A stretch of 64,000 nucleotides of DNA, taken from positions 62,001 to 126,000 of the forward strand of contig NZ_LMNA01000009.1 in NCBI RefSeq assembly GCF_001422445.1, written 5' to 3'. The position numbers were made by a program, and so were the translations under genes. Positions 1-64,000 of the stretch are shown piece after piece (the first letter of the stretch is position 1; each line of letters starts with the position of its first letter). Under the pieces are notes generated by a model, which made no database searches, had not been told where the DNA came from, and saw only the letters and a program-made list of their open reading frames with translations. This stretch comes from Pseudorhodoferax sp. Leaf274. GTDB taxonomy: Bacteria; Pseudomonadota; Gammaproteobacteria; Burkholderiales; Burkholderiaceae_C.

Positions 1-49
1 TGGCAGACGCGTCGGGCTCGGAACCAGGGGATGCGTCAGGGTCGTTCAT
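1..49 (-). CDS. Possible 5' end of a minus-strand gene (partial)
   Basis: Reading leftwards from an ATG at 49, the frame stays open to the window edge and begins M-N-D-P-D-A-S-P-G-S-E-P. The peptide is too short and too low in complexity to identify. In related Comamonadaceae the gene divergent from this rubredoxin is often thiD (hydroxymethylpyrimidine kinase); that is synteny from memory, not something the 16 visible codons show. No clear Shine-Dalgarno sequence precedes the ATG, so the start is uncertain. Confidence 0.3.
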   Translation of the reverse strand, partial: MNDPDASPGSEPDASA

Positions 50-134
50 GCGGATGGCGGCGGGGCCTTGGGAGGGGGGTGGAGGGGCGTGCGCTGGAGC
101 CTTGCCACCGGGCATTGCGCCCGGGACGCCTCTA

Positions 135-140
135 TACAAT
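135..140 (+). promoter_or_regulatory. -10-like element of the rubredoxin/pil promoter
   Basis: TACAAT lies inside an AT-rich island (TCTATACAATCG) in otherwise GC-rich DNA, 33 bases before the rubredoxin GTG. A TTGCGC at 115-120 could serve as -35, but the 14-base spacer is short. The -10 assignment is moderate and the -35 weak. Confidence 0.35.
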
Positions 141-173
141 CGCCGGCATTCTATTGGAACGCCCCCGAACACT

Positions 174-347
174 GTGACCGACCCTAAAACCTGGATGTGC
201 CTGATCTGCGGCTGGATTTACGACGAAGCGGCAGGCGCGCCGGACGACGGCATCGCGCCGGGCACGCTGTGGGCCGATGTCCCGATGAACTGGACCTGCC
301 CCGAGTGCGGCGCCCGCAAGGAAGACTTCGAGATGGTCCAGATCTGA
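174..347 (+). CDS. Rubredoxin
   Basis: Small iron-sulfur electron carrier of 57 residues. It has the two knuckles that bind a single Fe(SCys)4 centre, C-L-I-C-G near residue 9 and C-P-E-C-G near residue 42, plus the conserved W-I-Y-D and W-x-C-P-E-C context. The frame is open back to 48, but the upstream part is Gly/Ala-rich with no similarity. I place the start at GTG 174, which gives the usual rubredoxin length with T-D-P-K-T-W-M-C immediately after. It precedes pilG by 25 bases and probably shares its transcript. The redox partner cannot be inferred here. Confidence 0.93.
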   Translation: MTDPKTWMCLICGWIYDEAAGAPDDGIAPGTLWADVPMNWTCPECGARKEDFEMVQI

Positions 348-372
348 GCGCCGGAACAGGACTCGCGGAACC

Positions 373-762
373 ATGACGACCACCACCCCCAGCCTGCGCG
401 TGATGGTGGTCGACGACAGCAACACCATCCGCCGCAGCGCCGAGATCTTCCTCAAGCAGGCCGGCCACGAGGTGCTGCTGGCCGAAGACGGTTTCGACGC
501 GCTGGCCAAGGTCAACGACCACGCGCCGCAGCTGATCTTCTGCGACATCCTGATGCCCAGGCTCGATGGCTACCAGACCTGCGCCATCATCAAGCGCAAC
601 GCGCGCTTCGCCGACATCCCGGTGGTCATGCTGTCGTCCAAGGACAGCGTGTTCGACAAGGCCCGCGGCCGCATGGTCGGCTCGCTCGACCACCTGACCA
701 AGCCGTTCACCAAGGACCAGCTGCTGCAGGCCGTGCTGCAGTACGGGCGCCCTGGCGCGTGA
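373..762 (+). CDS. pilG: PilG-type single-domain response regulator
   Basis: A 129-residue protein that is entirely a CheY-like receiver. Acidic pocket D14/D15, phospho-acceptor D58 in F-C-D-I-L-M-P-R-L-D-G, and K110 in L-T-K-P-F are all present. The motifs D-D-S-N-T-I-R-R-S-A-E and M-L-S-S-K-D-S-V-F-D-K-A-R-G-R match PilG more closely than PilH. In the Pil-Chp pathway PilG receives phosphate from ChpA and promotes type IV pilus extension and cAMP signalling. Its stop overlaps the next start (GTGA), so translation is probably coupled. In most relatives pilH follows; here pilI follows directly. Confidence 0.88.
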   Translation: MTTTTPSLRVMVVDDSNTIRRSAEIFLKQAGHEVLLAEDGFDALAKVNDHAPQLIFCDILMPRLDGYQTCAIIKRNARFADIPVVMLSSKDSVFDKARGRMVGSLDHLTKPFTKDQLLQAVLQYGRPGA

Positions 763-1268
763 CCCCGGTCGCCACCGGCTGCGCCATGGCTCCGCACGAC
801 ACCGCCCCCACCCTGCCGCCCGCGCACTGGCTGGCCGTGCAGGCCGGCGGCCAGCGCTGCCTGGTGCCGCTGGCCCAGGCCGGCGAGATCTTCCCGTGGA
901 CCGCCGTGCAGCCCACCCCGTACACGCGCGCGTGGTTCCTGGGCGTGGCCAACCTGCGCGGCGACCTGTGCGGCGTGGTCGACCTGGGGCGCTTCCTGCA
1001 GCGCGATGCGCCACGCAGCGAGGACACCGCGACGCCCGATGCCAAGCTGCTGGGCTTTCACCCCGCCATCGGCCTGAACTGCGCGCTGCGCATCGACCGG
1101 CTGCTGGGCCTGCGCAGCGCGGACGCCTTCGGGCCGGCAGCGCCCGGCACGCCGGACGTGCCGGCCTGGCTCGGCCCGCAGCACACCGACGCCGAAGGCC
1201 TCGTTTGGCAGACCCTGGACCTGCAGGCGCTGGCGCATTCGCCCGCCTTCCTGGCCATCGATGCCTGA
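759..1268 (+). CDS. pilI: PilI, CheW-like adaptor of the Pil-Chp system
   Basis: CheW-fold scaffold (169 residues from GTG 759; 160 from the alternative ATG 786) expected to link the PilJ receptor to the ChpA kinase. Visible signs are the N-terminal W-L-A-V-Q-A-G-G-Q-R-C-L-V-P-L strand, the G-V-A-N-L-R-G-D-L-C-G-V-V-D-L-G signature typical of CheW proteins near residues 65-80, and a C-terminal strand ending W-Q-T-L-D-L. The GTG overlaps the pilG stop, which supports it as a coupled start; ATG 786 has no better ribosome-binding site. The stop overlaps the next ORF, so the genes are tightly packed. Confidence 0.82.
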   Translation: MTPVATGCAMAPHDTAPTLPPAHWLAVQAGGQRCLVPLAQAGEIFPWTAVQPTPYTRAWFLGVANLRGDLCGVVDLGRFLQRDAPRSEDTATPDAKLLGFHPAIGLNCALRIDRLLGLRSADAFGPAAPGTPDVPAWLGPQHTDAEGLVWQTLDLQALAHSPAFLAIDA

Positions 1269-1683
1269 GCGCCTGCACAGCGCCACTGGCGCCATGGACA
1301 CGGTGCGCGTGCAGATCCAGGACGCCGCCAAACGCATCAAGCGCCTGGGCGAATCGTCCCAGCAGATGGGCGAGATCACCGCCCTGGCCGCCGACCTGGC
1401 CGAGCAGGCCCAGGTGCTGGCGTTGAACGCCGCCATCCAGGCCGCCTCGGCCCCGGCATGCGGACAGGGCTTCGCGACGGTGGCCAGCGAGGCGCAACGC
1501 CTGGCGGCGTGCTCGGCCGACGCCGCCAGCCTGATCGCCGGGCTCGTGCAGGCGCTGCAGTCCGACACGCACGACGCCATGGCCGCGATGGATCGCGCCA
1601 CCCAGGGCGTGGTGGCCGGTGCGCGGCTGCTCGAAGGCCCCGCCACCCCCTTCCCCGTGCCCAGCCCCACCGAACCGACGTGA
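1261..1683 (+). CDS. PilJ-like fragment: cytoplasmic MCP signalling tip only
   Basis: This 140-residue ORF holds only the hairpin tip of a PilJ-type chemoreceptor. R-I-K-R-L-G-E-S-S-Q-Q-M-G-E-I, then L-A-L-N-A-A-I-Q-A, G-Q-G-F-A-T-V-A-S-E-A-Q-R-L-A and S-D-T-H-D-A-M-A-A-M line up with the same stretch of PilJ. Full PilJ proteins are about 650-750 residues, with two membrane segments and a periplasmic sensor; all of that is absent, as is most of the coiled coil. The frame is intact, starts at an ATG overlapping the pilI stop and ends overlapping the chpA GTG, so the deletion left coupling intact. It is either a soluble mini-receptor or a decayed remnant. Some tip positions are unusual (A-E-Q-A-Q where A-D-Q-T-N is common). 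Confidence 0.7.
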   Translation: MPERLHSATGAMDTVRVQIQDAAKRIKRLGESSQQMGEITALAADLAEQAQVLALNAAIQAASAPACGQGFATVASEAQRLAACSADAASLIAGLVQALQSDTHDAMAAMDRATQGVVAGARLLEGPATPFPVPSPTEPT

Positions 1684-4600
1684 ACGACACCACCGCCCAG
1701 CCGGCCACGCCTGCGCACGCCCCCGACCATCCCCACGACCTGGGGCCCGTGGCCTGGGTGCTCGAAGAGCTGCGCCGCACGCTGGATGCCGCCGCGAAAT
1801 GCCTGCAGCGCTACCGCCGCGAGGCCGACGCCGCCGGCGGTGGGTTCCACGTGCCGGGCCTGCAGCACCTGCTCCAGGCCGGTCAGCTGCTGCACCAGTG
1901 CGCCGGCGCGCTGCACCTGGTGGAACAACCTGCCTGCGCGGCGCTGGCGGGCGCCATGGAAGCCGCCATCCAGCGCTTCGCCGAACAGCGCCAGCCCTGC
2001 ACCGACGAGGCCGTCGCGCAGATCGAACAGGCGGGCCTGGCCATCACCGAATACCTGCAGGCCCTGCTGGCGGGCAAGCCCGTGGCGCCGGTCGAACTGT
2101 TCCCGCAATACCGCGAGGTGCAGGCGCTGGCCGGCGCCGGGCGCAGCCGCCCGGTCGACCTGTGGACGGCACCGCCATTGGCGCAGGCCGTGCCGCTGCC
2201 GGCCGATGCCCAGGCGCTGCACCACGACCCCTCCCTGCGCGGCCGCTTCGACCAGGCCGTGCTCAAGGTCGTGAAGACCGCCGACCCGGCCGCCGCGCAG
2301 GCGCTGCACGACCTCGCCCTGGGCCTGGCCGCCGGCAGCGCCGTGCCAGCGCAGCGCAGCTTCTGGCAGCTGGCGGGGGGCTACTTCCAGGCCCTGGCGC
2401 TGGGCCTGGTGCCGGCCGACCTGTACACCAAGCGCATCGCCTCGGGCGTGCTCACGCAATACGCCGCGCTGGCGCGCGGCGAGGCCGAGCCGGCCGCCGG
2501 GCTGGTGCACGAGCTGCTGTTCTACTGCGCCAGCGCGGTGCCGCCCGCGGATGCGGCCGGTGCCGCAACGCTGGCCGCCGTGCGTGCCGCCCATGGGCTG
2601 GACGCCAGCGGCGCGGCCGACTATGCGCAGCGCCGCTTCGGCCGCTTCCATCCGGTCCAGCTGGCGCAGGCGCGCAAGCGCATCGCCACCGCCAGCGAGA
2701 CCTGGGCGGCCGTGGCCGGCGGCGATGCCCACCAGCTGCGCGCCGCGCACGAGCAGCTGCTGCCGCTGGCCGACGCGCTGGCCCGGCTGCACGACGACAG
2801 CGCCGTGCTCGCCCAGGCGCTGCTGCAGGCTGTCGAGGCCGCCTGGCGCGTGGGCGGCACGCCGCCCGTGCCGCCCTCGGCCGCGCTGTCGCTCGAGGTG
2901 GCCACGGCCCTGCTCTACCTGGACACGGCCTACGCCGACCTGGACCGCAGCGGCGCCGACCTGCGCGCGCGCTCGGCCCTGCTGGCCGAGCGGCTCGTGC
3001 GCGTGCAGCAGGGGCAGGCGCCCGAGCCCATGGAAGGCTGGATGGAGGCGCTCTACCACGGTGTCAGCGAGCGCCAGACCATGGGCAGCGTGGTGGCCGA
3101 ACTGGGCCGCACGCTGGCGGAGATCGAGCAGGCGCTGGACCAGTTCTTCCGCGCGCCGCGCGAAAAGGGCGTGCTCGGCAAGGTCGTCGCCCAGCTCACG
3201 CAGATGCGCGGCGTGCTCTCCGTGCTGGACCTGCAGCAGGCCGCCCATGCCGTGCTGCGCATGCGCGAGACCGTGGACGGCTACATGGCCGACCAGGTGG
3301 ACGACACCGCCGCGCTCAACACGAGCTTCGAGCGCCTGGGCAGCAGCCTGGGCGCGCTCGGCTTCCTGGTCGGCATGCTGGGCTACCAGCGCCACCTGGC
3401 GCAGCAGCTGTTCGTCTACGACGAGGCCCAGGGCCTGTTTCGCCTGCGCGCGGGCCATGCCGCGGACGGCGCCGGGCCCGGACATGGGCCTGAACCAGCA
3501 CCCGCACCGGAGCGCGCGGCCGCCCCCGAACCCGAACCCGAACCCGAGCCCGTCCCGGAGCCCGGGCCGCCGGCCGCCGCCGCCGCCGCCGCCGAGGCCG
3601 AGGCCGAGGTCGAGGAAGATGCGCAGGCCGACCTGCTGCAGATCTTCCTCGACGAGGCACAGGCCGTCGTCCAGGACGGCCAGGCCGCCGTGCAGGCGCT
3701 GCGCGAGGCGCCCGAAGCGCATGCGCCGCTGGCGCAGCTGCGGCGCGCCTTCCACACGCTCAAGGGCAGTGCCCACATGGTGCAGCAGCACGACTTCGGC
3801 GAGGCCGCCTGGGCCTTCGAGGCGCCGCTGAACGCCTGGCTGGACACGCACCGCCCCGCCGACGCCGGCTTGCTGCAAGCCACGCAGCAGGCGCTGCAGG
3901 CCATGGCCGGCTGGATCGCCGACATCGCGGCCGGCCGCGACGCCGCGGACCGGCTGCCGGCGCTGCAGTTGGCGGCCCAGGCACTGCATGCGCCACCGCC
4001 GAACGGCAGCCCGCTGCCCGCGCAAGGCGAAGACGCACCGCCCGGTCACGACGACGACCACTTCCGCGAGATCGGCCCGCTGCGCATCGCGCTGCCGCTC
4101 TACAACGCCTTCCTCAACGACGCCGACGAGTGGTCGCGCCAGCTGCAGGCCGAGCTCGGCGAATGGGCCTTGCAGCAACCCATGCCGCCCGCGGCCGGCA
4201 GCCAGGCGCTGGCGCAGTCGCTGGCCGACAGCGCGGCCGGCGTGGGCTTCGACGCACTGGCCCGGTTGGCCGACCTGCTCGTCCAGGTGCTGGCAGGCGA
4301 GCCGCCGCGGTCCACGCAGCCCGTGCTCGACGCCGCCGAGGAAATCCGGCGCCTGCTGCACCAGTTCGCGGCCGGCTTCCTCAAGCCCGCGCGCGACAGC
4401 GTCGTGCAGGCGCTCAAGGCCCTGCTGCAGACCGCGCCGGACGGCGCCGCCTTCGAGGACGAGATCGACAGCCAGGACGCCATCGACGCCGACCTGTTCC
4501 CCGTGTTCGAGGACGAGGCCGCCGAACTGCTGCCGCAGCTCTCGGCGGCGTTGCGCCAGTGGCAGATCACGCAAGCCACGCAGGCCGCGCCCGCCGACGC

Positions 4601-6707
4601 TGCCGCGCGCCAGGCCGTGCTGCGCGTGCTGCACACCCTCAAGGGCAGCGCGCGGCTGGCCGGCGCGCTGCGGCTGGGCGCGCTCGCGCACCGGCTCGAA
4701 AGCGCGGCCGAGCAGATGCCCGACAACGCCGCGCCGCCGCAGATCGAGACGCTGCTGGCCCATGCCGACCGGCTGCAGCACGCCTTCGACCAGCTGCGTG
4801 CGCAGGTGCACGGTCTGGCCGCGCTGCCCGAGGAGGCCGTGGTGCTGCAGGCGCCCCGCCCCGTGTCCGGCCAGTCGGTGCGTGTGCGCGCGCAGCTGCT
4901 GGACCAGCTCGTCAGCGGCGCCGGCGAGGTGCTGATCACACGTGCGCGCATGGAGGCCCGGCTGGGCGAACTGGGCGGCGCGCTCGACGCGTTCGACGGC
5001 CGGGTCGAGCAGTTGCGCCAGCAGCTGCGCGAGCTGGAGACGCAGACCGAATCGCAGATCCAGGCCAGGCTGGCGCAGCCCGGCGCCAGCCTGGACACCT
5101 TCGACCCGCTGGAGTTCGACCGCTTCACGCGCACGCAGGAACTGGCGCGCGGCATGGCCGAGTCATTGGCCGGGCTGGCCGCCGCGCAGCGCCAGCTGCA
5201 GCGCGGCCTGCAGGGCACGCAGGACGACCTGGCCACCCAGGCCCGGCAGGCGCGTGCGCTGCAGCGCGAACTGCTGCGCACGCGGATGGTGCCGTTCGAG
5301 GCCATCGCCGAACGGCTGTACGGCACCGTGCGCCAGAGCGCCAAGGAGGCGGGCCGCACCGTGCGGCTGGACCTCGCAGGCGGCGGCATCGAACTGGACC
5401 GTGGCGTGCTCGACCGGCTGGCACCGGTGTTCGAGCACCTGCTGCGCAACGCCGTCACGCACGGCATCGAGGACCCCGCACAGCGCAGCGCGGCGGGCAA
5501 GCCGGCCGCGGGCGCCATCACCGTCACCGTGGCGCACGAGGCCAACGACATCGCGTTCGCCATCGCCGACGACGGCCGGGGCCTGGACCTGCCGCGCATC
5601 CAGGCCCGTGCCGCCGCGCTCGGCCTGCTGACGGCCGAGGCGGCGCTCACGCCCGACGAAGCCGCGGCGCTGGTGTTCCTGCCGGGCTTCACGACGGCCA
5701 CCGCGGTCACGCCCATGGCCGGGCGCGGCATCGGCATGGACGTGGTGCGCACCGAGGTCCACGCGCTGGGTGGCCGCATCGAGACCGTGAGCCAGCCCGG
5801 CGCAGGCACGCAGTTCAGGCTGGTGCTGCCGCTGACCACGGCGGCCACCCAGGTGGTGCTGGTGCGCGTGGGCCAGCAGACCTTCGGCATTCCGACGCAC
5901 CTGGTCGAGTCCGTGCGCCGCCTGGCGCCCGCCGAACTCGCACAGTGCTATGCGAGCGAACAGCTCGTCGAGGGTGGCGAGCCGCTGGCCTTCTACTGGG
6001 CCGGCGCGCTGCTGCAGTGCGCCATCGCGCAACCGGCCGCGCGCGAACGGCCGGCCAGCGTGCTGCTGCTGCACAGCGCACAGCAGCGCCTGGCCCTGCA
6101 TGTGGACGAGGTGCTCGGCCACCAGGAGGTGGTGGTCAAGAACCTGGGGCCGCAGCTGGCGCGCCTGCCCGGCCTGTCCGGCATGTCGGTGCTGGCCTCG
6201 GGCGCCGTGCTGCTGCTCTACAACCCGGTGGCGCTGGCCGCCGTCTATGGCGTGATGGCGCGCCAGGCCCAGCACGAGCACGCGCTGCGCAACGGCGACG
6301 GCAGCCCCGCAGCAGACCCGACGGTCGCGCCCGCGCCGCTGGTGCTGGTGGTGGACGACTCCGTCACCGTGCGCCTGGCGACGCAGCGCCTGCTGCAGCG
6401 CGCGGGCTACCGCGTGGCGCTGGCCGCCGATGGCCTGCAGGCGCTGGCGCAACTGCAGGCCGAGCGGCCGGTGCTGGTGGTGACCGACATCGAGATGCCG
6501 CAGATGGACGGCCATGCGCTGACCCAGGCCATCCGCGCCGATGCCGCCCTGGCCGGCCTGCCCGTGGTCGTGATCAGCTCGCGCACGGCCGGCAGGCACC
6601 GCGACCATGCGCTGGCACTCGGCGTGGACCACTACCTGGGCAAGCCCTATGCCGAAGAGGAACTGCTGAGCCTCGTGCGGCGCCACGCCGCTGCCGCGAC
6701 ACCCTGA
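1680..6707 (+). CDS. chpA: ChpA/PilL hybrid chemotaxis histidine kinase
   Basis: CheA-like kinase (about 1675 residues from GTG 1680) that phosphorylates PilG-type regulators controlling twitching motility. Order: a helical N-terminal region (1-600); a Pro/Glu/Ala linker (about 610-650); Hpt with H692 in H-T-L-K-G-S-A-H-M; a degenerate Hpt-like region; Hpt with H985 in H-T-L-K-G-S-A-R; a long helical dimerisation segment; a GHKL ATPase with N1257 (L-R-N-A-V-T-H-G-I-E), D-D-G-R-G-L-D and G-R-G-I-G-M-D; a CheW-like domain from about 1380; and a C-terminal receiver with D1603 in T-D-I-E-M-P-Q-M-D-G. Betaproteobacterial homologues often carry more Hpt copies. The open frame extends upstream to 1458, but GTG 1680 overlaps the pilJ-like stop and begins the conserved N-terminus. 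Confidence 0.9.
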   Translation: MNDTTAQPATPAHAPDHPHDLGPVAWVLEELRRTLDAAAKCLQRYRREADAAGGGFHVPGLQHLLQAGQLLHQCAGALHLVEQPACAALAGAMEAAIQRFAEQRQPCTDEAVAQIEQAGLAITEYLQALLAGKPVAPVELFPQYREVQALAGAGRSRPVDLWTAPPLAQAVPLPADAQALHHDPSLRGRFDQAVLKVVKTADPAAAQALHDLALGLAAGSAVPAQRSFWQLAGGYFQALALGLVPADLYTKRIASGVLTQYAALARGEAEPAAGLVHELLFYCASAVPPADAAGAATLAAVRAAHGLDASGAADYAQRRFGRFHPVQLAQARKRIATASETWAAVAGGDAHQLRAAHEQLLPLADALARLHDDSAVLAQALLQAVEAAWRVGGTPPVPPSAALSLEVATALLYLDTAYADLDRSGADLRARSALLAERLVRVQQGQAPEPMEGWMEALYHGVSERQTMGSVVAELGRTLAEIEQALDQFFRAPREKGVLGKVVAQLTQMRGVLSVLDLQQAAHAVLRMRETVDGYMADQVDDTAALNTSFERLGSSLGALGFLVGMLGYQRHLAQQLFVYDEAQGLFRLRAGHAADGAGPGHGPEPAPAPERAAAPEPEPEPEPVPEPGPPAAAAAAAEAEAEVEEDAQADLLQIFLDEAQAVVQDGQAAVQALREAPEAHAPLAQLRRAFHTLKGSAHMVQQHDFGEAAWAFEAPLNAWLDTHRPADAGLLQATQQALQAMAGWIADIAAGRDAADRLPALQLAAQALHAPPPNGSPLPAQGEDAPPGHDDDHFREIGPLRIALPLYNAFLNDADEWSRQLQAELGEWALQQPMPPAAGSQALAQSLADSAAGVGFDALARLADLLVQVLAGEPPRSTQPVLDAAEEIRRLLHQFAAGFLKPARDSVVQALKALLQTAPDGAAFEDEIDSQDAIDADLFPVFEDEAAELLPQLSAALRQWQITQATQAAPADAAARQAVLRVLHTLKGSARLAGALRLGALAHRLESAAEQMPDNAAPPQIETLLAHADRLQHAFDQLRAQVHGLAALPEEAVVLQAPRPVSGQSVRVRAQLLDQLVSGAGEVLITRARMEARLGELGGALDAFDGRVEQLRQQLRELETQTESQIQARLAQPGASLDTFDPLEFDRFTRTQELARGMAESLAGLAAAQRQLQRGLQGTQDDLATQARQARALQRELLRTRMVPFEAIAERLYGTVRQSAKEAGRTVRLDLAGGGIELDRGVLDRLAPVFEHLLRNAVTHGIEDPAQRSAAGKPAAGAITVTVAHEANDIAFAIADDGRGLDLPRIQARAAALGLLTAEAALTPDEAAALVFLPGFTTATAVTPMAGRGIGMDVVRTEVHALGGRIETVSQPGAGTQFRLVLPLTTAATQVVLVRVGQQTFGIPTHLVESVRRLAPAELAQCYASEQLVEGGEPLAFYWAGALLQCAIAQPAARERPASVLLLHSAQQRLALHVDEVLGHQEVVVKNLGPQLARLPGLSGMSVLASGAVLLLYNPVALAAVYGVMARQAQHEHALRNGDGSPAADPTVAPAPLVLVVDDSVTVRLATQRLLQRAGYRVALAADGLQALAQLQAERPVLVVTDIEMPQMDGHALTQAIRADAALAGLPVVVISSRTAGRHRDHALALGVDHYLGKPYAEEELLSLVRRHAAAATP

Positions 6708-7000
6708 GTACGGGTGCGCGGCGGCGTCAGCCGTACGCCACGCATCGCGCCGCCTGCCTCTGCAGCAGTTCGCATCCTGGACCGCGCACGCGGGCGCTTG
6801 ACGCAGCCGTTGCACCGCGGCCAGCACGGTCTTGCGCATGCCGCGCGCCATGTCGCTGAAGGCCCATGGGCCTGCCTTCGTCCAGGCGGCATGGACCAGC
6901 GCCGGCACCCACAGGCGACGCACGGATTGCACGCAAACAACAGCAAAGACCATCGCATGAGCCAATGGATGCAATGACTGCATGCATTCATGCCCATACC

Positions 7001-7020
7001 TGATAACACAGCGGTTACCA
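7001..7020. promoter_or_regulatory. Operator-like inverted repeat 1 of the alpha-glucoside operon
   Basis: TGATAAC and GTTACCA form seven-base arms around six bases, with one mismatch. The half-site TGGTAAC resembles those used by LacI-family sugar repressors. No LacI gene lies in this window, so the regulator is unknown. Confidence 0.45.
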
Positions 7021-7023
7021 GGG

Positions 7024-7047
7024 AAAACGATTGCATTCCATCGTTTT
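7024..7047. promoter_or_regulatory. Operator-like inverted repeat 2 of the alpha-glucoside operon
   Basis: AAAACGAT (7024-7031) and ATCGTTTT (7040-7047) are perfect eight-base arms around TGCATTCC. The site sits four bases after the first repeat and about 75 bases before the binding-protein start, overlapping where a promoter is expected. Perfect symmetry in AT-rich arms within a high-GC genome makes chance less likely. Binding by a LacI-type repressor is inference. Confidence 0.5.
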
Positions 7048-7120
7048 GCTTTGAACACAATTTAACGATCCGCCGGAGAGACCGACGAACGCACACAAAA
7101 CCACACGAGGGGAACCATCC

Positions 7121-8389
7121 GTGAAAGCCATCAGAACGACCTGCCTTGCCGCCGCCACCCTGGGCCTCGCCTGGTCGGCAGCCCAGGCCGGCGTGACCGT
7201 CACCGTGTCCTGCGGCACGGTCGGGCAGGACTTAGAGTTCTGCAAGAAAGCCACCGACGAGTGGAGCAAGAAGACCGGCAACACGGTCAAGCACCTGACC
7301 ATTCCGCAGTCCACCTCGGACATCCTGGGCCTGTTTCGCCAGATGTTCGCGGCCAAGTCCAGCGACGTGGACGTGGTCTCCGTCGACGTGGTCTGGCCCA
7401 GCTCCATCAAGGCGCACCTGCTCGATCTCGGCCCCTACGCCAAGGGCGCCGAGAAGAACCACTTCCCGGCCATCGTGGCGAACAACACCGTCGATGGGCA
7501 GTTGCTTGCCATGCCCTGGTTCACCGACGCAGGCGTCCTGTACTACCGCAAGGATCTGCTCGAGAAATACGGCGAGAAGCCGCCCACCACCTGGGACGAA
7601 CTCACCGCGACGGCCAGGAAGGTCATGGACGGCGAGCGCAAGTCAGGCAACGCCGACATGCAGGGTTACGTGTTCCAGGGCAAGGCCTACGAAGGCCTGA
7701 CCTGCAATGCGCTGGAATGGGTGGCCAGCTACGGCGGCGGCTCCATCGTCGATGCCAAGGGCGACATCACCATCAACAACCCGCAGGCTGCCAAGGCGCT
7801 CACCACGGCCGCCGGCTGGATCGGCACCATCGCGCCCACCGGCGTGCTGAACTACGGCGAGGAAGACGCGCGCGGCGTGTTCCAGAAAGGCAACTCGGTC
7901 TTCATGCGCAACTGGCCCTACGCCTGGTCGCTGAGCCAGGGCGCCGACAGCCCGGTCAAGGGCAAGGTCGGCGTGGTCAACCTGCCCAAGGGCGGCGATG
8001 GCAAGCCGGCGGCCACGCTGGGCGGCTGGCAGCTGTCGGTCGTCAAGTACTCCAAGAACCCGGCCGTGGCGGCCGATCTGGTCATGTACCTGACCAGCCC
8101 CGAAGTGCAGAAGGACCGCGCGATCAAGGGCTCGTACAACCCCACCATCCCCGCGCTCTACAAGGACGCCGACGTGATCGCGGCCAACCCCTTCTTCGGC
8201 ACGCTGTACGAGACCTTCGTCACCGCCGTGCCGCGCCCGGCCACCGCCACGGGGGCGAAGTACAACGAGGTTTCAGCCGCGTTCTGGAACGCATCGCACA
8301 GCGTGCTTTCCGGCAACGCCAAGGCCGACGACGCGCTGGCCAAGCTCGACGGCCGCATCAAGACCATCCGCCGCGGCCCCAAGTGGTGA
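7121..8389 (+). CDS. Periplasmic sugar-binding protein of a trehalose/maltose-type ABC importer (ThuE-like)
   Basis: Solute-binding protein of the family-1 carbohydrate class (422 residues, GTG start behind GAGGGG). A Sec signal peptide (K-A-I-R-T then a hydrophobic run ending A-Q-A-G) covers about the first 23 residues. The mature N-terminus, T-V-S-C-G-T-V-G-Q-D-L-E-F-C-K, and the stretch A-A-K-S-S-D-V-D-V-V-S-V-D-V-V-W-P resemble ThuE of rhizobia, which binds trehalose, maltose and sucrose. It is the first gene of the operon, usual for the most abundant component; a strong hairpin after its stop (8403-8426) may stabilise its message. The exact sugar cannot be read from sequence. Confidence 0.85.
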   Translation: MKAIRTTCLAAATLGLAWSAAQAGVTVTVSCGTVGQDLEFCKKATDEWSKKTGNTVKHLTIPQSTSDILGLFRQMFAAKSSDVDVVSVDVVWPSSIKAHLLDLGPYAKGAEKNHFPAIVANNTVDGQLLAMPWFTDAGVLYYRKDLLEKYGEKPPTTWDELTATARKVMDGERKSGNADMQGYVFQGKAYEGLTCNALEWVASYGGGSIVDAKGDITINNPQAAKALTTAAGWIGTIAPTGVLNYGEEDARGVFQKGNSVFMRNWPYAWSLSQGADSPVKGKVGVVNLPKGGDGKPAATLGGWQLSVVKYSKNPAVAADLVMYLTSPEVQKDRAIKGSYNPTIPALYKDADVIAANPFFGTLYETFVTAVPRPATATGAKYNEVSAAFWNASHSVLSGNAKADDALAKLDGRIKTIRRGPKW

Positions 8390-8402
8390 GCCCGGCCTGA
8401 GC

Positions 8403-8426
8403 GCGGCGGCGGTCGCCCGCCGCCGC
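8403..8426 (+). other. Strong intercistronic hairpin after the binding-protein gene
   Basis: GCGGCGGCGG (8403-8412) and CCGCCGCCGC (8417-8426) form a perfect ten-base-pair GC stem with a TCGC loop. No T-run follows and the operon continues, so it is more likely a processing or 3'-protecting element, or a partial attenuator, than a full terminator. Binding-protein genes at operon heads often have such structures. Confidence 0.5.
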
Positions 8427-8514
8427 AACCCACCACCCCAAGCGTTCCCTGCAAGCCGGCCATGGCCGGCGGGCGGAGCGCGCGCACCCGTCTTCTTTTC
8501 CAGCAGGACATCCC

Positions 8515-9453
8515 ATGAGCAGCCCGACTTCCGCGCTGACACGCGAGCGCACACGCAGCGCCTGGATCTTTCTCGCACCCACGGTCACCGTGCTGCTGCT
8601 GGTGGCGGGCTGGCCCCTGGGCCGCACGATCTGGTTCAGCTTCACCGACGCCAGCCTGGACACCATCGGCAGCGCCAGTTACCAGTGGGTCGGCTTCGCC
8701 AACTACTTCGGCGAGTACGGCGTCTTCAACTTCGGCGCGGCCGAGGGCTTCTGGCGCACCGACTGGGGCAAGGCGATCCTCAACACCTTCAAGTTCGCCA
8801 CCGTCTCGGTGGTGCTGGAGACGGTGCTGGGCGTGGTCTTCGCGCTGGTGCTCAACGCCAACTTCAAGGGCCGCGCTTTCGTGCGTGCGGCGGTGCTGGT
8901 GCCCTGGGCGATCCCCACCATCGTCTCGGCCAAGATGTGGGCCTGGATCATGCACGACCAGTTCGGCGTGCTGAACGCCATGCTCAAGACCTGGGGCGTG
9001 ATCGACAGCAACATCGCATGGACGGCCGACCCGGCCTACGCGCTGTGGTCCGTGGTGCTGGTGGACGTGTGGAAGACCACGCCCTTCATGACGCTGCTGA
9101 CGCTGGCCGCGCTGCAGATGCTGCCGCGCGACTGCTACGAGGCCGCCCATGTGGATGGCATCCACCCGGTCAAGGTCTTCTTCAAGGTCACGCTGCCGCT
9201 GATCTGGCCGGCGCTGATGGTGGCCGTCATCTTCCGCCTGCTCGATGCACTGCGCGTGTTCGACATCATCTACGTGATGACGTCCAACAGCGTGGACACG
9301 ATCAGCATGTCTGGCTTCGTGCGCCGCGAGATCGTGGACAACAACTACGTGGGCTACGGGTCGGCCGCCTCCACCGTGCTGTTCCTGATCATCGGCGCCT
9401 GCACGCTGCTGTACCTCAAGCTCTCGCGCGTCGACCTCGGCGGCAAGAAGTGA
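8515..9453 (+). CDS. Sugar ABC transporter permease, MalF/ThuF-like
   Basis: Inner-membrane permease of 312 residues with about six hydrophobic segments. The first begins at W-I-F-L-A-P-T-V-T-V-L-L-L near residue 15. The cytoplasmic EAA loop that docks the ATPase is visible as E-A-A-H-V-D-G-I-H-P-V-K-V-F-F-K-V-T-L-P around residues 210-230. ATG 8515 is 125 bases after the binding-protein stop and gives a short N-terminal tail before the first membrane helix. It pairs with the next permease to form the channel. Confidence 0.9.
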   Translation: MSSPTSALTRERTRSAWIFLAPTVTVLLLVAGWPLGRTIWFSFTDASLDTIGSASYQWVGFANYFGEYGVFNFGAAEGFWRTDWGKAILNTFKFATVSVVLETVLGVVFALVLNANFKGRAFVRAAVLVPWAIPTIVSAKMWAWIMHDQFGVLNAMLKTWGVIDSNIAWTADPAYALWSVVLVDVWKTTPFMTLLTLAALQMLPRDCYEAAHVDGIHPVKVFFKVTLPLIWPALMVAVIFRLLDALRVFDIIYVMTSNSVDTISMSGFVRREIVDNNYVGYGSAASTVLFLIIGACTLLYLKLSRVDLGGKK

Positions 9454-9463
9454 GGAGCGCGCG

Positions 9464-10309
<846 letters not shown>

Positions 10310-10315
10310 CGCGCC

Positions 10316-11965
10316 ATGACCGCAACTTCCAACCACGACTGGTGGCGCGGCGGCGTGATCTACCAGGTCTACCCGCGCAGCTTTGCCGACAGCAACGGCG
10401 ACGGCATCGGCGATCTTCCCGGCATCACGGCCCGGCTCGAGCACATCGCCCGCCTGGGCGCCGATGCGGTCTGGCTGTCGCCCTTCTTCACGAGCCCGCA
10501 GAAGGACTTCGGCTACGACGTGAGCGACTACCGCGGCGTCGACCCGATGTTCGGCCAGCTTGCCGACTTCGACGCCCTGGTGGCGCGCGCGCATGCGCTG
10601 GGCCTGAAGGTCATGATCGACCAGGTGCTCTCGCACACCTCGGACCAGCACGCCTGGTTCGGCGAGAGCCGCGCCAGCCGCGACAACCCCAAGGCCGACT
10701 GGTACGTGTGGGCCGATGCGAAGCACGACGGCACGCCACCCAACAACTGGCTCAGCGTGTTCGGCGGCAGCGCCTGGCAGTGGGACACGCGGCGCTGCCA
10801 GTACTACCTGCACAACTTTCTGGCCAGCCAGCCCGACCTGAACGTGCTGAACCCGGCGGTGCAGGACGCGCTGCTCGGCGAGATGCGCTTCTGGCTCGAC
10901 CGCGGCGTGGACGGCTACCGGCTGGACGCCATCAACTTCTGCTGCCACGACGCACAGCTGCGCGACAACCCCGGCCGCGGCGCGCCCGCGCACGTGGACC
11001 CCACGGCACCGGCCGCCAACCCGTATTCGTGGCAGGTCCATGAATTCGACAAGAGCCGGCCCGAGGCCCTGGCCTTCCTGCGCCGCCTGCGCGCGCTGGT
11101 GGACGCATACCCCGGCACCGCCATGGTCGGCGAGATCGGCGACGAGCGCGGCCTGGCGCTGATGGCCGCCTACACCGGCGGTGGCGACAAGCTGCACATG
11201 GCCTACTGCTTCGACCTGCTGGGCCCGCAGTACGACGCCGGCTACCTGCATGCGTTGCTGGCCCAGTCGCTGGACACACTGGGCGACGGCTGGCCCTGCT
11301 GGGCCATCTCCAACCACGACAGCGTGCGCGTGGCCACGCGCTGGGGCGGTGCACGGCCCGATCCGGCGCTGCTGCGCCAGGCCGCCGCGCTGCTGCTGAC
11401 GCTGCGCGGCAGCGCCTGCCTCTACCAGGGCGAGGAACTCGGCCTGCCCGAGGCCGACATCGCCTTCGACGACCTGCAGGACCCCTACGGCATCGCCATG
11501 TGGCCCGAGTTCAAGGGCCGCGACGGCTGCCGCACGCCCATGGCCTGGCAGGCCGATGCGCCCGACCTGGGCTTCGGCAGCGGCGCCGCACGGCCCTGGC
11601 TGCCGCTGGCCGCCGGACACCGTGCGCTGGCCGCCGACCGCCAGTGGGCCGACGACGGCGCGCTGCTGCACCACTACCGCCGCCTGCTGCAGTGGCGCCG
11701 TGCGCAACCGGCGCTGCGCCAGGGTTCGATGGCCTTGCTGCCGCGCCAGGGCCAGGTGCTGGCCTTCGAACGCGCGCACGCCGGCCAGCGCCTGCTGTGC
11801 GTGTTCAACCTCGGTGCGCAGAGTGCCCGCTTCGCCTTGCCCGGCGAAGGCTGGACGCCGGACGCCGGTGCGCCTGCGCAGCCGCCCGGCCTGCGCAGCG
11901 GGCAGGGCGCGCTGCTGCTGCCGCCGCACGGCACCGCCTTCCTCACCTTGCCCTCCCAGACCTGA
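10316..11965 (+). CDS. GH13 alpha-glucosidase (AglA-like)
   Basis: Cytoplasmic alpha-glucosidase of 549 residues that hydrolyses imported alpha-glucosides to glucose. It has the GH13 (beta/alpha)8 signatures in order: W-W-R-G-G-V-I-Y-Q-V-Y-P-R-S-F at the start, nucleophile D204 in D-G-Y-R-L-D-A-I-N, acid/base E273 in M-V-G-E-I-G-D-E, and the stabilising D335 in S-N-H-D-S-V-R. The N-terminus closely matches rhizobial AglA, and the order binding protein-permease-permease-glucosidase-ATPase is that of aglEFGAK. No signal peptide. It lies between permease and ATPase genes with a seven-base gap before it and a 13-base gap after it. Confidence 0.9.
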   Translation: MTATSNHDWWRGGVIYQVYPRSFADSNGDGIGDLPGITARLEHIARLGADAVWLSPFFTSPQKDFGYDVSDYRGVDPMFGQLADFDALVARAHALGLKVMIDQVLSHTSDQHAWFGESRASRDNPKADWYVWADAKHDGTPPNNWLSVFGGSAWQWDTRRCQYYLHNFLASQPDLNVLNPAVQDALLGEMRFWLDRGVDGYRLDAINFCCHDAQLRDNPGRGAPAHVDPTAPAANPYSWQVHEFDKSRPEALAFLRRLRALVDAYPGTAMVGEIGDERGLALMAAYTGGGDKLHMAYCFDLLGPQYDAGYLHALLAQSLDTLGDGWPCWAISNHDSVRVATRWGGARPDPALLRQAAALLLTLRGSACLYQGEELGLPEADIAFDDLQDPYGIAMWPEFKGRDGCRTPMAWQADAPDLGFGSGAARPWLPLAAGHRALAADRQWADDGALLHHYRRLLQWRRAQPALRQGSMALLPRQGQVLAFERAHAGQRLLCVFNLGAQSARFALPGEGWTPDAGAPAQPPGLRSGQGALLLPPHGTAFLTLPSQT

Positions 11966-11978
11966 CAGGAGAAGAACC

Positions 11979-13169
<1,191 letters not shown>

Positions 13170-13230
13170 GCCTCCACACACCGCCGTCCGTCCTGCCGCG
13201 GCGCCGCGCGCCGCTTTTCGATTCCGCTCC

Positions 13231-15687
13231 ATGACCCGCATTTCTTCCGCTGCGCTCGGCGTGGCACCCTGGTGCCTGCACGAAACCCGGTTCGACCCCG
13301 ATCGCGCCGGCCTGCACGAAACCCTGTTCTGCCTGGGCAACGGCCGCATCGGCCTGCGCGGCGCGCACGAGGAGGGCAGCGCCTGGCCGGGCACCGACCA
13401 GGACGCGACCTACCTCAACGGCTTCCACGACGTGGCCGACATCGCCTACGCCGAGAACGCCTACGGTCTGGCCCGGCTGCACCAGTTCATCGTCGCCGTG
13501 CCCAACGGCAAGGCCGTGGCATGGCAGATCGACGGCGAACCGTTCGACCCCGCCAGCGGCCAGATCGAGGACTACGCCCGCGAACTCGACCTGCGCAACG
13601 GACTGCTGACGCGCCGCTTCGTCTGGGTCTCTCCACGCGGACGGCGCGTGGCCGTGCACAGCACCCGGCTCGTCAGCCTGGAGCGCGACGCGGTCTGCGC
13701 GCTGCGCTATGAACTCCAGGTGCTCGACGGCCCGGCCCACATCGCCATCGAGTCCTTCATCGATGCCCGGGCCCACGACATGGAGGCCAGCGACGATCCG
13801 CGCGCCGGGTCCGCCCACGCCGCCAAGTCGCTGGTCGAGGTCTCGGCCGAGCGGCACGGTCCGCAGGTGCTGCTGGTGCACCGCACCAAGCGCAGCGCGA
13901 TGCAGGTGGCCAGCGCGCTGCACAGCCTGGCCTGGCATGCCGGCCAGGGGCCCATCGCCGCGCAGGACGCCGGCACCGCCGCCTGCCTGGGCCACCGCTT
14001 CGAGGCCGAGCTGCGGCAGCACGAAACCTTGCGGCTGGACAAGGTCTTCGGCCTCATGGGCTCGCACCACGCGCCGGCCGAAGACCTGCCGGCCTTGCTG
14101 GGCCGCGCCGTCGAGCAGGCGGTGGAGGCCGGCTTCGAGCAGCTGTGCGCGGAGCAGGCGGCCTACCTCGCACGCTACTGGCAGGACGCCGATGTCGTGA
14201 TCGAGGGCGACGATGCGCTGCAGCAGGGCATGCGCTTCAACCAGCTGCACCTGCTGCAGTCGGTCGGCCGCGACGGCCGCACCAACATCGCCGCCAAGGG
14301 CGTCACCGGGAGCGGCTACGACGGCCACTACTTCTGGGACACCGAGATCTACGTGCTGCCCATGCTGCTGCACACGCAGCCGCAGATCGCGCGCCGGCTG
14401 CTCGAGTTCCGCTACCACACGCTGGACGCGGCGCGCGCGCGGGCACGCGAGATGGCCCACGCGCAAGGGGCGCTGTTCCCCTGGCGCACCATCGACGGGC
14501 CCGAGTGCTCCTCGTACTTCCCGGCCGGCACGGCGCAGTACCACATCAATGCCGACATCGCGTTCGCGGTCAAGCGCTACTGGGACGTGACCGGCGACGA
14601 CGCCTTCATGCTGGACCACGGCGCCGAACTGGTGTTCGAGACCGCGCGCATCTGGATGGGCCTGGGCCACTACCAGCAAGGCCGCTTCGAGGACGGCAGC
14701 ACGCGCCGCTACTGCATCCACACCGTGACCGGCCCGGACGAATACACGGCGCTGGTGGACAACAACTTCTACACCAACGCGATGGCCCAGATGCACCTGG
14801 GCTTCGCCGCCGAACTGGTGCAGTGGCTCGCGCAGCAGCATGCCGGCCAGTTGCTGAAGCTGCAGCTGCGCATCGGCCTGGACCTGCGCGAGGCCGAGAC
14901 CTGGCAGGAGGCCGCGCGCCACATGTACCTGCCCTACGACGAGCGGCTCGGCGTGCACCCGCAGGACGACGGCTTCCTGGCCAAGCCGCGTTGGCCCTTC
15001 GACGGCGGCAACGACGCCCCCAAGCGCCCGCTGCTGCTGCACTACCACCCGCTGGTGATCTACCGCCACCAGATCTGCAAGCAGGCCGACGTGCTGCTGG
15101 CCCTGCTGCTGCTGGGCGAGCAGTTCCGCCAGGACGACAAGCGGCGCGACTTCGACTACTACGAGGCCATCACCACGCACGACTCCTCGCTGTCGCGCTG
15201 CATCTTCGGAATCATCGCCTCGGAGGTCGGCTACGCCGGGAAGGCCTACGCCTACTTTGCCGAGGGCGTGCGCACCGACCTGGACGACCACCACCGCAAC
15301 ACCCGCCACGGCGTGCACACCGCGGCCATGGCCGGCGCCTGGCTGGGCGTGGTGGCGGGCTTCGCCGGCCTGCGCATGCGCCGGCGCATGCCCACCTTCT
15401 GGCCCACGCTGCCGGCCGGCTGGCGCCGCTACAGCTTCAAGTTGCGGGTGGCCGGCGCACAGCTGGAGCTCGACATCGACGCCGAGCGCTGCACCTACCG
15501 GCTGCTCGCCGGCGACTGGCTGGCATTCCGGCATGGCGGGCAGACCGTGGTGCTGGGCGGGGAGCAGCGCGAGACCACGCTGGCGCTGCCGACTCCGGCC
15601 GCAGCGTCCGCCGAACCGCCCGCCGCCGCGACCGCCCCATCCGCACTGGCCGCCCCGTCCGCCGCTGCGCACGCCGCCTTCCCGTGA
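13231..15687 (+). CDS. GH65 disaccharide phosphorylase (trehalose/maltose/kojibiose type)
   Basis: Cytoplasmic glycoside hydrolase family 65 enzyme (818 residues) expected to cleave an alpha-glucosidic disaccharide with phosphate into beta-glucose-1-phosphate and glucose. The N-terminal beta-sandwich begins with E-T-L-F-C-L-G-N-G-R-I-G-L-R-G. The (alpha/alpha)6 core carries G-Y-D-G-H-Y-F-W-D-T-E and the general acid E504 in T-G-P-D-E-Y-T. Phosphate-site residues are consistent with a phosphorylase, and the adjacent beta-phosphoglucomutase supports this. Linkage specificity (alpha-1,1, 1,4 or 1,2) cannot be assigned. The last 35 residues are a Pro/Ala-rich tail outside the domain. Confidence 0.88.
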   Translation: MTRISSAALGVAPWCLHETRFDPDRAGLHETLFCLGNGRIGLRGAHEEGSAWPGTDQDATYLNGFHDVADIAYAENAYGLARLHQFIVAVPNGKAVAWQIDGEPFDPASGQIEDYARELDLRNGLLTRRFVWVSPRGRRVAVHSTRLVSLERDAVCALRYELQVLDGPAHIAIESFIDARAHDMEASDDPRAGSAHAAKSLVEVSAERHGPQVLLVHRTKRSAMQVASALHSLAWHAGQGPIAAQDAGTAACLGHRFEAELRQHETLRLDKVFGLMGSHHAPAEDLPALLGRAVEQAVEAGFEQLCAEQAAYLARYWQDADVVIEGDDALQQGMRFNQLHLLQSVGRDGRTNIAAKGVTGSGYDGHYFWDTEIYVLPMLLHTQPQIARRLLEFRYHTLDAARARAREMAHAQGALFPWRTIDGPECSSYFPAGTAQYHINADIAFAVKRYWDVTGDDAFMLDHGAELVFETARIWMGLGHYQQGRFEDGSTRRYCIHTVTGPDEYTALVDNNFYTNAMAQMHLGFAAELVQWLAQQHAGQLLKLQLRIGLDLREAETWQEAARHMYLPYDERLGVHPQDDGFLAKPRWPFDGGNDAPKRPLLLHYHPLVIYRHQICKQADVLLALLLLGEQFRQDDKRRDFDYYEAITTHDSSLSRCIFGIIASEVGYAGKAYAYFAEGVRTDLDDHHRNTRHGVHTAAMAGAWLGVVAGFAGLRMRRRMPTFWPTLPAGWRRYSFKLRVAGAQLELDIDAERCTYRLLAGDWLAFRHGGQTVVLGGEQRETTLALPTPAAASAEPPAAATAPSALAAPSAAAHAAFP

Positions 15688-16367
15688 CCCAACCGCCCGC
15701 CCCCACCGTGACCCGCTCCCGCCATTTCTCGCACGCCTTCATCTTCGACCTGGACGGTGTGCTCACCGACACCGCCCGCCAGCACCTGGCCGCCTGGGGC
15801 GCGCTCGCGCGGATGCTGCAGCTGCCATTCGACGCGGCCATGGAGGAGCAACTGCGCGGCCTGTCGCGCATGGACTCGCTGGAACACGTGCTGGGCCCGG
15901 CCGCCGGCCGCTTCAGCGCGGAACGCAAGCAGGCGCTGGCCGAGCACAAGAACGCCGCCTATGTCGACGCCATCGCCGGGCTGACGCCCGCCGACCTGCT
16001 GCCGGGCGCCCTGGCCGCGCTGCAGGCCGTGCGTGCGGGTGGCTGGGGCCTGGCGCTCGCGTCGGCCAGCCGCAATGCGCCCACGGTGCTCGCCCGGCTG
16101 GGCGTCGCTCCTCTGTTCGACCACGTCGTCGACCCGGCCAGCGTCGCGCACGGCAAGCCGGCGCCGGACATCTTCCTGGCGGCGGCGCAGGCATTGAACG
16201 TCGCGCCCGCGCACTGCGTGGGCATTGAGGACGCCGCTGCCGGCATCCAGGCCATCCGTGGCGCCGGGATGTTCGCCGTGGGCATCGGCAGCCCGCAGGT
16301 GCTGCGCGGCGCCGACCTGGTGCTGCCCGACCTGCTCGGCCTGCAGCCCGGCCTGTACCTGCGCTGA
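15684..16367 (+). CDS. pgmB: Beta-phosphoglucomutase
   Basis: HAD-superfamily mutase of 227 residues converting beta-D-glucose-1-phosphate to glucose-6-phosphate. Nucleophile D22 and acid/base D24 lie in F-I-F-D-L-D-G-V-L-T-D. The following helical cap, A-S-A-S-R-N-A, the lysine in H-G-K-P-A-P-D and G-I-E-D-A-A-A-G match PgmB. The start is one of two GTG codons: 15684, whose GTGA overlaps the GH65 stop, or 15708. I use 15684 because of coupling, which adds eight weakly conserved residues. Its place right after a GH65 phosphorylase is the classic pairing. Confidence 0.9.
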   Translation: MTQPPAPTVTRSRHFSHAFIFDLDGVLTDTARQHLAAWGALARMLQLPFDAAMEEQLRGLSRMDSLEHVLGPAAGRFSAERKQALAEHKNAAYVDAIAGLTPADLLPGALAALQAVRAGGWGLALASASRNAPTVLARLGVAPLFDHVVDPASVAHGKPAPDIFLAAAQALNVAPAHCVGIEDAAAGIQAIRGAGMFAVGIGSPQVLRGADLVLPDLLGLQPGLYLR

Positions 16368-16463
16368 AGCCCCCCGCGGGCCACAGCCCATCGATTTCCA
16401 GGCCTGCCGGCCCTGGCGCGCAAGCCGGCACTTTCCACCACGAAGACCCCAGAGGAGAACCAC

Positions 16464-17735
16464 ATGACAACCCACCACCCGACCCGGCTCGCCGCCGCCA
16501 TCGCCGCGCTGCTGCTGGGCAGCCAGCCGGTGCTGGCGCAGGACCAGGCCGCCGACCCCACCCGCGATTTCGTCAAGAAGGTCAGCGATGCCACCGGCCT
16601 GGAGTTCTGGGGCTACGCCCGCAGCGGCTTCTACAGCGGCAACAAGGACCAGGGCCGCCTGCGCGGCAATTACTCGCTGGGCGGCGATCTTCAGAAGTAC
16701 CGCCTGGGCAACGAGGGCGACCACTACATCGAGTTCGGCATCGGCAAGCGCTTCGACCTGGGCGACGGCGGGAAGTGGGGCGTGTTCTACCAGCCCAAGA
16801 TCTACAACGGCGACACCGGCACGGCCCAGGCCTACGCCACGATGACCGGCATCTTCGGCAACAGCGCCACGCTGTGGGCCGGCCAGCGCTTCCACCGCAT
16901 CCAGGACGTGCACATCGTCGACAACTGGGTGATGGAAGACGGCGACAACTACGGCGCCGGCGTGGACGACATCCCGCTCTTCGGCGTGGGCACGCTGAAC
17001 GTGGCGCTGTACAACTCCGACTCTTTCGACAACAAGGCCGGCAACCCGAACAACGCGCACCGCCTGAACCTGCAATGGCGCAAGATCCCGACCAACCCCG
17101 GGGGCTCGATCACCGTGACCGGCGCGCTGGTCAACGGCGACTTCGCGCGGGGCAGCGACGGCGGCGCGCTGGGCATCGTGCACAACCAGAAGGACTTCCT
17201 GGTCAAGGGCCTGAACAATTCGCTGATGCTGCAGGCCTCCAACGGCCATGCGGACATCCGCGGCAAGTTCTACGGCCTGGACGATGCGGCCGGCACCCCC
17301 AGCGCCGGCGCCCGGCAGCGCCGCATCCTGGACACGGTCGACTTCCAGATCGGCAAGCTCGGCGGCCAGGCCCTGATCGGCTACCAGACCCTCAAACCCG
17401 ACCAGGGCCTGGAGCAGAAGGACTTCAGCCTCGGCGGCCGCCTGACCTACGGCATCGCCCCGCGCACCAAGCTGATCGGCGAAGTGGCCACCACCAGCCG
17501 CAAGATGGACGGCGGCGAGACCCAACGCCTGAACAAGGGCACCATGGCCGTGGCGTTCTCGCCCAACACCGACTTCTGGACCCGTCCGGAATTCCGCGTG
17601 TACTACACCCACGCCAACTGGAACTCGGCCGCAGCCGCTGCCCACTCGGATCCCGCCAACGGCCCCGCCTACGGCATCAACGACAAGCGCAGCAACAACA
17701 CCTTCGGCGTGCAGATGGAAGTCTGGTGGGAGTGA
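16464..17735 (+). CDS. LamB-type carbohydrate outer-membrane porin
   Basis: Outer-membrane maltoporin-family protein of 423 residues. The signal peptide is about residues 1-26, ending V-L-A-Q. The mature start F-W-G-Y-A-R-S-G-F-Y matches LamB's first strand; alternating beta-strand patterns follow, with loop cysteines absent, and the protein ends V-Q-M-E-V-W-W-E, close to the aromatic terminal strand of LamB. The ATG follows AGAGGAGAACCAC. As last gene of the alpha-glucoside operon it probably admits the disaccharide to the periplasm. A long hairpin follows (17738-17783). Confidence 0.88.
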   Translation: MTTHHPTRLAAAIAALLLGSQPVLAQDQAADPTRDFVKKVSDATGLEFWGYARSGFYSGNKDQGRLRGNYSLGGDLQKYRLGNEGDHYIEFGIGKRFDLGDGGKWGVFYQPKIYNGDTGTAQAYATMTGIFGNSATLWAGQRFHRIQDVHIVDNWVMEDGDNYGAGVDDIPLFGVGTLNVALYNSDSFDNKAGNPNNAHRLNLQWRKIPTNPGGSITVTGALVNGDFARGSDGGALGIVHNQKDFLVKGLNNSLMLQASNGHADIRGKFYGLDDAAGTPSAGARQRRILDTVDFQIGKLGGQALIGYQTLKPDQGLEQKDFSLGGRLTYGIAPRTKLIGEVATTSRKMDGGETQRLNKGTMAVAFSPNTDFWTRPEFRVYYTHANWNSAAAAAHSDPANGPAYGINDKRSNNTFGVQMEVWWE

Positions 17736-17737
17736 GC

Positions 17738-17783
17738 CACGGGCACAGGCGTGCCGCCGCGGGCATGGGCGGCGGTGCCCGTG
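17738..17783 (+). terminator. Hairpin at the end of the alpha-glucoside operon
   Basis: CACGGGCAC (17738-17746) pairs perfectly with GTGCCCGTG (17775-17783), and inner CCGCC/GGCGG bases extend the stem. It begins two bases after the porin stop. There is no clear T-tract, so termination may need Rho or the hairpin may mainly protect the 3' end. Confidence 0.5.
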
Positions 17784-17900
17784 CCGCCTGCGCCGCCCAG
17801 CCTACGGGCGGCGGGCGCACGCGCTGACAGCGCGGCCGGGGCAGGCATGCGACAAAGCGGGCATGGGGCCGCCGGCCCCGCAACCGACAAGGAGATCGCG

Positions 17901-18239
17901 ATGTCCAGTCCCACCATCACTTCCGACAAGGTCGAAGGCACGACCGTCTACGACGCCAAGGGCGGCAAGCTCGGCAGCATCGACAACCTCGTCATCGACA
18001 AGCGCTCGGGCCTGGTGCGCTACGCCGCGCTGGAGTTCGGCGGCTTCCTGGGCATCGGCACCGACCGCTACCCCATCCCCTGGCCCATGCTGCACTACGA
18101 CACGGCGCTGGACGGCTACGTGGTGCCGCTGGATGCCGAACGCCTGGACAACGCGCCGCGCTACGAACGCGAGACGCAACCCGATTACAGCGACGACTAC
18201 GGCCGCCGCGTGTACGAGCACTACGGCGTGACGTGGTGA
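17901..18239 (+). CDS. PRC-barrel domain protein
   Basis: Small soluble protein of 112 residues with a single PRC-barrel fold: T-V-Y-D-A-K-G-G-K-L-G-S-I-D-N-L-V-I-D, then V-R-Y-A-A-L-E-F-G-G-F-L-G-I-G, and P-I-P-W near residue 58. PRC-barrels occur in RNA-processing and photosynthetic proteins and as stand-alone stress or envelope proteins; the role of this one is unknown. ATG 17901 follows AAGGAGATCGCG, a strong ribosome-binding site. It converges on the photolyase gene, with only 11 bases between their stops. Confidence 0.85.
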   Translation: MSSPTITSDKVEGTTVYDAKGGKLGSIDNLVIDKRSGLVRYAALEFGGFLGIGTDRYPIPWPMLHYDTALDGYVVPLDAERLDNAPRYERETQPDYSDDYGRRVYEHYGVTW

Positions 18240-18250
18240 TCCGCGGGTGA

Positions 18251-19753
18251 TCAGCGCCGCTTGGCCGTCGTCTTCTTGCCGGCCAGCGGCTTCTTGACCA
18301 CCGCATAGCGCGCCAGCGTGCGTTCGCGCGCCTCGGCGTGGTCGACCACGGGGTGCGGGTAGTCGCGCCCCAGCTCGATGCCGGCTGCCGCCAGTTCGAT
18401 GGCGCTGGCCTTCCACGGCGCATGCAGCAAGGGCGGCGGCAGGTTGGCCAACTGCGGCAGGTAGCGGCGGATGAACTTCCCTTCCGCATCGAACCGTTCG
18501 CTCTGCGTCACCGGATTGAAGATGCGGAAGTACGGCTGCGCATCGCAGCCCGTGGACGCCGCCCATTGCCAGCCACCGTTGTTGGCCGACATGTCGAAGT
18601 CGTTGAGCTTCTCGGCGAAATAGGCCTCGCCCCAGCGCCAGTCCAGGCCCAGGTGCTTGGTCAGAAAGCTGGCCGTGACCATGCGCAGCCGGTTGTGCAT
18701 GTAGCCGCTCTGGTTGATCTGCGCCATGGCCGCGTCCACCAGCGGGTAGCCCGTGCGGCCCTCGCACCAGGCGGCGAACAGCGCGTCGGCATGCTTGCCG
18801 CGCTCCCACTTCACCGCGTCGTACTCCGGCTTGAAGGCCGACTCCGCGGCATGCGGGAAATGCGCCAGGATCTGCATGTAGAAATCGCGCCAGATCAGCT
18901 CGGACAGCCACACCGCCGGCCCCTGCATGCCCTGCGCGGTCAGCTGCTGCGCACTCGACGCGAGCTGGCGGATCGACACCGTGCCGAAGCGCAGGTGCAC
19001 GCCCAGGTAGCTCGGCCCCTTGACGGCCGGGTAGTCGCGCGCCAGGTGGTACTGGTCCATGCGGTCGAAGAACTCCTCGAACAGCTGCTGGCCGCCGCTG
19101 GCGCCCAGCGGGATCTTGAGTTCGGCCAGGTTGGTCGGCTCGAAGCCGATGTCGGCCAGGCTGGGCACCGGCCGGCGGTCGCCTTCGGGCCGGGGCGCCA
19201 ACGCCTCGGCATGGCGCGCCACCGGGTAGGACGACAGGTAGAACGCGTCCACCTTCTTGAGCCAGGCCGCCTTGTAGGGCGTGAACACGCTGTAGGGCGT
19301 GCCGGCCTGCGTCAACACCTCGCCGCGCTCGAAGATCGCCTGGTCCTTGCTGGTCAGCAGCGCCGCCCCCATGCCGGCCAGGGCGCCGCGCACCTGGGCG
19401 TCGCGCGCCATGGCCGGGGGCTCGTCGTCGTGGTTGGCGAACACGGCCTGGGCATGCAGCGCGTGCGCGAGTTCCGGAATCTCCTGGCGGGCCGAGCCCA
19501 GGCGCCAGATCAGCCCGCCGTGGCCGCCGTGGGGCGCCAGCCGGCACAGCGCGGCGTCGAGCTCGTCCAGCGCCGCCAGGATGAATTCCACGCGCCGGTC
19601 GGCACGGGGTAGCGCGTCCAGGATGTCCGTGTCGAGGATGAACACACAGTGCAGCTGGCGGCAGGCGCGCAGCGCGTGGTAGAGGGCGGCGTTGTCGAAA
19701 GCGCGCAAGTCGCGCCGAAACCACATCAAGCCGGTGTCGTACTTCTTTTCCAT
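18251..19753 (-). CDS. phrB: Deoxyribodipyrimidine photo-lyase (class I CPD photolyase/cryptochrome family)
   Basis: Light-driven repair enzyme of 500 residues. The N-terminal alpha/beta antenna domain opens L-M-W-F-R-R-D-L-R. The C-terminal FAD domain shows [29 protein letters not shown], the substrate-contact L-R-M-V-T-A-S-F-L, and [15 protein letters not shown], where the asparagine after A-N tunes flavin in photolyases. A basic tail ([14 protein letters not shown]) extends past the fold. It lies divergent from yqgE, 41 bases between starts. Confidence 0.93.
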
Positions 19754-19780
19754 GCGGGAGATCCGGAACGGGGCCGTCGC

Positions 19781-19786
19781 TAAAAT
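19781..19786 (+). promoter_or_regulatory. -10-like element directly upstream of yqgE
   Basis: TAAAAT lies nine bases before the yqgE ATG at 19795, in the 41-base gap between divergent starts. If used, the message would have almost no 5' leader. A similar TACAAT stands seven bases before the start at 60714, so short leaders may be common here. Confidence 0.4.
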
Positions 19787-19794
19787 CGCGGCTT

Positions 19795-20394
19795 ATGAGC
19801 TCAGATTCTGCGCCGATGAACCTCACGCATCATTTCCTGATTGCGATGCCGGGTTTGGAGGACGAAAACTTCGCGCGCAGTGTGGTCTATCTGTGCGAGC
19901 ACAGTGCCCGTGGCGCGCTGGGCCTGGTCATCAACAAGCCCAGCGACATCAACCTCAAGAACCTGTTCGACAAGGTCGACCTGCCGCTGCGGCGCGACGA
20001 CCTGTCCGACAGCCCCGTGTTCCAGGGCGGCCCGGTGCAGACCGAGCGTGGCTTCGTGCTGCACGAGGCCGTCATGGCGGCGCCGCCGCACGACAGCGAG
20101 AGCATCTACGCCTCGACCATGACCATCCCGGGCGGGCTGGAGATGACCACGTCCAAGGATGTGCTGGAAGCCCTGTCCACCGGCGCCGGCCCCAAGAAGG
20201 TGCTGGTTTCGCTGGGCTACTCGGCCTGGGGCGAGGGCCAGCTCGAATCCGAACTGGCCGAGAACAGCTGGCTGACCGTGGAAGCCGACGCGGCGGTGAT
20301 CTTCGACACGCCGATCGAGCAGCGCTACGACCGCGCCCTGCTGCTGCTGGGCCTGCAGTCGTGGATGCTGTCGCCGGATGCGGGGCACGCGTGA
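19795..20394 (+). CDS. YqgE/AlgH family protein (UPF0301)
   Basis: Conserved 199-residue protein of unknown biochemical role. Family signs are [14 protein letters not shown] near the N-terminus, [22 protein letters not shown] and [11 protein letters not shown] near residue 145. In most proteobacteria it sits just upstream of ruvX, as here (stop overlaps the next GTG), which links it to housekeeping transcription of ruvX and pyr genes. ATG 19795 could be replaced by ATG 19816 (M-N-L-T-H-H), the more conserved start. Confidence 0.9.
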
Positions 20395-20810
20395 GCCCAT
20401 CCCAGGCCGCCGACGCCGTTCCCGCGCACTTCCAATCCTTTCTGGCCTTCGACTACGGCACCAAGCGCACCGGCGTGGCCGTGGGCAACCGCCTGACACG
20501 CACTGCCACGCCGCAGAGCACGATCCGCGCCGAGGGCGATGCCCGCTTCGCCCAGGTCGACGCCCGCGTGCGCGAATGGCAACCCGACGCGCTGGTTGTC
20601 GGCGTGCCCTTCCACCCCGACGGCGCCGCGCACGAGAACACCGCCCGCGCCCAGCGCTTCGCGCGCCAGCTGCGCGGGCGCTGCAAGCTGCCCGTCTACG
20701 AGGTGGACGAGCGCTACTCCACCACCGAGGCGCACAGCCTGGGCGCGCGCGACGCCGATGCGGCCGCCGCCTGCATCATCCTGGAACAGTTCCTGAGAAA
20801 CCTGCCATGA
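20391..20810 (+). CDS. ruvX: RuvX/YqgF, Holliday-junction-resolvase-like pre-16S rRNA nuclease
   Basis: RNase H-fold nuclease of 139 residues, implicated in 5' maturation of 16S rRNA and classed as a putative Holliday-junction resolvase. The first catalytic Asp is in [15 protein letters not shown]; then [15 protein letters not shown] with the second acidic residue, and [15 protein letters not shown]. The GTG at 20391 overlaps the yqgE stop as GTGA, which fixes the start despite a longer open frame. Seventeen residues precede the conserved core. Confidence 0.92.
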
Positions 20811-20894
20811 CACGACCCCCACGCTCATCGCTTCGCGTATCGCTGCCCCCCGAGGGGGCGCGTCAGTGCCTTCGGGCGGCCGGGCGCCACTGAC
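20811..20894 (+). repeat. Intercistronic GC-rich repeat, copy A (ruvX-pyrR)
   Basis: The gap contains CCCCCCGAGGGGG (a small hairpin) followed by TTCGGGCGGCCGGGCGCC. The order and bases match the plus-strand sequence at 55432-55504 and, more weakly, 58295-58367. Here the repeat runs in the direction of transcription and ends at the pyrR ATG; there is no good Shine-Dalgarno sequence. It fills the whole 84 bases between the genes. Confidence 0.6.
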
Positions 20895-21392
20895 ATGAGT
20901 ACCCTGACCCTCGACGCCGAGGCCCTGTACGCCGAGCTGCTGCGCGGCGTGCGGCCGCTGTGCACCCAAGGCACCCAGCTGGTGGGCATCGCCTCCGGCG
21001 GCGCCTGGCTGGCCGAACGCCTGCAGGCCGACCTGCAGCGCGCCGGCAAGCCCGGCGTGATCTCCTCGTCCATGCACCGCGACGACTACGGCCAGCGCGG
21101 CATGGTGGCCGGCGCCAGCGCCACGGCGCTGGCCTTCGACGTGACCGGCGCGCACATCGTGCTGCTGGACGACGTGCTCTACACCGGCCGCACCATCCGC
21201 GCCGCGCTCAACGAACTGTTCGACTACGGCCGCCCGGCCAGCGTGCGCCTGGCGGTGCTGGTGGACCGTGGCGCGCGCGAGCTGCCGGTCCAGGCCGACT
21301 TCGCCGCCGCGCGCGTGGCGCTGCCGGCCGGCCAGTCGCTGGCGCTGGCCCGCAGCGACGCCGGCGCCTTCAGCTTCGAAATCGAGGGGTGA
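20895..21392 (+). CDS. pyrR: PyrR bifunctional pyrimidine regulator/uracil phosphoribosyltransferase
   Basis: Type I phosphoribosyltransferase fold of 165 residues. The PRPP loop reads [16 protein letters not shown] near residue 95, and the substrate hood includes [18 protein letters not shown] in place of the usual uridine-contact segment fits the PyrR family. In Firmicutes PyrR attenuates pyr transcription by binding RNA; in proteobacteria with pyrR-pyrB-pyrC' it is the same operon head but its RNA-binding role is less certain. It lies two bases ahead of pyrB. Confidence 0.88.
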
Positions 21393-21394
21393 GC

Positions 21395-22357
21395 ATGCTG
21401 GCCAGAGGCAACCCCCAACTCAACAAGCACGGCGAGCTGATCCACCTGCTCTCCATCGAAGGCCTGCCCAGGGACATCCTGACGCAGATCCTGGACACCG
21501 CCGCCAACTTCGTCAGCGTGGGCGACCGCGAGGTCAAGAAGGTGCCGCTCTTGCGCGGCAAGAGCGTGTTCAACCTGTTCTTCGAGAACAGCACGCGCAC
21601 GCGCACCACCTTCGAGATCGCGGCCACGCGGCTGTCGGCCGACGTGATCAACCTGGACATCGCGCGCTCCTCTGCCGCCAAGGGCGAGTCGCTGCTGGAC
21701 ACCATCGCCAACCTGTCGGCCATGGCGGCCGACCTGTTCGTGGTGCGGCACAGCGAATCGGGCGCGCCCTACCTGATCGCCCAGCATGTGGCGCCGCACG
21801 TGCATGTCATCAACGCCGGCGACGGCCGGCACGCGCACCCCACGCAGGGGCTGCTCGACATGTACACCATCCGCCACTACAAGAAGGACTTCAGCAACCT
21901 CACGGTGGCCATCGTCGGCGACGTGCTGCACTCGCGCGTGGCGCGCTCGGACATCCACGGTCTGACCACGCTGGGCTGCGCCGAGGTGCGCGTGGTCGGC
22001 CCCAAGACCCTGGTGCCCGGCGACATGGCGCAGATGGGCGTGCGCGTGTGCCACACGCTGGAAGAAGGCATCAAGGACTGCGACGTGGTCATCATGCTGC
22101 GGCTGCAGAACGAGCGCATGAGCGGCGCGCTGCTGCCTTCCAGCCAGGAGTACTTCAAGAGCTTCGGCCTCACGCCCGAGAAGCTGGCGCTGGCCAAGCC
22201 CGACGCCATCGTCATGCACCCAGGGCCGATCAACCGCGGTGTGGAGATCGACTCGGCCGTGGTCGACGGCAAGCAGGCCGTGATCCTTCCGCAGGTCACC
22301 TTCGGCATCGCCGTGCGCATGGCGGTGATGGGCATCGTCGCGGGCAACGAGGCATGA
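21395..22357 (+). CDS. pyrB: Aspartate carbamoyltransferase catalytic subunit
   Basis: Second step of de novo pyrimidine synthesis, joining carbamoyl phosphate to aspartate (320 residues). Carbamoyl-phosphate site [12 protein letters not shown] near residue 57, K-G-E-S-L-L-D-T (flexible 80s loop) and H-P-T-Q-G-L-L-D near residue 150 are intact, and [10 protein letters not shown] is present near the C-terminus. The N-terminal extension before the first helix is typical of class A ATCases that need a PyrC-like partner, which is the next gene and overlaps by four bases (ATGA). Confidence 0.96.
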
Positions 22358-23655
22358 GCATGAAGACGCTGATCCAAAACGGCCGCGTGATCGACCCGGC
22401 CTCGGGCCGCGACACCACGGCCGACATCGCCATCGCCTCGGGCCGCATCGTGTCCATCGGCCAGGTCTCGGCCGAATTCAAGCCCAACCGCACCATCGAC
22501 GCCAGCGGCCTGGTGGTCATGCCCGGCCTGGTGGACCTGTCGATGCGCCTGCGCGAGCCCGGCCACGAGCACGAAGGCATGCTGGAGAGCGAGATGGCCG
22601 CGGCCGTCGCCGGCGGCGTGACCAGCCTGGTCTGCCCGCCCGACACCGACCCCGTGCTGGACGAGCCCGGCCTCGTGGAGATGCTCAAGTTCCGCGCCGA
22701 GAAGCTGCACCAGGCCCGCGTGTTCCCGCAAGGCGCGCTCACGCGCAACCTGGCCGGCGAGGTGCTGACCGAGATGGTCGAGCTGACCGAGGCTGGCTGC
22801 ATCGGCTTCGGCCAGGCCGAGGTGCCGCTGGCCAACACCCAGGTGCTGCAGCGCGCGCTGCAGTACGCGGCCACCTTCGGCTTCACCGTGTTCCTGCGCC
22901 CGCAGGACCGCGACCTTGGCAAGGGCGTGGCCGCCAGCGGCCCGCTGGCCACGCGGATGGGCCTGTCGGGCGTGCCCGTGATCGCCGAGACCATCGCGCT
23001 GCTGACGATCTTCGAACTCATGAAGGTGACCGGCGCGCGCGTGCACCTGTCGCGCATCTCCAGCGCGGCCGGTGTCGAACTCGTGCGCCAGGCGCGCGGC
23101 GCGGGCCTGGCCGTCAGCTGCGACGTGAGCATCAACTCGCTGCACCTGACCGACCAGGACATCGGCTACTTCGACAGCCGCGCCCGCGTGAGCCCGCCGC
23201 TGCGCCAGCAGCGCGACCGCGATGCGCTGCGCGCCGCGCTGGCCGACGGCGTGGTGCAGGCGCTGGTGTCCGACCACACCCCGGTCGATGCCGACGCCAA
23301 GACCCTGCCCTTCGCCGAGGCCGAGCCTGGCGCCACGGGCGTCGAGCTGCTGCTGAGCCTGGCCCTGAAGTGGGCCGACGAGCAGGGCGTGCCGCTGCCG
23401 CAAGCCCTGGCCACGGTGACGAGCCAGCCGGCCGCGCTGCTGGGCAGTGCGCTGGGCACGCTGCAGGCCAGCCTGGGCCAGCTGGTCGAGGGCGGCGTCG
23501 CCGACGTCTGCGTGTTCGACCCCGCCGCGCGCTGGACCGTGACCGACGCCGCGCTCAAGAGCCAGGGCAAGCACACGGCCTTCACGGGCTACGAACTGCC
23601 GGGCCGCGTGCGCTGGACGCTGGTCGGCGGCCACCTCGCCTACGACGCAAGCTGA
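22354..23655 (+). CDS. PyrC', non-catalytic dihydroorotase-like partner of PyrB
   Basis: Amidohydrolase-fold protein of 433 residues that resembles dihydroorotase, but the zinc-binding H-x-H is lost: where active enzymes have D-x-H-x-H-L-R-E-P-G this one has D61-L-S63-M-R65-L-R-E-P-G. Other ligand positions are also altered ([10 protein letters not shown]). By analogy with Pseudomonas pyrBC', it probably has a structural role, holding the PyrB dodecamer, and a true PyrC should lie elsewhere. The ATG at 22354 overlaps the pyrB stop; ATG 22360 is an alternative two codons on. Confidence 0.85.
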
Positions 23656-23659
23656 AGCC

Positions 23660-24406
23660 ATGCGCCACGCGCGTGCGCTGTGGCGCCTGCTGCGCCTGAT
23701 CGGCCATGGCACGGCGGGCCTGTGGACCATCCGCACCCGCTTCGCCGGCTGGGAGCCGCGCCAGCGCGAACAGGCCGTGCAGGCCTGGGCCGCGCGCGTG
23801 CTGGCGCTGTCCGGCATCCGGCTGGACGTCGGCGGCCAGGCCATGGCCGCGGGGCCGGTGCTGCTCGTGGCCAACCACATCTCCTGGCTGGACATCGTGG
23901 TCATGCACGCGGCCGGCTACTGCCGCTTCGTCTCCAAGGCCGACGTGGCGCACTGGCCGCTGATCGGCAGCCTGGCCACGGGCGCGGGCACGCTCTACAT
24001 CGAGCGCGCCTCTCGCCGCGACGCCATGCGCGTGGTGCACCACATGCGCGACCGGCTCGTCGCCGGCGACGTGGTGGCGATCTTTCCCGAAGGCACGACC
24101 GGCGACGGCCGCACGCTGCTGCCCTTCCATGCCAACCTGGTGCAGGCCGCGATCAGCGCCGACGTGCCGATCCAGCCGCTGGCGCTGCGCTTTGCGGACA
24201 GCGACGGCGCGACCAGCTTCGCGCCCAGCTTCGTCGGCGACGAGACGCTGGTCGGCTCGGTCTGGCGCACGCTGGCGGCAGATGGCCTGGTGGCCCAGGT
24301 GCGCTATGGCGCGCCGCAGGAGCACGGTGGGCGCGACCGGCGCGCCTGGGCACAAGCGCTGCACGACAGTGTGGCCCGCCTGCGCCAGGAACTCGGCCAC
24401 CGCTGA
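23660..24406 (+). CDS. plsC: 1-acyl-sn-glycerol-3-phosphate acyltransferase
   Basis: Inner-membrane acyltransferase of 248 residues that makes phosphatidic acid from lysophosphatidic acid. The catalytic N-H-x4-D box is N-H-I-S-W-L-D near residue 72. Further motifs are F-V-S-K-A-D-V, Y-I-E-R-A-S-R-R-D and F-P-E-G-T-T-G-D-G near residue 140. A hydrophobic N-terminus could anchor it to the membrane. ATG 23660 lies five bases after the pyrC' stop, so it probably shares the pyr transcript; the same order is common in Burkholderiales. Confidence 0.9.
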   Translation: MRHARALWRLLRLIGHGTAGLWTIRTRFAGWEPRQREQAVQAWAARVLALSGIRLDVGGQAMAAGPVLLVANHISWLDIVVMHAAGYCRFVSKADVAHWPLIGSLATGAGTLYIERASRRDAMRVVHHMRDRLVAGDVVAIFPEGTTGDGRTLLPFHANLVQAAISADVPIQPLALRFADSDGATSFAPSFVGDETLVGSVWRTLAADGLVAQVRYGAPQEHGGRDRRAWAQALHDSVARLRQELGHR

Positions 24407-24420
24407 CACCAAGGAATGCC

Positions 24421-25067
24421 ATGCCGCGCATCGCGCTGATCCACGCCCTCGCCCACTCGGTCGCCCCCATCAACCACGCCTTCGAGCGCGATTGGCCGCA
24501 GGCCAGCGGCATGAACCTGCTGGACGACAGCCTGTCGGCCGACCTGGCCATGAACGGCCGGGGGCTGGATGCGGCCATGCATGCGCGCTTCCAGGCGCTC
24601 GCACAGTACGCGGTGGACACCGGCGCGCAAGGCATCCTGTTCACCTGCTCGGCCTTCGGCCCCTGCATCGAGGCCGTGGCGCGGCGCCATGCCGCCATCC
24701 CGGTGCTCAAGCCCAACGAGGCCATGGTCGAGGAGGCGCGCAAGGCCGGGGCACGCTCGGCCTGATCGCCAGCTTCGCCGGCACGCTGCAATCCATGCCG
24801 CCCGAATTCCCGGACGCGGTGCCGCTCGAACTGGCGCTGGCCGACGGTGCGCTGGATGCGCTGAACGCCGGCGACACGGCCCGCCACGACGCGCTGGTGG
24901 CCGAACAGGCCCGCGCGCTGGCCGCGCGTGGCTGCACACGCATTGCGCTGGCGCAGTTCAGCATGGCGCGGGCGCGGGCGGCCTGCGCGCAGGCGACCGG
25001 CCTGCCCGTGTTGACGACGGTGGACAGCGCCGTGCGCGCGCTGCGGGCGCGGCTGCCGGCCGGGTGA
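24421..25067 (+). pseudogene. Asp/Glu racemase-family gene broken by a frameshift
   Basis: From ATG 24421 the frame gives M-P-R-I-A-L-I-H-A-L and F-T-C-S-A-F-G-P-C-I-E-A-V, with the catalytic-type Cys of the Asp/Glu/hydantoin racemase superfamily, then stops at 24763-24765. The remaining half, starting G-T-L-G-L-I-A-S-F-A-G-T-L and running to 25067, is in the next frame. The join is at the G-run 24748-24751: one extra G would restore a single ORF of about 215 residues. So this is either a real one-base deletion or a sequencing error in the homopolymer. Intact, it would be an amino-acid racemase or related enzyme. Confidence 0.75.
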
Positions 25068-25140
25068 CGCCGCGGCCTGCGGCACCGGCAGGCCGCCGGA
25101 TGTGCACGACGGGAACGGCCCGCCATCGCGGGCCGCGCGT

Positions 25141-26211
<1,071 letters not shown>

Positions 26212-26232
26212 GGCAAGGATTGTAGGCAGCGC

Positions 26233-26251
26233 GATGCGTACAATTCTCATC
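26233..26251. promoter_or_regulatory. Candidate Fur box between divergent iron-transport genes
   Basis: GATGCGTACAATTCTCATC matches 11 of 19 positions of the consensus GATAATGATAATCATTATC, and its right half (ATTCTCAT) is a strong half-site. It overlaps a -10-like TACAAT (26239-26244) in the 91-base divergent gap. A score of 11/19 is marginal on its own; the location is the main support. Confidence 0.4.
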
Positions 26252-26302
26252 TCCCCAGGGCGCCTGCCGCCCGTCCCACTTCCCCCTCCGTCCTGCACCC
26301 TC

Positions 26303-27916
26303 ATGCCCCGCCGCTGGCTGTCCCTGCCCTGCATGCTGCTGGTCGCGGCACTGCTCACGCTGCCGGTGCTGTCGGTGCTGGCGTCCTGGGCGCAGTGGAG
26401 CACCGAGACCGGCCAGATCCTGCGCGAGTTGCGCCAGACAGTGCTGCCCGGCTACATCGCCACCACGCTGGGCCTGGCGGCCATGGTCGGGGCCGGCGTG
26501 GTGCTGGTGGGCACGGGCGCCGCGGCCTGCGTGACGCTGTTCGACTTCCGCGGCCGGCGCACGCTGGAATGGGCGCTGCTGCTGCCGCTGGCCATGCCGG
26601 CCTATGTGGTGGCCTACGCCTACACCGACTTCCTGCAGTTCAGCGGTCCGGCCCAGACCTGGCTGCGCGAGAGCTTCGGGCTGCGCGGGCGCGTGCTGCC
26701 CGAGGTGCGCAGCCTGGGCGGCGCGGCCGTCGTGTTCACCTTCTCGCTGTACCCCTACGTCTACCTGCTGGCCCGCACCGCGCTGGCCGAGCGCGCCGCG
26801 CACCTCATGGAGGCCGCGCGGCTGCTCGGCGCGCCGCTGGCCCGGCGCATCCGCCAGGTCGCGCTGCCGATGGCGCGGCCGGCCATCGCGGCCGGCACGG
26901 CGCTGGCGCTCATGGAGACGCTGGCCGACTTCGGCGTGTCCAGCTACTTCGGCATCCAGACCTTCACGGCCGGCATCTACAAGGCCTGGCTGGCGATGGA
27001 CAACCGCATCGCCGCGGCCCAGCTGGCCACCATGCTGCTGGTCTTCGTGGTGCTGCTGCTGGGCCTGGAGCAGCGTGCCCAGGCGCGCATGCGCTTTGCC
27101 AGCACACGCGGGCGCGCTGGCAGCCACGACGGCCGGCCCCAGGTGCTGACCGGTGGGCGCCAGCTGCTGGCGCAGGCGCTGTGCGTGTTCCCGGTGCTGA
27201 TGGGTTTCGTGCTGCCCGTGGCCTTCATGCTGCGGCCCCTGGCGGCCGACTGGTCGGTGCTGCCCTGGGACCGCTTCGTGCAATGGGCAGGCAACAGCAT
27301 CTGGCTGGGCGCGCTGACCTCGGCGATCGCCGTGGCGCTGGCGCTGTTCCTGGCGTTCTGCGTGCGCCGCACGCCGCAGCGGCTGCAGCGCGCCACCGTG
27401 CAACTCGTGGGGCTGGGCTATGCCGTGCCGGGTGCGGTCATCGTGGTCGGGCTGCTGCTGCCGGTGGGCTGGCTGCAGCAGGCGATGCCGCAGCTGGGCG
27501 CTGCCTACTGGGTCACGGCCACGGCGCTGGGCATCGTCTGGGCCTACCTGGTGCGCTTCTGCGCGGTGGCGCTGCAGTCCATGCAGAGCGGCTACGCGCG
27601 CATTCCGCAGAGCTTCGACGATTCGGCGCGCATGCTGGGCACCGGCGGCTTCGGGCTCATGGCGCGCGTGCACTGGCCGCTGCTGCACCGCTCGGCCGCC
27701 GCCGCCGGACTGCTGGTGTTCGTGGACGTGATGAAGGAGCTGCCCGCCACCATGGTGCTGCGGCCCTTCAACACCGACACGCTGGCCGTGGTGGCCTACC
27801 AGTTGGCCCGCGACGAGCGGCTGGGCGAAGCCGCCCTGCCCTCGCTGGCGCTGGTGCTGGTGGGCCTGCTGCCGGTGGTGCTGCTGAGCCGCACCCTGCG
27901 CAGCAAACCCGCCTGA
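26303..27916 (+). CDS. Fused two-domain ABC permease, ferric-iron type (FbpB-like)
   Basis: Inner-membrane protein of 537 residues made of two permease domains in tandem, about 12 membrane helices. Each has an EAA-like loop: E-A-A-R-L-L-G-A-P-L-A-R-R-I near residue 175 and D-D-S-A-R-M-L-G-T-G-G-F near residue 440. A-D-F-G-V-S-S-Y-F-G-I-Q-T-F-T is a hallmark of FbpB/SfuB. It is divergent from the ATPase and the two are expected to form one importer. The frame is open far upstream, but ATG 26303 directly precedes the first hydrophobic segment. Confidence 0.88.
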   Translation: MPRRWLSLPCMLLVAALLTLPVLSVLASWAQWSTETGQILRELRQTVLPGYIATTLGLAAMVGAGVVLVGTGAAACVTLFDFRGRRTLEWALLLPLAMPAYVVAYAYTDFLQFSGPAQTWLRESFGLRGRVLPEVRSLGGAAVVFTFSLYPYVYLLARTALAERAAHLMEAARLLGAPLARRIRQVALPMARPAIAAGTALALMETLADFGVSSYFGIQTFTAGIYKAWLAMDNRIAAAQLATMLLVFVVLLLGLEQRAQARMRFASTRGRAGSHDGRPQVLTGGRQLLAQALCVFPVLMGFVLPVAFMLRPLAADWSVLPWDRFVQWAGNSIWLGALTSAIAVALALFLAFCVRRTPQRLQRATVQLVGLGYAVPGAVIVVGLLLPVGWLQQAMPQLGAAYWVTATALGIVWAYLVRFCAVALQSMQSGYARIPQSFDDSARMLGTGGFGLMARVHWPLLHRSAAAAGLLVFVDVMKELPATMVLRPFNTDTLAVVAYQLARDERLGEAALPSLALVLVGLLPVVLLSRTLRSKPA

Positions 27917-27919
27917 GAC

Positions 27920-28162
27920 TCAGCGCGGGCCGGGCCCGCGCGAATCGAGGTGGCGGAACTTGATGCGGCCCTTGGTCAGGTCGTAGGGCGAGAGTTCCAG
28001 CGTCACGCGGTCGCCCGCGAGGATGCGGATGTGGTGCTTGCGCATCTTGCCGGCGCTGTAGGCCACGAGGCTGTGGCCGTTCTCCAGCGTCACGCGGTAC
28101 CGCGAGTCGGGCAGCACTTCCTCGACCATGCCGGTCATTTCGATGAGGTCTTCCTTGGCCAT
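27920..28162 (-). CDS. infA: Translation initiation factor IF-1
   Basis: OB-fold factor of 80 residues that binds the ribosomal A site during initiation. [11 protein letters not shown] opens the protein, and [20 protein letters not shown] and [11 protein letters not shown] are the S1-like core. It is about eight residues longer than Escherichia coli IF-1, ending [10 protein letters not shown]. It is a single gene here, away from the ribosomal-protein cluster; Burkholderiales often have a second infA copy, and this may be that one. The open frame upstream of ATG 28162 has no similarity. Confidence 0.92.
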
Positions 28163-28369
28163 CGTCAGCTTTCGGTCTGTTTTGCCTTCCAGCCCGCCGC
28201 GCCAAGCCCGGCAGAGCCATCCATCGGTTGAATATCTTGTTGCCCGCTGCACACCGCACCGGCGGCGAGGCCGCCTTGTGCAGGCCACAGCGTACAAATG
28301 CGGGCGAAAGTTTAAACAGATGGCCGGCGGAAAACGTTGCGGGGCCGACACAGCCGTCCTTCAAGTTGC

Positions 28370-28816
28370 TCAGGCGGGTTGCAATGCAGCGCGCAGCCGT
28401 GCCGCGTAGTCCTGCAAGACGGCGCCGCCCGGCTCCTTGCGCGGCCAGGCCAGCGCCATGCCATCGTCTTCGTGGCGTGGCAGCACGTGCAGATGGAAAT
28501 GGAACACCGTCTGCCCGCCGACCGGGCCGTTGGCCTGGAACAGCGTCATGCCGGGCGGGGCGAACACCGCCTGCGCGGCGTGGGCCACGCGCTGCGCGGC
28601 CTGCATCACGGCGGCAGCTTCCTCGGGCGTGATGTCCAGCAGCGTCACGGCGTGGCGCTTGGTCGCCACCAGCACATGGCCCGGGTTGACCTGGCCGATA
28701 TCCATGAAGGCGACGGTCAGCTCGTCCTCGCAGACCTTGGCGGACGGGATCTCGCCCGCCACCAGGCGGCAGAACAGGCATTGGCCGGGCGGCGAGTGGT
28801 CGACGAACATGGGCAT
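28370..28816 (-). CDS. HIT-family nucleotide hydrolase
   Basis: Histidine-triad protein of 148 residues. The triad is H106-F-H108-L-H110-V-L, followed by P-R-H. The N-terminal C-L-F-C (13-16) with later histidines probably binds zinc, as in HinT-like proteins. Such enzymes hydrolyse AMP-linked substrates, for example adenosine phosphoramidates or dinucleoside polyphosphates; the true substrate is unknown. ATG 28816 lies behind AAGGAGACCACC. It may be co-transcribed with the minus-strand hydrolase gene upstream (start 29708), 49 bases away. Confidence 0.9.
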   Translation of the reverse strand: MPMFVDHSPPGQCLFCRLVAGEIPSAKVCEDELTVAFMDIGQVNPGHVLVATKRHAVTLLDITPEEAAAVMQAAQRVAHAAQAVFAPPGMTLFQANGPVGGQTVFHFHLHVLPRHEDDGMALAWPRKEPGGAVLQDYAARLRAALQPA

Positions 28817-28865
28817 GCGGGTGGTCTCCTTCGCGGCGCATGGTAGCGGCGCCCGCAGCCCAGGC

Positions 28866-29708
28866 TCAGACCAGCGCCTTGCTCAACGTCGCCAGCAGGC
28901 GCGTCCAGGCACGCTCGGACTGGGCGGCGTCGTAGACCCGCGTGTCGGGCGGGCACCAGCCATGGGCCGCGGGGTACACCTCCACCTCGGCCGGCAGCTT
29001 CGCGCTCTCCAGCGCCGCGCGCAGGGTGGCCTTGGCTTCTGGGTCCTTGGTGTCGTCGTTCTCGGCCACCGCGATCAGGTAGTGCGCCTGCGTCTGGCCC
29101 ACCAGGCGGTGCGGGCTGTCGGGCGCGGGCGTCACCATGGCGGCGCCATGGAAGCTGCCCACCGCGCCGACGCGGCCCGGCGCCACGGTGGCCGTGCGCA
29201 CCGCGATCGGCCCGCCCATGCAATAGCCGGTGGTGCCCATCTTGCGCGTCTTGTCCACCTCGGCCTGGGCGTCGAGCCAGGCCACGAAGGTTTTGCCGTC
29301 GGACAGGTGCATGGCCGGCGTCAGGGCCTGCATGAGCGGCATCACCTCGGCGATCGGCGTCTGGCCGCCCTGCGCCGCGGTGGGCGCCTTCTTCTGGCGG
29401 TAGAAGGGGTTGACCACCAGCACGCTGTAGCCCGACTCCGCCAGGCGCCGCCCCATCTGCCGGAAGGCGGGGCGCAGGCCGAACACGTCGGGCCACACCA
29501 GCACGGCGGGCGCAGCGCCCGAGGTGGGGGCGACGAAGTAGGCGTCGCAGCTGCCGTCCGGCGTGGTGATGACCACGTCGCGTTCGGCCACGGCCACGGC
29601 GTTGGCCACGCCGGGCAGCACGGCCAGCAGGCCGGCGGACGCGGCCCACGCACCGAAGTCGCGGCGGGTGTACTTGTTGAGCTCTTCCTGGTCGTTCAGA
29701 TCGCACAT
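28866..29708 (-). CDS. Dienelactone-hydrolase-family protein with Tat-type signal
   Basis: Alpha/beta-hydrolase of 280 residues. The nucleophile is Cys in T-G-Y-C-M-G-G, the acid is probably in A-V-A-E-N-D-D, and the His in A-A-H-G-W: the Cys-Asp-His triad of dienelactone hydrolases. The N-terminus has Y-T-R-R-D-F-G-A-W-A-A-S-A-G-L-L, a twin-arginine signal followed by a hydrophobic stretch ending A-N-A-V-A, so the enzyme is probably exported folded to the periplasm. Canonical DLH enzymes are cytoplasmic; exported forms form a separate group of unknown substrate. Confidence 0.85.
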   Translation of the reverse strand: MCDLNDQEELNKYTRRDFGAWAASAGLLAVLPGVANAVAVAERDVVITTPDGSCDAYFVAPTSGAAPAVLVWPDVFGLRPAFRQMGRRLAESGYSVLVVNPFYRQKKAPTAAQGGQTPIAEVMPLMQALTPAMHLSDGKTFVAWLDAQAEVDKTRKMGTTGYCMGGPIAVRTATVAPGRVGAVGSFHGAAMVTPAPDSPHRLVGQTQAHYLIAVAENDDTKDPEAKATLRAALESAKLPAEVEVYPAAHGWCPPDTRVYDAAQSERAWTRLLATLSKALV

Positions 29709-29808
29709 GCCTGGCTACCTCCATTGAAGAAAAAGGCACGGCAGCTTATGCGATGCAGCCGGCCAGCGCACACCACGGGGCTGTTTCTGCGGCCCACCAT
29801 CGAGCCGG

Positions 29809-30708
29809 CTAAGCCGCTTCCCGCGCCCGCTGCAGGACGTACTCGATGAACGTCGCCATCGCCCGCGTGTGGTGCCGGTTCGGCATGTACAGCAGGTGCA
29901 TGCGCGTGCCGAAGATCGACAGCCGCCAGGCGTCCAGCGCCGTCACCACGCGTCCTTGCGCCAGCAGGTCGCGCACCGTGTAGTCGGGCACCAGGCCCAC
30001 GCCCAGGCCGGCGAGCACGGCCTCGCGCAGGAACATGAAGTTCTCCGAGATCAGCGTGGGCTCGATCAGCACCTCGTGCCGCTCGTCCTCCTGGTAGGCC
30101 GCCAGGCGCAGCTGCTTGCCGATCACGGCGGCCGTCAGCAGCGGCGTGTGCTGCAGGTCTTCCAGCCGCTGCGGCAGGCCGGCGCGTTCGGCATAGGCAC
30201 GCGAGGCGCAGGCGATGAAGCGCACCGGCCCCAGGTCGCGCGCCACCAGGTTCTGCGGCGGCTCGGACAGCACGCGCACGGCCACGTCGACCTCGTCGCG
30301 CATGAGGTCTTCCACGCGGTTCTCGAACAGCACGTCGAGCACGATGGCCGGGTACTGGCGCTTGAACTCCAGCAGCCAGGGCGACATGGCCAGCTGCCCG
30401 TAGCCGCTGGGCACCGACAGGCGCACGCGGCCACCCAACTCCTGCCCGAGCGTGGCGATGGATTCGCGCGCGGCCAGCAGTTCGTTCTGGATCACGCGGC
30501 CGTGTTCGTAGAGCTTCAGGCCGATCTCGGTGGCCTCGAGCCGGCGCGTGGTGCGGCGGATCAGCTGCTGGCCAATCGCGCGCTCGACCTGGTTCAGGTG
30601 GTAGCTCACGTTGGCCCGGCTCATCTTCATGCGGCGCGCGGCCTCGGCCAGGTTGCCGGCGTCCAGGATCTGGACCAGCAGCGTCAGGGACTGGACATCC
30701 AGGCTCAT
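29809..30708 (-). CDS. LysR-family regulator of the dicarboxylyl-CoA operon
   Basis: LysR-type regulator of 299 residues. The winged helix-turn-helix covers residues 1-60 (L-A-E-A-A-R-R-M-K-M-S-R-A-N-V-S-Y-H-L) and the effector-binding domain follows from about 90 (V-R-L-S-V-P-S-G-Y-G). It is divergently transcribed from the fadB/pimF-like gene across 98 bases containing a pair of inverted nine-base repeats, one of which covers its own start codon. That layout is typical of autoregulation plus activation of the facing operon. The inducer is unknown, perhaps an acyl-CoA or dicarboxylate. Confidence 0.9.
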   Translation of the reverse strand: MSLDVQSLTLLVQILDAGNLAEAARRMKMSRANVSYHLNQVERAIGQQLIRRTTRRLEATEIGLKLYEHGRVIQNELLAARESIATLGQELGGRVRLSVPSGYGQLAMSPWLLEFKRQYPAIVLDVLFENRVEDLMRDEVDVAVRVLSEPPQNLVARDLGPVRFIACASRAYAERAGLPQRLEDLQHTPLLTAAVIGKQLRLAAYQEDERHEVLIEPTLISENFMFLREAVLAGLGVGLVPDYTVRDLLAQGRVVTALDAWRLSIFGTRMHLLYMPNRHHTRAMATFIEYVLQRAREAA

Positions 30709-30778
30709 TGTTCGAATCGGCTTGACGGTGTGTTTGAAGTCTATGCCATTGTCAAATCGAAATCGCGAACGAACAATG
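30706..30778. promoter_or_regulatory. Inverted repeats in the LysR/pim divergent promoter
   Basis: CATTGTTCG (30706-30714) and CGAACAATG (30770-30778) are perfect inverted copies 55 bases apart. The similarity extends inward with the related TTGAC (30722-30726) and GTCAA (30751-30755). The left copy overlaps the LysR start codon and the right one lies about 30 bases before the plus-strand gene. They are candidate LysR binding sites. Confidence 0.45.
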
Positions 30779-30806
30779 CCCGCTCCCCAACCCGAGGAGA
30801 CAAGGC

Positions 30807-32924
30807 ATGGCGAACTCGCCCGAAGAACAGGTGGTGCGCACGCAGCTGCACGGCAAGATCCTCCTGGTCACCGTGGACAACCCACCCGTCAACGCCCTGG
30901 GCGCGGCCGTGCGCCGCGGCCTGCTTGAGGCCATGGAACGCGCCGAGACGGACGCCGCCGTGGCCGCCGTGCTGATCGTGGGTGCCGGCAAGAGCTTCAT
31001 CGCCGGCGCCGACATCCGCGAGTTCGGCCTGCCGCCGCAACCGCCGCTGCTGACCGATGTCTGCAAGCGCATCGAATCCTCGAAGAAGCCCGTCATCGCC
31101 GCCATCCACGGCGCCGCCCTGGGCGGCGGGCTGGAGGTGGCCATCGCCGCGCACTACCGCATCGCCGTGGCCAACGCCAAGCTCGGCCTGCCAGAGGTGC
31201 TGCTGGGCCTGCTGCCCGGCGCCGGCGGCACGCAGCGCGCCCCGCGCCTGGTGGGCGCCGCCGCCGCGCTGGACATCATGCTGAGCGGCCGCCACGTGGG
31301 CGCGGCCGAGGCCTTGAAACTGGGCCTCATCGACCGGCTGGCGCAGAGCGACGACACGCTGGCCGAGGGCCTGGCCTACGCCCAGGAACTGCTGGCCGCG
31401 CACGCCGGCCCGCGCCGTTCGCGCGATGCCGCGGGCCTGGCCGACGTGCAAGCCAGCCGTGCCGCCATCGCCGCCGCGCGCGCCGAGCAGGGCAAGAGGG
31501 CGAAGAACCTGTTCTCGCCGCACCGCATCGTCGACGCCGTCGAAGCCGCGCTGGACAAGCCTTTCGACGAAGCGCTCAAGTACGAGCGCGAGCTGTTCAT
31601 GCAATGCCTGGCCAGCCCGCAGCGCGCCGGCCTGATCCACGCCTTCTTCGCCGAGCGCGACGTGGCCAAGGTGCCCGAGGCCGCGGCGGCCGAGCCGCGC
31701 CCCCTGACCCGCATCGGCGTGGTCGGCGGCGGCACCATGGGCGCCGGCATCGCCGTGGCCGCGCTGGACGCCGGCCTGCCCGTCGTGATGGTCGAGCGCG
31801 ACGACGCCTCCATCGCCCGTGGCCGCGCCAACGTCGAGAAGGTCTACGACGGCCTCGTCGCCAAGGGCCGCATGACGGCGGAAGCCAAGGCCAAGGTCAT
31901 GGCGCGCTTCAGCGGCTCGACCGATTACGCCGCCTTTGCCGACGTGGACCTCGTCATCGAGGCCGTGTTCGAAGACATCGAGGTCAAGAAAGCGGTGTTC
32001 CGCGAGCTCGACCGCGTCTGCAAACCCGGCGCCGTGCTGGCCACCAACACCTCGTACCTCGACATCGACGCGATCGCCGCCAGCATCGCCCGGCCGCAGG
32101 ACGTGATCGGACTGCACTTCTTCTCGCCGGCCAACATCATGAAGCTGCTGGAGATCGTGGTGCCCGCCCAGGTCGCGCCCGACGTGGTGGCCACGGCCTT
32201 CGCGCTGGCCAAGAAGCTCAAGAAGGTGCCCGTGCGCGCCGGTGTCTGCGACGGCTTCATCGGCAACCGCATCCTCGCGGTGTACCGCCAGGCCGCCGAC
32301 CACCTCATGGAAGATGGCGCGAGCCCCTACGCCATCGACGCGGCGGTGCGCAACTTCGGCTACCCCATGGGGCCGTTCCAGGTGTCGGACCTGGCCGGCG
32401 GCGACATCGGCTGGGCCACGCGCAAGCGCAAGGCGGCCAAGCGCGATCCGAAGGCCCGCTACGTGCAGGTGGCCGACCGCATCTGCGAACGCGGCTGGTT
32501 CGGCCAGAAGACCGGCCGCGGCTGGTACCAGTACCCGCAGGGTGCGCGCACGGGCGTGGAAGACCCCGAGGTGCTGGCCATCGTCGATGCCGAACGCCAG
32601 CGCGCGGGCATCACCCCGCGCGCCTTCAGCGAGGACGAGATCATGCGCCGCTACATGGCGGCCATGGTCAACGAAGGCGCCAAGGTCGTGGCCGAGGGCA
32701 TCGCGCTGCGCCCGCTCGACGTGGACGTGACCTTCCTCTACGGCTACGGCTTCCCGCGCTTTCGCGGTGGCCCGATGCAATACGCCGACCAGGTGGGCCT
32801 GCCGAAGATCCTGGACGACATCCAGACCTTCGCCAAGGAAGACCCGCTGTTCTGGCAGCCCGCACCGCTGCTGCAGCAGCTGGTGGCCGAAGGCCGCAAT
32901 TTCGCCAGCCTCAACAAGTCCTGA
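30807..32924 (+). CDS. Bifunctional enoyl-CoA hydratase/3-hydroxyacyl-CoA dehydrogenase (FadB/PimF-like)
   Basis: Two-domain beta-oxidation enzyme of 705 residues doing hydration and NAD-dependent oxidation of acyl-CoA chains. The hydratase half (1-190) has the oxyanion loop A-G-A-D-I-R-E-F and H-G-A-A-L-G-G-G-L-E, with E in L-P-E-V-L-L-G-L-L-P-G-A-G-G-T-Q. The dehydrogenase half starts near residue 302 with the Rossmann motif G-V-V-G-G-G-T-M-G-A-G-I and shows G-L-H-F-F-S-P-A-N and a C-terminal helical domain. It is the first gene of an operon with thiolase and acyl-CoA dehydrogenase pair, the content of pim operons. Confidence 0.92.
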   Translation: MANSPEEQVVRTQLHGKILLVTVDNPPVNALGAAVRRGLLEAMERAETDAAVAAVLIVGAGKSFIAGADIREFGLPPQPPLLTDVCKRIESSKKPVIAAIHGAALGGGLEVAIAAHYRIAVANAKLGLPEVLLGLLPGAGGTQRAPRLVGAAAALDIMLSGRHVGAAEALKLGLIDRLAQSDDTLAEGLAYAQELLAAHAGPRRSRDAAGLADVQASRAAIAAARAEQGKRAKNLFSPHRIVDAVEAALDKPFDEALKYERELFMQCLASPQRAGLIHAFFAERDVAKVPEAAAAEPRPLTRIGVVGGGTMGAGIAVAALDAGLPVVMVERDDASIARGRANVEKVYDGLVAKGRMTAEAKAKVMARFSGSTDYAAFADVDLVIEAVFEDIEVKKAVFRELDRVCKPGAVLATNTSYLDIDAIAASIARPQDVIGLHFFSPANIMKLLEIVVPAQVAPDVVATAFALAKKLKKVPVRAGVCDGFIGNRILAVYRQAADHLMEDGASPYAIDAAVRNFGYPMGPFQVSDLAGGDIGWATRKRKAAKRDPKARYVQVADRICERGWFGQKTGRGWYQYPQGARTGVEDPEVLAIVDAERQRAGITPRAFSEDEIMRRYMAAMVNEGAKVVAEGIALRPLDVDVTFLYGYGFPRFRGGPMQYADQVGLPKILDDIQTFAKEDPLFWQPAPLLQQLVAEGRNFASLNKS

Positions 32925-32962
32925 TCCCCTTCCCGTCACAGACCACCACCGGAGACTCTCCC

Positions 32963-34150
32963 ATGCGCGAAGCCGTCATCGTTTCTACCGCCCGCACGCC
33001 ACTGACCAAGTCGCACCGCGGCGAATTCAACATCACGCCCGGCCCCACGCTCGCGGCCTTCGCCGTCAAGGCTGCGGTCGAGCGCTCGGGCCTGGACCCG
33101 GCGCTGATCGAAGACCTGATCATGGGCACCGGTTACCCCGAGGGCACGACGGGCCGCAACGTCGGCCGCCAGGTCGCGCTGCGCGCCGGCCTGCCGCTGG
33201 AAGTGGCGGGCCTGACGGTCAGCCGCTTCTGCGCCTCGGGCCTGCAGGCGATTGCCAGCGCGGCCGGTGCCATCGTGGCCGGCGCGCCGGCCATGGTGGC
33301 GGGCGGCGTGGAAAGCATCTCGCAGATCCGCACGCGCAGCGCCACCGACGCCGGCGACTCGGGCATGGACCCCTGGCTCGTCGAGCACAAGCCCGCGCTG
33401 TACATGGCCATGATCGAGACGGCCGACATCGTGGCCGCGCGCTACCACATCAGCCGCGAGGCGCAGGACCGCTTCTCGGCCGAGAGCCAGCGCCGCACCG
33501 AGGTGGCGCAGAAGTCCGGCATCTACGCCGACGAGATCGTGCCCTGCACCACCACCATGGCCGTGACGGACAAGGAAACCAAGGCCGTCACGCACCGTGA
33601 AGTCACCGCCACGGTGGACAACTGCAACCGCCCCGGCACCACCTACGAAGCGCTGGCCAAGCTGCAGCCCGTGCGCGCGCCCGACCAGTTCATCACGGCC
33701 GGCAACGCCTCGCAGCTGTCCGACGGCGCATCGGCCTGCGTGATGGTCGAGGCCAAGGAAGCCGAACGCCTGGGCTTGAAACCCCTGGGCGCCTTCCGCG
33801 GCTTCGCCGTGGCCGGCTGCGAGCCCGACGAGATGGGCATCGGCCCGGTCTACGCCATCCCCAAGCTGCTCAAACGCCACGGCCTCACCGTGGACGACAT
33901 CGACCTGTGGGAACTCAACGAGGCCTTCGCCTCGCAGGCGCTGTACTGCCAGCAGCAGTTGGGCATCCCGCACGAGAAGCTCAACGTGAACGGCGGCGCG
34001 ATCTCCATCGGCCATCCCTTCGGCATGACGGGCGCACGCCTGGCGGGCCACATTCTGCTGGAAGGCCGCCGCCGCAAGGCCAAGTACGCCGTCGTGTCGA
34101 TGTGCATCGCCGGCGGCATGGGCGCCGCCGGCCTGTTCGAAATCTACTGA
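32963..34150 (+). CDS. Acetyl-CoA acyltransferase (thiolase, PimB/FadA-like)
   Basis: Thiolase of 395 residues removing acetyl-CoA from 3-ketoacyl-CoA. Catalytic C90 in S-R-F-C-A-S-G-L-Q, the His in N-G-G-A-I-S-I-G-H-P-F-G-M-T-G-A-R, and the second Cys in S-M-C-I-A-G-G-M-G-A are present. It begins M-R-E-A-V-I-V-S-T-A-R-T-P. ATG 32963 follows CGGAGACTCTCCC and lies 38 bases after the multifunctional enzyme. In R. palustris the equivalent pimB sits with pimCD. Confidence 0.92.
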   Translation: MREAVIVSTARTPLTKSHRGEFNITPGPTLAAFAVKAAVERSGLDPALIEDLIMGTGYPEGTTGRNVGRQVALRAGLPLEVAGLTVSRFCASGLQAIASAAGAIVAGAPAMVAGGVESISQIRTRSATDAGDSGMDPWLVEHKPALYMAMIETADIVAARYHISREAQDRFSAESQRRTEVAQKSGIYADEIVPCTTTMAVTDKETKAVTHREVTATVDNCNRPGTTYEALAKLQPVRAPDQFITAGNASQLSDGASACVMVEAKEAERLGLKPLGAFRGFAVAGCEPDEMGIGPVYAIPKLLKRHGLTVDDIDLWELNEAFASQALYCQQQLGIPHEKLNVNGGAISIGHPFGMTGARLAGHILLEGRRRKAKYAVVSMCIAGGMGAAGLFEIY

Positions 34151-34158
34151 GCCACACC

Positions 34159-35355
34159 ATGGACTTGAACTTCACGCCCGAGGAACACGCGTTCCGCGAC
34201 GATGTGCGCAGCTTTCTCAAGGACAAGCTGCCGAAGCGCATCGCCGACAAGGTCAAAGCCGGCCAGCGCCTGACCAAGCAGGACCAGGAGGAGTGGCACG
34301 CCATCCTGCAATCGCGCGGCTGGCTGGCCTACCACTGGCCCAAGCAGTACGGCGGCCCCGGCTTCACGGCGGTCGAGAAGTTCATCTTCGACACCGAATG
34401 CTGCCTGGCTGGCGGCCCACGCATCGTGCCCTTCGGCGTGAGCATGCTGGGCCCGGTGCTGATCAAGTACGGCAGCCAGGCGCACAAGGACTACTACCTG
34501 CCGCGCATCCTCTCGGGTGCGGACTGGTGGTGCCAGGGCTATTCAGAACCCGGCGCGGGCTCGGACCTGGCCTCGGTCAAGACCACGGCCGTGCGCCAGG
34601 GTGACCACTACATCGTCAACGGCCAGAAGACCTGGACCACCCAAGGCCAGCATGCCGACATGATCTTCAGCCTGGTGCGCACCGACCGCGAGGCCAAGGC
34701 CCAGTCGGGCATCAGCTTCCTGCTCATGGACATGAAGGCGCCCGGCGTGGAGCTGCGCCCGATCCGCACGCTGGACGGCGACCGCGAGGTCAACGAGGTG
34801 TTCTTCACCGACGTGAAAGTGCCCGTGGAGAACCTGGTCGGCGAGGAGAACAAGGGCTGGACCTACGCCAAGTACCTGCTGACCTACGAGCGCACCGGCA
34901 TCGCCGGCGTGGGCTATTGCGTCGCCACGATGGAAAAGCTCAAGGTGATCGCCGCCAAGGTCCTCAAGAACGGCAAGCCGCTGGACCAGGACCCGCTGTT
35001 CGCCGCGCGCATGGCCAAGGTCGAGATCGACCTGGAGAACATGAAGACCACCAACCTGCGCGTGCTGTCGGCCACGGCCCACGGCGCCGTGCCGGGTGCG
35101 GAAAGCTCCATGCTCAAGATCCGCGGCACCGAGGTGCGCCAGGAGATCCTCTCGCTGATCCGCCGCGCCATGGGCCCGTATGCCGCGCCCTACATCGAGG
35201 CCGCGCAGTACGAGGGCTACACGGGCGAGCCGCTCGGCCCGGACGCGGCCGCCACGGCCGCGGCCAGCTACTTCAACTACCGCAAGCTGTCGATCTTCGG
35301 CGGCTCCAACGAGATCCAGAAGAACATCATCTCCAAGATGATCCTGGGCCTGTGA
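34159..35355 (+). CDS. Acyl-CoA dehydrogenase, pimeloyl-CoA dehydrogenase large-subunit type
   Basis: FAD-dependent dehydrogenase of 398 residues. Begins M-D-L-N-F-T-P-E-E-H-A-F-R; the flavin/substrate region has Q-G-Y-S-E-P-G-A-G-S-D-L-A and W-T-T-Q-G-Q-H-A-D; the C-terminus has F-G-G-S-N-E-I-Q-K-N-I-I. The glutamate position used as base by classical dehydrogenases is not clear at the usual place, which suits a two-subunit enzyme. Starts eight bases after the thiolase stop and is paired with the shorter next gene, the large/small arrangement of pimC-pimD. Confidence 0.88.
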   Translation: MDLNFTPEEHAFRDDVRSFLKDKLPKRIADKVKAGQRLTKQDQEEWHAILQSRGWLAYHWPKQYGGPGFTAVEKFIFDTECCLAGGPRIVPFGVSMLGPVLIKYGSQAHKDYYLPRILSGADWWCQGYSEPGAGSDLASVKTTAVRQGDHYIVNGQKTWTTQGQHADMIFSLVRTDREAKAQSGISFLLMDMKAPGVELRPIRTLDGDREVNEVFFTDVKVPVENLVGEENKGWTYAKYLLTYERTGIAGVGYCVATMEKLKVIAAKVLKNGKPLDQDPLFAARMAKVEIDLENMKTTNLRVLSATAHGAVPGAESSMLKIRGTEVRQEILSLIRRAMGPYAAPYIEAAQYEGYTGEPLGPDAAATAAASYFNYRKLSIFGGSNEIQKNIISKMILGL

Positions 35356-35371
35356 GCAGGGAAGCGACACC

Positions 35372-36508
35372 ATGAACTTCACACACACCGAAGACCGCCG
35401 CATGCTGGCGGACTCGCTGGACCGCTACCTGGCCGAGCAGTACGGCTTCGTCGAACGCGACCACATCGCCTGGAGCGCGCAAGGCACGAGCGACAAGCAC
35501 TGGAACCAGCTGGCCGAGATCGGCGCGTTGGGCGCGCTGTTCCCCGAGTCCGTGGGTGGCTTCGGCGGCAGCGGCTTCGACGTGGCCGTGGTCTTCGAGA
35601 GCCTGGGCAAGGGCCTCGTGGTCGAGCCCTTCCTGGGCGCGCTCGTGGTCGGCCGCGCCATCGCGCAGGCGGGCACCGCAGTGCAACAGGAACGCATCGC
35701 CGGCCTCGTGAACGGCAGCACCGTGGCCGCGCTCGCGCACGACGAACCCGGCTCGCACTACGAGCCCACGCTGGTCGCCACGCGCGCCGAAAAGAACGCC
35801 AATGGCTGGGTGCTGAACGGCGCCAAGGCCGTGGTGCAGCAAGGCCAGCGCGCCGCTCTGTTGCTGGTCTCCGCGCGCACGTCCGGCAACACGGGCGATG
35901 CGCAGGGCATCTCGCTTTTCCTGGTGCCTGGCGATGCCGAGGGCATCGCCCGTCGCGATTACCCGAAGATCGACGGTGGCCGCGCGGCCGAACTCACGCT
36001 GCAGAACGTGCAGGTCGGCGCCGATGCGCTGCTGGGCACCGAAGGCGCCGGCGCGGACGTGCTGGAACACGCCACGGGCTGGGGCCTCCTGGCCCTGGCG
36101 GCCGAGTCGCTGGGCGCAATGGAAGTGGCCAAGCGCGACACGCTGGAATACCTGCGCACGCGCAAGCAGTTCGGCGTGCCGATCGGCAGCTTCCAGGCGC
36201 TGCAGCACCGCATGGCCGACCTGCTGATCGAAGTGGAGCAGGCGCGCTCGGCCGTCATCAACGCGGCCGCCGCGATCGACGGCGACAACCGCATCGCGCG
36301 CGAGCGTGCGCTGTCGGCCGCCAAGTTCAGCGTGGGCCAGATCGGCACGCGCGTGGCCGAGGAGGCCATCCAGCTGCACGGCGGCATCGGCATGACCTGG
36401 GAACTGCCGCTGGCGCACTACGCCAAACGCCTCGTGATGATCGACCACCAGTTGGGGGACGAGGACTTCCATCTGCAGCGCTACATCGATCTGGGACGCG
36501 CTACGTGA
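35372..36508 (+). CDS. Acyl-CoA dehydrogenase, pimeloyl-CoA dehydrogenase small-subunit type
   Basis: Second dehydrogenase of 378 residues, starting 16 bases after the large subunit. M-N-F-T-H-T-E-D-R-R-M-L-A-D-S-L-D-R-Y opens it. R-K-Q-F-G-V-P-I-G-S-F-Q-A-L-Q-H-R-M-A-D and Q-L-H-G-G-I-G-M-T-W-E are the flavin-domain signatures. The mid-domain S-E-P motif seen in the partner is degenerate here (H-D-E-P-G-S), as in PimD-type subunits. The likely job is the first oxidation in degrading a dicarboxylyl-CoA. A long near-palindrome begins 24 bases after the stop. Confidence 0.87.
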   Translation: MNFTHTEDRRMLADSLDRYLAEQYGFVERDHIAWSAQGTSDKHWNQLAEIGALGALFPESVGGFGGSGFDVAVVFESLGKGLVVEPFLGALVVGRAIAQAGTAVQQERIAGLVNGSTVAALAHDEPGSHYEPTLVATRAEKNANGWVLNGAKAVVQQGQRAALLLVSARTSGNTGDAQGISLFLVPGDAEGIARRDYPKIDGGRAAELTLQNVQVGADALLGTEGAGADVLEHATGWGLLALAAESLGAMEVAKRDTLEYLRTRKQFGVPIGSFQALQHRMADLLIEVEQARSAVINAAAAIDGDNRIARERALSAAKFSVGQIGTRVAEEAIQLHGGIGMTWELPLAHYAKRLVMIDHQLGDEDFHLQRYIDLGRAT

Positions 36509-36531
36509 ATGGCTTGTGGGTTGTAGGGAGC

Positions 36532-36903
36532 GCCCAGGCGGCGGCAGCGTGCCTGCGTTCTCCAGCCCACGCTCGCGGAAGCCGGCAGTGGCTTGCAACC
36601 CGCACGCCCTCGAACGCCGGATGTGCGTCAGCTGGGCATCTCGCCGTCGCGAATGGGGCCTGCGCCCGCAGGCCCACTACCACCGCCCGACACGACGGTG
36701 TCGCGCCAGCGCGGACGCGCCGGTCGTGCGCCCTCGCACCCACGCGACGTGAGGCGGGTGGTGCTGACATGCGGGCGCAGGGGCCATTCGCGGCCCAGAG
36801 ATGCCCAGCACGCCACGCCATCGGCGAGAGTGCACAGCGTGCTGGAGCCACCAACGGCGCCCGCGAGCGTGCCCCGGAGAACGCGTGTCGGCGCCGCCTG
36901 CCG
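36532..36903. repeat. Long imperfect inverted repeat (~180-base arms)
   Basis: Nearly all of the 449-base gap between the dehydrogenase and the enoyl-CoA hydratase is one large palindrome centred near 36720. Left-arm landmarks GCGTTCTCC (36555-36563), CACGCTCGCGG (from 36569), GCTGGGCATCTC (36631-36642) and CCTGCGCCCGCA recur inverted in the right arm (for example GAGATGCCCAGC at 36798-36809 and GGAGAACGC at 36876-36884). By eye the arms agree at roughly three quarters of positions with a few small indels. Several short frames cross it on both strands but they mirror each other and look like repeat artefacts. It could be two head-to-head copies of one element, a MITE-like insertion, or a large RNA hairpin. 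Confidence 0.8.
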
Positions 36904-36957
36904 TTTTGGGCCGCAGCACCCGCGCGACTGAACTAACGAACAAACACCGGAGCAAAG

Positions 36958-37755
36958 ATGACCAACGAAGCCCTGCTCACGCGCCGCGAAGGCGCCGTGC
37001 TCATCCTCGTCAACAACAACCCCGCCGCCCGCAACGCGCTGTCGGCCGAGTTCTACACGGCCGCCACGCAAGCCCTGGCCGATGCCGAAGCCGACCCCAC
37101 CATCGGCGCCGTGGTGCTGACCGGCGCCGGCAACTTCTTCTGCGCAGGCGGCAACCTCAACCAGCTGGTCACGCGCCGCGAGATGGCGCCTGCCGAGCGC
37201 CGCGAGCGCCTGGAGCTGCTGCACGGCTTCGTGCGCCGGCTGCGTGACAGCGGCAAGCCCGTCATCGCGGCCGTCGAGGGCGGCGCGGCCGGTGCCGGCC
37301 TGTCGGTGGCGCTGGCCTGCGACCTGCTGGTGTCCTCGCGCGAGGCCTTCTTCAGCGCCACCTACATCAAGGTGGGCCTCACGCCCGATGGCGGGCTGAC
37401 CTCGTTCCTGGCCGAGTTCGTCTCGCGCCAGCTGCTGACCGAGCTGTGCCTGACCGGCGAGCGCGTCACGGCCGAACGCCTGCACGCGCTGGGCGCCGTC
37501 AACCGCCTGGTCGACGCCGGCCAGGCCGAGGCACAGGCCATTGCGCTCGGCGCGCAACTGGCCCAGGGCCCGGCCCGCGCCAGCGCGCGCATCAAGGCGC
37601 TGTGCCGCGGCGCGCACGCGCGCACGCTGGACGAACAGCTGGAGCGCGAAGCCGTGTCCATGGTCGAAAGCCAGGGCGACGACGAAGCGCAGGAGGGCAT
37701 CAAAGCCTTCCTTGGCAAGCGCCAAGCGGACTTCGCCGCGCTGCGCCGACGCTGA
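36958..37755 (+). CDS. Enoyl-CoA hydratase/isomerase family protein
   Basis: Crotonase-fold enzyme of 265 residues. Oxyanion loop residues lie in F-F-C-A-G-G-N-L-N-Q-L near residue 62 and V-E-G-G-A-A-G-A-G-L-S near residue 107. Y-I-K-V-G-L-T-P-D-G-G-L-T has D where dehydrating hydratases carry Glu, so it may be an isomerase or act on an unusual acyl-CoA. ATG 36958 follows CGGAGCAAAG. It lies downstream of the palindrome and just before a CaiB-type transferase; whether it belongs to the upstream operon depends on what the palindrome does. Confidence 0.88.
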   Translation: MTNEALLTRREGAVLILVNNNPAARNALSAEFYTAATQALADAEADPTIGAVVLTGAGNFFCAGGNLNQLVTRREMAPAERRERLELLHGFVRRLRDSGKPVIAAVEGGAAGAGLSVALACDLLVSSREAFFSATYIKVGLTPDGGLTSFLAEFVSRQLLTELCLTGERVTAERLHALGAVNRLVDAGQAEAQAIALGAQLAQGPARASARIKALCRGAHARTLDEQLEREAVSMVESQGDDEAQEGIKAFLGKRQADFAALRRR

Positions 37756-37790
37756 CAATCGCGCATCCACAACGAACGGAGACTGTTCCC

Positions 37791-38954
37791 ATGACCGCTA
37801 CTTCCCCTGGACTGCCGCTGGCCGGCGTGCGCGTGCTCGATTTTTCGCGCGTGCTGGCCGGGCCGCTGTGCGCCCAGGTGCTCGGCGACTTCGGTGCCGA
37901 CGTCGTCAAGATCGAGCACCCCCAGCGCGGCGACGACACGCGCGACTGGGGCGTGCGCGTCGGCAAGACCGAGACCACCTACTTCAACAGCATGAACCGC
38001 AACAAGCGGTCCATCACGCTGGACCTGGCCACGCCCGAAGGCCAGGACCTGGCTCGCCAGCTGGTCGCCAAGGCCGACGTGCTGGTGCAGAACTTCAAGA
38101 CCGGCGGCATGGAGAAGATGGGCCTGGGCTACGAGCAGCTGCGCGCCATCAACCCGCGCCTGGTCTACGTCTCGGTGACCGGCTACAACCGCGGCGGCCC
38201 CGAGGCCAAGCGCCCGGGCTACGACCTCGTGATCCAGGGCCAGGCCGGCATCATGGCCATGAACGGCGAGGAGGGCCAGGGCCCGCTCAAGTTCGGCATC
38301 GCCGCGGTCGACCTCATGACCGGCATGGCCAGCGCCCAGGCCGTGCTGGCCGCGCTCTACCAGCGCGAGAAGATCGGCACCGGCCGCCACGTGGAGATGG
38401 CGCTGTACGACTGCGGCCTCATGATCACCGCCTACAGCGGCCTGGAGGCCTTGTTCCTGGGCGAAGACCCGCCCAAGTACGGCAACGCCCACCCGTCCAT
38501 CGTGCCCTACGGCGTGTTCGACGCGGCCGATGGGCCGGTCATCATCAGCGTGGGCAACAACGCGCAGTTCGAACGCCTGTGCCTGGACGCGCTGGAGCGC
38601 CCGGACCTGGCCGCCGACGAGCGCTTCAAGACCAACCTGGGCCGCGGCCAGAACCGCGCCGTGCTGCTGCCCGAGCTCTACAAGGAGATCGGCGCCCGCA
38701 AGCGCGACCATCTCATCGCCGCGATGAGCAAGGCCGGCATCCCGTGTGGCGAGGTGCTGGGCCTGCACGAGGCGCTGACCTCGCAGCGCACCGCCGAAGG
38801 CGGCCTGGTCACGCAGCAGCCCCACCCCGTGGCCGGCACCACCCATGTGCTGGCGCCGCCCTACCGCCTGGATGGCGAGCGCCTGCCCGTGCGCCGCCCG
38901 CCGCCGCAGCTCGGCGCCGACCGCGACGCCGTGCTGCGCGAGTGGCTGGGCTGA
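37791..38954 (+). CDS. CaiB/BaiF family (class III) CoA-transferase
   Basis: Moves CoA between carboxylic acids (387 residues). Family signs: L-A-G-V-R-V-L-D-F-S-R-V-L-A-G-P at the start, A-D-V-V-K-I-E-H-P near residue 40, N-R-N-K-R-S-I-T-L-D-L and a catalytic-type Asp in the segment after G-Y-D-L-V-I-Q-G-Q-A-G near residue 150. ATG 37791 is preceded by CGGAGACTGTTCCC. It probably activates the acid that the upstream beta-oxidation enzymes degrade; donor and acceptor are unknown. Confidence 0.9.
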   Translation: MTATSPGLPLAGVRVLDFSRVLAGPLCAQVLGDFGADVVKIEHPQRGDDTRDWGVRVGKTETTYFNSMNRNKRSITLDLATPEGQDLARQLVAKADVLVQNFKTGGMEKMGLGYEQLRAINPRLVYVSVTGYNRGGPEAKRPGYDLVIQGQAGIMAMNGEEGQGPLKFGIAAVDLMTGMASAQAVLAALYQREKIGTGRHVEMALYDCGLMITAYSGLEALFLGEDPPKYGNAHPSIVPYGVFDAADGPVIISVGNNAQFERLCLDALERPDLAADERFKTNLGRGQNRAVLLPELYKEIGARKRDHLIAAMSKAGIPCGEVLGLHEALTSQRTAEGGLVTQQPHPVAGTTHVLAPPYRLDGERLPVRRPPPQLGADRDAVLREWLG

Positions 38955-38985
38955 GCACCTCTTCCTCACCGACCCGTTTTTTCGC

Positions 38986-39993
38986 ATGACCCATCTGCAG
39001 AACCGTTCCGCTTCCTCCCGCATCACCCGCCGCGGGCTCACGGCCCTGGCCCTGGGCGCCGCACTGGCGCCACTGGCCGGCCGGGCCCAGGCCTTCCCGG
39101 GCAAGCTCATCACGCTCTACGTGCCGTTTCCGCCCGGCGGGCCGACCGACACGGCCTCGCGCATCGTGGGCCAGAAGCTGGGCGAGATCCTCAAACAGAC
39201 CGTCATCGTCGAGAACCGGCCCGGCGCCTCGGGCTCCATCGCCGCTGCGGCCCTGGCCCGCATGCCGGCCGATGGCCACAGCCTCATGATGCTGGCCACG
39301 CCCACGCTGCTGGCGCCGCACCTGTACCCGGCCGTCAAGTTCGACATCAACAAGGACTTCACGGCCATCGGCACCACCTACGACCTGCCCATCGTGGTGG
39401 TGGTGAACCCCACGCAGCTGCCCGACGTGCGCACGCTGTCCGAGCTCATCGCCAAGGCCAAGGCCAGCAAGGCGCCGCTGAACTACACCAGCTCGGGCCA
39501 GGGCAGCTTCGGCCACCTGACCATGGAGCTGCTCAAGATCCAGGGCGGCTTCGACATGACGCACGTGCCCTACAAGGGCGGCGTGCCGGCCATCACCGAC
39601 CTGCTGGGCGGCCAGGTGCCTGTGATGTACGCCGACATGGTCGCGGCGCTGCCGCACATCCAGGCCGGCAAGCTGCGCGCCATCGCGGTGGGTTCGCCGC
39701 AACGCGTGCCCTTCCTGCCCGACGTGAAGACGGTGGCCGAGCAGGGCTTCCCGGGCTTCTCGGCCGTCTCCTGGGGTGGCCTGCTGGCACCGGCCGGCAC
39801 GCCGGCCGCGGTGGTCGCGGCGCTCAACGATGCGCTCAAGCAGGCGCTGGCCGATGCCACCGTGCAGGACAAGCTCAAGGGCGCGGGCACCTTCGCCGCC
39901 TGGCAGTCGCCGGCCGACACGGCCGCCCGCATCCGCGCAGACGACCAGAAGTGGGGCCAGCTCATCAAGGACAAGGGCATCGCGGGCAGCTGA
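38986..39993 (+). CDS. Bug/TctC-family periplasmic substrate-binding protein (1 of 4)
   Basis: Tripartite-tricarboxylate-type receptor of 335 residues. The leader S-R-I-T-R-R-G-L-T-A-L-A-L-G-A-A-L ends G-R-A-Q-A; the twin arginine and hydrophobic stretch allow Tat or Sec export. Mature motifs Y-V-P-F-P-P-G-G-P-T-D, V-E-N-R-P-G-A-S-G and H-V-P-Y-K-G-G-V-P-A are diagnostic. These proteins bind small carboxylates. No TctA/TctB membrane partners lie nearby, so it may serve a distant transporter or act as a sensor. It follows CaiB by 31 bases. Confidence 0.9.
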   Translation: MTHLQNRSASSRITRRGLTALALGAALAPLAGRAQAFPGKLITLYVPFPPGGPTDTASRIVGQKLGEILKQTVIVENRPGASGSIAAAALARMPADGHSLMMLATPTLLAPHLYPAVKFDINKDFTAIGTTYDLPIVVVVNPTQLPDVRTLSELIAKAKASKAPLNYTSSGQGSFGHLTMELLKIQGGFDMTHVPYKGGVPAITDLLGGQVPVMYADMVAALPHIQAGKLRAIAVGSPQRVPFLPDVKTVAEQGFPGFSAVSWGGLLAPAGTPAAVVAALNDALKQALADATVQDKLKGAGTFAAWQSPADTAARIRADDQKWGQLIKDKGIAGS

Positions 39994-40005
39994 GCGCCCC
40001 GCCGC

Positions 40006-40953
40006 TCAGTACGTCAGCACCGAGGCCCGCGTGCGGCTCGCGCCCTGCAGCAGGTTGCCGCGCAGTTCCACGCTGCGCTGGCCGGGCGCCACGCGCAGGT
40101 AGACGCCGCCGCTGGGCCGGTCGTCGATGAGCGTGTTGTTGTGCAGCACGAGTTCGTTGCGGGCCCAGCGGTAGCCTTCGGCGCCGTACGAGACCATGGT
40201 CGAGTTCTGCGTGCCGGGCGCCTGGCGCACCACGTTTTCGGTGACGCTGGCCACGCCTCCGTTGGGCAGCTCCAGCTCGTAGCTCGCGCTGCCGGGGTTG
40301 CCATCGACGAGCTGGTTGCGGTGGATCTCGTTGACCGCCGCGCGGCTCTTGAGCAGGTGGCCCACGCGCGCGTCGCGCGACTGGCTGTCGGTCATGCTGA
40401 ACCTGCCGATGGCGCCCACGTACAGGTTGTGGCTCTGCCCGTCGCCGGCGCCGTTGGCCTGGAACAGGCTCTGCGCGATGCGCAGTTCGGCCTGCGGGTC
40501 GCTGGCCGTGAGGATGCCGTTCTCGTTGTCCACGAAGCTGCAGTCGACCACCTGCAGCCGCCCCGCCTCGAAGCGGATGCCGGCGCCATTGCGGTCCGGC
40601 ACGCGTGCGCCGCGGAAGTCGAAGCCCTGCACGAGGATGTCGCCGCGCACGACCCAGATCCCCTTGCCCTCGGCGTTGGCGCCATCGGCCCACAGCCGCA
40701 CGCGGCCACCCACCGCGCGCACCACCAGCTGGCGCTGCGTCCAGACCGCCACGTCGCGCCGGTAGTCGCCGGCCTGCACCTCCACCACGTCGCCGTCGCG
40801 CGCGGCACGCGCCGCCTGCGCGATGCTGGTGTAGGTGTGGCCGGGGCCGACCTGCAGCGTCGCCGCGTGCGCTGCGCCGAACGGCAGGGCGCAGGCCGCT
40901 AAGGCCAACCCCAGTGCCAGCCTGCGCCGGCGACGTGTCATCGCTTGTTTCAT
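40006..40953 (-). CDS. Secreted right-handed parallel beta-helix protein
   Basis: Protein of 315 residues with a Sec signal peptide (R-R-R-R-R-L-A-L-G-L-A-L, cleaved near A-A-H-A) and a mature part of repeating short strands: L-Q-V-G-P-G-H-T-Y-T-S-I-A-Q-A-A at the start, the pattern of pectate-lyase-like helices, then successive coils such as I-L-V-Q-G-F-D-F and L-Q-V-V-D-C-S-F. Catalytic residues of polysaccharide lyases are not obvious. The frame opens at 41070, but ATG 40953 follows GGGGAGTTGGAG and starts a proper signal. The role is unknown, perhaps glycan binding or cleavage. Confidence 0.8.
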   Translation of the reverse strand: MKQAMTRRRRRLALGLALAACALPFGAAHAATLQVGPGHTYTSIAQAARAARDGDVVEVQAGDYRRDVAVWTQRQLVVRAVGGRVRLWADGANAEGKGIWVVRGDILVQGFDFRGARVPDRNGAGIRFEAGRLQVVDCSFVDNENGILTASDPQAELRIAQSLFQANGAGDGQSHNLYVGAIGRFSMTDSQSRDARVGHLLKSRAAVNEIHRNQLVDGNPGSASYELELPNGGVASVTENVVRQAPGTQNSTMVSYGAEGYRWARNELVLHNNTLIDDRPSGGVYLRVAPGQRSVELRGNLLQGASRTRASVLTY

Positions 40954-41182
40954 CTCCAACTCCCCTGCGCGTGTGCGCAACATGCGGTTACGGCGCGTGC
41001 CGGGGCCTGCGCGCAGGAAGAAGGCGGTGCAAAGACCGCTGTGCCCGCAGGACTGCACTGGCGCCCCCATCGAAGGACGGCTGGAAATTATTCAGTTCCC
41101 GGCGCACGAACGGCCTGGGCCGCGCCTGCGCAGTCGTTACGCTTTGTGCAGTGCTGCAGCGCAGTGGGGCTCACGTGCCAGC

Positions 41183-41581
41183 TCAGCGCCCGCCCGCGAG
41201 ACGCTCGATCTCGGCACGGCCCAGCGCGGTGATGCCGATGACGATGGCGCGGTCCCCATCGCCACCGGGTGCATCGTCGTACGTCACTGCTGCCTCCAGC
41301 AGGCGTTGCTTGCGCAGCGCATCGACGAGGCCGACCGCAGGGCCCGACACGGGGAGTGGAAATGCCGCCTTGGCCAGGCCGACAAGGTAGGCGCTGGCAG
41401 CATCCTCGCGCGCCGCCCCCGGGCTGCCGGCGGCCGCGGCGAGCTGGCTGCGCAGCCAAGAACTGCCGCCGAGCGCGTGCAGCTGCGCGGCTTCGGCCTG
41501 CGACAACTCCAGCCGCACCGAGACCACCCCGCCCGGCGGCGGATCGGCCGGTGCCTGGGTGCTTGCATCCGCATTCGACAT
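41183..41581 (-). CDS. Hypothetical protein (132 residues)
   Basis: I do not recognise a family. ATG 41581 follows GAAGGAG, a strong ribosome-binding site. The N-terminus is disordered (Ala/Pro/Gly); a middle segment V-R-L-E-L-S-Q-A-E-A-A-Q-L-H-A-L reads like an amphipathic helix; and the end holds a beta-alpha unit (D-R-A-I-V-I-G-I-T-A-L-G-R-A-E-I-E-R-L) resembling a winged-helix or transcription-factor C-terminal piece. No signal peptide or membrane helix. It lies on the same strand as, and about 195 bases from, the DUF3253 gene. Confidence 0.55.
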   Translation of the reverse strand: MSNADASTQAPADPPPGGVVSVRLELSQAEAAQLHALGGSSWLRSQLAAAAGSPGAAREDAASAYLVGLAKAAFPLPVSGPAVGLVDALRKQRLLEAAVTYDDAPGGDGDRAIVIGITALGRAEIERLAGGR

Positions 41582-41776
41582 GGTGGCGTTCTCCTTCGCG
41601 ACGTGGCCGACACAGCGCCGGCCCAACGCCGACGCGACCGGCCCGCGTGCGGCGTGCACGGGCGCCAGTCTGGCCCAGTGTGGAACACGCGCCGCCTCGC
41701 GCGTTGCCAGCGCGGCCCGTTGGGCGCCGTCAGCCGCCACGCCACGCGTGCGTCGCGCCGCGCGGACTGCGTGGCC

Positions 41777-42067
41777 TCAGCTCTTGTCCGGGCGGCCCAG
41801 GCGGATCGGGCCGCCGCGGCTGGTCGCGTCCACCGGCACGCCCTTGCGCGTCACGCGCAGGCGCTTGTCCTGCGCCAGCCGCTGCGCCACCTGGCGGACC
41901 TGTGGCATCAGCGCGCGCCAGCGGTCCGCGTCCGCCACCAGGGCGCGGGCCACGTCGGATGGGCAGACCGTCGCGCCCTCGCACCGCTGCGCGAGCAGGC
42001 CGAACAGGCACTCTTCGATGGTGCTGTCCGCCACGGGCTGTGCCCCAGGCTTGCGCCCGGGCGTCAT
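41777..42067 (-). CDS. DUF3253 family protein
   Basis: A 96-residue protein with a small winged-helix-like domain. The family pattern is visible as C-P-S-D-V-A-R-A-L, D-R-W-R-A-L-M-P-Q-V-R-Q-V-A, L-R-V-T-R-K-G-V-P-V-D and G-P-I-R-L-G. Its molecular function is not known; the fold suggests nucleic-acid or protein binding. ATG 42067 is 40 bases beyond the stop of the minus-strand Bug gene (42107), so it could be the distal end of that transcript. Confidence 0.75.
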   Translation of the reverse strand: MTPGRKPGAQPVADSTIEECLFGLLAQRCEGATVCPSDVARALVADADRWRALMPQVRQVAQRLAQDKRLRVTRKGVPVDATSRGGPIRLGRPDKS

Positions 42068-42106
42068 GCGGCGATGCCCTGCATGGTGACGCTCCTTCCG
42101 ATGGCC

Positions 42107-43093
42107 CTATTCGGCCTTGATGTTGTTGTCCTTGACCACCTTGCCCCAGCGCACCGTCTCGGTCTGCATCCACTCGGCCATCTGCTGGCGGCTCATGTCC
42201 GAAGGCTCGGAGCCGAGCTCCGCCAGGCGCTTGGCCACGTCGGGCCGCGCCACGATCTGCTTGACCGTGGCCTGCAGCTTGTCGAGCACCGCGGGCGGCG
42301 TGCCGGCCGGTGCCAGCAGGCCCTGCCAGGAGCCGGTCACGAAGCCCGGGATTTGCGACGCCACCGTGGGAACGCCGGGCGTGGCCGCGAAGGGCTTGGC
42401 GCTCGTGACCGCGATGGCCTTGATCTTGCCGCCCTGCACCAGCGGGTTGGTCGCCAGCACGCTGGCCATGGCGCTGTCGATCTGTGCGCCGGCCAGGTCC
42501 GCCAGCGCCTGGGCGCCGCCCTTGTAGCCGATCACGTTGAACTCGAAGCCCTTGTCCTGCGCCAGCATGATGCCGGCGAGCTGGCTGATGGACGCCAGCG
42601 GCGTGCCGAAGCTGACGGGCTTGCCCGACTTCTTGGCATAGGCGGCCAGCTCGTCGATGTTCTTGACCGGCAGGTCTTGGCGCACCACCAGCAGGTGCGG
42701 CGAGTAGGCCGGCATGGTGACGGGCGTCAGCTCCTTGAGCGGGCTGTAGTTGAGCTGGGCGACGCTGGGGCCGATGGTGGCGTTGCTCATGTCCATCAGC
42801 AGCAGCGTGTAGCCGTCGGGTGCGGACTTGGCCACGAAAGAAGCGCCGATGTGGCCGTTGCCGCCCGCCTTGTTCTCCACGATCACGGGCTGCTTGAGCG
42901 TCTCGCCGAGTTCCTTGGCCAGCAGGCGGCCCAGCACGTCCGAGGTGCCGCCCGCGGGGTTGGGCACGATGATGCGGATCATCTTGTTCGGGTAGTCCTG
43001 CGCGTGGCCGGGCAGCGCGGCGCCGGCCAGCAGCGCCGTGGCGGCGATGCCGAGCGCGCGGCGGGAAAGGGTGAGGGTCTTCTTCGATGCCAT
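42107..43093 (-). CDS. Bug/TctC-family periplasmic substrate-binding protein (2 of 4)
   Basis: Receptor of 328 residues with signal sequence (S-R-R-A-L-G-I-A-A-T-A-L-L-A-G, ending G-H-A-Q). Mature motifs are I-I-V-P-N-P-A-G-G-T-S-D-V, V-E-N-K-A-G-G-N-G and V-I-G-Y-K-G-G-A-Q-A. It is the last enzyme-adjacent gene of a four-gene minus-strand operon (Bug, enolase-superfamily enzyme, 2-hydroxyacid dehydrogenase, Bug) facing a GntR regulator. Having two such receptors with different ligand-loop residues in one operon suggests two related acids. Confidence 0.9.
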   Translation of the reverse strand: MASKKTLTLSRRALGIAATALLAGAALPGHAQDYPNKMIRIIVPNPAGGTSDVLGRLLAKELGETLKQPVIVENKAGGNGHIGASFVAKSAPDGYTLLLMDMSNATIGPSVAQLNYSPLKELTPVTMPAYSPHLLVVRQDLPVKNIDELAAYAKKSGKPVSFGTPLASISQLAGIMLAQDKGFEFNVIGYKGGAQALADLAGAQIDSAMASVLATNPLVQGGKIKAIAVTSAKPFAATPGVPTVASQIPGFVTGSWQGLLAPAGTPPAVLDKLQATVKQIVARPDVAKRLAELGSEPSDMSRQQMAEWMQTETVRWGKVVKDNNIKAE

Positions 43094-43121
43094 GCTTGTC
43101 TCCGGTGGTGAATGGGGGGTG

Positions 43122-44081
43122 TCAGCCTGCAGGATGGATCACGTTGCGCAGCGGCTGCCCGTGCTGCAGCCGCGCGATGTTGTCGGCCATGAAGCCGTAG
43201 CGCCGCGCCAGCAGCGCTGGCGTGATGGCCGAGATGTGCGGCGTGGCGCGCACGTTGGGCAGTTCGTGGATCGGCAAGCGCGAGGGCGCGACGGGCGGCT
43301 GGCCCTTCTTGGGGTATTGGTACCAGACGTCGAGCGCAGCGCGGCCCAGGCGCCGCGATTGCAGGGCCTCGTACAGCGCCTGTTCATCGACCACCTCGGC
43401 GCGCGCCACGTTGACGAGCAGCGCGCCGGCCGGCAGCAGCGCCAGTTGCTGCGCGCCGATGAGGCCGCGCGTGCCCTCGTCCAGCGGGCAAGCCAGCACC
43501 AGCACGTCGGCGCGCGGCAGCACGCTGTCGAGCGCGGAGACGGCCACGGCCTCGTCGGCCAGTTCGGGGGCGGCCGGCTTGCCGCTGCGCGTGACCGCGA
43601 CCACGTGCATGCCGAACGCCCGCGCGCGCCGCGCGATCTCCTGGCCGATGTGGCCGAAGCCGACGATGGCCACGGTGCGTCCTTCGGCCTCGCCGTGCTG
43701 GGGCCGCGCGGCGTAGACCTCGGCGAAGGCCTCGGCATCCAGGCGGGCCGGGTACTGCCACAGCTGCAGGCAGTGCTCGAGGATGGCGTGCAGCGTGAAC
43801 TCGGCGATCGGCACCTCGTGGCCGTGCACGTTGCAGACCGTGGTGCCGGCCGACAGGTCGGCCAGCGCGATTTGCTCGGCACCGGCGCCCGGCACGTGCA
43901 CGAGGCGGCAGCGCAGGCGCGCGGCCGCGTCGGCGTCGATGGCGTTGGCGATGACCACATCAGCGTGGATCTCGCCCGTGGCGGGGAAGGCGTCGAGCGC
44001 CTGCACCTCGTGTGCGGCGCCCAGCAGCGCGCGCAAGCGCGGCGCGTTGGGGGCGTGGAGTCCGACGATCTTGATCAGCAT
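43122..44081 (-). CDS. D-isomer-specific 2-hydroxyacid dehydrogenase family protein
   Basis: NAD(P)-dependent dehydrogenase of 319 residues, catalysing 2-ketoacid/2-hydroxyacid interconversion. Rossmann motif V-G-F-G-H-I-G-Q-E near residue 145; V-N-V-A-R-A-E-V-V-D-E-Q-A-L with the catalytic Arg; and P-H-I-S-A at the end of the catalytic domain with the His. Alternative roles are glyoxylate/hydroxypyruvate reduction or phosphoglycerate-type chemistry. Next to a mandelate-racemase-type dehydratase, it probably reduces or oxidises the resulting 2-keto acid. Confidence 0.87.
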   Translation of the reverse strand: MLIKIVGLHAPNAPRLRALLGAAHEVQALDAFPATGEIHADVVIANAIDADAAARLRCRLVHVPGAGAEQIALADLSAGTTVCNVHGHEVPIAEFTLHAILEHCLQLWQYPARLDAEAFAEVYAARPQHGEAEGRTVAIVGFGHIGQEIARRARAFGMHVVAVTRSGKPAAPELADEAVAVSALDSVLPRADVLVLACPLDEGTRGLIGAQQLALLPAGALLVNVARAEVVDEQALYEALQSRRLGRAALDVWYQYPKKGQPPVAPSRLPIHELPNVRATPHISAITPALLARRYGFMADNIARLQHGQPLRNVIHPAG

Positions 44082-44102
44082 GGAATGTCTCTTGTGAAAA
44101 GG

Positions 44103-45299
44103 TCAGCGGCTTTCGCGCACCACCAGGCCAGGTTGCTGCTTGAAGCTGTCCTGCAGCCGCGTGCCCAGGCCGGCCGCCACCGGTGGCTGGGCCATGCCGT
44201 CCTCGATGACGGGCAGGCCGGTCACGATGTCGCGGTACCAGGTCGCCAGCGTGGCGCGCACCACCTCCTGGTAGATGGCGGTGGGCGCGTGCAGCGCCAT
44301 GTGCAGGCCAGCCATCAGCGTCACGGGGCCGGTGCAGTCGTGCGGCGCCAGCGGCCGGTTGTAGGCCTGGGCCAGCGCGGCGATCTTGCGGCCTTCGGTG
44401 ATGCCGCCGCACCAGGAGAGGTCGAGCATCACCACGTCGAGCGCATCGCCGGCCAACAGGTCGCGGAACGGGCGCAGGCCGCCCAGCGTCTCGCTGCCGC
44501 AGATGGGCACGCGCGTGCGCCGGCGCAGGTCCGACAGGCCGGCCACGTCGTCCATCTTGTTGAGCGGGTCCTCGACCCAGAACACGTTGTACTCCTCCAG
44601 CGCCTGGCAGATGCGCAGCGCCGAATGGCCGCCGAACAGGCTGTGCAGCTCGCACATCACCTCGATCTGGTTGCCCACGGCCTCGCGGATCTGGCGGAAG
44701 GGCTGCAGGCCCTTCTCCAGGTCGGCCAGCGTGATGAGGTTGCCGCCGCTGGCGGGCACGTAGATGTCGAAGGGCCAGATCTTCATGGCCTTGTAGCCCT
44801 CGGACAGCAGGCCCTTGGCGAGAGTGCCGGCATCGCGCATGAAGGCGACCTGGTCGTCGTAGGGGCCGGCAGCCTCGTCGCCCGCGCCGATGTCGCGGCG
44901 CTTGCCCGTGGTGTTGTAGGCGTAGCCCGCGCAGGTGTTGTAGACCGGCACGCTGGCCCGCGCGCCACCGCCGAGCGCCTGGTACACGGGCACGCCCTGG
45001 CGCTGGCCGGCCAGGTCCCACAGCGCGATGTCGACGGCGCTGGCCGAACGCACCTCGGTGCCCGAACTGTTGTAGCCCACGTAGGGCGTGAGCAGCTGGC
45101 GCGAGATGCCTTCGATGTGGCGCGCATCGCGGCCCAGCAGCACGGGTGCGAGTTCGGCGTGCAGGCAGGTCTCGACGGCGGCGGCGCCGCGGAAGGTCTC
45201 GCCCAGGCCGACGAGGCCGTCGCTGGTCTCCAGTTCCAGCCAGATCAGGCTGGGGCGCTCGGGCAGGCGGTAGGTGCGCAGGGCGCGGATGGTGGTCAT
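44103..45299 (-). CDS. Enolase-superfamily enzyme (mandelate racemase/muconate lactonising type)
   Basis: 398 residues. Catalytic Lys region G-Y-K-A-M-K-I-W-P; metal ligands E in M-C-E-L-H, E in W-V-E-D-P and E in C-G-S-E-T; and a His in A-P-H-D-C-T-G-P, giving the Lys/His layout of acid-sugar dehydratases. Proteins of this sort dehydrate sugar acids or racemise hydroxy acids; the exact substrate cannot be read. The start is ATG 45299; an upstream TTG at 45308 overlapping the previous stop gives three extra residues. Confidence 0.87.
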   Translation of the reverse strand: MTTIRALRTYRLPERPSLIWLELETSDGLVGLGETFRGAAAVETCLHAELAPVLLGRDARHIEGISRQLLTPYVGYNSSGTEVRSASAVDIALWDLAGQRQGVPVYQALGGGARASVPVYNTCAGYAYNTTGKRRDIGAGDEAAGPYDDQVAFMRDAGTLAKGLLSEGYKAMKIWPFDIYVPASGGNLITLADLEKGLQPFRQIREAVGNQIEVMCELHSLFGGHSALRICQALEEYNVFWVEDPLNKMDDVAGLSDLRRRTRVPICGSETLGGLRPFRDLLAGDALDVVMLDLSWCGGITEGRKIAALAQAYNRPLAPHDCTGPVTLMAGLHMALHAPTAIYQEVVRATLATWYRDIVTGLPVIEDGMAQPPVAAGLGTRLQDSFKQQPGLVVRESR

Positions 45300-45304
45300 A
45301 GGGG

Positions 45305-46270
45305 TCAATCAGCGGTGATCTTGCGGGTGTCGATGAGGGTCTTCCAGCGTGCGAATTCCTTGGCTTGGAAGGCAGCGAACTCGGCCGGCGTGTTGGCCAC
45401 GATCTCCAGGCCCTGCTCGGTCAGGCGCGCGGCCACCTTGGGGTCGCGCATGGCGGCGGCCGCAGCCGCGGCAGCCTTGTCGCGCACGGCCGGCGGCAGG
45501 CCGCGCGGCGCGGCCAGGCCCTGCCAGGAATAGACCTCGGCGCCCTGCACGCCGGCCTCGGCCAGCGTCGGCGTGTCGGGCAGCACGGGCGAGCGCTTGG
45601 CGCCCGTCACGGCGATGGCGTGCAGCTTGCCCGCGCGGATCTGCCCCAGCACGGCGTTGACGTTCTGGAACGAGTAGTCGACCTGGTTGCCCAGCAGGTC
45701 GTTGAGGGCCGGCGCGCCGCCCTTGTAGGGCACGTGCAGGCCCTCTGTCTTGGTCTGCTGCCAGAACAGCTCGGCCGACAGATGGTCCGAGGCGCCATTG
45801 CCCGAACTCGCGAAGCTCACCTTGCCGGGGTTGGCGCGGAGTTCGGCCAGCACATCGGCCACGCTACGCGCCTTCTTGGCCGGCGCCGCGACGAGCACAT
45901 TGGGCGCCTGCACCAGCACGCTGAGGTAGTCGAAGTCCTTCAGTGCGTCGTAGGGCACGGACTTCATGAGGTGCGGCGCGATCACGTAGGGCGCGAGCGA
46001 GGCCACCATCAAGGTGTAGCCATCGGCCGCGGCGCGCTTGACCAGGCCCGCGCCCAGCGTGCCCGTGGCGCCGGGCCGGTTGTCGACCACGAAGGACTGG
46101 CCCAGCGCAGTCTGCAGCTGCGTGGCCATGGCACGCGCGGCCGCGTCGGTGGCGCCGCCCGCGGGAAAGGGCACGATGACCGTGACGGGCTTGTCGGGCC
46201 AGGCGGTCTGCGCGGTGGCGGCGAGCGGGGCCAGGCAGCAGGCCAGCATCCAGGGCAGCAGGGTTTTCAT
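45305..46270 (-). CDS. Bug/TctC-family periplasmic substrate-binding protein (3 of 4)
   Basis: Receptor of 321 residues, first gene of the operon divergent from the GntR gene. The signal peptide is M-K-T-L-L-P-W-M-L-A-C-C-L-A-P-L, cleaved near A-T-A-Q. V-P-F-P-A-G-G-A-T-D-A, V-D-N-R-P-G-A-T-G and H-V-P-Y-K-G-G-A-P-A are the family's conserved loops. ATG 46270 is preferred over the longer frame from 46330, which lacks a signal. The stop abuts the enolase-family gene, so translation is coupled. Confidence 0.9.
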   Translation of the reverse strand: MKTLLPWMLACCLAPLAATAQTAWPDKPVTVIVPFPAGGATDAAARAMATQLQTALGQSFVVDNRPGATGTLGAGLVKRAAADGYTLMVASLAPYVIAPHLMKSVPYDALKDFDYLSVLVQAPNVLVAAPAKKARSVADVLAELRANPGKVSFASSGNGASDHLSAELFWQQTKTEGLHVPYKGGAPALNDLLGNQVDYSFQNVNAVLGQIRAGKLHAIAVTGAKRSPVLPDTPTLAEAGVQGAEVYSWQGLAAPRGLPPAVRDKAAAAAAAAMRDPKVAARLTEQGLEIVANTPAEFAAFQAKEFARWKTLIDTRKITAD

Positions 46271-46325
46271 CTTGTCTCGCGGTGTGTGGTTCGAAGCGGG
46301 TGCGCATCGTCGGCGCGGCTGGCAC

Positions 46326-46353
46326 GACATGTCAATTCATGGAAAGACATGTC
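46326..46353. promoter_or_regulatory. Paired palindromes in the GntR/Bug divergent promoter
   Basis: GACATGTC occurs at 46326-46333 and again at 46346-46353, exactly 20 bases apart, two helical turns, so two dimers could bind one face of the DNA. The second copy continues into AGACAAC. They lie in the 128-base gap between divergent starts and are candidate operators for the FCD-type regulator. Confidence 0.5.
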
Positions 46354-46398
46354 AGACAACTTGCCATAATGCGCTGACAACTCCACAAAGAGCCCGCC

Positions 46399-47085
46399 AT
46401 GCCCGCCACCTCGCTGACCGACACCGTCTACGACCAGGTGCTGGCCATGATCGGCCAGGACAGGCTGGCCGCCGGCGACCGCCTGCCCGGCGAGCACGCG
46501 CTGGCCGAACGCTTCGGCGTCTCGCGCCCCGTGGTGCGCCAGGCGCTGGCCCGCCTGCGCGCCGAAGGCCGCGTGACGGCCGCGCACGGGGCCGGCCACT
46601 TCGTCGGCCAGGAGCCGGCGCTCAAGAGCATCGACTACGGGCCGATCCAGGGCATCCCGGACGTGCGCAGCTTTCTCGAGTTCCGCTGCATCCTCGAAGG
46701 CGAGAGCGCAGCGCTCGCGGCGCAGAGCCGCGACGCGCGGCTGCGTGCGGCCGTCACGGCGCGCCGCCGCGCCATGGAGGCGGCGACGCAGCGCGGCGAG
46801 CCCGGCATCGAGGAAGACATCGCCTTCCACGGCGCCATCGCGCGCGCCAGCGAGAACCGCTACCTGCTGCTCACGATCACCGCGCTCATGGAGCACACGC
46901 GCGTGGCGATCCGGCTCGTGCGCGAGCTCTCACCCCAGCCCATGATGCACCGCTGGCGCGACGTGCGCACCGAGCACCTGCGCATCGACGAGGCCATCGC
47001 GGCGCGCGACGCGGCGGCCGCGCGCGAGGCCATGACGCAGCACCTGCGCAGCGGCATCGCGCGGCTGTTTCCACGCGAGGGCTGA
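46399..47085 (+). CDS. GntR-family regulator with FCD ligand domain
   Basis: Regulator of 228 residues. N-terminal winged helix: L-P-G-E-H-A-L-A-E-R-F-G-V-S-R-P-V-V-R-Q-A-L near residues 30-50. C-terminal all-helical FCD domain with metal/ligand residues in F-H-G-A-I-A-R-A-S-E-N and E-H-L-R-I-D-E-A-I-A. FCD members usually repress catabolic operons for acids and are released by the substrate. It is divergent from the four-gene operon at 42107-46270, its likely target. CATAAT (46365-46370) may be its -10. Confidence 0.92.
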   Translation: MPATSLTDTVYDQVLAMIGQDRLAAGDRLPGEHALAERFGVSRPVVRQALARLRAEGRVTAAHGAGHFVGQEPALKSIDYGPIQGIPDVRSFLEFRCILEGESAALAAQSRDARLRAAVTARRRAMEAATQRGEPGIEEDIAFHGAIARASENRYLLLTITALMEHTRVAIRLVRELSPQPMMHRWRDVRTEHLRIDEAIAARDAAAAREAMTQHLRSGIARLFPREG

Positions 47086-47102
47086 GCGGCACAATCGCCG
47101 CC

Positions 47103-47216
47103 ATGGACACCTCCGACGACGCCACCTACCTGCGCCGCGCCTTCGCCGCGGCGCAGCCGGCCCTGGCGGTCGAGGGGCCGCTGCCGCTGGACGAAGCGCT
47201 GGCGGCCTTGGCCTGA
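47103..47216 (+). CDS. Possible small protein (37 residues)
   Basis: A short frame, M-D-T-S-D-D-A-T-Y-L-R-R-A-F-A-A-A-Q, begins 17 bases after the GntR stop and ends one base from the LysR stop on the other strand. There is no obvious ribosome-binding site and I know no family. It could be the leftover N-terminus of a lost gene or chance coding. Confidence 0.2.
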   Translation: MDTSDDATYLRRAFAAAQPALAVEGPLPLDEALAALA

Positions 47217-47217
47217 T

Positions 47218-48102
47218 TCAGGCGCCCTGCACCACCGCGTCGCGGAAGTCCGCGCAGACCGGCGACAGGTAACCCGCCGCGCGCCAGAACACCCCCAGCT
47301 CGCGCCGCCACAGCAGCGCATCGCCAGGCAGCGCCACCAGCCCATGGCCCTCGGGCTGGCCCAGCAGCTGCGCGGGCATCACGCCCAGCAGGTCGGACTG
47401 GCGCAGCAGCTCGGCGAAGGCCGAGGGCGAGGCCGTGCTCTCCACGGCCACGCGCGGCGGCGGCAGGCCGGCCTCGGTGAAGCGCTCGTCCAGCCAGTGG
47501 CGCAGGTAGAGCGAGCTGGCCGGCAGCGCCCAGCGCTCGGCCGTCAGGTCGGCCAGCTGGCGCAGTTGCGCGCGGCGCGGGTGCTTGGCGCGCAAGGCCA
47601 CGCGCAGGTCCAGCGGTCCGAGCGGATGCCAGGCCAGGTCGCGCGGCACGCGGTCGGGCCGCGCGGCCAGCACGAGGTCGACCTCGGCGCGCTGCAGCAG
47701 CGCCAACAGGCGCGCGCTCAGCTGCGTCTCGATGCTGAACTGCGCCAGCGGCCGCTGCGCGACGAAGCGCGCCAGCAGCGGCGACAGCAGCGTGGACATC
47801 AGGTGCGGCAGCACGCCCACGCGCACGGCACCGGCGCGGGCCTGGCGCTGCTCGGCCAGGTCGCCGTGCAGGTCGCCCACGGCCAGCAGCACGCGCTGCG
47901 CGTGCGCCTGCAGCGACACGCCCGCGGGCGTCAGGGCCACGCCGTGGCCGCTGCGCTCGACCAGCCGCAGGCCGGACCCGGCCTCCAGCCGCGCCAGCGT
48001 CTTGGACAGGGCCGACTGCGTGACGCCGGACGCGTCCGCCGCACGGTGCAGGTTGCCGTGCTCGGCCAGCTTCAGGAACGCCTGCAGGTCTTCCAGCCGC
48101 AT
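47218..48102 (-). CDS. LysR-family regulator, second
   Basis: Regulator of 294 residues. HTH at residues 1-60 (L-H-R-A-A-D-A-S-G-V-T-Q-S-A-L-S-K-T-L-A-R-L) and a substrate-binding fold after it (V-R-V-G-V-L-P-H-L-M-S-T-L-L). ATG 48102 lies behind GAGGAGAC; the open frame up to 48129 adds nine unlikely residues. It is divergent from the Bug-reductase-CaiB operon with a 151-base gap holding an inverted repeat, so it probably controls that operon. Confidence 0.9.
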   Translation of the reverse strand: MRLEDLQAFLKLAEHGNLHRAADASGVTQSALSKTLARLEAGSGLRLVERSGHGVALTPAGVSLQAHAQRVLLAVGDLHGDLAEQRQARAGAVRVGVLPHLMSTLLSPLLARFVAQRPLAQFSIETQLSARLLALLQRAEVDLVLAARPDRVPRDLAWHPLGPLDLRVALRAKHPRRAQLRQLADLTAERWALPASSLYLRHWLDERFTEAGLPPPRVAVESTASPSAFAELLRQSDLLGVMPAQLLGQPEGHGLVALPGDALLWRRELGVFWRAAGYLSPVCADFRDAVVQGA

Positions 48103-48129
48103 GTCTCCTCCGCGCGCGGGTGCTGCCAT

Positions 48130-48169
48130 GGATTCCCGGCAGGCATCGGAATCGGCCCGCGGGGAATCC
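48130..48169. promoter_or_regulatory. Inverted repeat in the LysR/Bug promoter
   Basis: GGATTCCC (48130-48137) and GGGAATCC (48162-48169) are perfect eight-base inverted copies 24 bases apart, between the divergent starts. A TAAACT (48191-48196) follows as possible -10. Candidate LysR site. Confidence 0.4.
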
Positions 48170-48253
48170 CGCCAGACCGGCGCGCGATCCTAAACTGGCC
48201 CGCAAGCAGGCGGCACGGGCACCGGCCGCCACGCAGACACCAAGGAGACAACC

Positions 48254-49249
48254 ATGCCCATCGTTCACCGGCGCCGCTTTGGCGCTGCCCTGCTGGCGCT
48301 GCCCATGCTGGGCACTCTGGCCGCCCTGCCCGCCCAGGCCACCGACAACGCGCCCTACCCGAGCAAGCCGCTGACCATCGTCGTGCCCTCGGTGGCCGGC
48401 AACGTCAACGACGCCGTGGCCCGCCTGCTGGGCCAGGAACTGACCAAGGCCTGGGGCCAGCCCGTCATCGTCGACAACAAGCCCGGCGCGGGCACCACCA
48501 CGGGCACCAAGTTCGTGGCCCAGGCGCCCAAGGACGGCTACACCGCCCTCTTGACCTTCACGGCCCACGTGCAGAACCCGCCGCTGTTCCCCAACATCGG
48601 CTACGACCCGGTGAAGGACTTCACGGCCGTCAGCGAAGTGGCGGCCTCGTCCACCATCCTCGCGGTGTCGCCCGACTTCCCGGCGCGCACGCTGCCCGAA
48701 CTCGTCAAGCTCGTGAAGGCCAACCCGGGCAAGTATCCGTACGGCTCCTACGGCATGGGCACGACCGGCCACATCCTGGGCGAGCTGTTCAAGCGCGAGG
48801 CGGGACTGGAGATGGAGCACGTGCCCTACAAGGGCGGCGCGCCGCTGGCCACCGACCTGGCCGCTGGCCACGTGAAGATCGGCCTGATCGCCGTGGGCAC
48901 GGCCAAGCCGCTGCTGCAGAGCGGCAAGCTGATCCCGGTGGCCATGGCCGGTGCGCAGCGCTCGGCCCTGCTGCCCGAGGTGCCCACTTTTCTCGAGAGC
49001 GGCTACAAGGGCTTCGAGCCCGACGCCTGGATGGGCCTGTTGATGCCGGCCGGCGTGCCGCCGGAACGCGCCGCGGCGCTGTCCAAGGAGGTGGCGCGCA
49101 TCGTGCGGCTGCCCGAGATCGACAAGCGCATGCGCGAGCTGAACCTGGTGCCCATCGGCAACACGCCGCAGGAGTTCGACGCCGTGCTGCGCGGCGACCT
49201 CGACAAATGGTCGCGCTTCGTGCGCGAGCTCAACATCAAGATCGAATGA
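48254..49249 (+). CDS. Bug/TctC-family periplasmic substrate-binding protein (4 of 4)
   Basis: Receptor of 331 residues. Signal peptide with R-R-R-F-G-A-A-L-L-A-L-P-M-L-G-T-L, cleaved near P-A-Q-A. Mature loops are V-V-P-S-V-A-G-N-V-N-D-A, V-D-N-K-P-G-A-G-T and H-V-P-Y-K-G-G-A-P-L. The usual P-G-G in the first loop is changed to V-A-G-N, so the ligand may differ from the other three. ATG 48254 follows AAGGAGACAACC. First gene of the operon, overlapping the next by four bases (ATGA). Confidence 0.9.
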   Translation: MPIVHRRRFGAALLALPMLGTLAALPAQATDNAPYPSKPLTIVVPSVAGNVNDAVARLLGQELTKAWGQPVIVDNKPGAGTTTGTKFVAQAPKDGYTALLTFTAHVQNPPLFPNIGYDPVKDFTAVSEVAASSTILAVSPDFPARTLPELVKLVKANPGKYPYGSYGMGTTGHILGELFKREAGLEMEHVPYKGGAPLATDLAAGHVKIGLIAVGTAKPLLQSGKLIPVAMAGAQRSALLPEVPTFLESGYKGFEPDAWMGLLMPAGVPPERAAALSKEVARIVRLPEIDKRMRELNLVPIGNTPQEFDAVLRGDLDKWSRFVRELNIKIE

Positions 49250-50259
49250 CCTCTTCGACCTACACCGGACTGCTCTGCACCCGCTTCGGCCACTGGAGCG
49301 AACTCGCACTCACGCAACTGCCGCGCCAGCCGCTCGCCCCAGGCCAGGTGCGCCTGCGCGTGCGCCATGCCGGCGTGGGCTTCGCCGTGAGCCTGTTCGT
49401 GGCCGGCAAGTACCAGCGCAAGCCGCCGCTTCCCTTCACGCCCGGCACCGAGGCCGCGGGCGAGGTGCTGGAGGTGGCGCCCGACGTGACGCAGCTGCAG
49501 CCCGGCCAGCGCGTGATGGCCGCATTGGACTGGGGCGCCTTCGCCGAAGAGGTGGTGATCGCCGCCGACACCGTCTACCCGCTGCCCGACGCCGTGCCGC
49601 TGGACAAGGCCGCCGCGCTGCCCATCACCTACGGCACGACCTGGGCCGCGCTGCATTGGCGCGCAGCGCTCCAGCCCGGCGAAACGCTGCTCGTGCACGG
49701 CGCGGCCGGCGCACTGGGCATGGCGGCCATCCAGATCGGCCGCCTGATGGGCGCGCAGGTCATCGCCACCGCCAGCACGCCCGCCAAGCGCGCGGCCGCG
49801 CTGGCGCTGGGCGCGCACCACGCGCTGGCGGGCGATGCCGAGACCCTGGCGGCTGCCGTCAAGGCGGTCTGCCCGCGCGGCGCCGACGTGGTGTTCGACC
49901 CCGTGGGCGGCGCGCTCTTCGACGCCTCGCTGCGCTGCACCGCGCCCGAGGCGCGCATCCTGAGCATCGGCTACGCGAGTGGCACCATCCCGAGCGCGCC
50001 GGCCAACCTGCTCTTGGTCAAGAACCTCAGCGTGATCGGCTTCAACTACGGCTACTACATCGGCTGGGGCCTGACCGACGAGCGGCGCCGCTACGCGTCC
50101 AAGGTGCAGGCGCTGGTCGCCGAACTGCTCGCCAACGTGGCCGAAGGCCGGATGGCCTTGCCGCAGACCCAGCATTTCCCGCTGGCCGACTGGCATGCGG
50201 CGCTGGACACCACGCTGTCGCGCCGCGCCATCGGCAAAGTCATCATCGACATGCCATGA
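49246..50259 (+). CDS. Zinc-free medium-chain reductase (NADPH:quinone oxidoreductase family)
   Basis: Medium-chain dehydrogenase/reductase of 337 residues without the zinc-binding cysteines of alcohol dehydrogenases. Substrate domain V-R-L-R-V-R-H-A-G-V-G-F, P-G-T-E-A-A-G-E-V, then nucleotide fold L-L-V-H-G-A-A-G-A-L-G-M-A-A-I-Q-I-G. It reduces quinones or enoyl-type double bonds with NADPH. The start overlaps the receptor stop and its stop overlaps the CaiB start, so all three are coupled. Confidence 0.9.
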   Translation: MTSSTYTGLLCTRFGHWSELALTQLPRQPLAPGQVRLRVRHAGVGFAVSLFVAGKYQRKPPLPFTPGTEAAGEVLEVAPDVTQLQPGQRVMAALDWGAFAEEVVIAADTVYPLPDAVPLDKAAALPITYGTTWAALHWRAALQPGETLLVHGAAGALGMAAIQIGRLMGAQVIATASTPAKRAAALALGAHHALAGDAETLAAAVKAVCPRGADVVFDPVGGALFDASLRCTAPEARILSIGYASGTIPSAPANLLLVKNLSVIGFNYGYYIGWGLTDERRRYASKVQALVAELLANVAEGRMALPQTQHFPLADWHAALDTTLSRRAIGKVIIDMP

Positions 50260-51383
50260 CGCCAGAAGACCTCCCGCTGCACGGCCTGACCGTGCTCGAC
50301 CTCTCCCAGGGCATCGCCGGCCCGCACTGCGGCCTGCTGCTGCGCCAGCAGGGCGCGCGCGTGATCAAGGTCGAGCCGCCGCACGGCGACTGGAGCCGCC
50401 AGATGGGCCGCGCGCGCGCCGGCCACACCGCGATCTCGATCGCCTACAACCTGGGCAAGGAAAGCGTGGTGCTGGACACGCGCACCGAAGCCGGCCGCGC
50501 TGCCCTGCGCCAGCTCGCCGCACAGGCCGATGTGGTCGTGCAGAACTACCGCCCCGGCGTGGTCGAGCGCATGGGCGTGGGCTATGCCGAACTCGCGGCG
50601 CAGCGGCCGGACCTGGTCTACGTGTCGATCTCGGGCCACGGCGCGACCGGCCCCGACGCCCAGCTGCCCGCGCTGGACACCACCATGCAGGCCGCCACCG
50701 GCCTCATGCACCTGAACCGCGACGCCACGGGCGCGCCGCGCCGCATCGGCCTGTTCCTGGTCGACATCGCCACTGGCCTGCAGGCCGCGCAGAACGCCAT
50801 GGCCGCGCTGGTGCGTGCCGCGCGCACGGGCCAGGGCCGGCATGTGCAGGTCTCGATGCTGGAGACCGCCGCCGCGCTGCAAAGCTACCTGGTGCTGGAC
50901 GCCGCGATGTTTCCAGAAGCCGAGGCCGTGGCCTTCAACGTGCCGACCGGCCTGTTCCGCGCCAGCGACGGCCACCTGTACGTGAGCATGCTGGACGACG
51001 CCATGTTCCGCCGCCTGGCCGAGGCGCTGGACCGCGCCGACTGGCTGGCCGATCCCGACCTGGCCACGAGCGCAGGCCGCATCCCGCGCGCGTTGGAACT
51101 CAACGGCGCGCTGGCCACCCAGCTCGCCACGCAGACCGTGGCCGACTGGGAGGCCCTGCTGCGCCGCCACGACGTGCTGCACGCGCGCGCCGCGCGGCCG
51201 CAGGACCTGCCGCAGAGCGCGCAGGCAAGGCATGCAGGCGTGTTCGCGGCGCTGGAGGTGCCGGGCCTGGGCACGCTGGACTGGCCCAACATGCCGGGCC
51301 AGGCGGGCCGCGCTGCGCCAGGAGAAGCGCCGCTGCTGGGCCAGCACACGCAGGCCGTGCTGGCGGAGTTCGGCGCAGCCTAG
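50256..51383 (+). CDS. CaiB/BaiF family CoA-transferase, second
   Basis: Class III transferase of 375 residues. L-T-V-L-D-L-S-Q-G-I-A-G-P-H-C-G-L, A-R-V-I-K-V-E-P-P-H-G-D-W and Y-N-L-G-K-E-S-V-V-L-D open it; L-D-T-T-M-Q-A-A-T-G-L carries the region of the catalytic Asp near residue 147. It differs clearly from the 37791 copy. Likely gives CoA to the acid bound by the Bug receptor, with the quinone reductase as a later step. The stop overlaps the convergent alcohol dehydrogenase stop. Confidence 0.88.
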   Translation: MTPEDLPLHGLTVLDLSQGIAGPHCGLLLRQQGARVIKVEPPHGDWSRQMGRARAGHTAISIAYNLGKESVVLDTRTEAGRAALRQLAAQADVVVQNYRPGVVERMGVGYAELAAQRPDLVYVSISGHGATGPDAQLPALDTTMQAATGLMHLNRDATGAPRRIGLFLVDIATGLQAAQNAMAALVRAARTGQGRHVQVSMLETAAALQSYLVLDAAMFPEAEAVAFNVPTGLFRASDGHLYVSMLDDAMFRRLAEALDRADWLADPDLATSAGRIPRALELNGALATQLATQTVADWEALLRRHDVLHARAARPQDLPQSAQARHAGVFAALEVPGLGTLDWPNMPGQAGRAAPGEAPLLGQHTQAVLAEFGAA

Positions 51384-52429
51384 GGGTGCAGGATGGTCCG
51401 GCCGCGGATGCGGCCGGCGCGCAGGTCGTCCAGCGCCTGCGAGGCCTGGGCCAGCGGCTGGGCCGTGACCGGCATGGCCGGCAGGCGCCCGGCACGCGCG
51501 ATGGCCAGCAGCTCCTGCATCTCGGCCAGGCTGCCCACGTAGGAGCCGACCACGCTGACGGCCTTCATCGAGACCATGGCCGGCACGATGGTCGTGGCGC
51601 CGCCGAACAGGCCCACGCAGACCAGCTTGCCGCCCTTGCGCAGCGCGCCGAAGCCGAAGTTGAACGAGGCCGGCGCACCCACGAAATCCACCGCGGCGGC
51701 GACGCCACCGCCCGTGGCCTTGACCAGCGCCTTCAGCGCGCCGTCTTCGCTCGGGTCGATCAGCTCGCCGGCGCCCGCTTCGCGCGCCACGTCCCACTTG
51801 CTGCGGTCGAGCTCGACCACGATGGGCGAACGCTGGAACAGCTCTCGCGCGAGCCGGATGCCGGACAAGCCGACGCCGCCCGCGCCGATGACCATCACGG
51901 CATCGTTGGGGCCCAATGCATCGATCTTCTTCAGGGCGCCGAAGGCCGTGAGGCCGGAGCAGGCCAGCGTGGCGGCCTGGTCCTCGGGCAGCGGGTCGTA
52001 GTCGAGCAGCACGCGCGGGTGCGGCACCAAGACATGGTCGGCAAAGCCGCCGTCGCGGTGCACGCCCAGGGCCTGCGGCGCATTGCACAGCTGCTCGTCG
52101 CCCGTGGTGCACAGCGTGCAACGGCCGCAGCCGATCCAGGGGTAGACCACGCGGCGGTCGCCCACGGCCACGCCGCGCGCCTCGGGACCCACGGCCACCA
52201 CGGTGCCGGCGATCTCGTGGCCCAGCGTGCGCGGCGGCTGCATGGCGCGCGCCATGTCCATGCGGTTGCCGCCGCCGAGGTCGAAGTAGCCGTCCTGCAG
52301 GTGCACGTCGCTGTGGCACACGCCGCAGCTGCCGACCTGGAGCAGCACCTCGCTGCCCTGGGGCTGCGGCGTCTCGCGGATGACCTGGGCCAGCGGCTTG
52401 CCGAAGGTGTCGATCTGGTAGCTCAGCAT
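51380..52429 (-). CDS. Zinc-dependent alcohol dehydrogenase
   Basis: Medium-chain enzyme of 349 residues. Catalytic zinc ligands C and H in G-V-C-H-S-D-V-H and G-H-E-I-A-G; structural zinc cysteines in C-G-R-C-T-L-C-T-T-G-D-E-Q-L-C; nucleotide fold M-V-I-G-A-G-G-V-G-L-S-G-I. The start is ATG 52429 (M-L-S-Y-Q-I-D); the upstream open frame is unrelated. It lies 16 bases after the aldehyde dehydrogenase, so together they probably oxidise a primary alcohol to the acid. Confidence 0.92.
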   Translation of the reverse strand: MLSYQIDTFGKPLAQVIRETPQPQGSEVLLQVGSCGVCHSDVHLQDGYFDLGGGNRMDMARAMQPPRTLGHEIAGTVVAVGPEARGVAVGDRRVVYPWIGCGRCTLCTTGDEQLCNAPQALGVHRDGGFADHVLVPHPRVLLDYDPLPEDQAATLACSGLTAFGALKKIDALGPNDAVMVIGAGGVGLSGIRLARELFQRSPIVVELDRSKWDVAREAGAGELIDPSEDGALKALVKATGGGVAAAVDFVGAPASFNFGFGALRKGGKLVCVGLFGGATTIVPAMVSMKAVSVVGSYVGSLAEMQELLAIARAGRLPAMPVTAQPLAQASQALDDLRAGRIRGRTILHP

Positions 52430-52445
52430 CGCGTTCTCCCCGGCC

Positions 52446-53882
52446 TCAGGCCGCCGCCTTCGGTGCGAAACCCAGCATGGCCTTGACCTCCAGGAACTCG
52501 CCGAAGGCATGGTCGCCCCACTCGCGCCCATTGCCGGACTGCTTGAAGCCGCCGAACGGCGCCGTCAGGTCGATCGCGGCGCTGTTGATGTTGACCTGGC
52601 CCGCACGCAGGCGCGAGGCCACATCGCGCGTGGCCTCGGGGTCGGTGCCCGACACGTAGGCCGCCAGGCCGTAGGGCGTGTCGTTGCCGATCTGCACGGC
52701 CTCGTCCACCGTGTCGTAGCCCAGGATGGTCAGCACGGGGCCGAAGATCTCCTCGCGCGCCACCGTCATCCGGTTGTGCACGCCGCCCAGCACCGTGGGC
52801 TTGACGTAGTAGCCGACCTCCAGGCCCGCGGGCTTGCCCGGGCCGCCGGCAACCACGGTCGCGCCTTCGGCGATGCCCTTGTGGATCAGCGTCTGGATCT
52901 TGTCCCACTGCGTGGCGGAGATCACCGGGCCCAGCTGCGCGCCGCTGTCGGGCGCGCCCACCGTGGTGGCCTCGGCCACCTGCTTGGCGATGGCCAGCGC
53001 CTCGTCCATGCGCGCGTTGGGCACCAGCATGCGCGTGGGTGCGTTGCAGGACTGGCCCGAGTTGTTCATGACGCCGCGCACGCCGGCCTTGATGGCCTGC
53101 TTGAAGTCGGCATCGGGCAGGATCACGTTGGGCGACTTGCCGCCCAGCTCCTGGTGCACGCGCTTGACGGTGGGTGCCGCGTTGCGGGCCACCTCGACGC
53201 CGGCCCGCGTGGAGCCCGTGAACGAGACCATGTCGACCTCGGGGTGCGCGGAGAGCGCCGCGCCCACCGTGGGGCCGTCGCCGTTGACGAGGTTGTAGAC
53301 GCCGGCCGGCACGCCGGCCGCGTCCAGGATCTCGGTCCAGATATAGCCCGAGAACGGCGCGATCTCCGACGGCTTGAGCACCATGGTGCAACCCACGGCC
53401 AGCGCGGGCGCCACCTTGCAGGCGATCTGGTTGACGGGCCAGTTCCAGGGCGTGATGAAGCCGCACACGCCGATCGGCTCCTTCACCACCAGCGTGCTGC
53501 CGCGCTGCTCCTGGAACGCGTAGCCCTTGAGCACCTCCAGCGCGGTCTTCAGGTGCGCCAGGCCCATGGCGGCCTGGGCGTCGCGCGCCAGCGCCACGGG
53601 CGCGCCCATCTCCTCGGTGATGGCGGCCGCGACGTCGGCATAGCGCTTCTTGTATTCGGCGACCACGCGCTCCAGCAGCGCGACGCGCTCATCGACACTG
53701 GTGCGCGAGTAGCTGGCAAACGCCTTGCGCGCGGCCTGCACGGCCCGGTCGACGTCGGCGGCGCTGCCCATCGAGATGCGCCCGGCCGGCCGCTCGGTGG
53801 CCGGGTCGATCACGTCGATGCTCTTGGGCGTGGCGGGGTCGACCCACTGGCCCCCAATGTAGAACTTCAGATAGTCGCGCAT
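52446..53882 (-). CDS. NAD(P)-dependent aldehyde dehydrogenase
   Basis: 478 residues. The Rossmann/active site has F-I-T-P-W-N-W-P-V-N, L-K-P-S-E, F-T-G-S-T-R-A-G, the base Glu in Q-E-L-G-G-K-S-P-N, and the nucleophile Cys in N-N-S-G-Q-S-C-N-A-P near residue 285. Starts at ATG 53882 (M-R-D-Y-L-K-F-Y-I-G-G-Q-W-V-D) with GGAGACATG context; an upstream extension to 53942 lacks support. Substrate unknown. Confidence 0.92.
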   Translation of the reverse strand: MRDYLKFYIGGQWVDPATPKSIDVIDPATERPAGRISMGSAADVDRAVQAARKAFASYSRTSVDERVALLERVVAEYKKRYADVAAAITEEMGAPVALARDAQAAMGLAHLKTALEVLKGYAFQEQRGSTLVVKEPIGVCGFITPWNWPVNQIACKVAPALAVGCTMVLKPSEIAPFSGYIWTEILDAAGVPAGVYNLVNGDGPTVGAALSAHPEVDMVSFTGSTRAGVEVARNAAPTVKRVHQELGGKSPNVILPDADFKQAIKAGVRGVMNNSGQSCNAPTRMLVPNARMDEALAIAKQVAEATTVGAPDSGAQLGPVISATQWDKIQTLIHKGIAEGATVVAGGPGKPAGLEVGYYVKPTVLGGVHNRMTVAREEIFGPVLTILGYDTVDEAVQIGNDTPYGLAAYVSGTDPEATRDVASRLRAGQVNINSAAIDLTAPFGGFKQSGNGREWGDHAFGEFLEVKAMLGFAPKAAA

Positions 53883-54050
53883 GTCTCCTGCTCCTGGTGT
53901 GGACGTCGGCGTTGAGAATCCCTTGCGTTCAAGAGCGTACAACGGCCGTCCGCCATCCAGGCGGGTGCGCAGTCCCGGTGGCGACTGCCCCGGGGCCGCG
54001 GTGCTCCCAGAGGCAGGGCGCCTGGTGGCGGCCGGGCCGGCCGCCTGCGT

Positions 54051-55142
54051 TCAGCTGCTGAAGAGGAAGTTCATCACGTCGCCATCCTTGACGACGTATT
54101 CCTTGCCTTCGGCCCGCATCTTGCCCGCGTCTTTGGCGCCTTGCTCGCCCTTGAAGGCGATGTAGTCGTCGAAGGCGATGGTCTGGGCGCGGATGTAGCC
54201 CTTCTCGAAGTCGCCGTGGATCACGCCGGCGGCCTGCGGGCCGGTGTCGCCGATGTGGATGGTCCAGGCGCGCACTTCCTTCACGCCGGCGGTGAAGTAG
54301 GTCTGCAGCCCCAGCAGCTTGTAGGCGGCGCGGATCAACCGGTTCAGGCCCGGCTCGTCCTGGCCGATCTCGGCCAGGAACATTTTCTTGTCCTCGTCGT
54401 CCATCTCGGACAGCTCGGCCTCGATCTTGGCGCAGATGGCAACCACGGGCGCGCCCTGCTTGGTGGCGTACTCGGTCAAGCGGTCGAGGAAGGGATTGTT
54501 CTCGAAGCCGTCCTCGGCCACGTTGGCCACGAACATCGCGGGCTTGGCCGTGATCAGGCTGAAGGTCTTGACCAGCGGGCGCTCTTCCTTGGTGAACTCG
54601 AGCGCGCGCACGGGCGTGTTCTCGTTCAGCGCGGCCTGGCAGCGCTCCAGCAGCGCCACCAGTTTCTGCGCGTCCTTGTCGCCCGAGCGGGCCACCTTGG
54701 TGTGGCGGTGCAGCGCCTTCTCGACCGTGGCCAGGTCCGCCAGGCACAGCTCGGTCTGGATCACCTCGATGTCGGAGATCGGGTCGACCTTGCCGGCCAC
54801 GTGGATCACGTTCGGGTCTTCGAAGCAGCGCACCACGTTGACGGTGGCGTCGGTCTCGCGGATGTGGGCCAGGAACTTGTTGCCCAGGCCCTCGCCGGTG
54901 CTGGCGCCGGCCACCAGGCCTGCGATGTCCACGAACTCGACGATGGCCGGCACGATGCGCTCGGGGCCGACGATGGCCGACAGCTGCGCCAGACGCGGAT
55001 CGGGCACCTCGACCACGCCGGTGTTGGGCTCGATCGTGCAGAACGGGTAGTTCTCAGCCGCGATGCCGGCCTTGGTCAGCGCGTTGAAGAGGGTGGACTT
55101 GCCCACGTTGGGCAGGCCCACGATGCCGCATTGGAGGCTCAT
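54051..55142 (-). CDS. ychF: YchF/OLA1-family redox-regulated ATPase
   Basis: Universally conserved P-loop protein of 363 residues that binds the ribosome and hydrolyses ATP. G1 G-L-P-N-V-G-K-S-T near residue 8, the switch [12 protein letters not shown] near residue 71, the ATP-specificity N-V-A-E-D near residue 205 in place of N-K-x-D, and a C-terminal TGS domain ([13 protein letters not shown]) are visible. Transcribed alone. Confidence 0.97.
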
Positions 55143-55209
55143 GGCAGGGCTTTCAGCTGGATTCGGGAGAACCCGCGATTTTAGGCGGTCGCTGAACAGG
55201 CCCTGGCCG

Positions 55210-55431
55210 TCAACAGCAACGGCCCTTGCCCGCGCCGTAGCGCGCCTCCAGGCGCTCCTTGAAGAACTCCTCGTAGCTCATGGGCGCGCGGTCCGGGTGG
55301 GTCGCGGCCATGTGCGTGAGGTAGGTGTCGTAGTCCGGCAGCCCGACCATGAGCCGCAGCGACTGGCCGACCGCGCGCGCCGAGCGCGCGAGGTAGCGCC
55401 CGGCCTGCGGCAGCGTCTCCTGCAAGTTCAT
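55210..55431 (-). CDS. YbdD/YjiX family small protein
   Basis: 73-residue partner of CstA-type transporters. Core pattern: [16 protein letters not shown] and [16 protein letters not shown] near the end, then R-C-C. In E. coli YbdD/YjiX are encoded next to CstA/BtsT and support pyruvate uptake. It begins right after a 73-base repeat that separates it from cstA; the repeat's AGGGGG supplies its ribosome-binding site. Confidence 0.9.
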
Positions 55432-55504
55432 TGGTGCCCCCTTCGGCCTGCGGCCTGTCCCCCCGTGGGGGAGCGAGCTTGCTTGGGGCGGCCCGGCGCG
55501 GCGC
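55432..55504 (-). repeat. Intercistronic GC-rich repeat, copy B (cstA-ybdD)
   Basis: A 73-base gap bounded by the cstA stop and the ybdD start. In gene direction it begins at the stop codon with GCGCCGCGCCGGGCCGCCCC, has a small CTCCCCCACGGGGGG hairpin and ends GGCCGAAGGGGGCACCA before the ATG. Copy C (58295-58367) has the same length, aligns without gaps, and agrees at roughly three quarters of positions. Copy A (20811-20894) shares the hairpin and the GGGCGGCC end. Confidence 0.65.
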
Positions 55505-57562
55505 TCATCGCACCGCCAGCGCTTCGTACGGCGTCTCGTGCGTCGTCGGACGGTTGCTCGCGCGCGCCGCCAGGCAGGCCTTGACGCTGTAGACCAGCAC
55601 GCTCAGCACCACGAAGATGAACAGCGCGCAGAGCGCGGCGTCCAGTCGGTCGTTGAAGACGATGCGGGCCATGGCCTCGGGCGTCTTGGCGGGCGCCACC
55701 AGCACGCCGTTGGCCAGACCTTCGGAGTAGCGGGCCGCGTGCGCCAGGAAGCCGATCTTGGGGTCGGCCGAGAAGATCTTCTGCCAGCCGGCCGTCAGCG
55801 TGCAGGCCAGCAGCCAGGCGGCCGGCGCGATGGCCACCCAGGCGTAGCGCTCGCGCTTCATGCGGAACAGCACGACCACGCCCAGCATCAGCGCCACGGC
55901 GGCCAGCATCTGGTTGGAGATGCCGAACAGCGGCCACAGCGTGTTGATGCCGCCCAGCGGATCGACCACGCCCTGGTACAGGAAGTAGCCCCAGGCCGCC
56001 ACGCACAGCGCCGTGGCCAGGAGGTTGGCCGGCAGCGAATCGGTGCGCTTGAGCGCGGGCACGAAGCTGCCCAAGAGGTCCTGCAGCATGAAGCGGCCGG
56101 CGCGCGTGCCGGCGTCCACCGCCGTCAGGATGAACAGCGCCTCGAAGAGGATCGCGAAGTGGTACCAGAAGGCCATCATGGCCTGGCCGCCGATGACCTG
56201 GTGCAGGATGTGCGCCATGCCCACGGCCAGCGTGGGCGCGCCGCCGGCGCGGCCCAGGATGGTCGTCTCGCCCACGTCCTTGGCAGTCTGCACCAGCATC
56301 TCGGGCGTGACGGCGAAGCCCCAGCCGGAGATGACCTGGGCCACGGCTTCGGGCGTGCTGCCGACCAGCGCGGCCGGGCTGTTCATCGCGAAGTAGACGC
56401 CGGGCTCGATGCAGGCCGCGGCCACCAGCGCCATGATGGCGACGAAGGATTCGGCCAGCATGCCGCCGTAGCCGATGAAGCGCGCGTGGCGTTCGTTGTC
56501 GAGCATCTTGGGCGTGGTGCCCGAGGAGATCAGCGCGTGGAAGCCCGACACCGCGCCGCAGGCGATCGTGATGAACAGGAACGGGAACAGGTTGCCCGAC
56601 CAGACCGGCCCATTGCCCTGCGCGAACTGCGTGATGGCGGGCATCTGCAGCTGCGGGCTGACCCAGACGATGCCGATGGCCAGCGCGATGATGGTGCCGA
56701 TCTTGAGAAACGTGGACAGGTAGTCGCGCGGCGCCAGCAGCAGCCACACCGGCAGGCTGGCGGCCACGAAGCCGTAGCCGATCAGCATCCAGGTCAGCGC
56801 CTTGCCGTCGAAGGTGAACATCGGGCCCCAGACCGGGTCGGCGCTGACGGCCTGGCCGCCGAAGATGGCGGCCATCAGCAGCACGAAGCCGATGACGGAG
56901 ACCTCGCCGATGCGGCCGGGGCGGATGTAGCGCAGGTACACGCCCATGAACAGCGCCACGGGAATGGTGGCCGCCACCGTGAAGGTGCCCCAAGGCGATT
57001 CGGCCAGGGCCTTGACCACGATCAGCGCCAGCACCGCGAGGATGATGACCATGATCATGAAGGTGCCGAACAGCGCGATCATGCCGGGCACGGCGCCCAT
57101 CTCCTGCTTGACCAGGTCGCCCAGCGAGCGGCCGTCACGGCGCGTGGAGATGAAGAGGACGATGAAGTCCTGCACGGCTCCAGCGAACACCACGCCGGCC
57201 AGGATCCACAGCATGCCGGGCAGGTAGCCCATCTGCGCGGCCAGCACGGGGCCGACCAGCGGGCCGGCACCCGCGATGGCGGCGAAGTGGTGGCCGAACA
57301 GCACGTTCTTGTCGGTCGGCACATAGTCCAGGCCGTCGTTGTGGCGGTGCGCGGGCGTCTTGCGGTTGCCGTCCAGGCCCAGCACCTTGTCGGCGATGAA
57401 CAGGCTGTAGTAGCGGTAGGCGATCAGGTAGGTGCAGATCGCCGCGGTGACGATCCACAGTGCGTTGATGCTCTCGCCGCGCGAAAGGGCCACGGTGCCG
57501 AGCGCGAAAGCGCCGACGACGGCCACGGCCAGCCACACCAGGTGGCGACGGATGGTGTCCAT
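55505..57562 (-). CDS. cstA: CstA/BtsT-family pyruvate or peptide transporter
   Basis: Multi-helix inner-membrane carrier of 685 residues (about 16-18 membrane segments). Landmarks are D-K-N-V-L-F-G-H-H-F-A-A-I-A-G-A-G-P-L-V-G-P near residue 80, then H-A-L-I-S-S-G-T-T-P-K and the cytosolic domain near the C-terminus. Named for carbon starvation; E. coli members import pyruvate (BtsT, CstA) and affect peptide use. Lies after the two-component pair, like BtsSR-BtsT. Starts at ATG 57562 (M-D-T-I-R-R-H) behind CGAGGAGACATCCGC. Confidence 0.93.
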   Translation of the reverse strand: MDTIRRHLVWLAVAVVGAFALGTVALSRGESINALWIVTAAICTYLIAYRYYSLFIADKVLGLDGNRKTPAHRHNDGLDYVPTDKNVLFGHHFAAIAGAGPLVGPVLAAQMGYLPGMLWILAGVVFAGAVQDFIVLFISTRRDGRSLGDLVKQEMGAVPGMIALFGTFMIMVIILAVLALIVVKALAESPWGTFTVAATIPVALFMGVYLRYIRPGRIGEVSVIGFVLLMAAIFGGQAVSADPVWGPMFTFDGKALTWMLIGYGFVAASLPVWLLLAPRDYLSTFLKIGTIIALAIGIVWVSPQLQMPAITQFAQGNGPVWSGNLFPFLFITIACGAVSGFHALISSGTTPKMLDNERHARFIGYGGMLAESFVAIMALVAAACIEPGVYFAMNSPAALVGSTPEAVAQVISGWGFAVTPEMLVQTAKDVGETTILGRAGGAPTLAVGMAHILHQVIGGQAMMAFWYHFAILFEALFILTAVDAGTRAGRFMLQDLLGSFVPALKRTDSLPANLLATALCVAAWGYFLYQGVVDPLGGINTLWPLFGISNQMLAAVALMLGVVVLFRMKRERYAWVAIAPAAWLLACTLTAGWQKIFSADPKIGFLAHAARYSEGLANGVLVAPAKTPEAMARIVFNDRLDAALCALFIFVVLSVLVYSVKACLAARASNRPTTHETPYEALAVR

Positions 57563-57670
57563 GCGGATGTCTCCTCGAAGATGAAGGCGTGCAGTGTTCC
57601 GCAGGGGCACGTACACCGCATCCGTCGCAGCGCGTGGGTGGCCTACGCGCGGCCACCTAAGAACAAACCC

Positions 57671-58294
57671 TTACTTCGGGCCGGTGTGTTCCACGGCGTA
57701 GCGGATCAGCTCGGCCAGGCTGTCGATGGCCAGGCGCCGCTTGATGCTCTGGCGGTGCGCCTCGACCGTGCGCACGCTCAAGGACAGCGCACGCGCGATC
57801 TGCTTGCTCGACTCGCCGCGGCCCAGCGCGGCCAGGATCTCGGACTCGCGCGGCGTGAGCAGCGGGCGCGGTTCGGCCTTGCGGAAGAGCCGGCGCGAGA
57901 CGGCGGGCGACAGGAAGGTGCCGCCAGCGGCGGCGGCCTCGATGGCGGCCACGATCTCGGCGGCCGGCGCGTCCTTGAGCACATAGCCGCGCGCGCCGAG
58001 TTGCAGGGCCTGTTGCACGTACTCGGGGTTGTCGTACATGCTCAGCATGACGACGTGGGGCGGCTGGGGGCGCTGCAGCACCAGGGCCGCCAGCTCCAGG
58101 CCGTTCATGTCCTTCATGCCCACGTCCATGAGCAGCAGGTCGGGCGCCGCGGCGTCGAGCAGGGCCAGCGCCTCGGCCGCGCTGCCGGCCTCGCCGACCA
58201 CGGTGATCCAGGGCACGGACGCGAGCCGCGCGCGCAGGCCGTCGCGCACGAGCGGGTGGTCGTCGACGAGGAACAGGCGGACCGGATGGGTCAT
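57671..58294 (-). CDS. NarL/FixJ-type response regulator
   Basis: 207 residues. Receiver with D10/D11 in L-V-D-D-H, phospho-acceptor D57 in L-L-M-D-V-G-M, and Lys in L-K-D-A-P. LuxR-type HTH: L-T-P-R-E-S-E-I-L-A-A-L-G-R-G-E-S-S-K-Q-I-A near residues 145-165. ATG 58294 is preceded by GAAGGAGGGCGCC, part of repeat copy C. Probably regulates cstA-ybdD downstream, with its kinase from the gene before it. Confidence 0.92.
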   Translation of the reverse strand: MTHPVRLFLVDDHPLVRDGLRARLASVPWITVVGEAGSAAEALALLDAAAPDLLLMDVGMKDMNGLELAALVLQRPQPPHVVMLSMYDNPEYVQQALQLGARGYVLKDAPAAEIVAAIEAAAAGGTFLSPAVSRRLFRKAEPRPLLTPRESEILAALGRGESSKQIARALSLSVRTVEAHRQSIKRRLAIDSLAELIRYAVEHTGPK

Positions 58295-58367
58295 GGCGCC
58301 CTCCTTCGGCCCGCGGCCTGTGCAGCCGGGCGGGCGCGTGCCGTCATGGGGCGACACGGCGCTGCGC
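58295..58367 (-). repeat. Intercistronic GC-rich repeat, copy C (kinase-regulator)
   Basis: Another 73-base gap, from the kinase stop to the regulator start. In gene direction GCGCAGCGCCGTGTCGCCCC opens it and GGCCGAAGGAGGGCGCC ends it, the latter acting as ribosome-binding site. It matches copy B end to end; the middle is more divergent and lacks the C6/G5 hairpin. Confidence 0.55.
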
Positions 58368-59717
58368 TCATGGAGGCACCGGCAGTTCGGCTTCGATGCT
58401 GGTCGCGCCGGGTTCGGAATGCAGGTGCAGCTGGCCGCCCACGGCCGCCATGCGCTCGCGCATGTTGCGCAGGCCGATGCCGCGGCGTGCGTCCACCTGC
58501 ACGGCCTGCACGTCGAAGCCCTGGCCGTCGTCGTGCACCGAGAGATGCACGCTGGCCGCGTCGAAGCGCAGCGCCAGCGTCACGCGGTGCGCGCCGGCCG
58601 CGTGCTTGTGCACGTTGGTCAGCGCCTCCTGCGCAACGCGGAACAGCGCGGTCTTGGCCTCGGCCGGCAGATCGCGCGGCACGCCTTCGACCACCGCCTC
58701 GGCCTGGATGCCGCCCTGGTCGTCGAACTCCTGCGCCAGCCGTTCGAGCGCGGCCGGCAGGCCCAGCTGGTCCAGCAGCGCGGGCCGCAGCCGGTGCGAC
58801 AGGCCGCGCACCTCGGCCAGCGCGGCATGGAGCCGCTGCAGGGCCTTGGCCAGCGCGGGCGGCGGCGCGGGCGCGCCCAGCGCATCGACATACGACTCGA
58901 TCTGCAGCTTGACGCCCACCAGCGCCTGGCTGGTGCCGTCGTGCAGCTCGCGCGCGAGGTGCCCGCGCTCGTCCTCCTGCGACTGCACGACGCGGCGCGC
59001 CAGCAGGCGCAGCTTGGCCTCGGCCGTGCGGTGCTCGCTGAGGTTGAGCAGCAGGCCGGCGGCGCTGACGGCCGCCAGGCACAGCGCGGCGATGCCGGCG
59101 ATCCACAAGAGCGTGGCGGCCACGTTGGCGTTCATCTGCCGGTCCATGACCGACAGCGTGGCCTGGATGTCGTCCAGGTACAGGCCGGTGCCGACCATCC
59201 AGCCCCAGCGCGGCAGCAGCGTCACGTAGCCCAGCTTGGGCGCCAGTTGCGCGCTGGAAGGCTTGCGCCATTCGTACTCGACGAAACCGCCGCCGGGCTG
59301 CTGTGCGCCGCGCAGCAGGTCCTGGATGGTGTAGCGGCCCTGCGCATCGCGCAGTTCCCAGAGCGAGCGGCCGACCAGGTCGGGCTGGCGCGAATGCATG
59401 AGCGAGCGGCCCTGCAGGTCGTAGACGAAGAAGTAGCCGTCGTTGCCATAGTCCAGCGCGGCCAGGCGGCGCAGCGCCTCGGCGCGCGTGGCCTCGTCGT
59501 GGCGGCCGCTGTCGTAGAGCGGCTGCACGGTGCTGAGGGCCAGCGCCACGTAGCTGCGCAGCTCGCTGCGGCGCTGCGCCATGTGGCTCTGCTCGATCAG
59601 CGTGCGCTCGCGCAGCGCGAGGTCGCGCTCCTGGTAGCGCACCGCGAGCGTGACCAGCACCAGCGCCAGCAGCAGCGGCACGACGGCCAGCGCGACGATC
59701 TTGGTGCGCAGCTGCAT
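58368..59717 (-). CDS. Cache-domain sensor histidine kinase (NarX/DegS-like)
   Basis: 449 residues. Membrane helix 7-27, periplasmic Cache-type sensor about 35-190 (D-Y-G-N-D-G-Y-F-F-V-Y-D and W-M-V-G-T-G-L-Y-L-D-D-I), membrane helix about 200-225, HisKA_3 box with H259 in A-R-E-L-H-D-G-T-S-Q-A-L, then HATPase (A-Q-E-A-L-T-N-V-H-K-H-A and H-D-D-G-Q-G-F-D, G-L-R-N-M-R-E-R). Cache sensors bind small acids and amino acids directly, so pyruvate or another carboxylate is a reasonable cue given cstA. Confidence 0.92.
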   Translation of the reverse strand: MQLRTKIVALAVVPLLLALVLVTLAVRYQERDLALRERTLIEQSHMAQRRSELRSYVALALSTVQPLYDSGRHDEATRAEALRRLAALDYGNDGYFFVYDLQGRSLMHSRQPDLVGRSLWELRDAQGRYTIQDLLRGAQQPGGGFVEYEWRKPSSAQLAPKLGYVTLLPRWGWMVGTGLYLDDIQATLSVMDRQMNANVAATLLWIAGIAALCLAAVSAAGLLLNLSEHRTAEAKLRLLARRVVQSQEDERGHLARELHDGTSQALVGVKLQIESYVDALGAPAPPPALAKALQRLHAALAEVRGLSHRLRPALLDQLGLPAALERLAQEFDDQGGIQAEAVVEGVPRDLPAEAKTALFRVAQEALTNVHKHAAGAHRVTLALRFDAASVHLSVHDDGQGFDVQAVQVDARRGIGLRNMRERMAAVGGQLHLHSEPGATSIEAELPVPP

Positions 59718-59737
59718 GGGGCGCCGCCCGCCAGCGG

Positions 59738-60649
59738 TCAGTCGAAGCGGTAGTCGGCCGCGGCGGGCTGGCCCGGGCGCAGCGCGACATCGATGCCGTC
59801 CAGCACGATGGCGTTCATGCCGAAGGCGATTGCGCCGTCCACGGCCGGGTGGGCGCGGTAGGCCTGCATGGTGTCGCCGACTTCGGGGCTGGACAGGGCC
59901 GTGGCCGGGTCGATGTTGGGGATGGGGCAGCGCGGGCAGGGCTTGACCAGGCCGAGCCGGGCCGGGCCCTGGTCGGTCGCGATCAGGAGTTCACCGAAGT
60001 TGTCTTCGTCGTGCGCGTCCACGCCGTCCAGCACGATGTTGGGACGGAAGCGCTCGATGCCCACGGCCGCATGGCCGGCCGCCACCAGGCGTTCGTTGAG
60101 GCCATCCACCGCGGCCTGGCTCAGCACCAGCAGCGCGAAGCCGTCGGCAAACTGGGTCTGCGCATCGACCTCGCCGGTCCAGCGCTTGTTGGACAGGCGC
60201 TGCTGCTCGGGGTCGAAGCGCACCAGGCGCAGCTTGCGTGCGGGCGTGCCGTCCGGGCGCCCGGTGTTGAGGAAGTCGCTGAACCACTGGGCCGCCACGT
60301 CACCCATGTCGTAGGCCTTCACGCGGTCTTTCCAGACCGTGACCTCGCAGGGCTCCTCCACCGCATCCAGCGCGATGTGCAGGGCCAGCATGCCGGGCGC
60401 GCGCAGCACCATCTCGGAATGCTTGAGCCGGGGCTGGATGAGCGCCATGCGCGGCAGCTCGCGCTGGGTGACGAAGCGGCCCTGCTCGTCGACGACCATC
60501 CAGGCGCGGTCGAACTCCAGGCCGGTCTCGGTCAGCAGCACCTCGTCGACCTCGACGCCGGCGCAGGATTTGACCGGGTAGACGAACAGCCGCGCTATGC
60601 GGGCTTGCACGTCGCGGGCGGACAGGTCGGCAGCGGGATCGGATGGCAT
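59738..60649 (-). CDS. MOSC-domain protein (YcbX-like)
   Basis: 303 residues. N-terminal MOSC_N beta-barrel: I-A-R-L-F-V-Y-P-V-K-S-C-A-G-V-E-V near residue 20. MOSC domain: F-R-P-N-I-V-L-D-G and the cofactor Cys in L-V-K-P-C-P-R-C-P-I-P near residue 235. Such proteins carry molybdenum cofactor and reduce N-hydroxylated compounds. Start is ATG 60649 (M-P-S-D-P-A-A-D); a longer start at 60691 is possible. Confidence 0.9.
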   Translation of the reverse strand: MPSDPAADLSARDVQARIARLFVYPVKSCAGVEVDEVLLTETGLEFDRAWMVVDEQGRFVTQRELPRMALIQPRLKHSEMVLRAPGMLALHIALDAVEEPCEVTVWKDRVKAYDMGDVAAQWFSDFLNTGRPDGTPARKLRLVRFDPEQQRLSNKRWTGEVDAQTQFADGFALLVLSQAAVDGLNERLVAAGHAAVGIERFRPNIVLDGVDAHDEDNFGELLIATDQGPARLGLVKPCPRCPIPNIDPATALSSPEVGDTMQAYRAHPAVDGAIAFGMNAIVLDGIDVALRPGQPAAADYRFD

Positions 60650-60701
60650 GGCAGGCAAAGGGCTGAGCGGTGGAGGGCGCATTGTGCCCAAGGGCGACTC
60701 C

Positions 60702-60707
60702 TACAAT
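60702..60707 (+). promoter_or_regulatory. -10-like element just before the ubiH-like gene
   Basis: TACAAT ends seven bases before ATG 60714, in the 64-base divergent gap. If used, the transcript would be nearly leaderless. Confidence 0.4.
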
Positions 60708-60713
60708 CCCGCG

Positions 60714-61862
60714 ATGCCCACCCCTTCCACTTTCGACATCTGCGTGCGCGGTGGCGGCATCGTCGGCCGCACGCTGGCCCTGCTGCTGGCACGCGAGCGG
60801 CTGCATGTGGCGCTGGTGCAGCCGGGCACGCTGCGGCAGGGCGAGTCTTCGGACGTGCGCGCCTATGCCTTGAACGCGGCCTCGCGCCAGCTGCTCGAGA
60901 GCCTGCGCTGCTGGCCCGATCCCGCCGAGGCCACGGCCGTGCAGGCCATGCAGGTGTTCGGCGACGACGGCGGCGAAGTGAACTTCGATGCCGCACGCCA
61001 GGGCCGCGGCATGCCGCTGGCCTGGATCGTCGATGTCGCCGCATTGGAAAAGCGCCTGGCCGAGGCGGTGCGCTACCAGCCGCAGATCGAGGTGCTGGAG
61101 CGGCCTCCTGCCAGCGCCGCGCTCACCGTCGTCTGCGAAGGCCGCGCCAGCAGCACGCGCGCCGAGCTGGGCGTGGCCTACGACACCCATGCCTACGGCC
61201 AGACCGCGATTGCCACGCGGCTGCAGTGCGAGCGACCGCATGGCGAGGTGGCACGCCAGTGGCTGCTGCAGGACGAGGTGATGGCCCTGCTGCCCATGGG
61301 CGGCGCCGACGGGCACCAGGTGGCCGTGGTCTGGTCGGTGCCGCAGGAGCGCGCCACCGCCACGCAGGGGCTGGACGACGCCGCCTTCACGCAGGCGCTG
61401 GAACAGATCAGCCAAGGCGCGCTGGGCACCTTGCAGGTGGCCGGCGAACGCGCAGCCTGGCCGCTGCAGCTGGCGCAGGCCCGCCATTTCGTGGGCGCGC
61501 AAGGGCCGGCCGACGGCCTGGCCGGCGCCTGGGCCCTGGCCGGCGATGCCGCGCACACGGTGCACCCACTGGCCGGCCAGGGCCTGAACCTCGGGCTGGG
61601 CGACGTGGCCGAACTCGTGGACCAGCTGCGCGCACGCGATGGCTGGCGCAACGTGGGCGACCTGCGTGTGCTGCGCCGCTACGAGCGCGCGCGCAAGACG
61701 GCGCTGGCCGGCATGCGCCTGGCCACCGACGGCCTGCAGCAGCTGTTCGCGCACAATGCACCGGCCTGGCAAGGGCTGCGCAACTGGGGAATGAACGGCT
61801 TCGAACGCAGCGGCCCGCTCAAGCGCTGGGTGGCGCGGCAGGCCATGGGTGTGAACGGCTGA
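60714..61862 (+). CDS. UbiH/COQ6-family FAD monooxygenase
   Basis: 382 residues. FAD fold: V-R-G-G-G-I-V-G-R-T-L-A-L-L-L-A near residue 11; second flavin contact G-D-A-A-H-T-V-H-P-L-A-G-Q-G-L-N-L-G-L near residue 280. These enzymes hydroxylate the ubiquinone ring. Which position (UbiH, UbiF, UbiI) cannot be told from this alone. ATG 60714 is confirmed by the close -10 and the start of the fold. Confidence 0.9.
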   Translation: MPTPSTFDICVRGGGIVGRTLALLLARERLHVALVQPGTLRQGESSDVRAYALNAASRQLLESLRCWPDPAEATAVQAMQVFGDDGGEVNFDAARQGRGMPLAWIVDVAALEKRLAEAVRYQPQIEVLERPPASAALTVVCEGRASSTRAELGVAYDTHAYGQTAIATRLQCERPHGEVARQWLLQDEVMALLPMGGADGHQVAVVWSVPQERATATQGLDDAAFTQALEQISQGALGTLQVAGERAAWPLQLAQARHFVGAQGPADGLAGAWALAGDAAHTVHPLAGQGLNLGLGDVAELVDQLRARDGWRNVGDLRVLRRYERARKTALAGMRLATDGLQQLFAHNAPAWQGLRNWGMNGFERSGPLKRWVARQAMGVNG

Positions 61863-61890
61863 ACACGCCGACATTGCAGAAGGATTCCAC

Positions 61891-62721
61891 GTGAACATTC
61901 GATTCCCCCGGCCGCAGGCCGCCCTCGCCGCACTGGCCATGGCCGTGCTGCTCCCCGCCTGCGGCAAGGGCGAGCCCCCGGCGGCCGCCCCGGCGCCCGT
62001 CTCCACGCCCGCCCCCACGGCAGCCTCCGCAGCTCCCGCCACGGGCAGCGCACCGGCCAACGCCGAAGCCACCATCCGCAAGGTGCTGGCCGAGCGGCTG
62101 CCGCAGCTTCCAACCATCGAAGAGGTGACGGCCAGCCCGCTGCCGGGCCTCTACGAAGTCCGTCTGGCGGGTGCCGAGATCGTCTATGCCGACGCGCAGG
62201 GCAACTTCCTGCTGCAGGGCCAGATCTTCGACACCCAGCAGCGCCGCAACCTGACGGAGGACCGCATCAACAAGCTCACGGCGCTGGACTTCAAGGAATT
62301 GCCGCTCAAGGATGCGTTCAAGCTCGTGCGCGGCGACGGCAAGCGCCAGATGGCGGTCTTCGTGGACCCGAACTGCGGCTACTGCAAGCGCTTCGAGCGC
62401 GACATGGAGAAGATCGACAACGTGACGATCTACCTCTACCTCTACCCCATCCTGGGCTCGGACTCGGTGGCCAAGTCGCAGCACATCTGGTGCGCCAAGG
62501 ACCGGGCCAAGACCTGGTCGGACTGGATGGTGCGCAACCAGCCGATCCCGTCCGCCGAGTGCGATGCCGCGCCCGTGGCGCGCAACGTGGCGCTGGGCCG
62601 CAAGCACAAGATCACGGGCACGCCCACCTTGCTGTTCACCGATGGCACACGCGTGCCGGGTGCGATGCCGCTGGACGAGGTCGAGAAGCTGCTGGCCACG
62701 GCGTCCGCGCGCAAGTCCTGA
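61891..62721 (+). CDS. dsbC: DsbC-family disulfide isomerase, predicted lipoprotein
   Basis: Periplasmic disulfide-bond isomerase of 276 residues. Active site C162-G-Y-C165 in F-V-D-P-N-C-G-Y-C; cis-Pro in G-T-P-T-L-L-F; an extra Cys pair further on. The N-terminal dimerisation domain has L-P-G-L-Y-E-V-R. The signal has a lipobox L-L-P-A-C24-G followed by about 30 Pro/Ala residues, so it may be anchored in a membrane instead of free as in E. coli. The ATG lies 28 bases after the ubiH stop. Confidence 0.9.
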   Translation: MNIRFPRPQAALAALAMAVLLPACGKGEPPAAAPAPVSTPAPTAASAAPATGSAPANAEATIRKVLAERLPQLPTIEEVTASPLPGLYEVRLAGAEIVYADAQGNFLLQGQIFDTQQRRNLTEDRINKLTALDFKELPLKDAFKLVRGDGKRQMAVFVDPNCGYCKRFERDMEKIDNVTIYLYLYPILGSDSVAKSQHIWCAKDRAKTWSDWMVRNQPIPSAECDAAPVARNVALGRKHKITGTPTLLFTDGTRVPGAMPLDEVEKLLATASARKS

Positions 62722-62725
62722 GCCC

Positions 62726-62749
62726 ACAGGACGCCGCGTGGCGTCCTGT
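62726..62749 (+). terminator. Hairpin terminator after dsbC
   Basis: ACAGGACGCC (62726-62735) and GGCGTCCTGT (62740-62749) form a perfect ten-base stem with a GCGT loop, beginning four bases after the stop. It is followed by ATTCTC, not a full T-run. The right arm's end merges with TATTCT (62749-62754), a possible -10 of the next gene. Confidence 0.6.
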
Positions 62750-62760
62750 ATTCTCGGCAC

Positions 62761-64000
62761 ATGCCGACGACCTCCCCCTCTCCCGCGCCGGCGCGCAAAG
62801 CCACCGCCGCGTCCGCCGACCACCACCACGACACGCCGGCCATCGCCTACCGGGTCGAACTGGCCGATCTGCATGCCCACCTGTACCGCGTCACGCTGAC
62901 GGTCCAGGCACCGCAGGCGCTGCAACGGGTGTCGTTGCCGGTCTGGATCCCGGGCAGCTACATGGTGCGCGAGTTCTCCAAGCATTTGCAGCAGCTCGAG
63001 GCCCACCAGGGGCGGCGCCTGGTGGACTGCCGGCAGCTCGACAAGAACAGCTGGGACCTCACGGCCGAGCCCGGCAAGCCGCTGGTGCTGCGCTACCTCG
63101 TGCATGCGCACGACACCTCGGTGCGCACGGCTTTCCTGGATGCCGCGCGCGGCTTCTTCAACGCCACCAGCCTGTGCCTGCGTGTGCACGGCCAGGAGGC
63201 CCAGCCGCACGGCCTGGAGCTCGTGGCATCGCGCCAGACCGCGGGCTGGTCGGTGGCGACAGGCCTTTCGCCGGCACAGGTCGACACCGCGGGCTTCGGC
63301 CACTACCTGGCGGCCGACTACGACGAGCTGGCCGACTGCCCGTTCGAGCTCGGCGCGTTCTGGCACGGCGACTTCAAGGCCGGTGGCATCGCCCACCGCT
63401 TCGTCGTCTCCGGCGCACCGCCTTCGTTCGACGGCAACCGCCTGCTGCAGGACACGCAGAAGATCTGCGAGGAGCAGATCCGCTTCTGGCACACCCAGGG
63501 CGGCAAACCGCCGCACAAGCGCTACGTGTTCCTGCTCAACGCCATGGACGACAGTTATGGCGGGCTGGAGCACCGCAACTCCACCGCCCTCGTCTGCAGC
63601 CGCCGCGACCTGCCGCGCCGCGACGAGGCCGGTGGCGAGTCTGCCCGCCAGGCCGAGGGCTACACCACGCTGCTGGGGCTGGTCAGCCACGAGTACTTCC
63701 ACACCTGGAACGTCAAGCGCCTGCGCCCGGCCGAGTTCGCGCAGTACCACTACGACGCCGAACAGTACACGCGGCTGCTGTGGTTCTTCGAGGGCTTCAC
63801 CAGCTACTACGACGACCTGCTGCTGCGCCGCTGCGGCCTGCTGGACAACGCCGGCTACCTCAAGCTGCTGAACAAGACCATCAACCAGGTCATGCAGACG
63901 CCGGGCCGGCTGGTGCAGTCCGTGGCCGAGGCCAGCATGGACGCCTGGGTCAAGTACTACCGCACCGATGCCAACACGCCCAACGCCACGGTGAGCTACT
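62761..64000 (+). CDS. M61-family metallopeptidase (glycyl aminopeptidase type), cut by the window end
   Basis: First 413 codons of a zinc peptidase. Zinc-binding H310-E311-Y-F-H314 in S-H-E-Y-F-H-T-W-N-V-K-R, and a Glu beyond in F-F-E-G-F-T-S-Y-Y. N-terminal beta domain with P-V-W-I-P-G-S-Y-M-V-R-E-F near residue 60. M61 proteins usually also carry a PDZ domain at the C-terminus, which would be outside the window. ATG 62761 is 11 bases after the dsbC hairpin. No signal peptide is visible, so it is probably cytoplasmic. Confidence 0.92.
   Translation, partial: MPTTSPSPAPARKATAASADHHHDTPAIAYRVELADLHAHLYRVTLTVQAPQALQRVSLPVWIPGSYMVREFSKHLQQLEAHQGRRLVDCRQLDKNSWDLTAEPGKPLVLRYLVHAHDTSVRTAFLDAARGFFNATSLCLRVHGQEAQPHGLELVASRQTAGWSVATGLSPAQVDTAGFGHYLAADYDELADCPFELGAFWHGDFKAGGIAHRFVVSGAPPSFDGNRLLQDTQKICEEQIRFWHTQGGKPPHKRYVFLLNAMDDSYGGLEHRNSTALVCSRRDLPRRDEAGGESARQAEGYTTLLGLVSHEYFHTWNVKRLRPAEFAQYHYDAEQYTRLLWFFEGFTSYYDDLLLRRCGLLDNAGYLKLLNKTINQVMQTPGRLVQSVAEASMDAWVKYYRTDANTPNATVSY

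Follow-up and report, generated by a model that had tools for sequence, protein, structure and literature searches.

The locus considered here raises the question of what kind of element a near-palindrome of about 370 bases is, and how it came to lie inside a run of beta-oxidation genes. The stretch that we analysed (the window: 64,000 nucleotides, C9:62001-126000 of a 6.74-Mb genome, G000, in 30 contigs) carries it between two codirectional genes. A preliminary description, made from the letters alone, saw two arms of about 180 bases meeting near 36720, perhaps two head-to-head copies of a mobile or REP-like unit or a MITE, which as RNA would form one very long hairpin. The arms are present, with their junction near 36720. 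By BLAST within the genome, 36555-36884 matches its own reverse complement at 70% over 330 bp, and the landmarks first picked out fall in two inverted pairs, 36631-36687 with 36753-36809 (I1, 75% identity) and 36555-36593 with 36846-36884 (I2, 79%). When the left half was aligned locally to the reverse complement of the right, the score was 75, against a mean of 22.1 (sd 3.3, maximum 35) in 200 shuffles preserving dinucleotides. The transcript of 36509-36957 is predicted to fold with a z of -6.54, and 0 of 100 shuffles were equally stable.

Upstream lies an acyl-CoA dehydrogenase gene (35372-36508, + strand), whose best NCBIfam model is the PimD small subunit at 340 bits, under the cut-off of 652.7; the nearest among the named relatives of its product point to Variovorax, the best at 83% protein identity. 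Downstream lies a gene of the enoyl-CoA hydratase family (36958-37755, + strand), over the cut-off of NF005700. The gap between the two genes spans 36509-36957, beyond the 36532-36903 first given for the repeat. The extent of the repeat also needed adjusting: the part common to the full copies in this genome, defined by comparing them, runs over 36530-36930 (+ strand). The core common to other genera, set by a family profile, covers about 36536-36906 (+). On either side are a left spacer (36509-36529, +), non-homologous to the spacers of other copies, and an A-rich leader of the downstream gene (36931-36957, +; read from the sequence), which is non-homologous to their leaders and contains a Shine-Dalgarno-like GGAG at 36949-36952. 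The upstream gene ends in GTGA (36505-36508, +; stop TGA at 36506-36508), where five relatives of the genus have a single shared ATGA. No intrinsic terminator or promoter-like site was found inside the repeat, and the sole terminator-like site found lies in the downstream gene on the opposite strand.

A search for further copies returned eight copies or remnants by BLAST, the window copy on C9 included. Three others are full: C26a (C26:63513-63906, 84%), C12 (C12:429430-429828, 80%) and C10b (C10:25471-25862, 81%). Among the remnants, C10a (C10:18285-18481) keeps the right half, C26c (C26:231936-232196) is 72% identical, and C26b (C26:165287-165486) and C7 (C7:38309-38485) have lost the middle. 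The two pieces of C26b share 8 bases of overlap (165347-165354), suggesting that the middle was lost between short direct repeats. Searched with up to 3 mismatches across this genome, a right-end pattern occurred at 7 sites and an inner-arm pattern at 6, all within known copies. The palindrome itself is uneven among copies: the other three full ones scored 39, 41 and 55 as inverted repeats where their best shuffles reached 38, 37 and 33, which leaves two of them only just above chance, and mirror-symmetric conservation of the arms among the copies of this genome is weak (r 0.27, reached by 15 of 157 circular shifts).

The full copies also bear on whether the locus is a short protein gene, with a 143-codon frame (36505-36936) translated across it. 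The same + frame is stop-free in 4 of 4 full copies, yet other frames are open too, variable sites are spread evenly over the codon positions (0.34, 0.29, 0.35), there is no Pfam match and the frame is absent from relatives, and we consider a coding function very improbable.

The preliminary description proposed comparing filled with empty sites, and at C9, C12, C26b and C10b the repeat proved absent from the orthologous gaps of genus relatives. The window site is empty in 5 of 5 other genus genomes, where one overlapping ATGA joins the two genes. The C12 site, flanked by genes for two permeases of an ABC transporter (the downstream gene resembling UrtC/LivM, under the models' cut-offs), is empty in 5 of 5, with ATGA. 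At C26b, 4 of 4 relatives that have the locus are empty (3 ATGA, 1 GTGA), the fifth genome giving weak matches only, and at C10b all five are empty by coordinates, with TGAGCATG in the four read. The C10a site is ATGA in G002, G004 and G005, with other inserts at the same position in G003 and G001; C7 corresponds to a 7-8-nt gap in G001, G004 and G005 and to longer unrelated spacers in G002 and G003. Two sites were compared with G003 only: at C26a it has ATGA plus a different insert about 100 bp upstream, and at C26c it has two convergent genes ending one base apart. By this site-by-site comparison, 6 of the 8 copies occupy junctions of codirectional genes at which stop and start overlap or nearly do, and the filled and empty sites place the insertion in the lineage of this genome.

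The first reading had also noted no obvious target duplications. We too found none at the repeat itself; the whole insert, however, has ATGA on both sides at 4 of the 8 sites (C12, C26a, C26b, C10b), and GTGA and ATGA at C9. The stretches between these flanks and the repeat are non-homologous among copies. The left one at C10b is a family C repeat (one copy and a part; this family is described below), so that insert is composite.

Beyond this genome, at least 13 of 398 other genomes of the bacterial family match the repeat at E 1e-5 (14 of 399 with this one, in 9 of 141 genera, its own included), counts that are lower bounds, only two candidates having been scored per genome. Matches over 100 bp are 65-74% identical and shorter ones up to 97%. 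We had first considered the family species-specific, as suggested by 0 of 59 relatives matching at E 1e-6 and no exact match of a 21-base pattern in genome contigs; given the 13 matching genomes, and since an exact pattern is too narrow for distant members, we dropped that reading. Within the genus, copies were found in this genome alone when the five others were searched at E 0.01: two gave no match, and three gave one each, of 31-55 bp (E 0.002-0.009), taken as chance. The family-wide profile found no copy in 760 kb of G003, nor in 80 regions from named relatives. All 20 of the distant regions around survey matches also match a profile of the copies from this genome, and in 17 of them (not L286, L294 or L300) an inverted repeat across the arms reaches at least 45 bits; L284 and L295 have arms of 154 and 178 bp with about 200 and 300 bp between them. 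Plasmid and phage collections yielded no copy. Viral contigs gave two pattern matches, L043 and L303; L043 matched neither a covariance model nor the family profile and was rejected as a viral homologue. By a crude gene call from codon-position GC, the distant copies are intergenic in 20 of 20 cases and adjoin the 3' end of a flanking gene in 17, L286 and L287 lying between divergent genes and L285 at a contig end. Their gaps to genes are 29-561 bp, plus one of 1,123 bp, and siting at overlaps is therefore a trait of this genome and not of the whole repeat family. Judged by these matches, the family is patchily distributed in the bacterial family to which this genome belongs.

The distant copies made it possible to ask which structure has been conserved. 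Alignment A3 holds 17 copies (4 from this genome, 13 distant) from 8 genera; seven of the 20 distant regions (L284, L285, L286, L294, L295, L299, L300) were left out for a long central insert, truncation or partial match. Nearly all of its 73 invariant columns fall inside four boxes, whose consensus sequences across the 17 copies align as one motif of about 40 nt in the orientations + - + -. In the window these are the outer-left box (36543-36585, +; A3 columns 15-60), the inner-left box (36640-36683, -; columns 117-160; consensus CGCGAATGGNNCCTGCGC), the inner-right box (36752-36796, +; columns 310-354) and the outer-right box (36859-36901, -; columns 419-464). Two head-to-head copies was thus right, yet understated a build of four related boxes in alternating orientation. 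RNAalifold, supplied with no structure, predicts two hairpins in which each outer box pairs with the inner box of the same arm: hairpin 1 at 36543-36681, with a variable loop at about 36586-36639, and hairpin 2 at 36755-36900, with a variable loop at about 36797-36858.

Covariation across genera fits this two-hairpin fold only, which is where the first reading of one very long hairpin as the evolved structure gives way. In A3, 95.0% of 996 cells pair under the two-hairpin structure. Double changes occur in 23 of 60 pairs, where shuffles give 11.1, and in 68 cells, where they give 20.6; 0 of 500 shuffles reached such values. These figures carry the caveat that the alignment used to test the structure is also the one that yielded it, and that related rows share changes. 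Better controls are the structure slid by 1-3 columns, which gave at most 9 pairs and 17 cells with double changes, and a count with one row per genus (8 rows), which gave 38 cells against 11.9 in shuffles (0 of 300 as high). Written as 63 arm-to-arm pairs, the long hairpin leaves 82.7% of cells paired in A3. Its double-change cells number 13, a count that 134 of 300 shuffles equalled or passed (shuffled value 12.1); reduced to a single row for each genus they number 11 against 7.1 (16 of 300), at most weak covariation. The copies of this genome alone gave 4 double-change cells against 2.5 shuffled (108 of 500 as high) and by covariation favour neither structure. Correction of imperfect palindromes during replication could likewise produce paired changes. 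From this comparison, conservation of two hairpins, one per arm, is well supported.

Energetically, the whole fold is the stronger one. Folding the two halves separately costs 19-91 kcal/mol relative to the best whole fold in 17 of 17 copies. In the window copy that best fold is the long hairpin, a form that may therefore arise in relaxed RNA. Folding during transcription would favour separate arms.

Could the locus instead be a cis-acting operon RNA, a single long regulatory hairpin kept by selection as an RNase III substrate or attenuator and not spreading? Flanks and coding bias indicate that all eight copies in this genome are oriented like the gene whose stop precedes them, as such an RNA would be, and predicted folding is strong. 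Columns that pair in one copy's fold are also less variable among the remaining three (equalled by 0, 1, 4 and 0 of 391 circular shifts), a result that we first counted for the long hairpin and then dropped, since the conserved boxes pair in either fold. The arm-to-arm pairs do not covary, C10a, C26c and C7 are predicted to fold no better than shuffles, the operons that hold copies are unrelated and there is no Rfam match, all of which argues against this explanation and leaves it improbable.

We favour, at a probability of roughly 0.6, the reading that the window copy is a member of a non-coding, REP/BIME-like selfish repeat family with four alternating boxes and two hairpins, the long near-palindrome being a by-product of the four-box build. 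The mobile or REP-like character first proposed is upheld by the further copies in this genome and others and by the empty orthologous sites, and the description as a non-coding, mobile-type repeat with two conserved hairpins is, on comparative grounds, well supported. It most likely acts through hairpins in RNA or single-stranded DNA. Copies would multiply as small selfish elements, mobilised in trans by an enzyme, and would persist where little harm is done, mostly beside gene ends. What is an ATGA translational overlap in the relatives is, at the window site, a structured spacer of about 450 nt that has a Shine-Dalgarno-like sequence at its right end; because the overlap is replaced, the spacer should uncouple translation of the acyl-CoA dehydrogenase and enoyl-CoA hydratase genes. 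The two hairpins may also stabilise the upstream message or undergo RNase III cutting.

The other mobile explanation, that the repeat is a MITE, its arms being the terminal inverted repeats of an insertion sequence now lost or absent whose transposase moved the copies, seems to us unlikely, if less so than a cis-acting RNA. Long inverted arms, short non-coding length, sites empty in relatives and two internally deleted derivatives that retain both ends (C26b and C7) all suit it. The arms do amount to terminal inverted repeats, but the right-end and inner-arm patterns match known copies alone, so that no autonomous partner, an insertion sequence with the same ends, was seen in this genome. No constant target duplication was seen at the ends of the repeat itself; the ATGA or GTGA flanks belong to the whole insert at five sites, with non-homologous spacers between them and the repeat. 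The 8-base direct repeat at C26b would account for that deletion without a transposase.

No transposase in this genome could be tied to the repeat family. Its single Y1 transposase gene (PF01797, 38.2 bits) is IS200/RAYT-like, of 230 codons (L277, G000:C2:47173-47457, minus strand), and begins directly after a family-B-like repeat that itself follows TGATG. The 3,285-bp Y1 locus contains no match to two motifs of the window's repeat at up to 4 mismatches. The genome also holds two copies of a near-palindrome of about 700 bp with arms 76-78% identical (C10:65689-66429 and 71231-71906; L224 5689-6429 and 11231-11906), which adjoin cobalamin-type genes; BLAST between it and the window's repeat gave a 14-base match (E 0.35), taken as chance.

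Stretches of this genome were compared with G003 over 79 BLAST blocks (520,631 aligned bases), which listed 27 events under a filter that set aside any insert shorter than 40 bp and any event in which the shorter genome had over 20 bp. Insertions in intergenic regions that align badly are lost to such a filter, and tight junctions are favoured. Classed by eye, 13 of the 27 are inserts of 70-462 bp that separate codirectional genes which, in the other genome, overlap or lie a short gap apart. In this genome they lie at C12:249217, 271290, 353903 and 429400 (the last of the window's repeat family), at C26:42010, 44927, 165250 (again of that family) and 208678, and at C9:82810 (window 20811-20889) and C9:98495, the window's repeat; those in G003 correspond to C12:264398, C26:94426 and C26:95499, the last with a 12-nt gap. 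Two events lie between convergent genes (C26:231921, of the window's repeat family, and C12:159592) and one follows a terminator-like stretch (C12:268369); C12:149548 fell into no class, and the ten that remain are gene insertions, changes within coding sequence or unclear cases. A crude gene call on G003 put 111 of 760 kb in non-genic sequence and counted 64 overlaps shorter than 60 bp among 379 codirectional pairs, so overlap codons are a small target. Larger differences from G003 were also seen in the window: about 11 kb at about 6727-17776 where G003 has under 100 bp between flanking BLAST blocks, and, at about 51374-51378, about 11.8 kb of G003 missing between adjoining blocks. Lineage-specific inserts at C26:122578-123367 and, in G003, at the position of C12:292792 resemble small toxin-antitoxin-type pairs by eye.

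Three other repeat families, A to C, were met in the genus, and BLAST found no match between the window's repeat and examples of any of them. The family A motif, GCCGGGCCGCCCCAAG, has 27 matches in 898 kb at up to 2 mismatches, and a TGA-type junction motif lies within 24 bp upstream in 13 of these and in 6 of 14 in G003. One family A repeat in the window (about 55433-55482, minus strand) sits between ATGA and CAATGA; G003 has a counterpart at the corresponding place, so this copy predates the split from G003. A 79-bp palindromic family B repeat at window 20811-20889, between codirectional genes, has ATGA on both sides where G003 has a single shared ATGA. Family C occurs at L023 10010-10170 (C10 of this genome) and, in G003, at the position of C12:264398 and at the C10a site; it is bounded by ATGA, with a GGAGGT-like sequence before the ATGA at its right end, and at C10b the window's repeat sits within a second, partial family C copy.

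Other palindromic repeats of the genus at stop/start overlaps thus often have ATG or TGA on both sides, and it is possible, though we hold this tentatively, that several palindromic repeats, unrelated to one another, insert preferentially at such overlaps. Each insert would leave a stop TGA at its left end and bring or keep an ATG at its right end, often preceded by a Shine-Dalgarno-like stretch; both reading frames would survive, and a hairpin spacer would replace translational coupling. If the pattern is true, it gives selfish repeats a route into operons with both genes intact, and if the Y1 (RAYT-like) transposase recognises ATG(A), the repeats would form a class adapted to entering operons without breaking them. 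The clean filled and empty sites suit tests of the effect of a repeat on translational coupling inside an operon.

The preliminary description knew no named element that matched, and none was found here either: in the portions of the literature searched, those of PMC2267715 included, we recognised no description of this repeat or of repeats sited at ATGA overlaps. As a patchy, structurally conserved family of unusual build, with four alternating boxes and two hairpins, it adds to the small palindromic repeats of bacteria. As described in the parts of the sources drawn on, it is most like REP and BIME elements (PMC2817692, PMC3733652) in its short palindromic units of alternating orientation, its non-coding nature and its place mostly beside gene 3' ends; the one RAYT-like Y1 gene in this genome is a further likeness to REP/BIME with RAYT. 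It differs from those descriptions in having boxes of about 40 nt in a fixed set of four over about 370-400 bp, and few copies (8). Set beside the palindromic unit of 20-40 bp that makes up a REP, each box here is close in size at about 40 nt, but the palindrome takes two boxes, which form one hairpin. The GTAG/CGTC tag of REPs is not among the 73 invariant columns of the 17 copies, and although a GTAG directly precedes the window copy on its left, the other full copies lack it. Nor was a linked RAYT gene flanked by copies found in this genome. The units alternate as in a BIME (+ - + -) but are not REPs, and for want of the tag and of a linked transposase we do not file the repeat as REP.

Among other systems, as the excerpts consulted describe them, YPAL/RU-2 and ERIC (PMC2229807, PMC10969869) are likewise palindromic intergenic repeats with filled and empty sites, and are co-transcribed with upstream genes, and the target duplications reported for YPAL vary in size from 3 to 26 bp (PMC2229807); they differ in being 127-168 bp long and enterobacterial. 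BRE, a GC-rich and possibly mobile intergenic repeat of Bordetella and Comamonadaceae, resembles ours in kind but is described as about 90 bp long and often tandem (PMC3110155), and might rather correspond to the short repeat families A to C. The TIR repeats associated with TIRYTs are long, partly self-complementary inverted-repeat families in genomes with Y1 transposases, and in that they are similar; they flank the transposase gene (PMC3733652), whereas the window's repeat was not seen at the Y1 gene of this genome. That source also reports that frames beside GTAG REPs often take their TAG stop from the ends of the repeat, which parallels the stop/start pattern described here.
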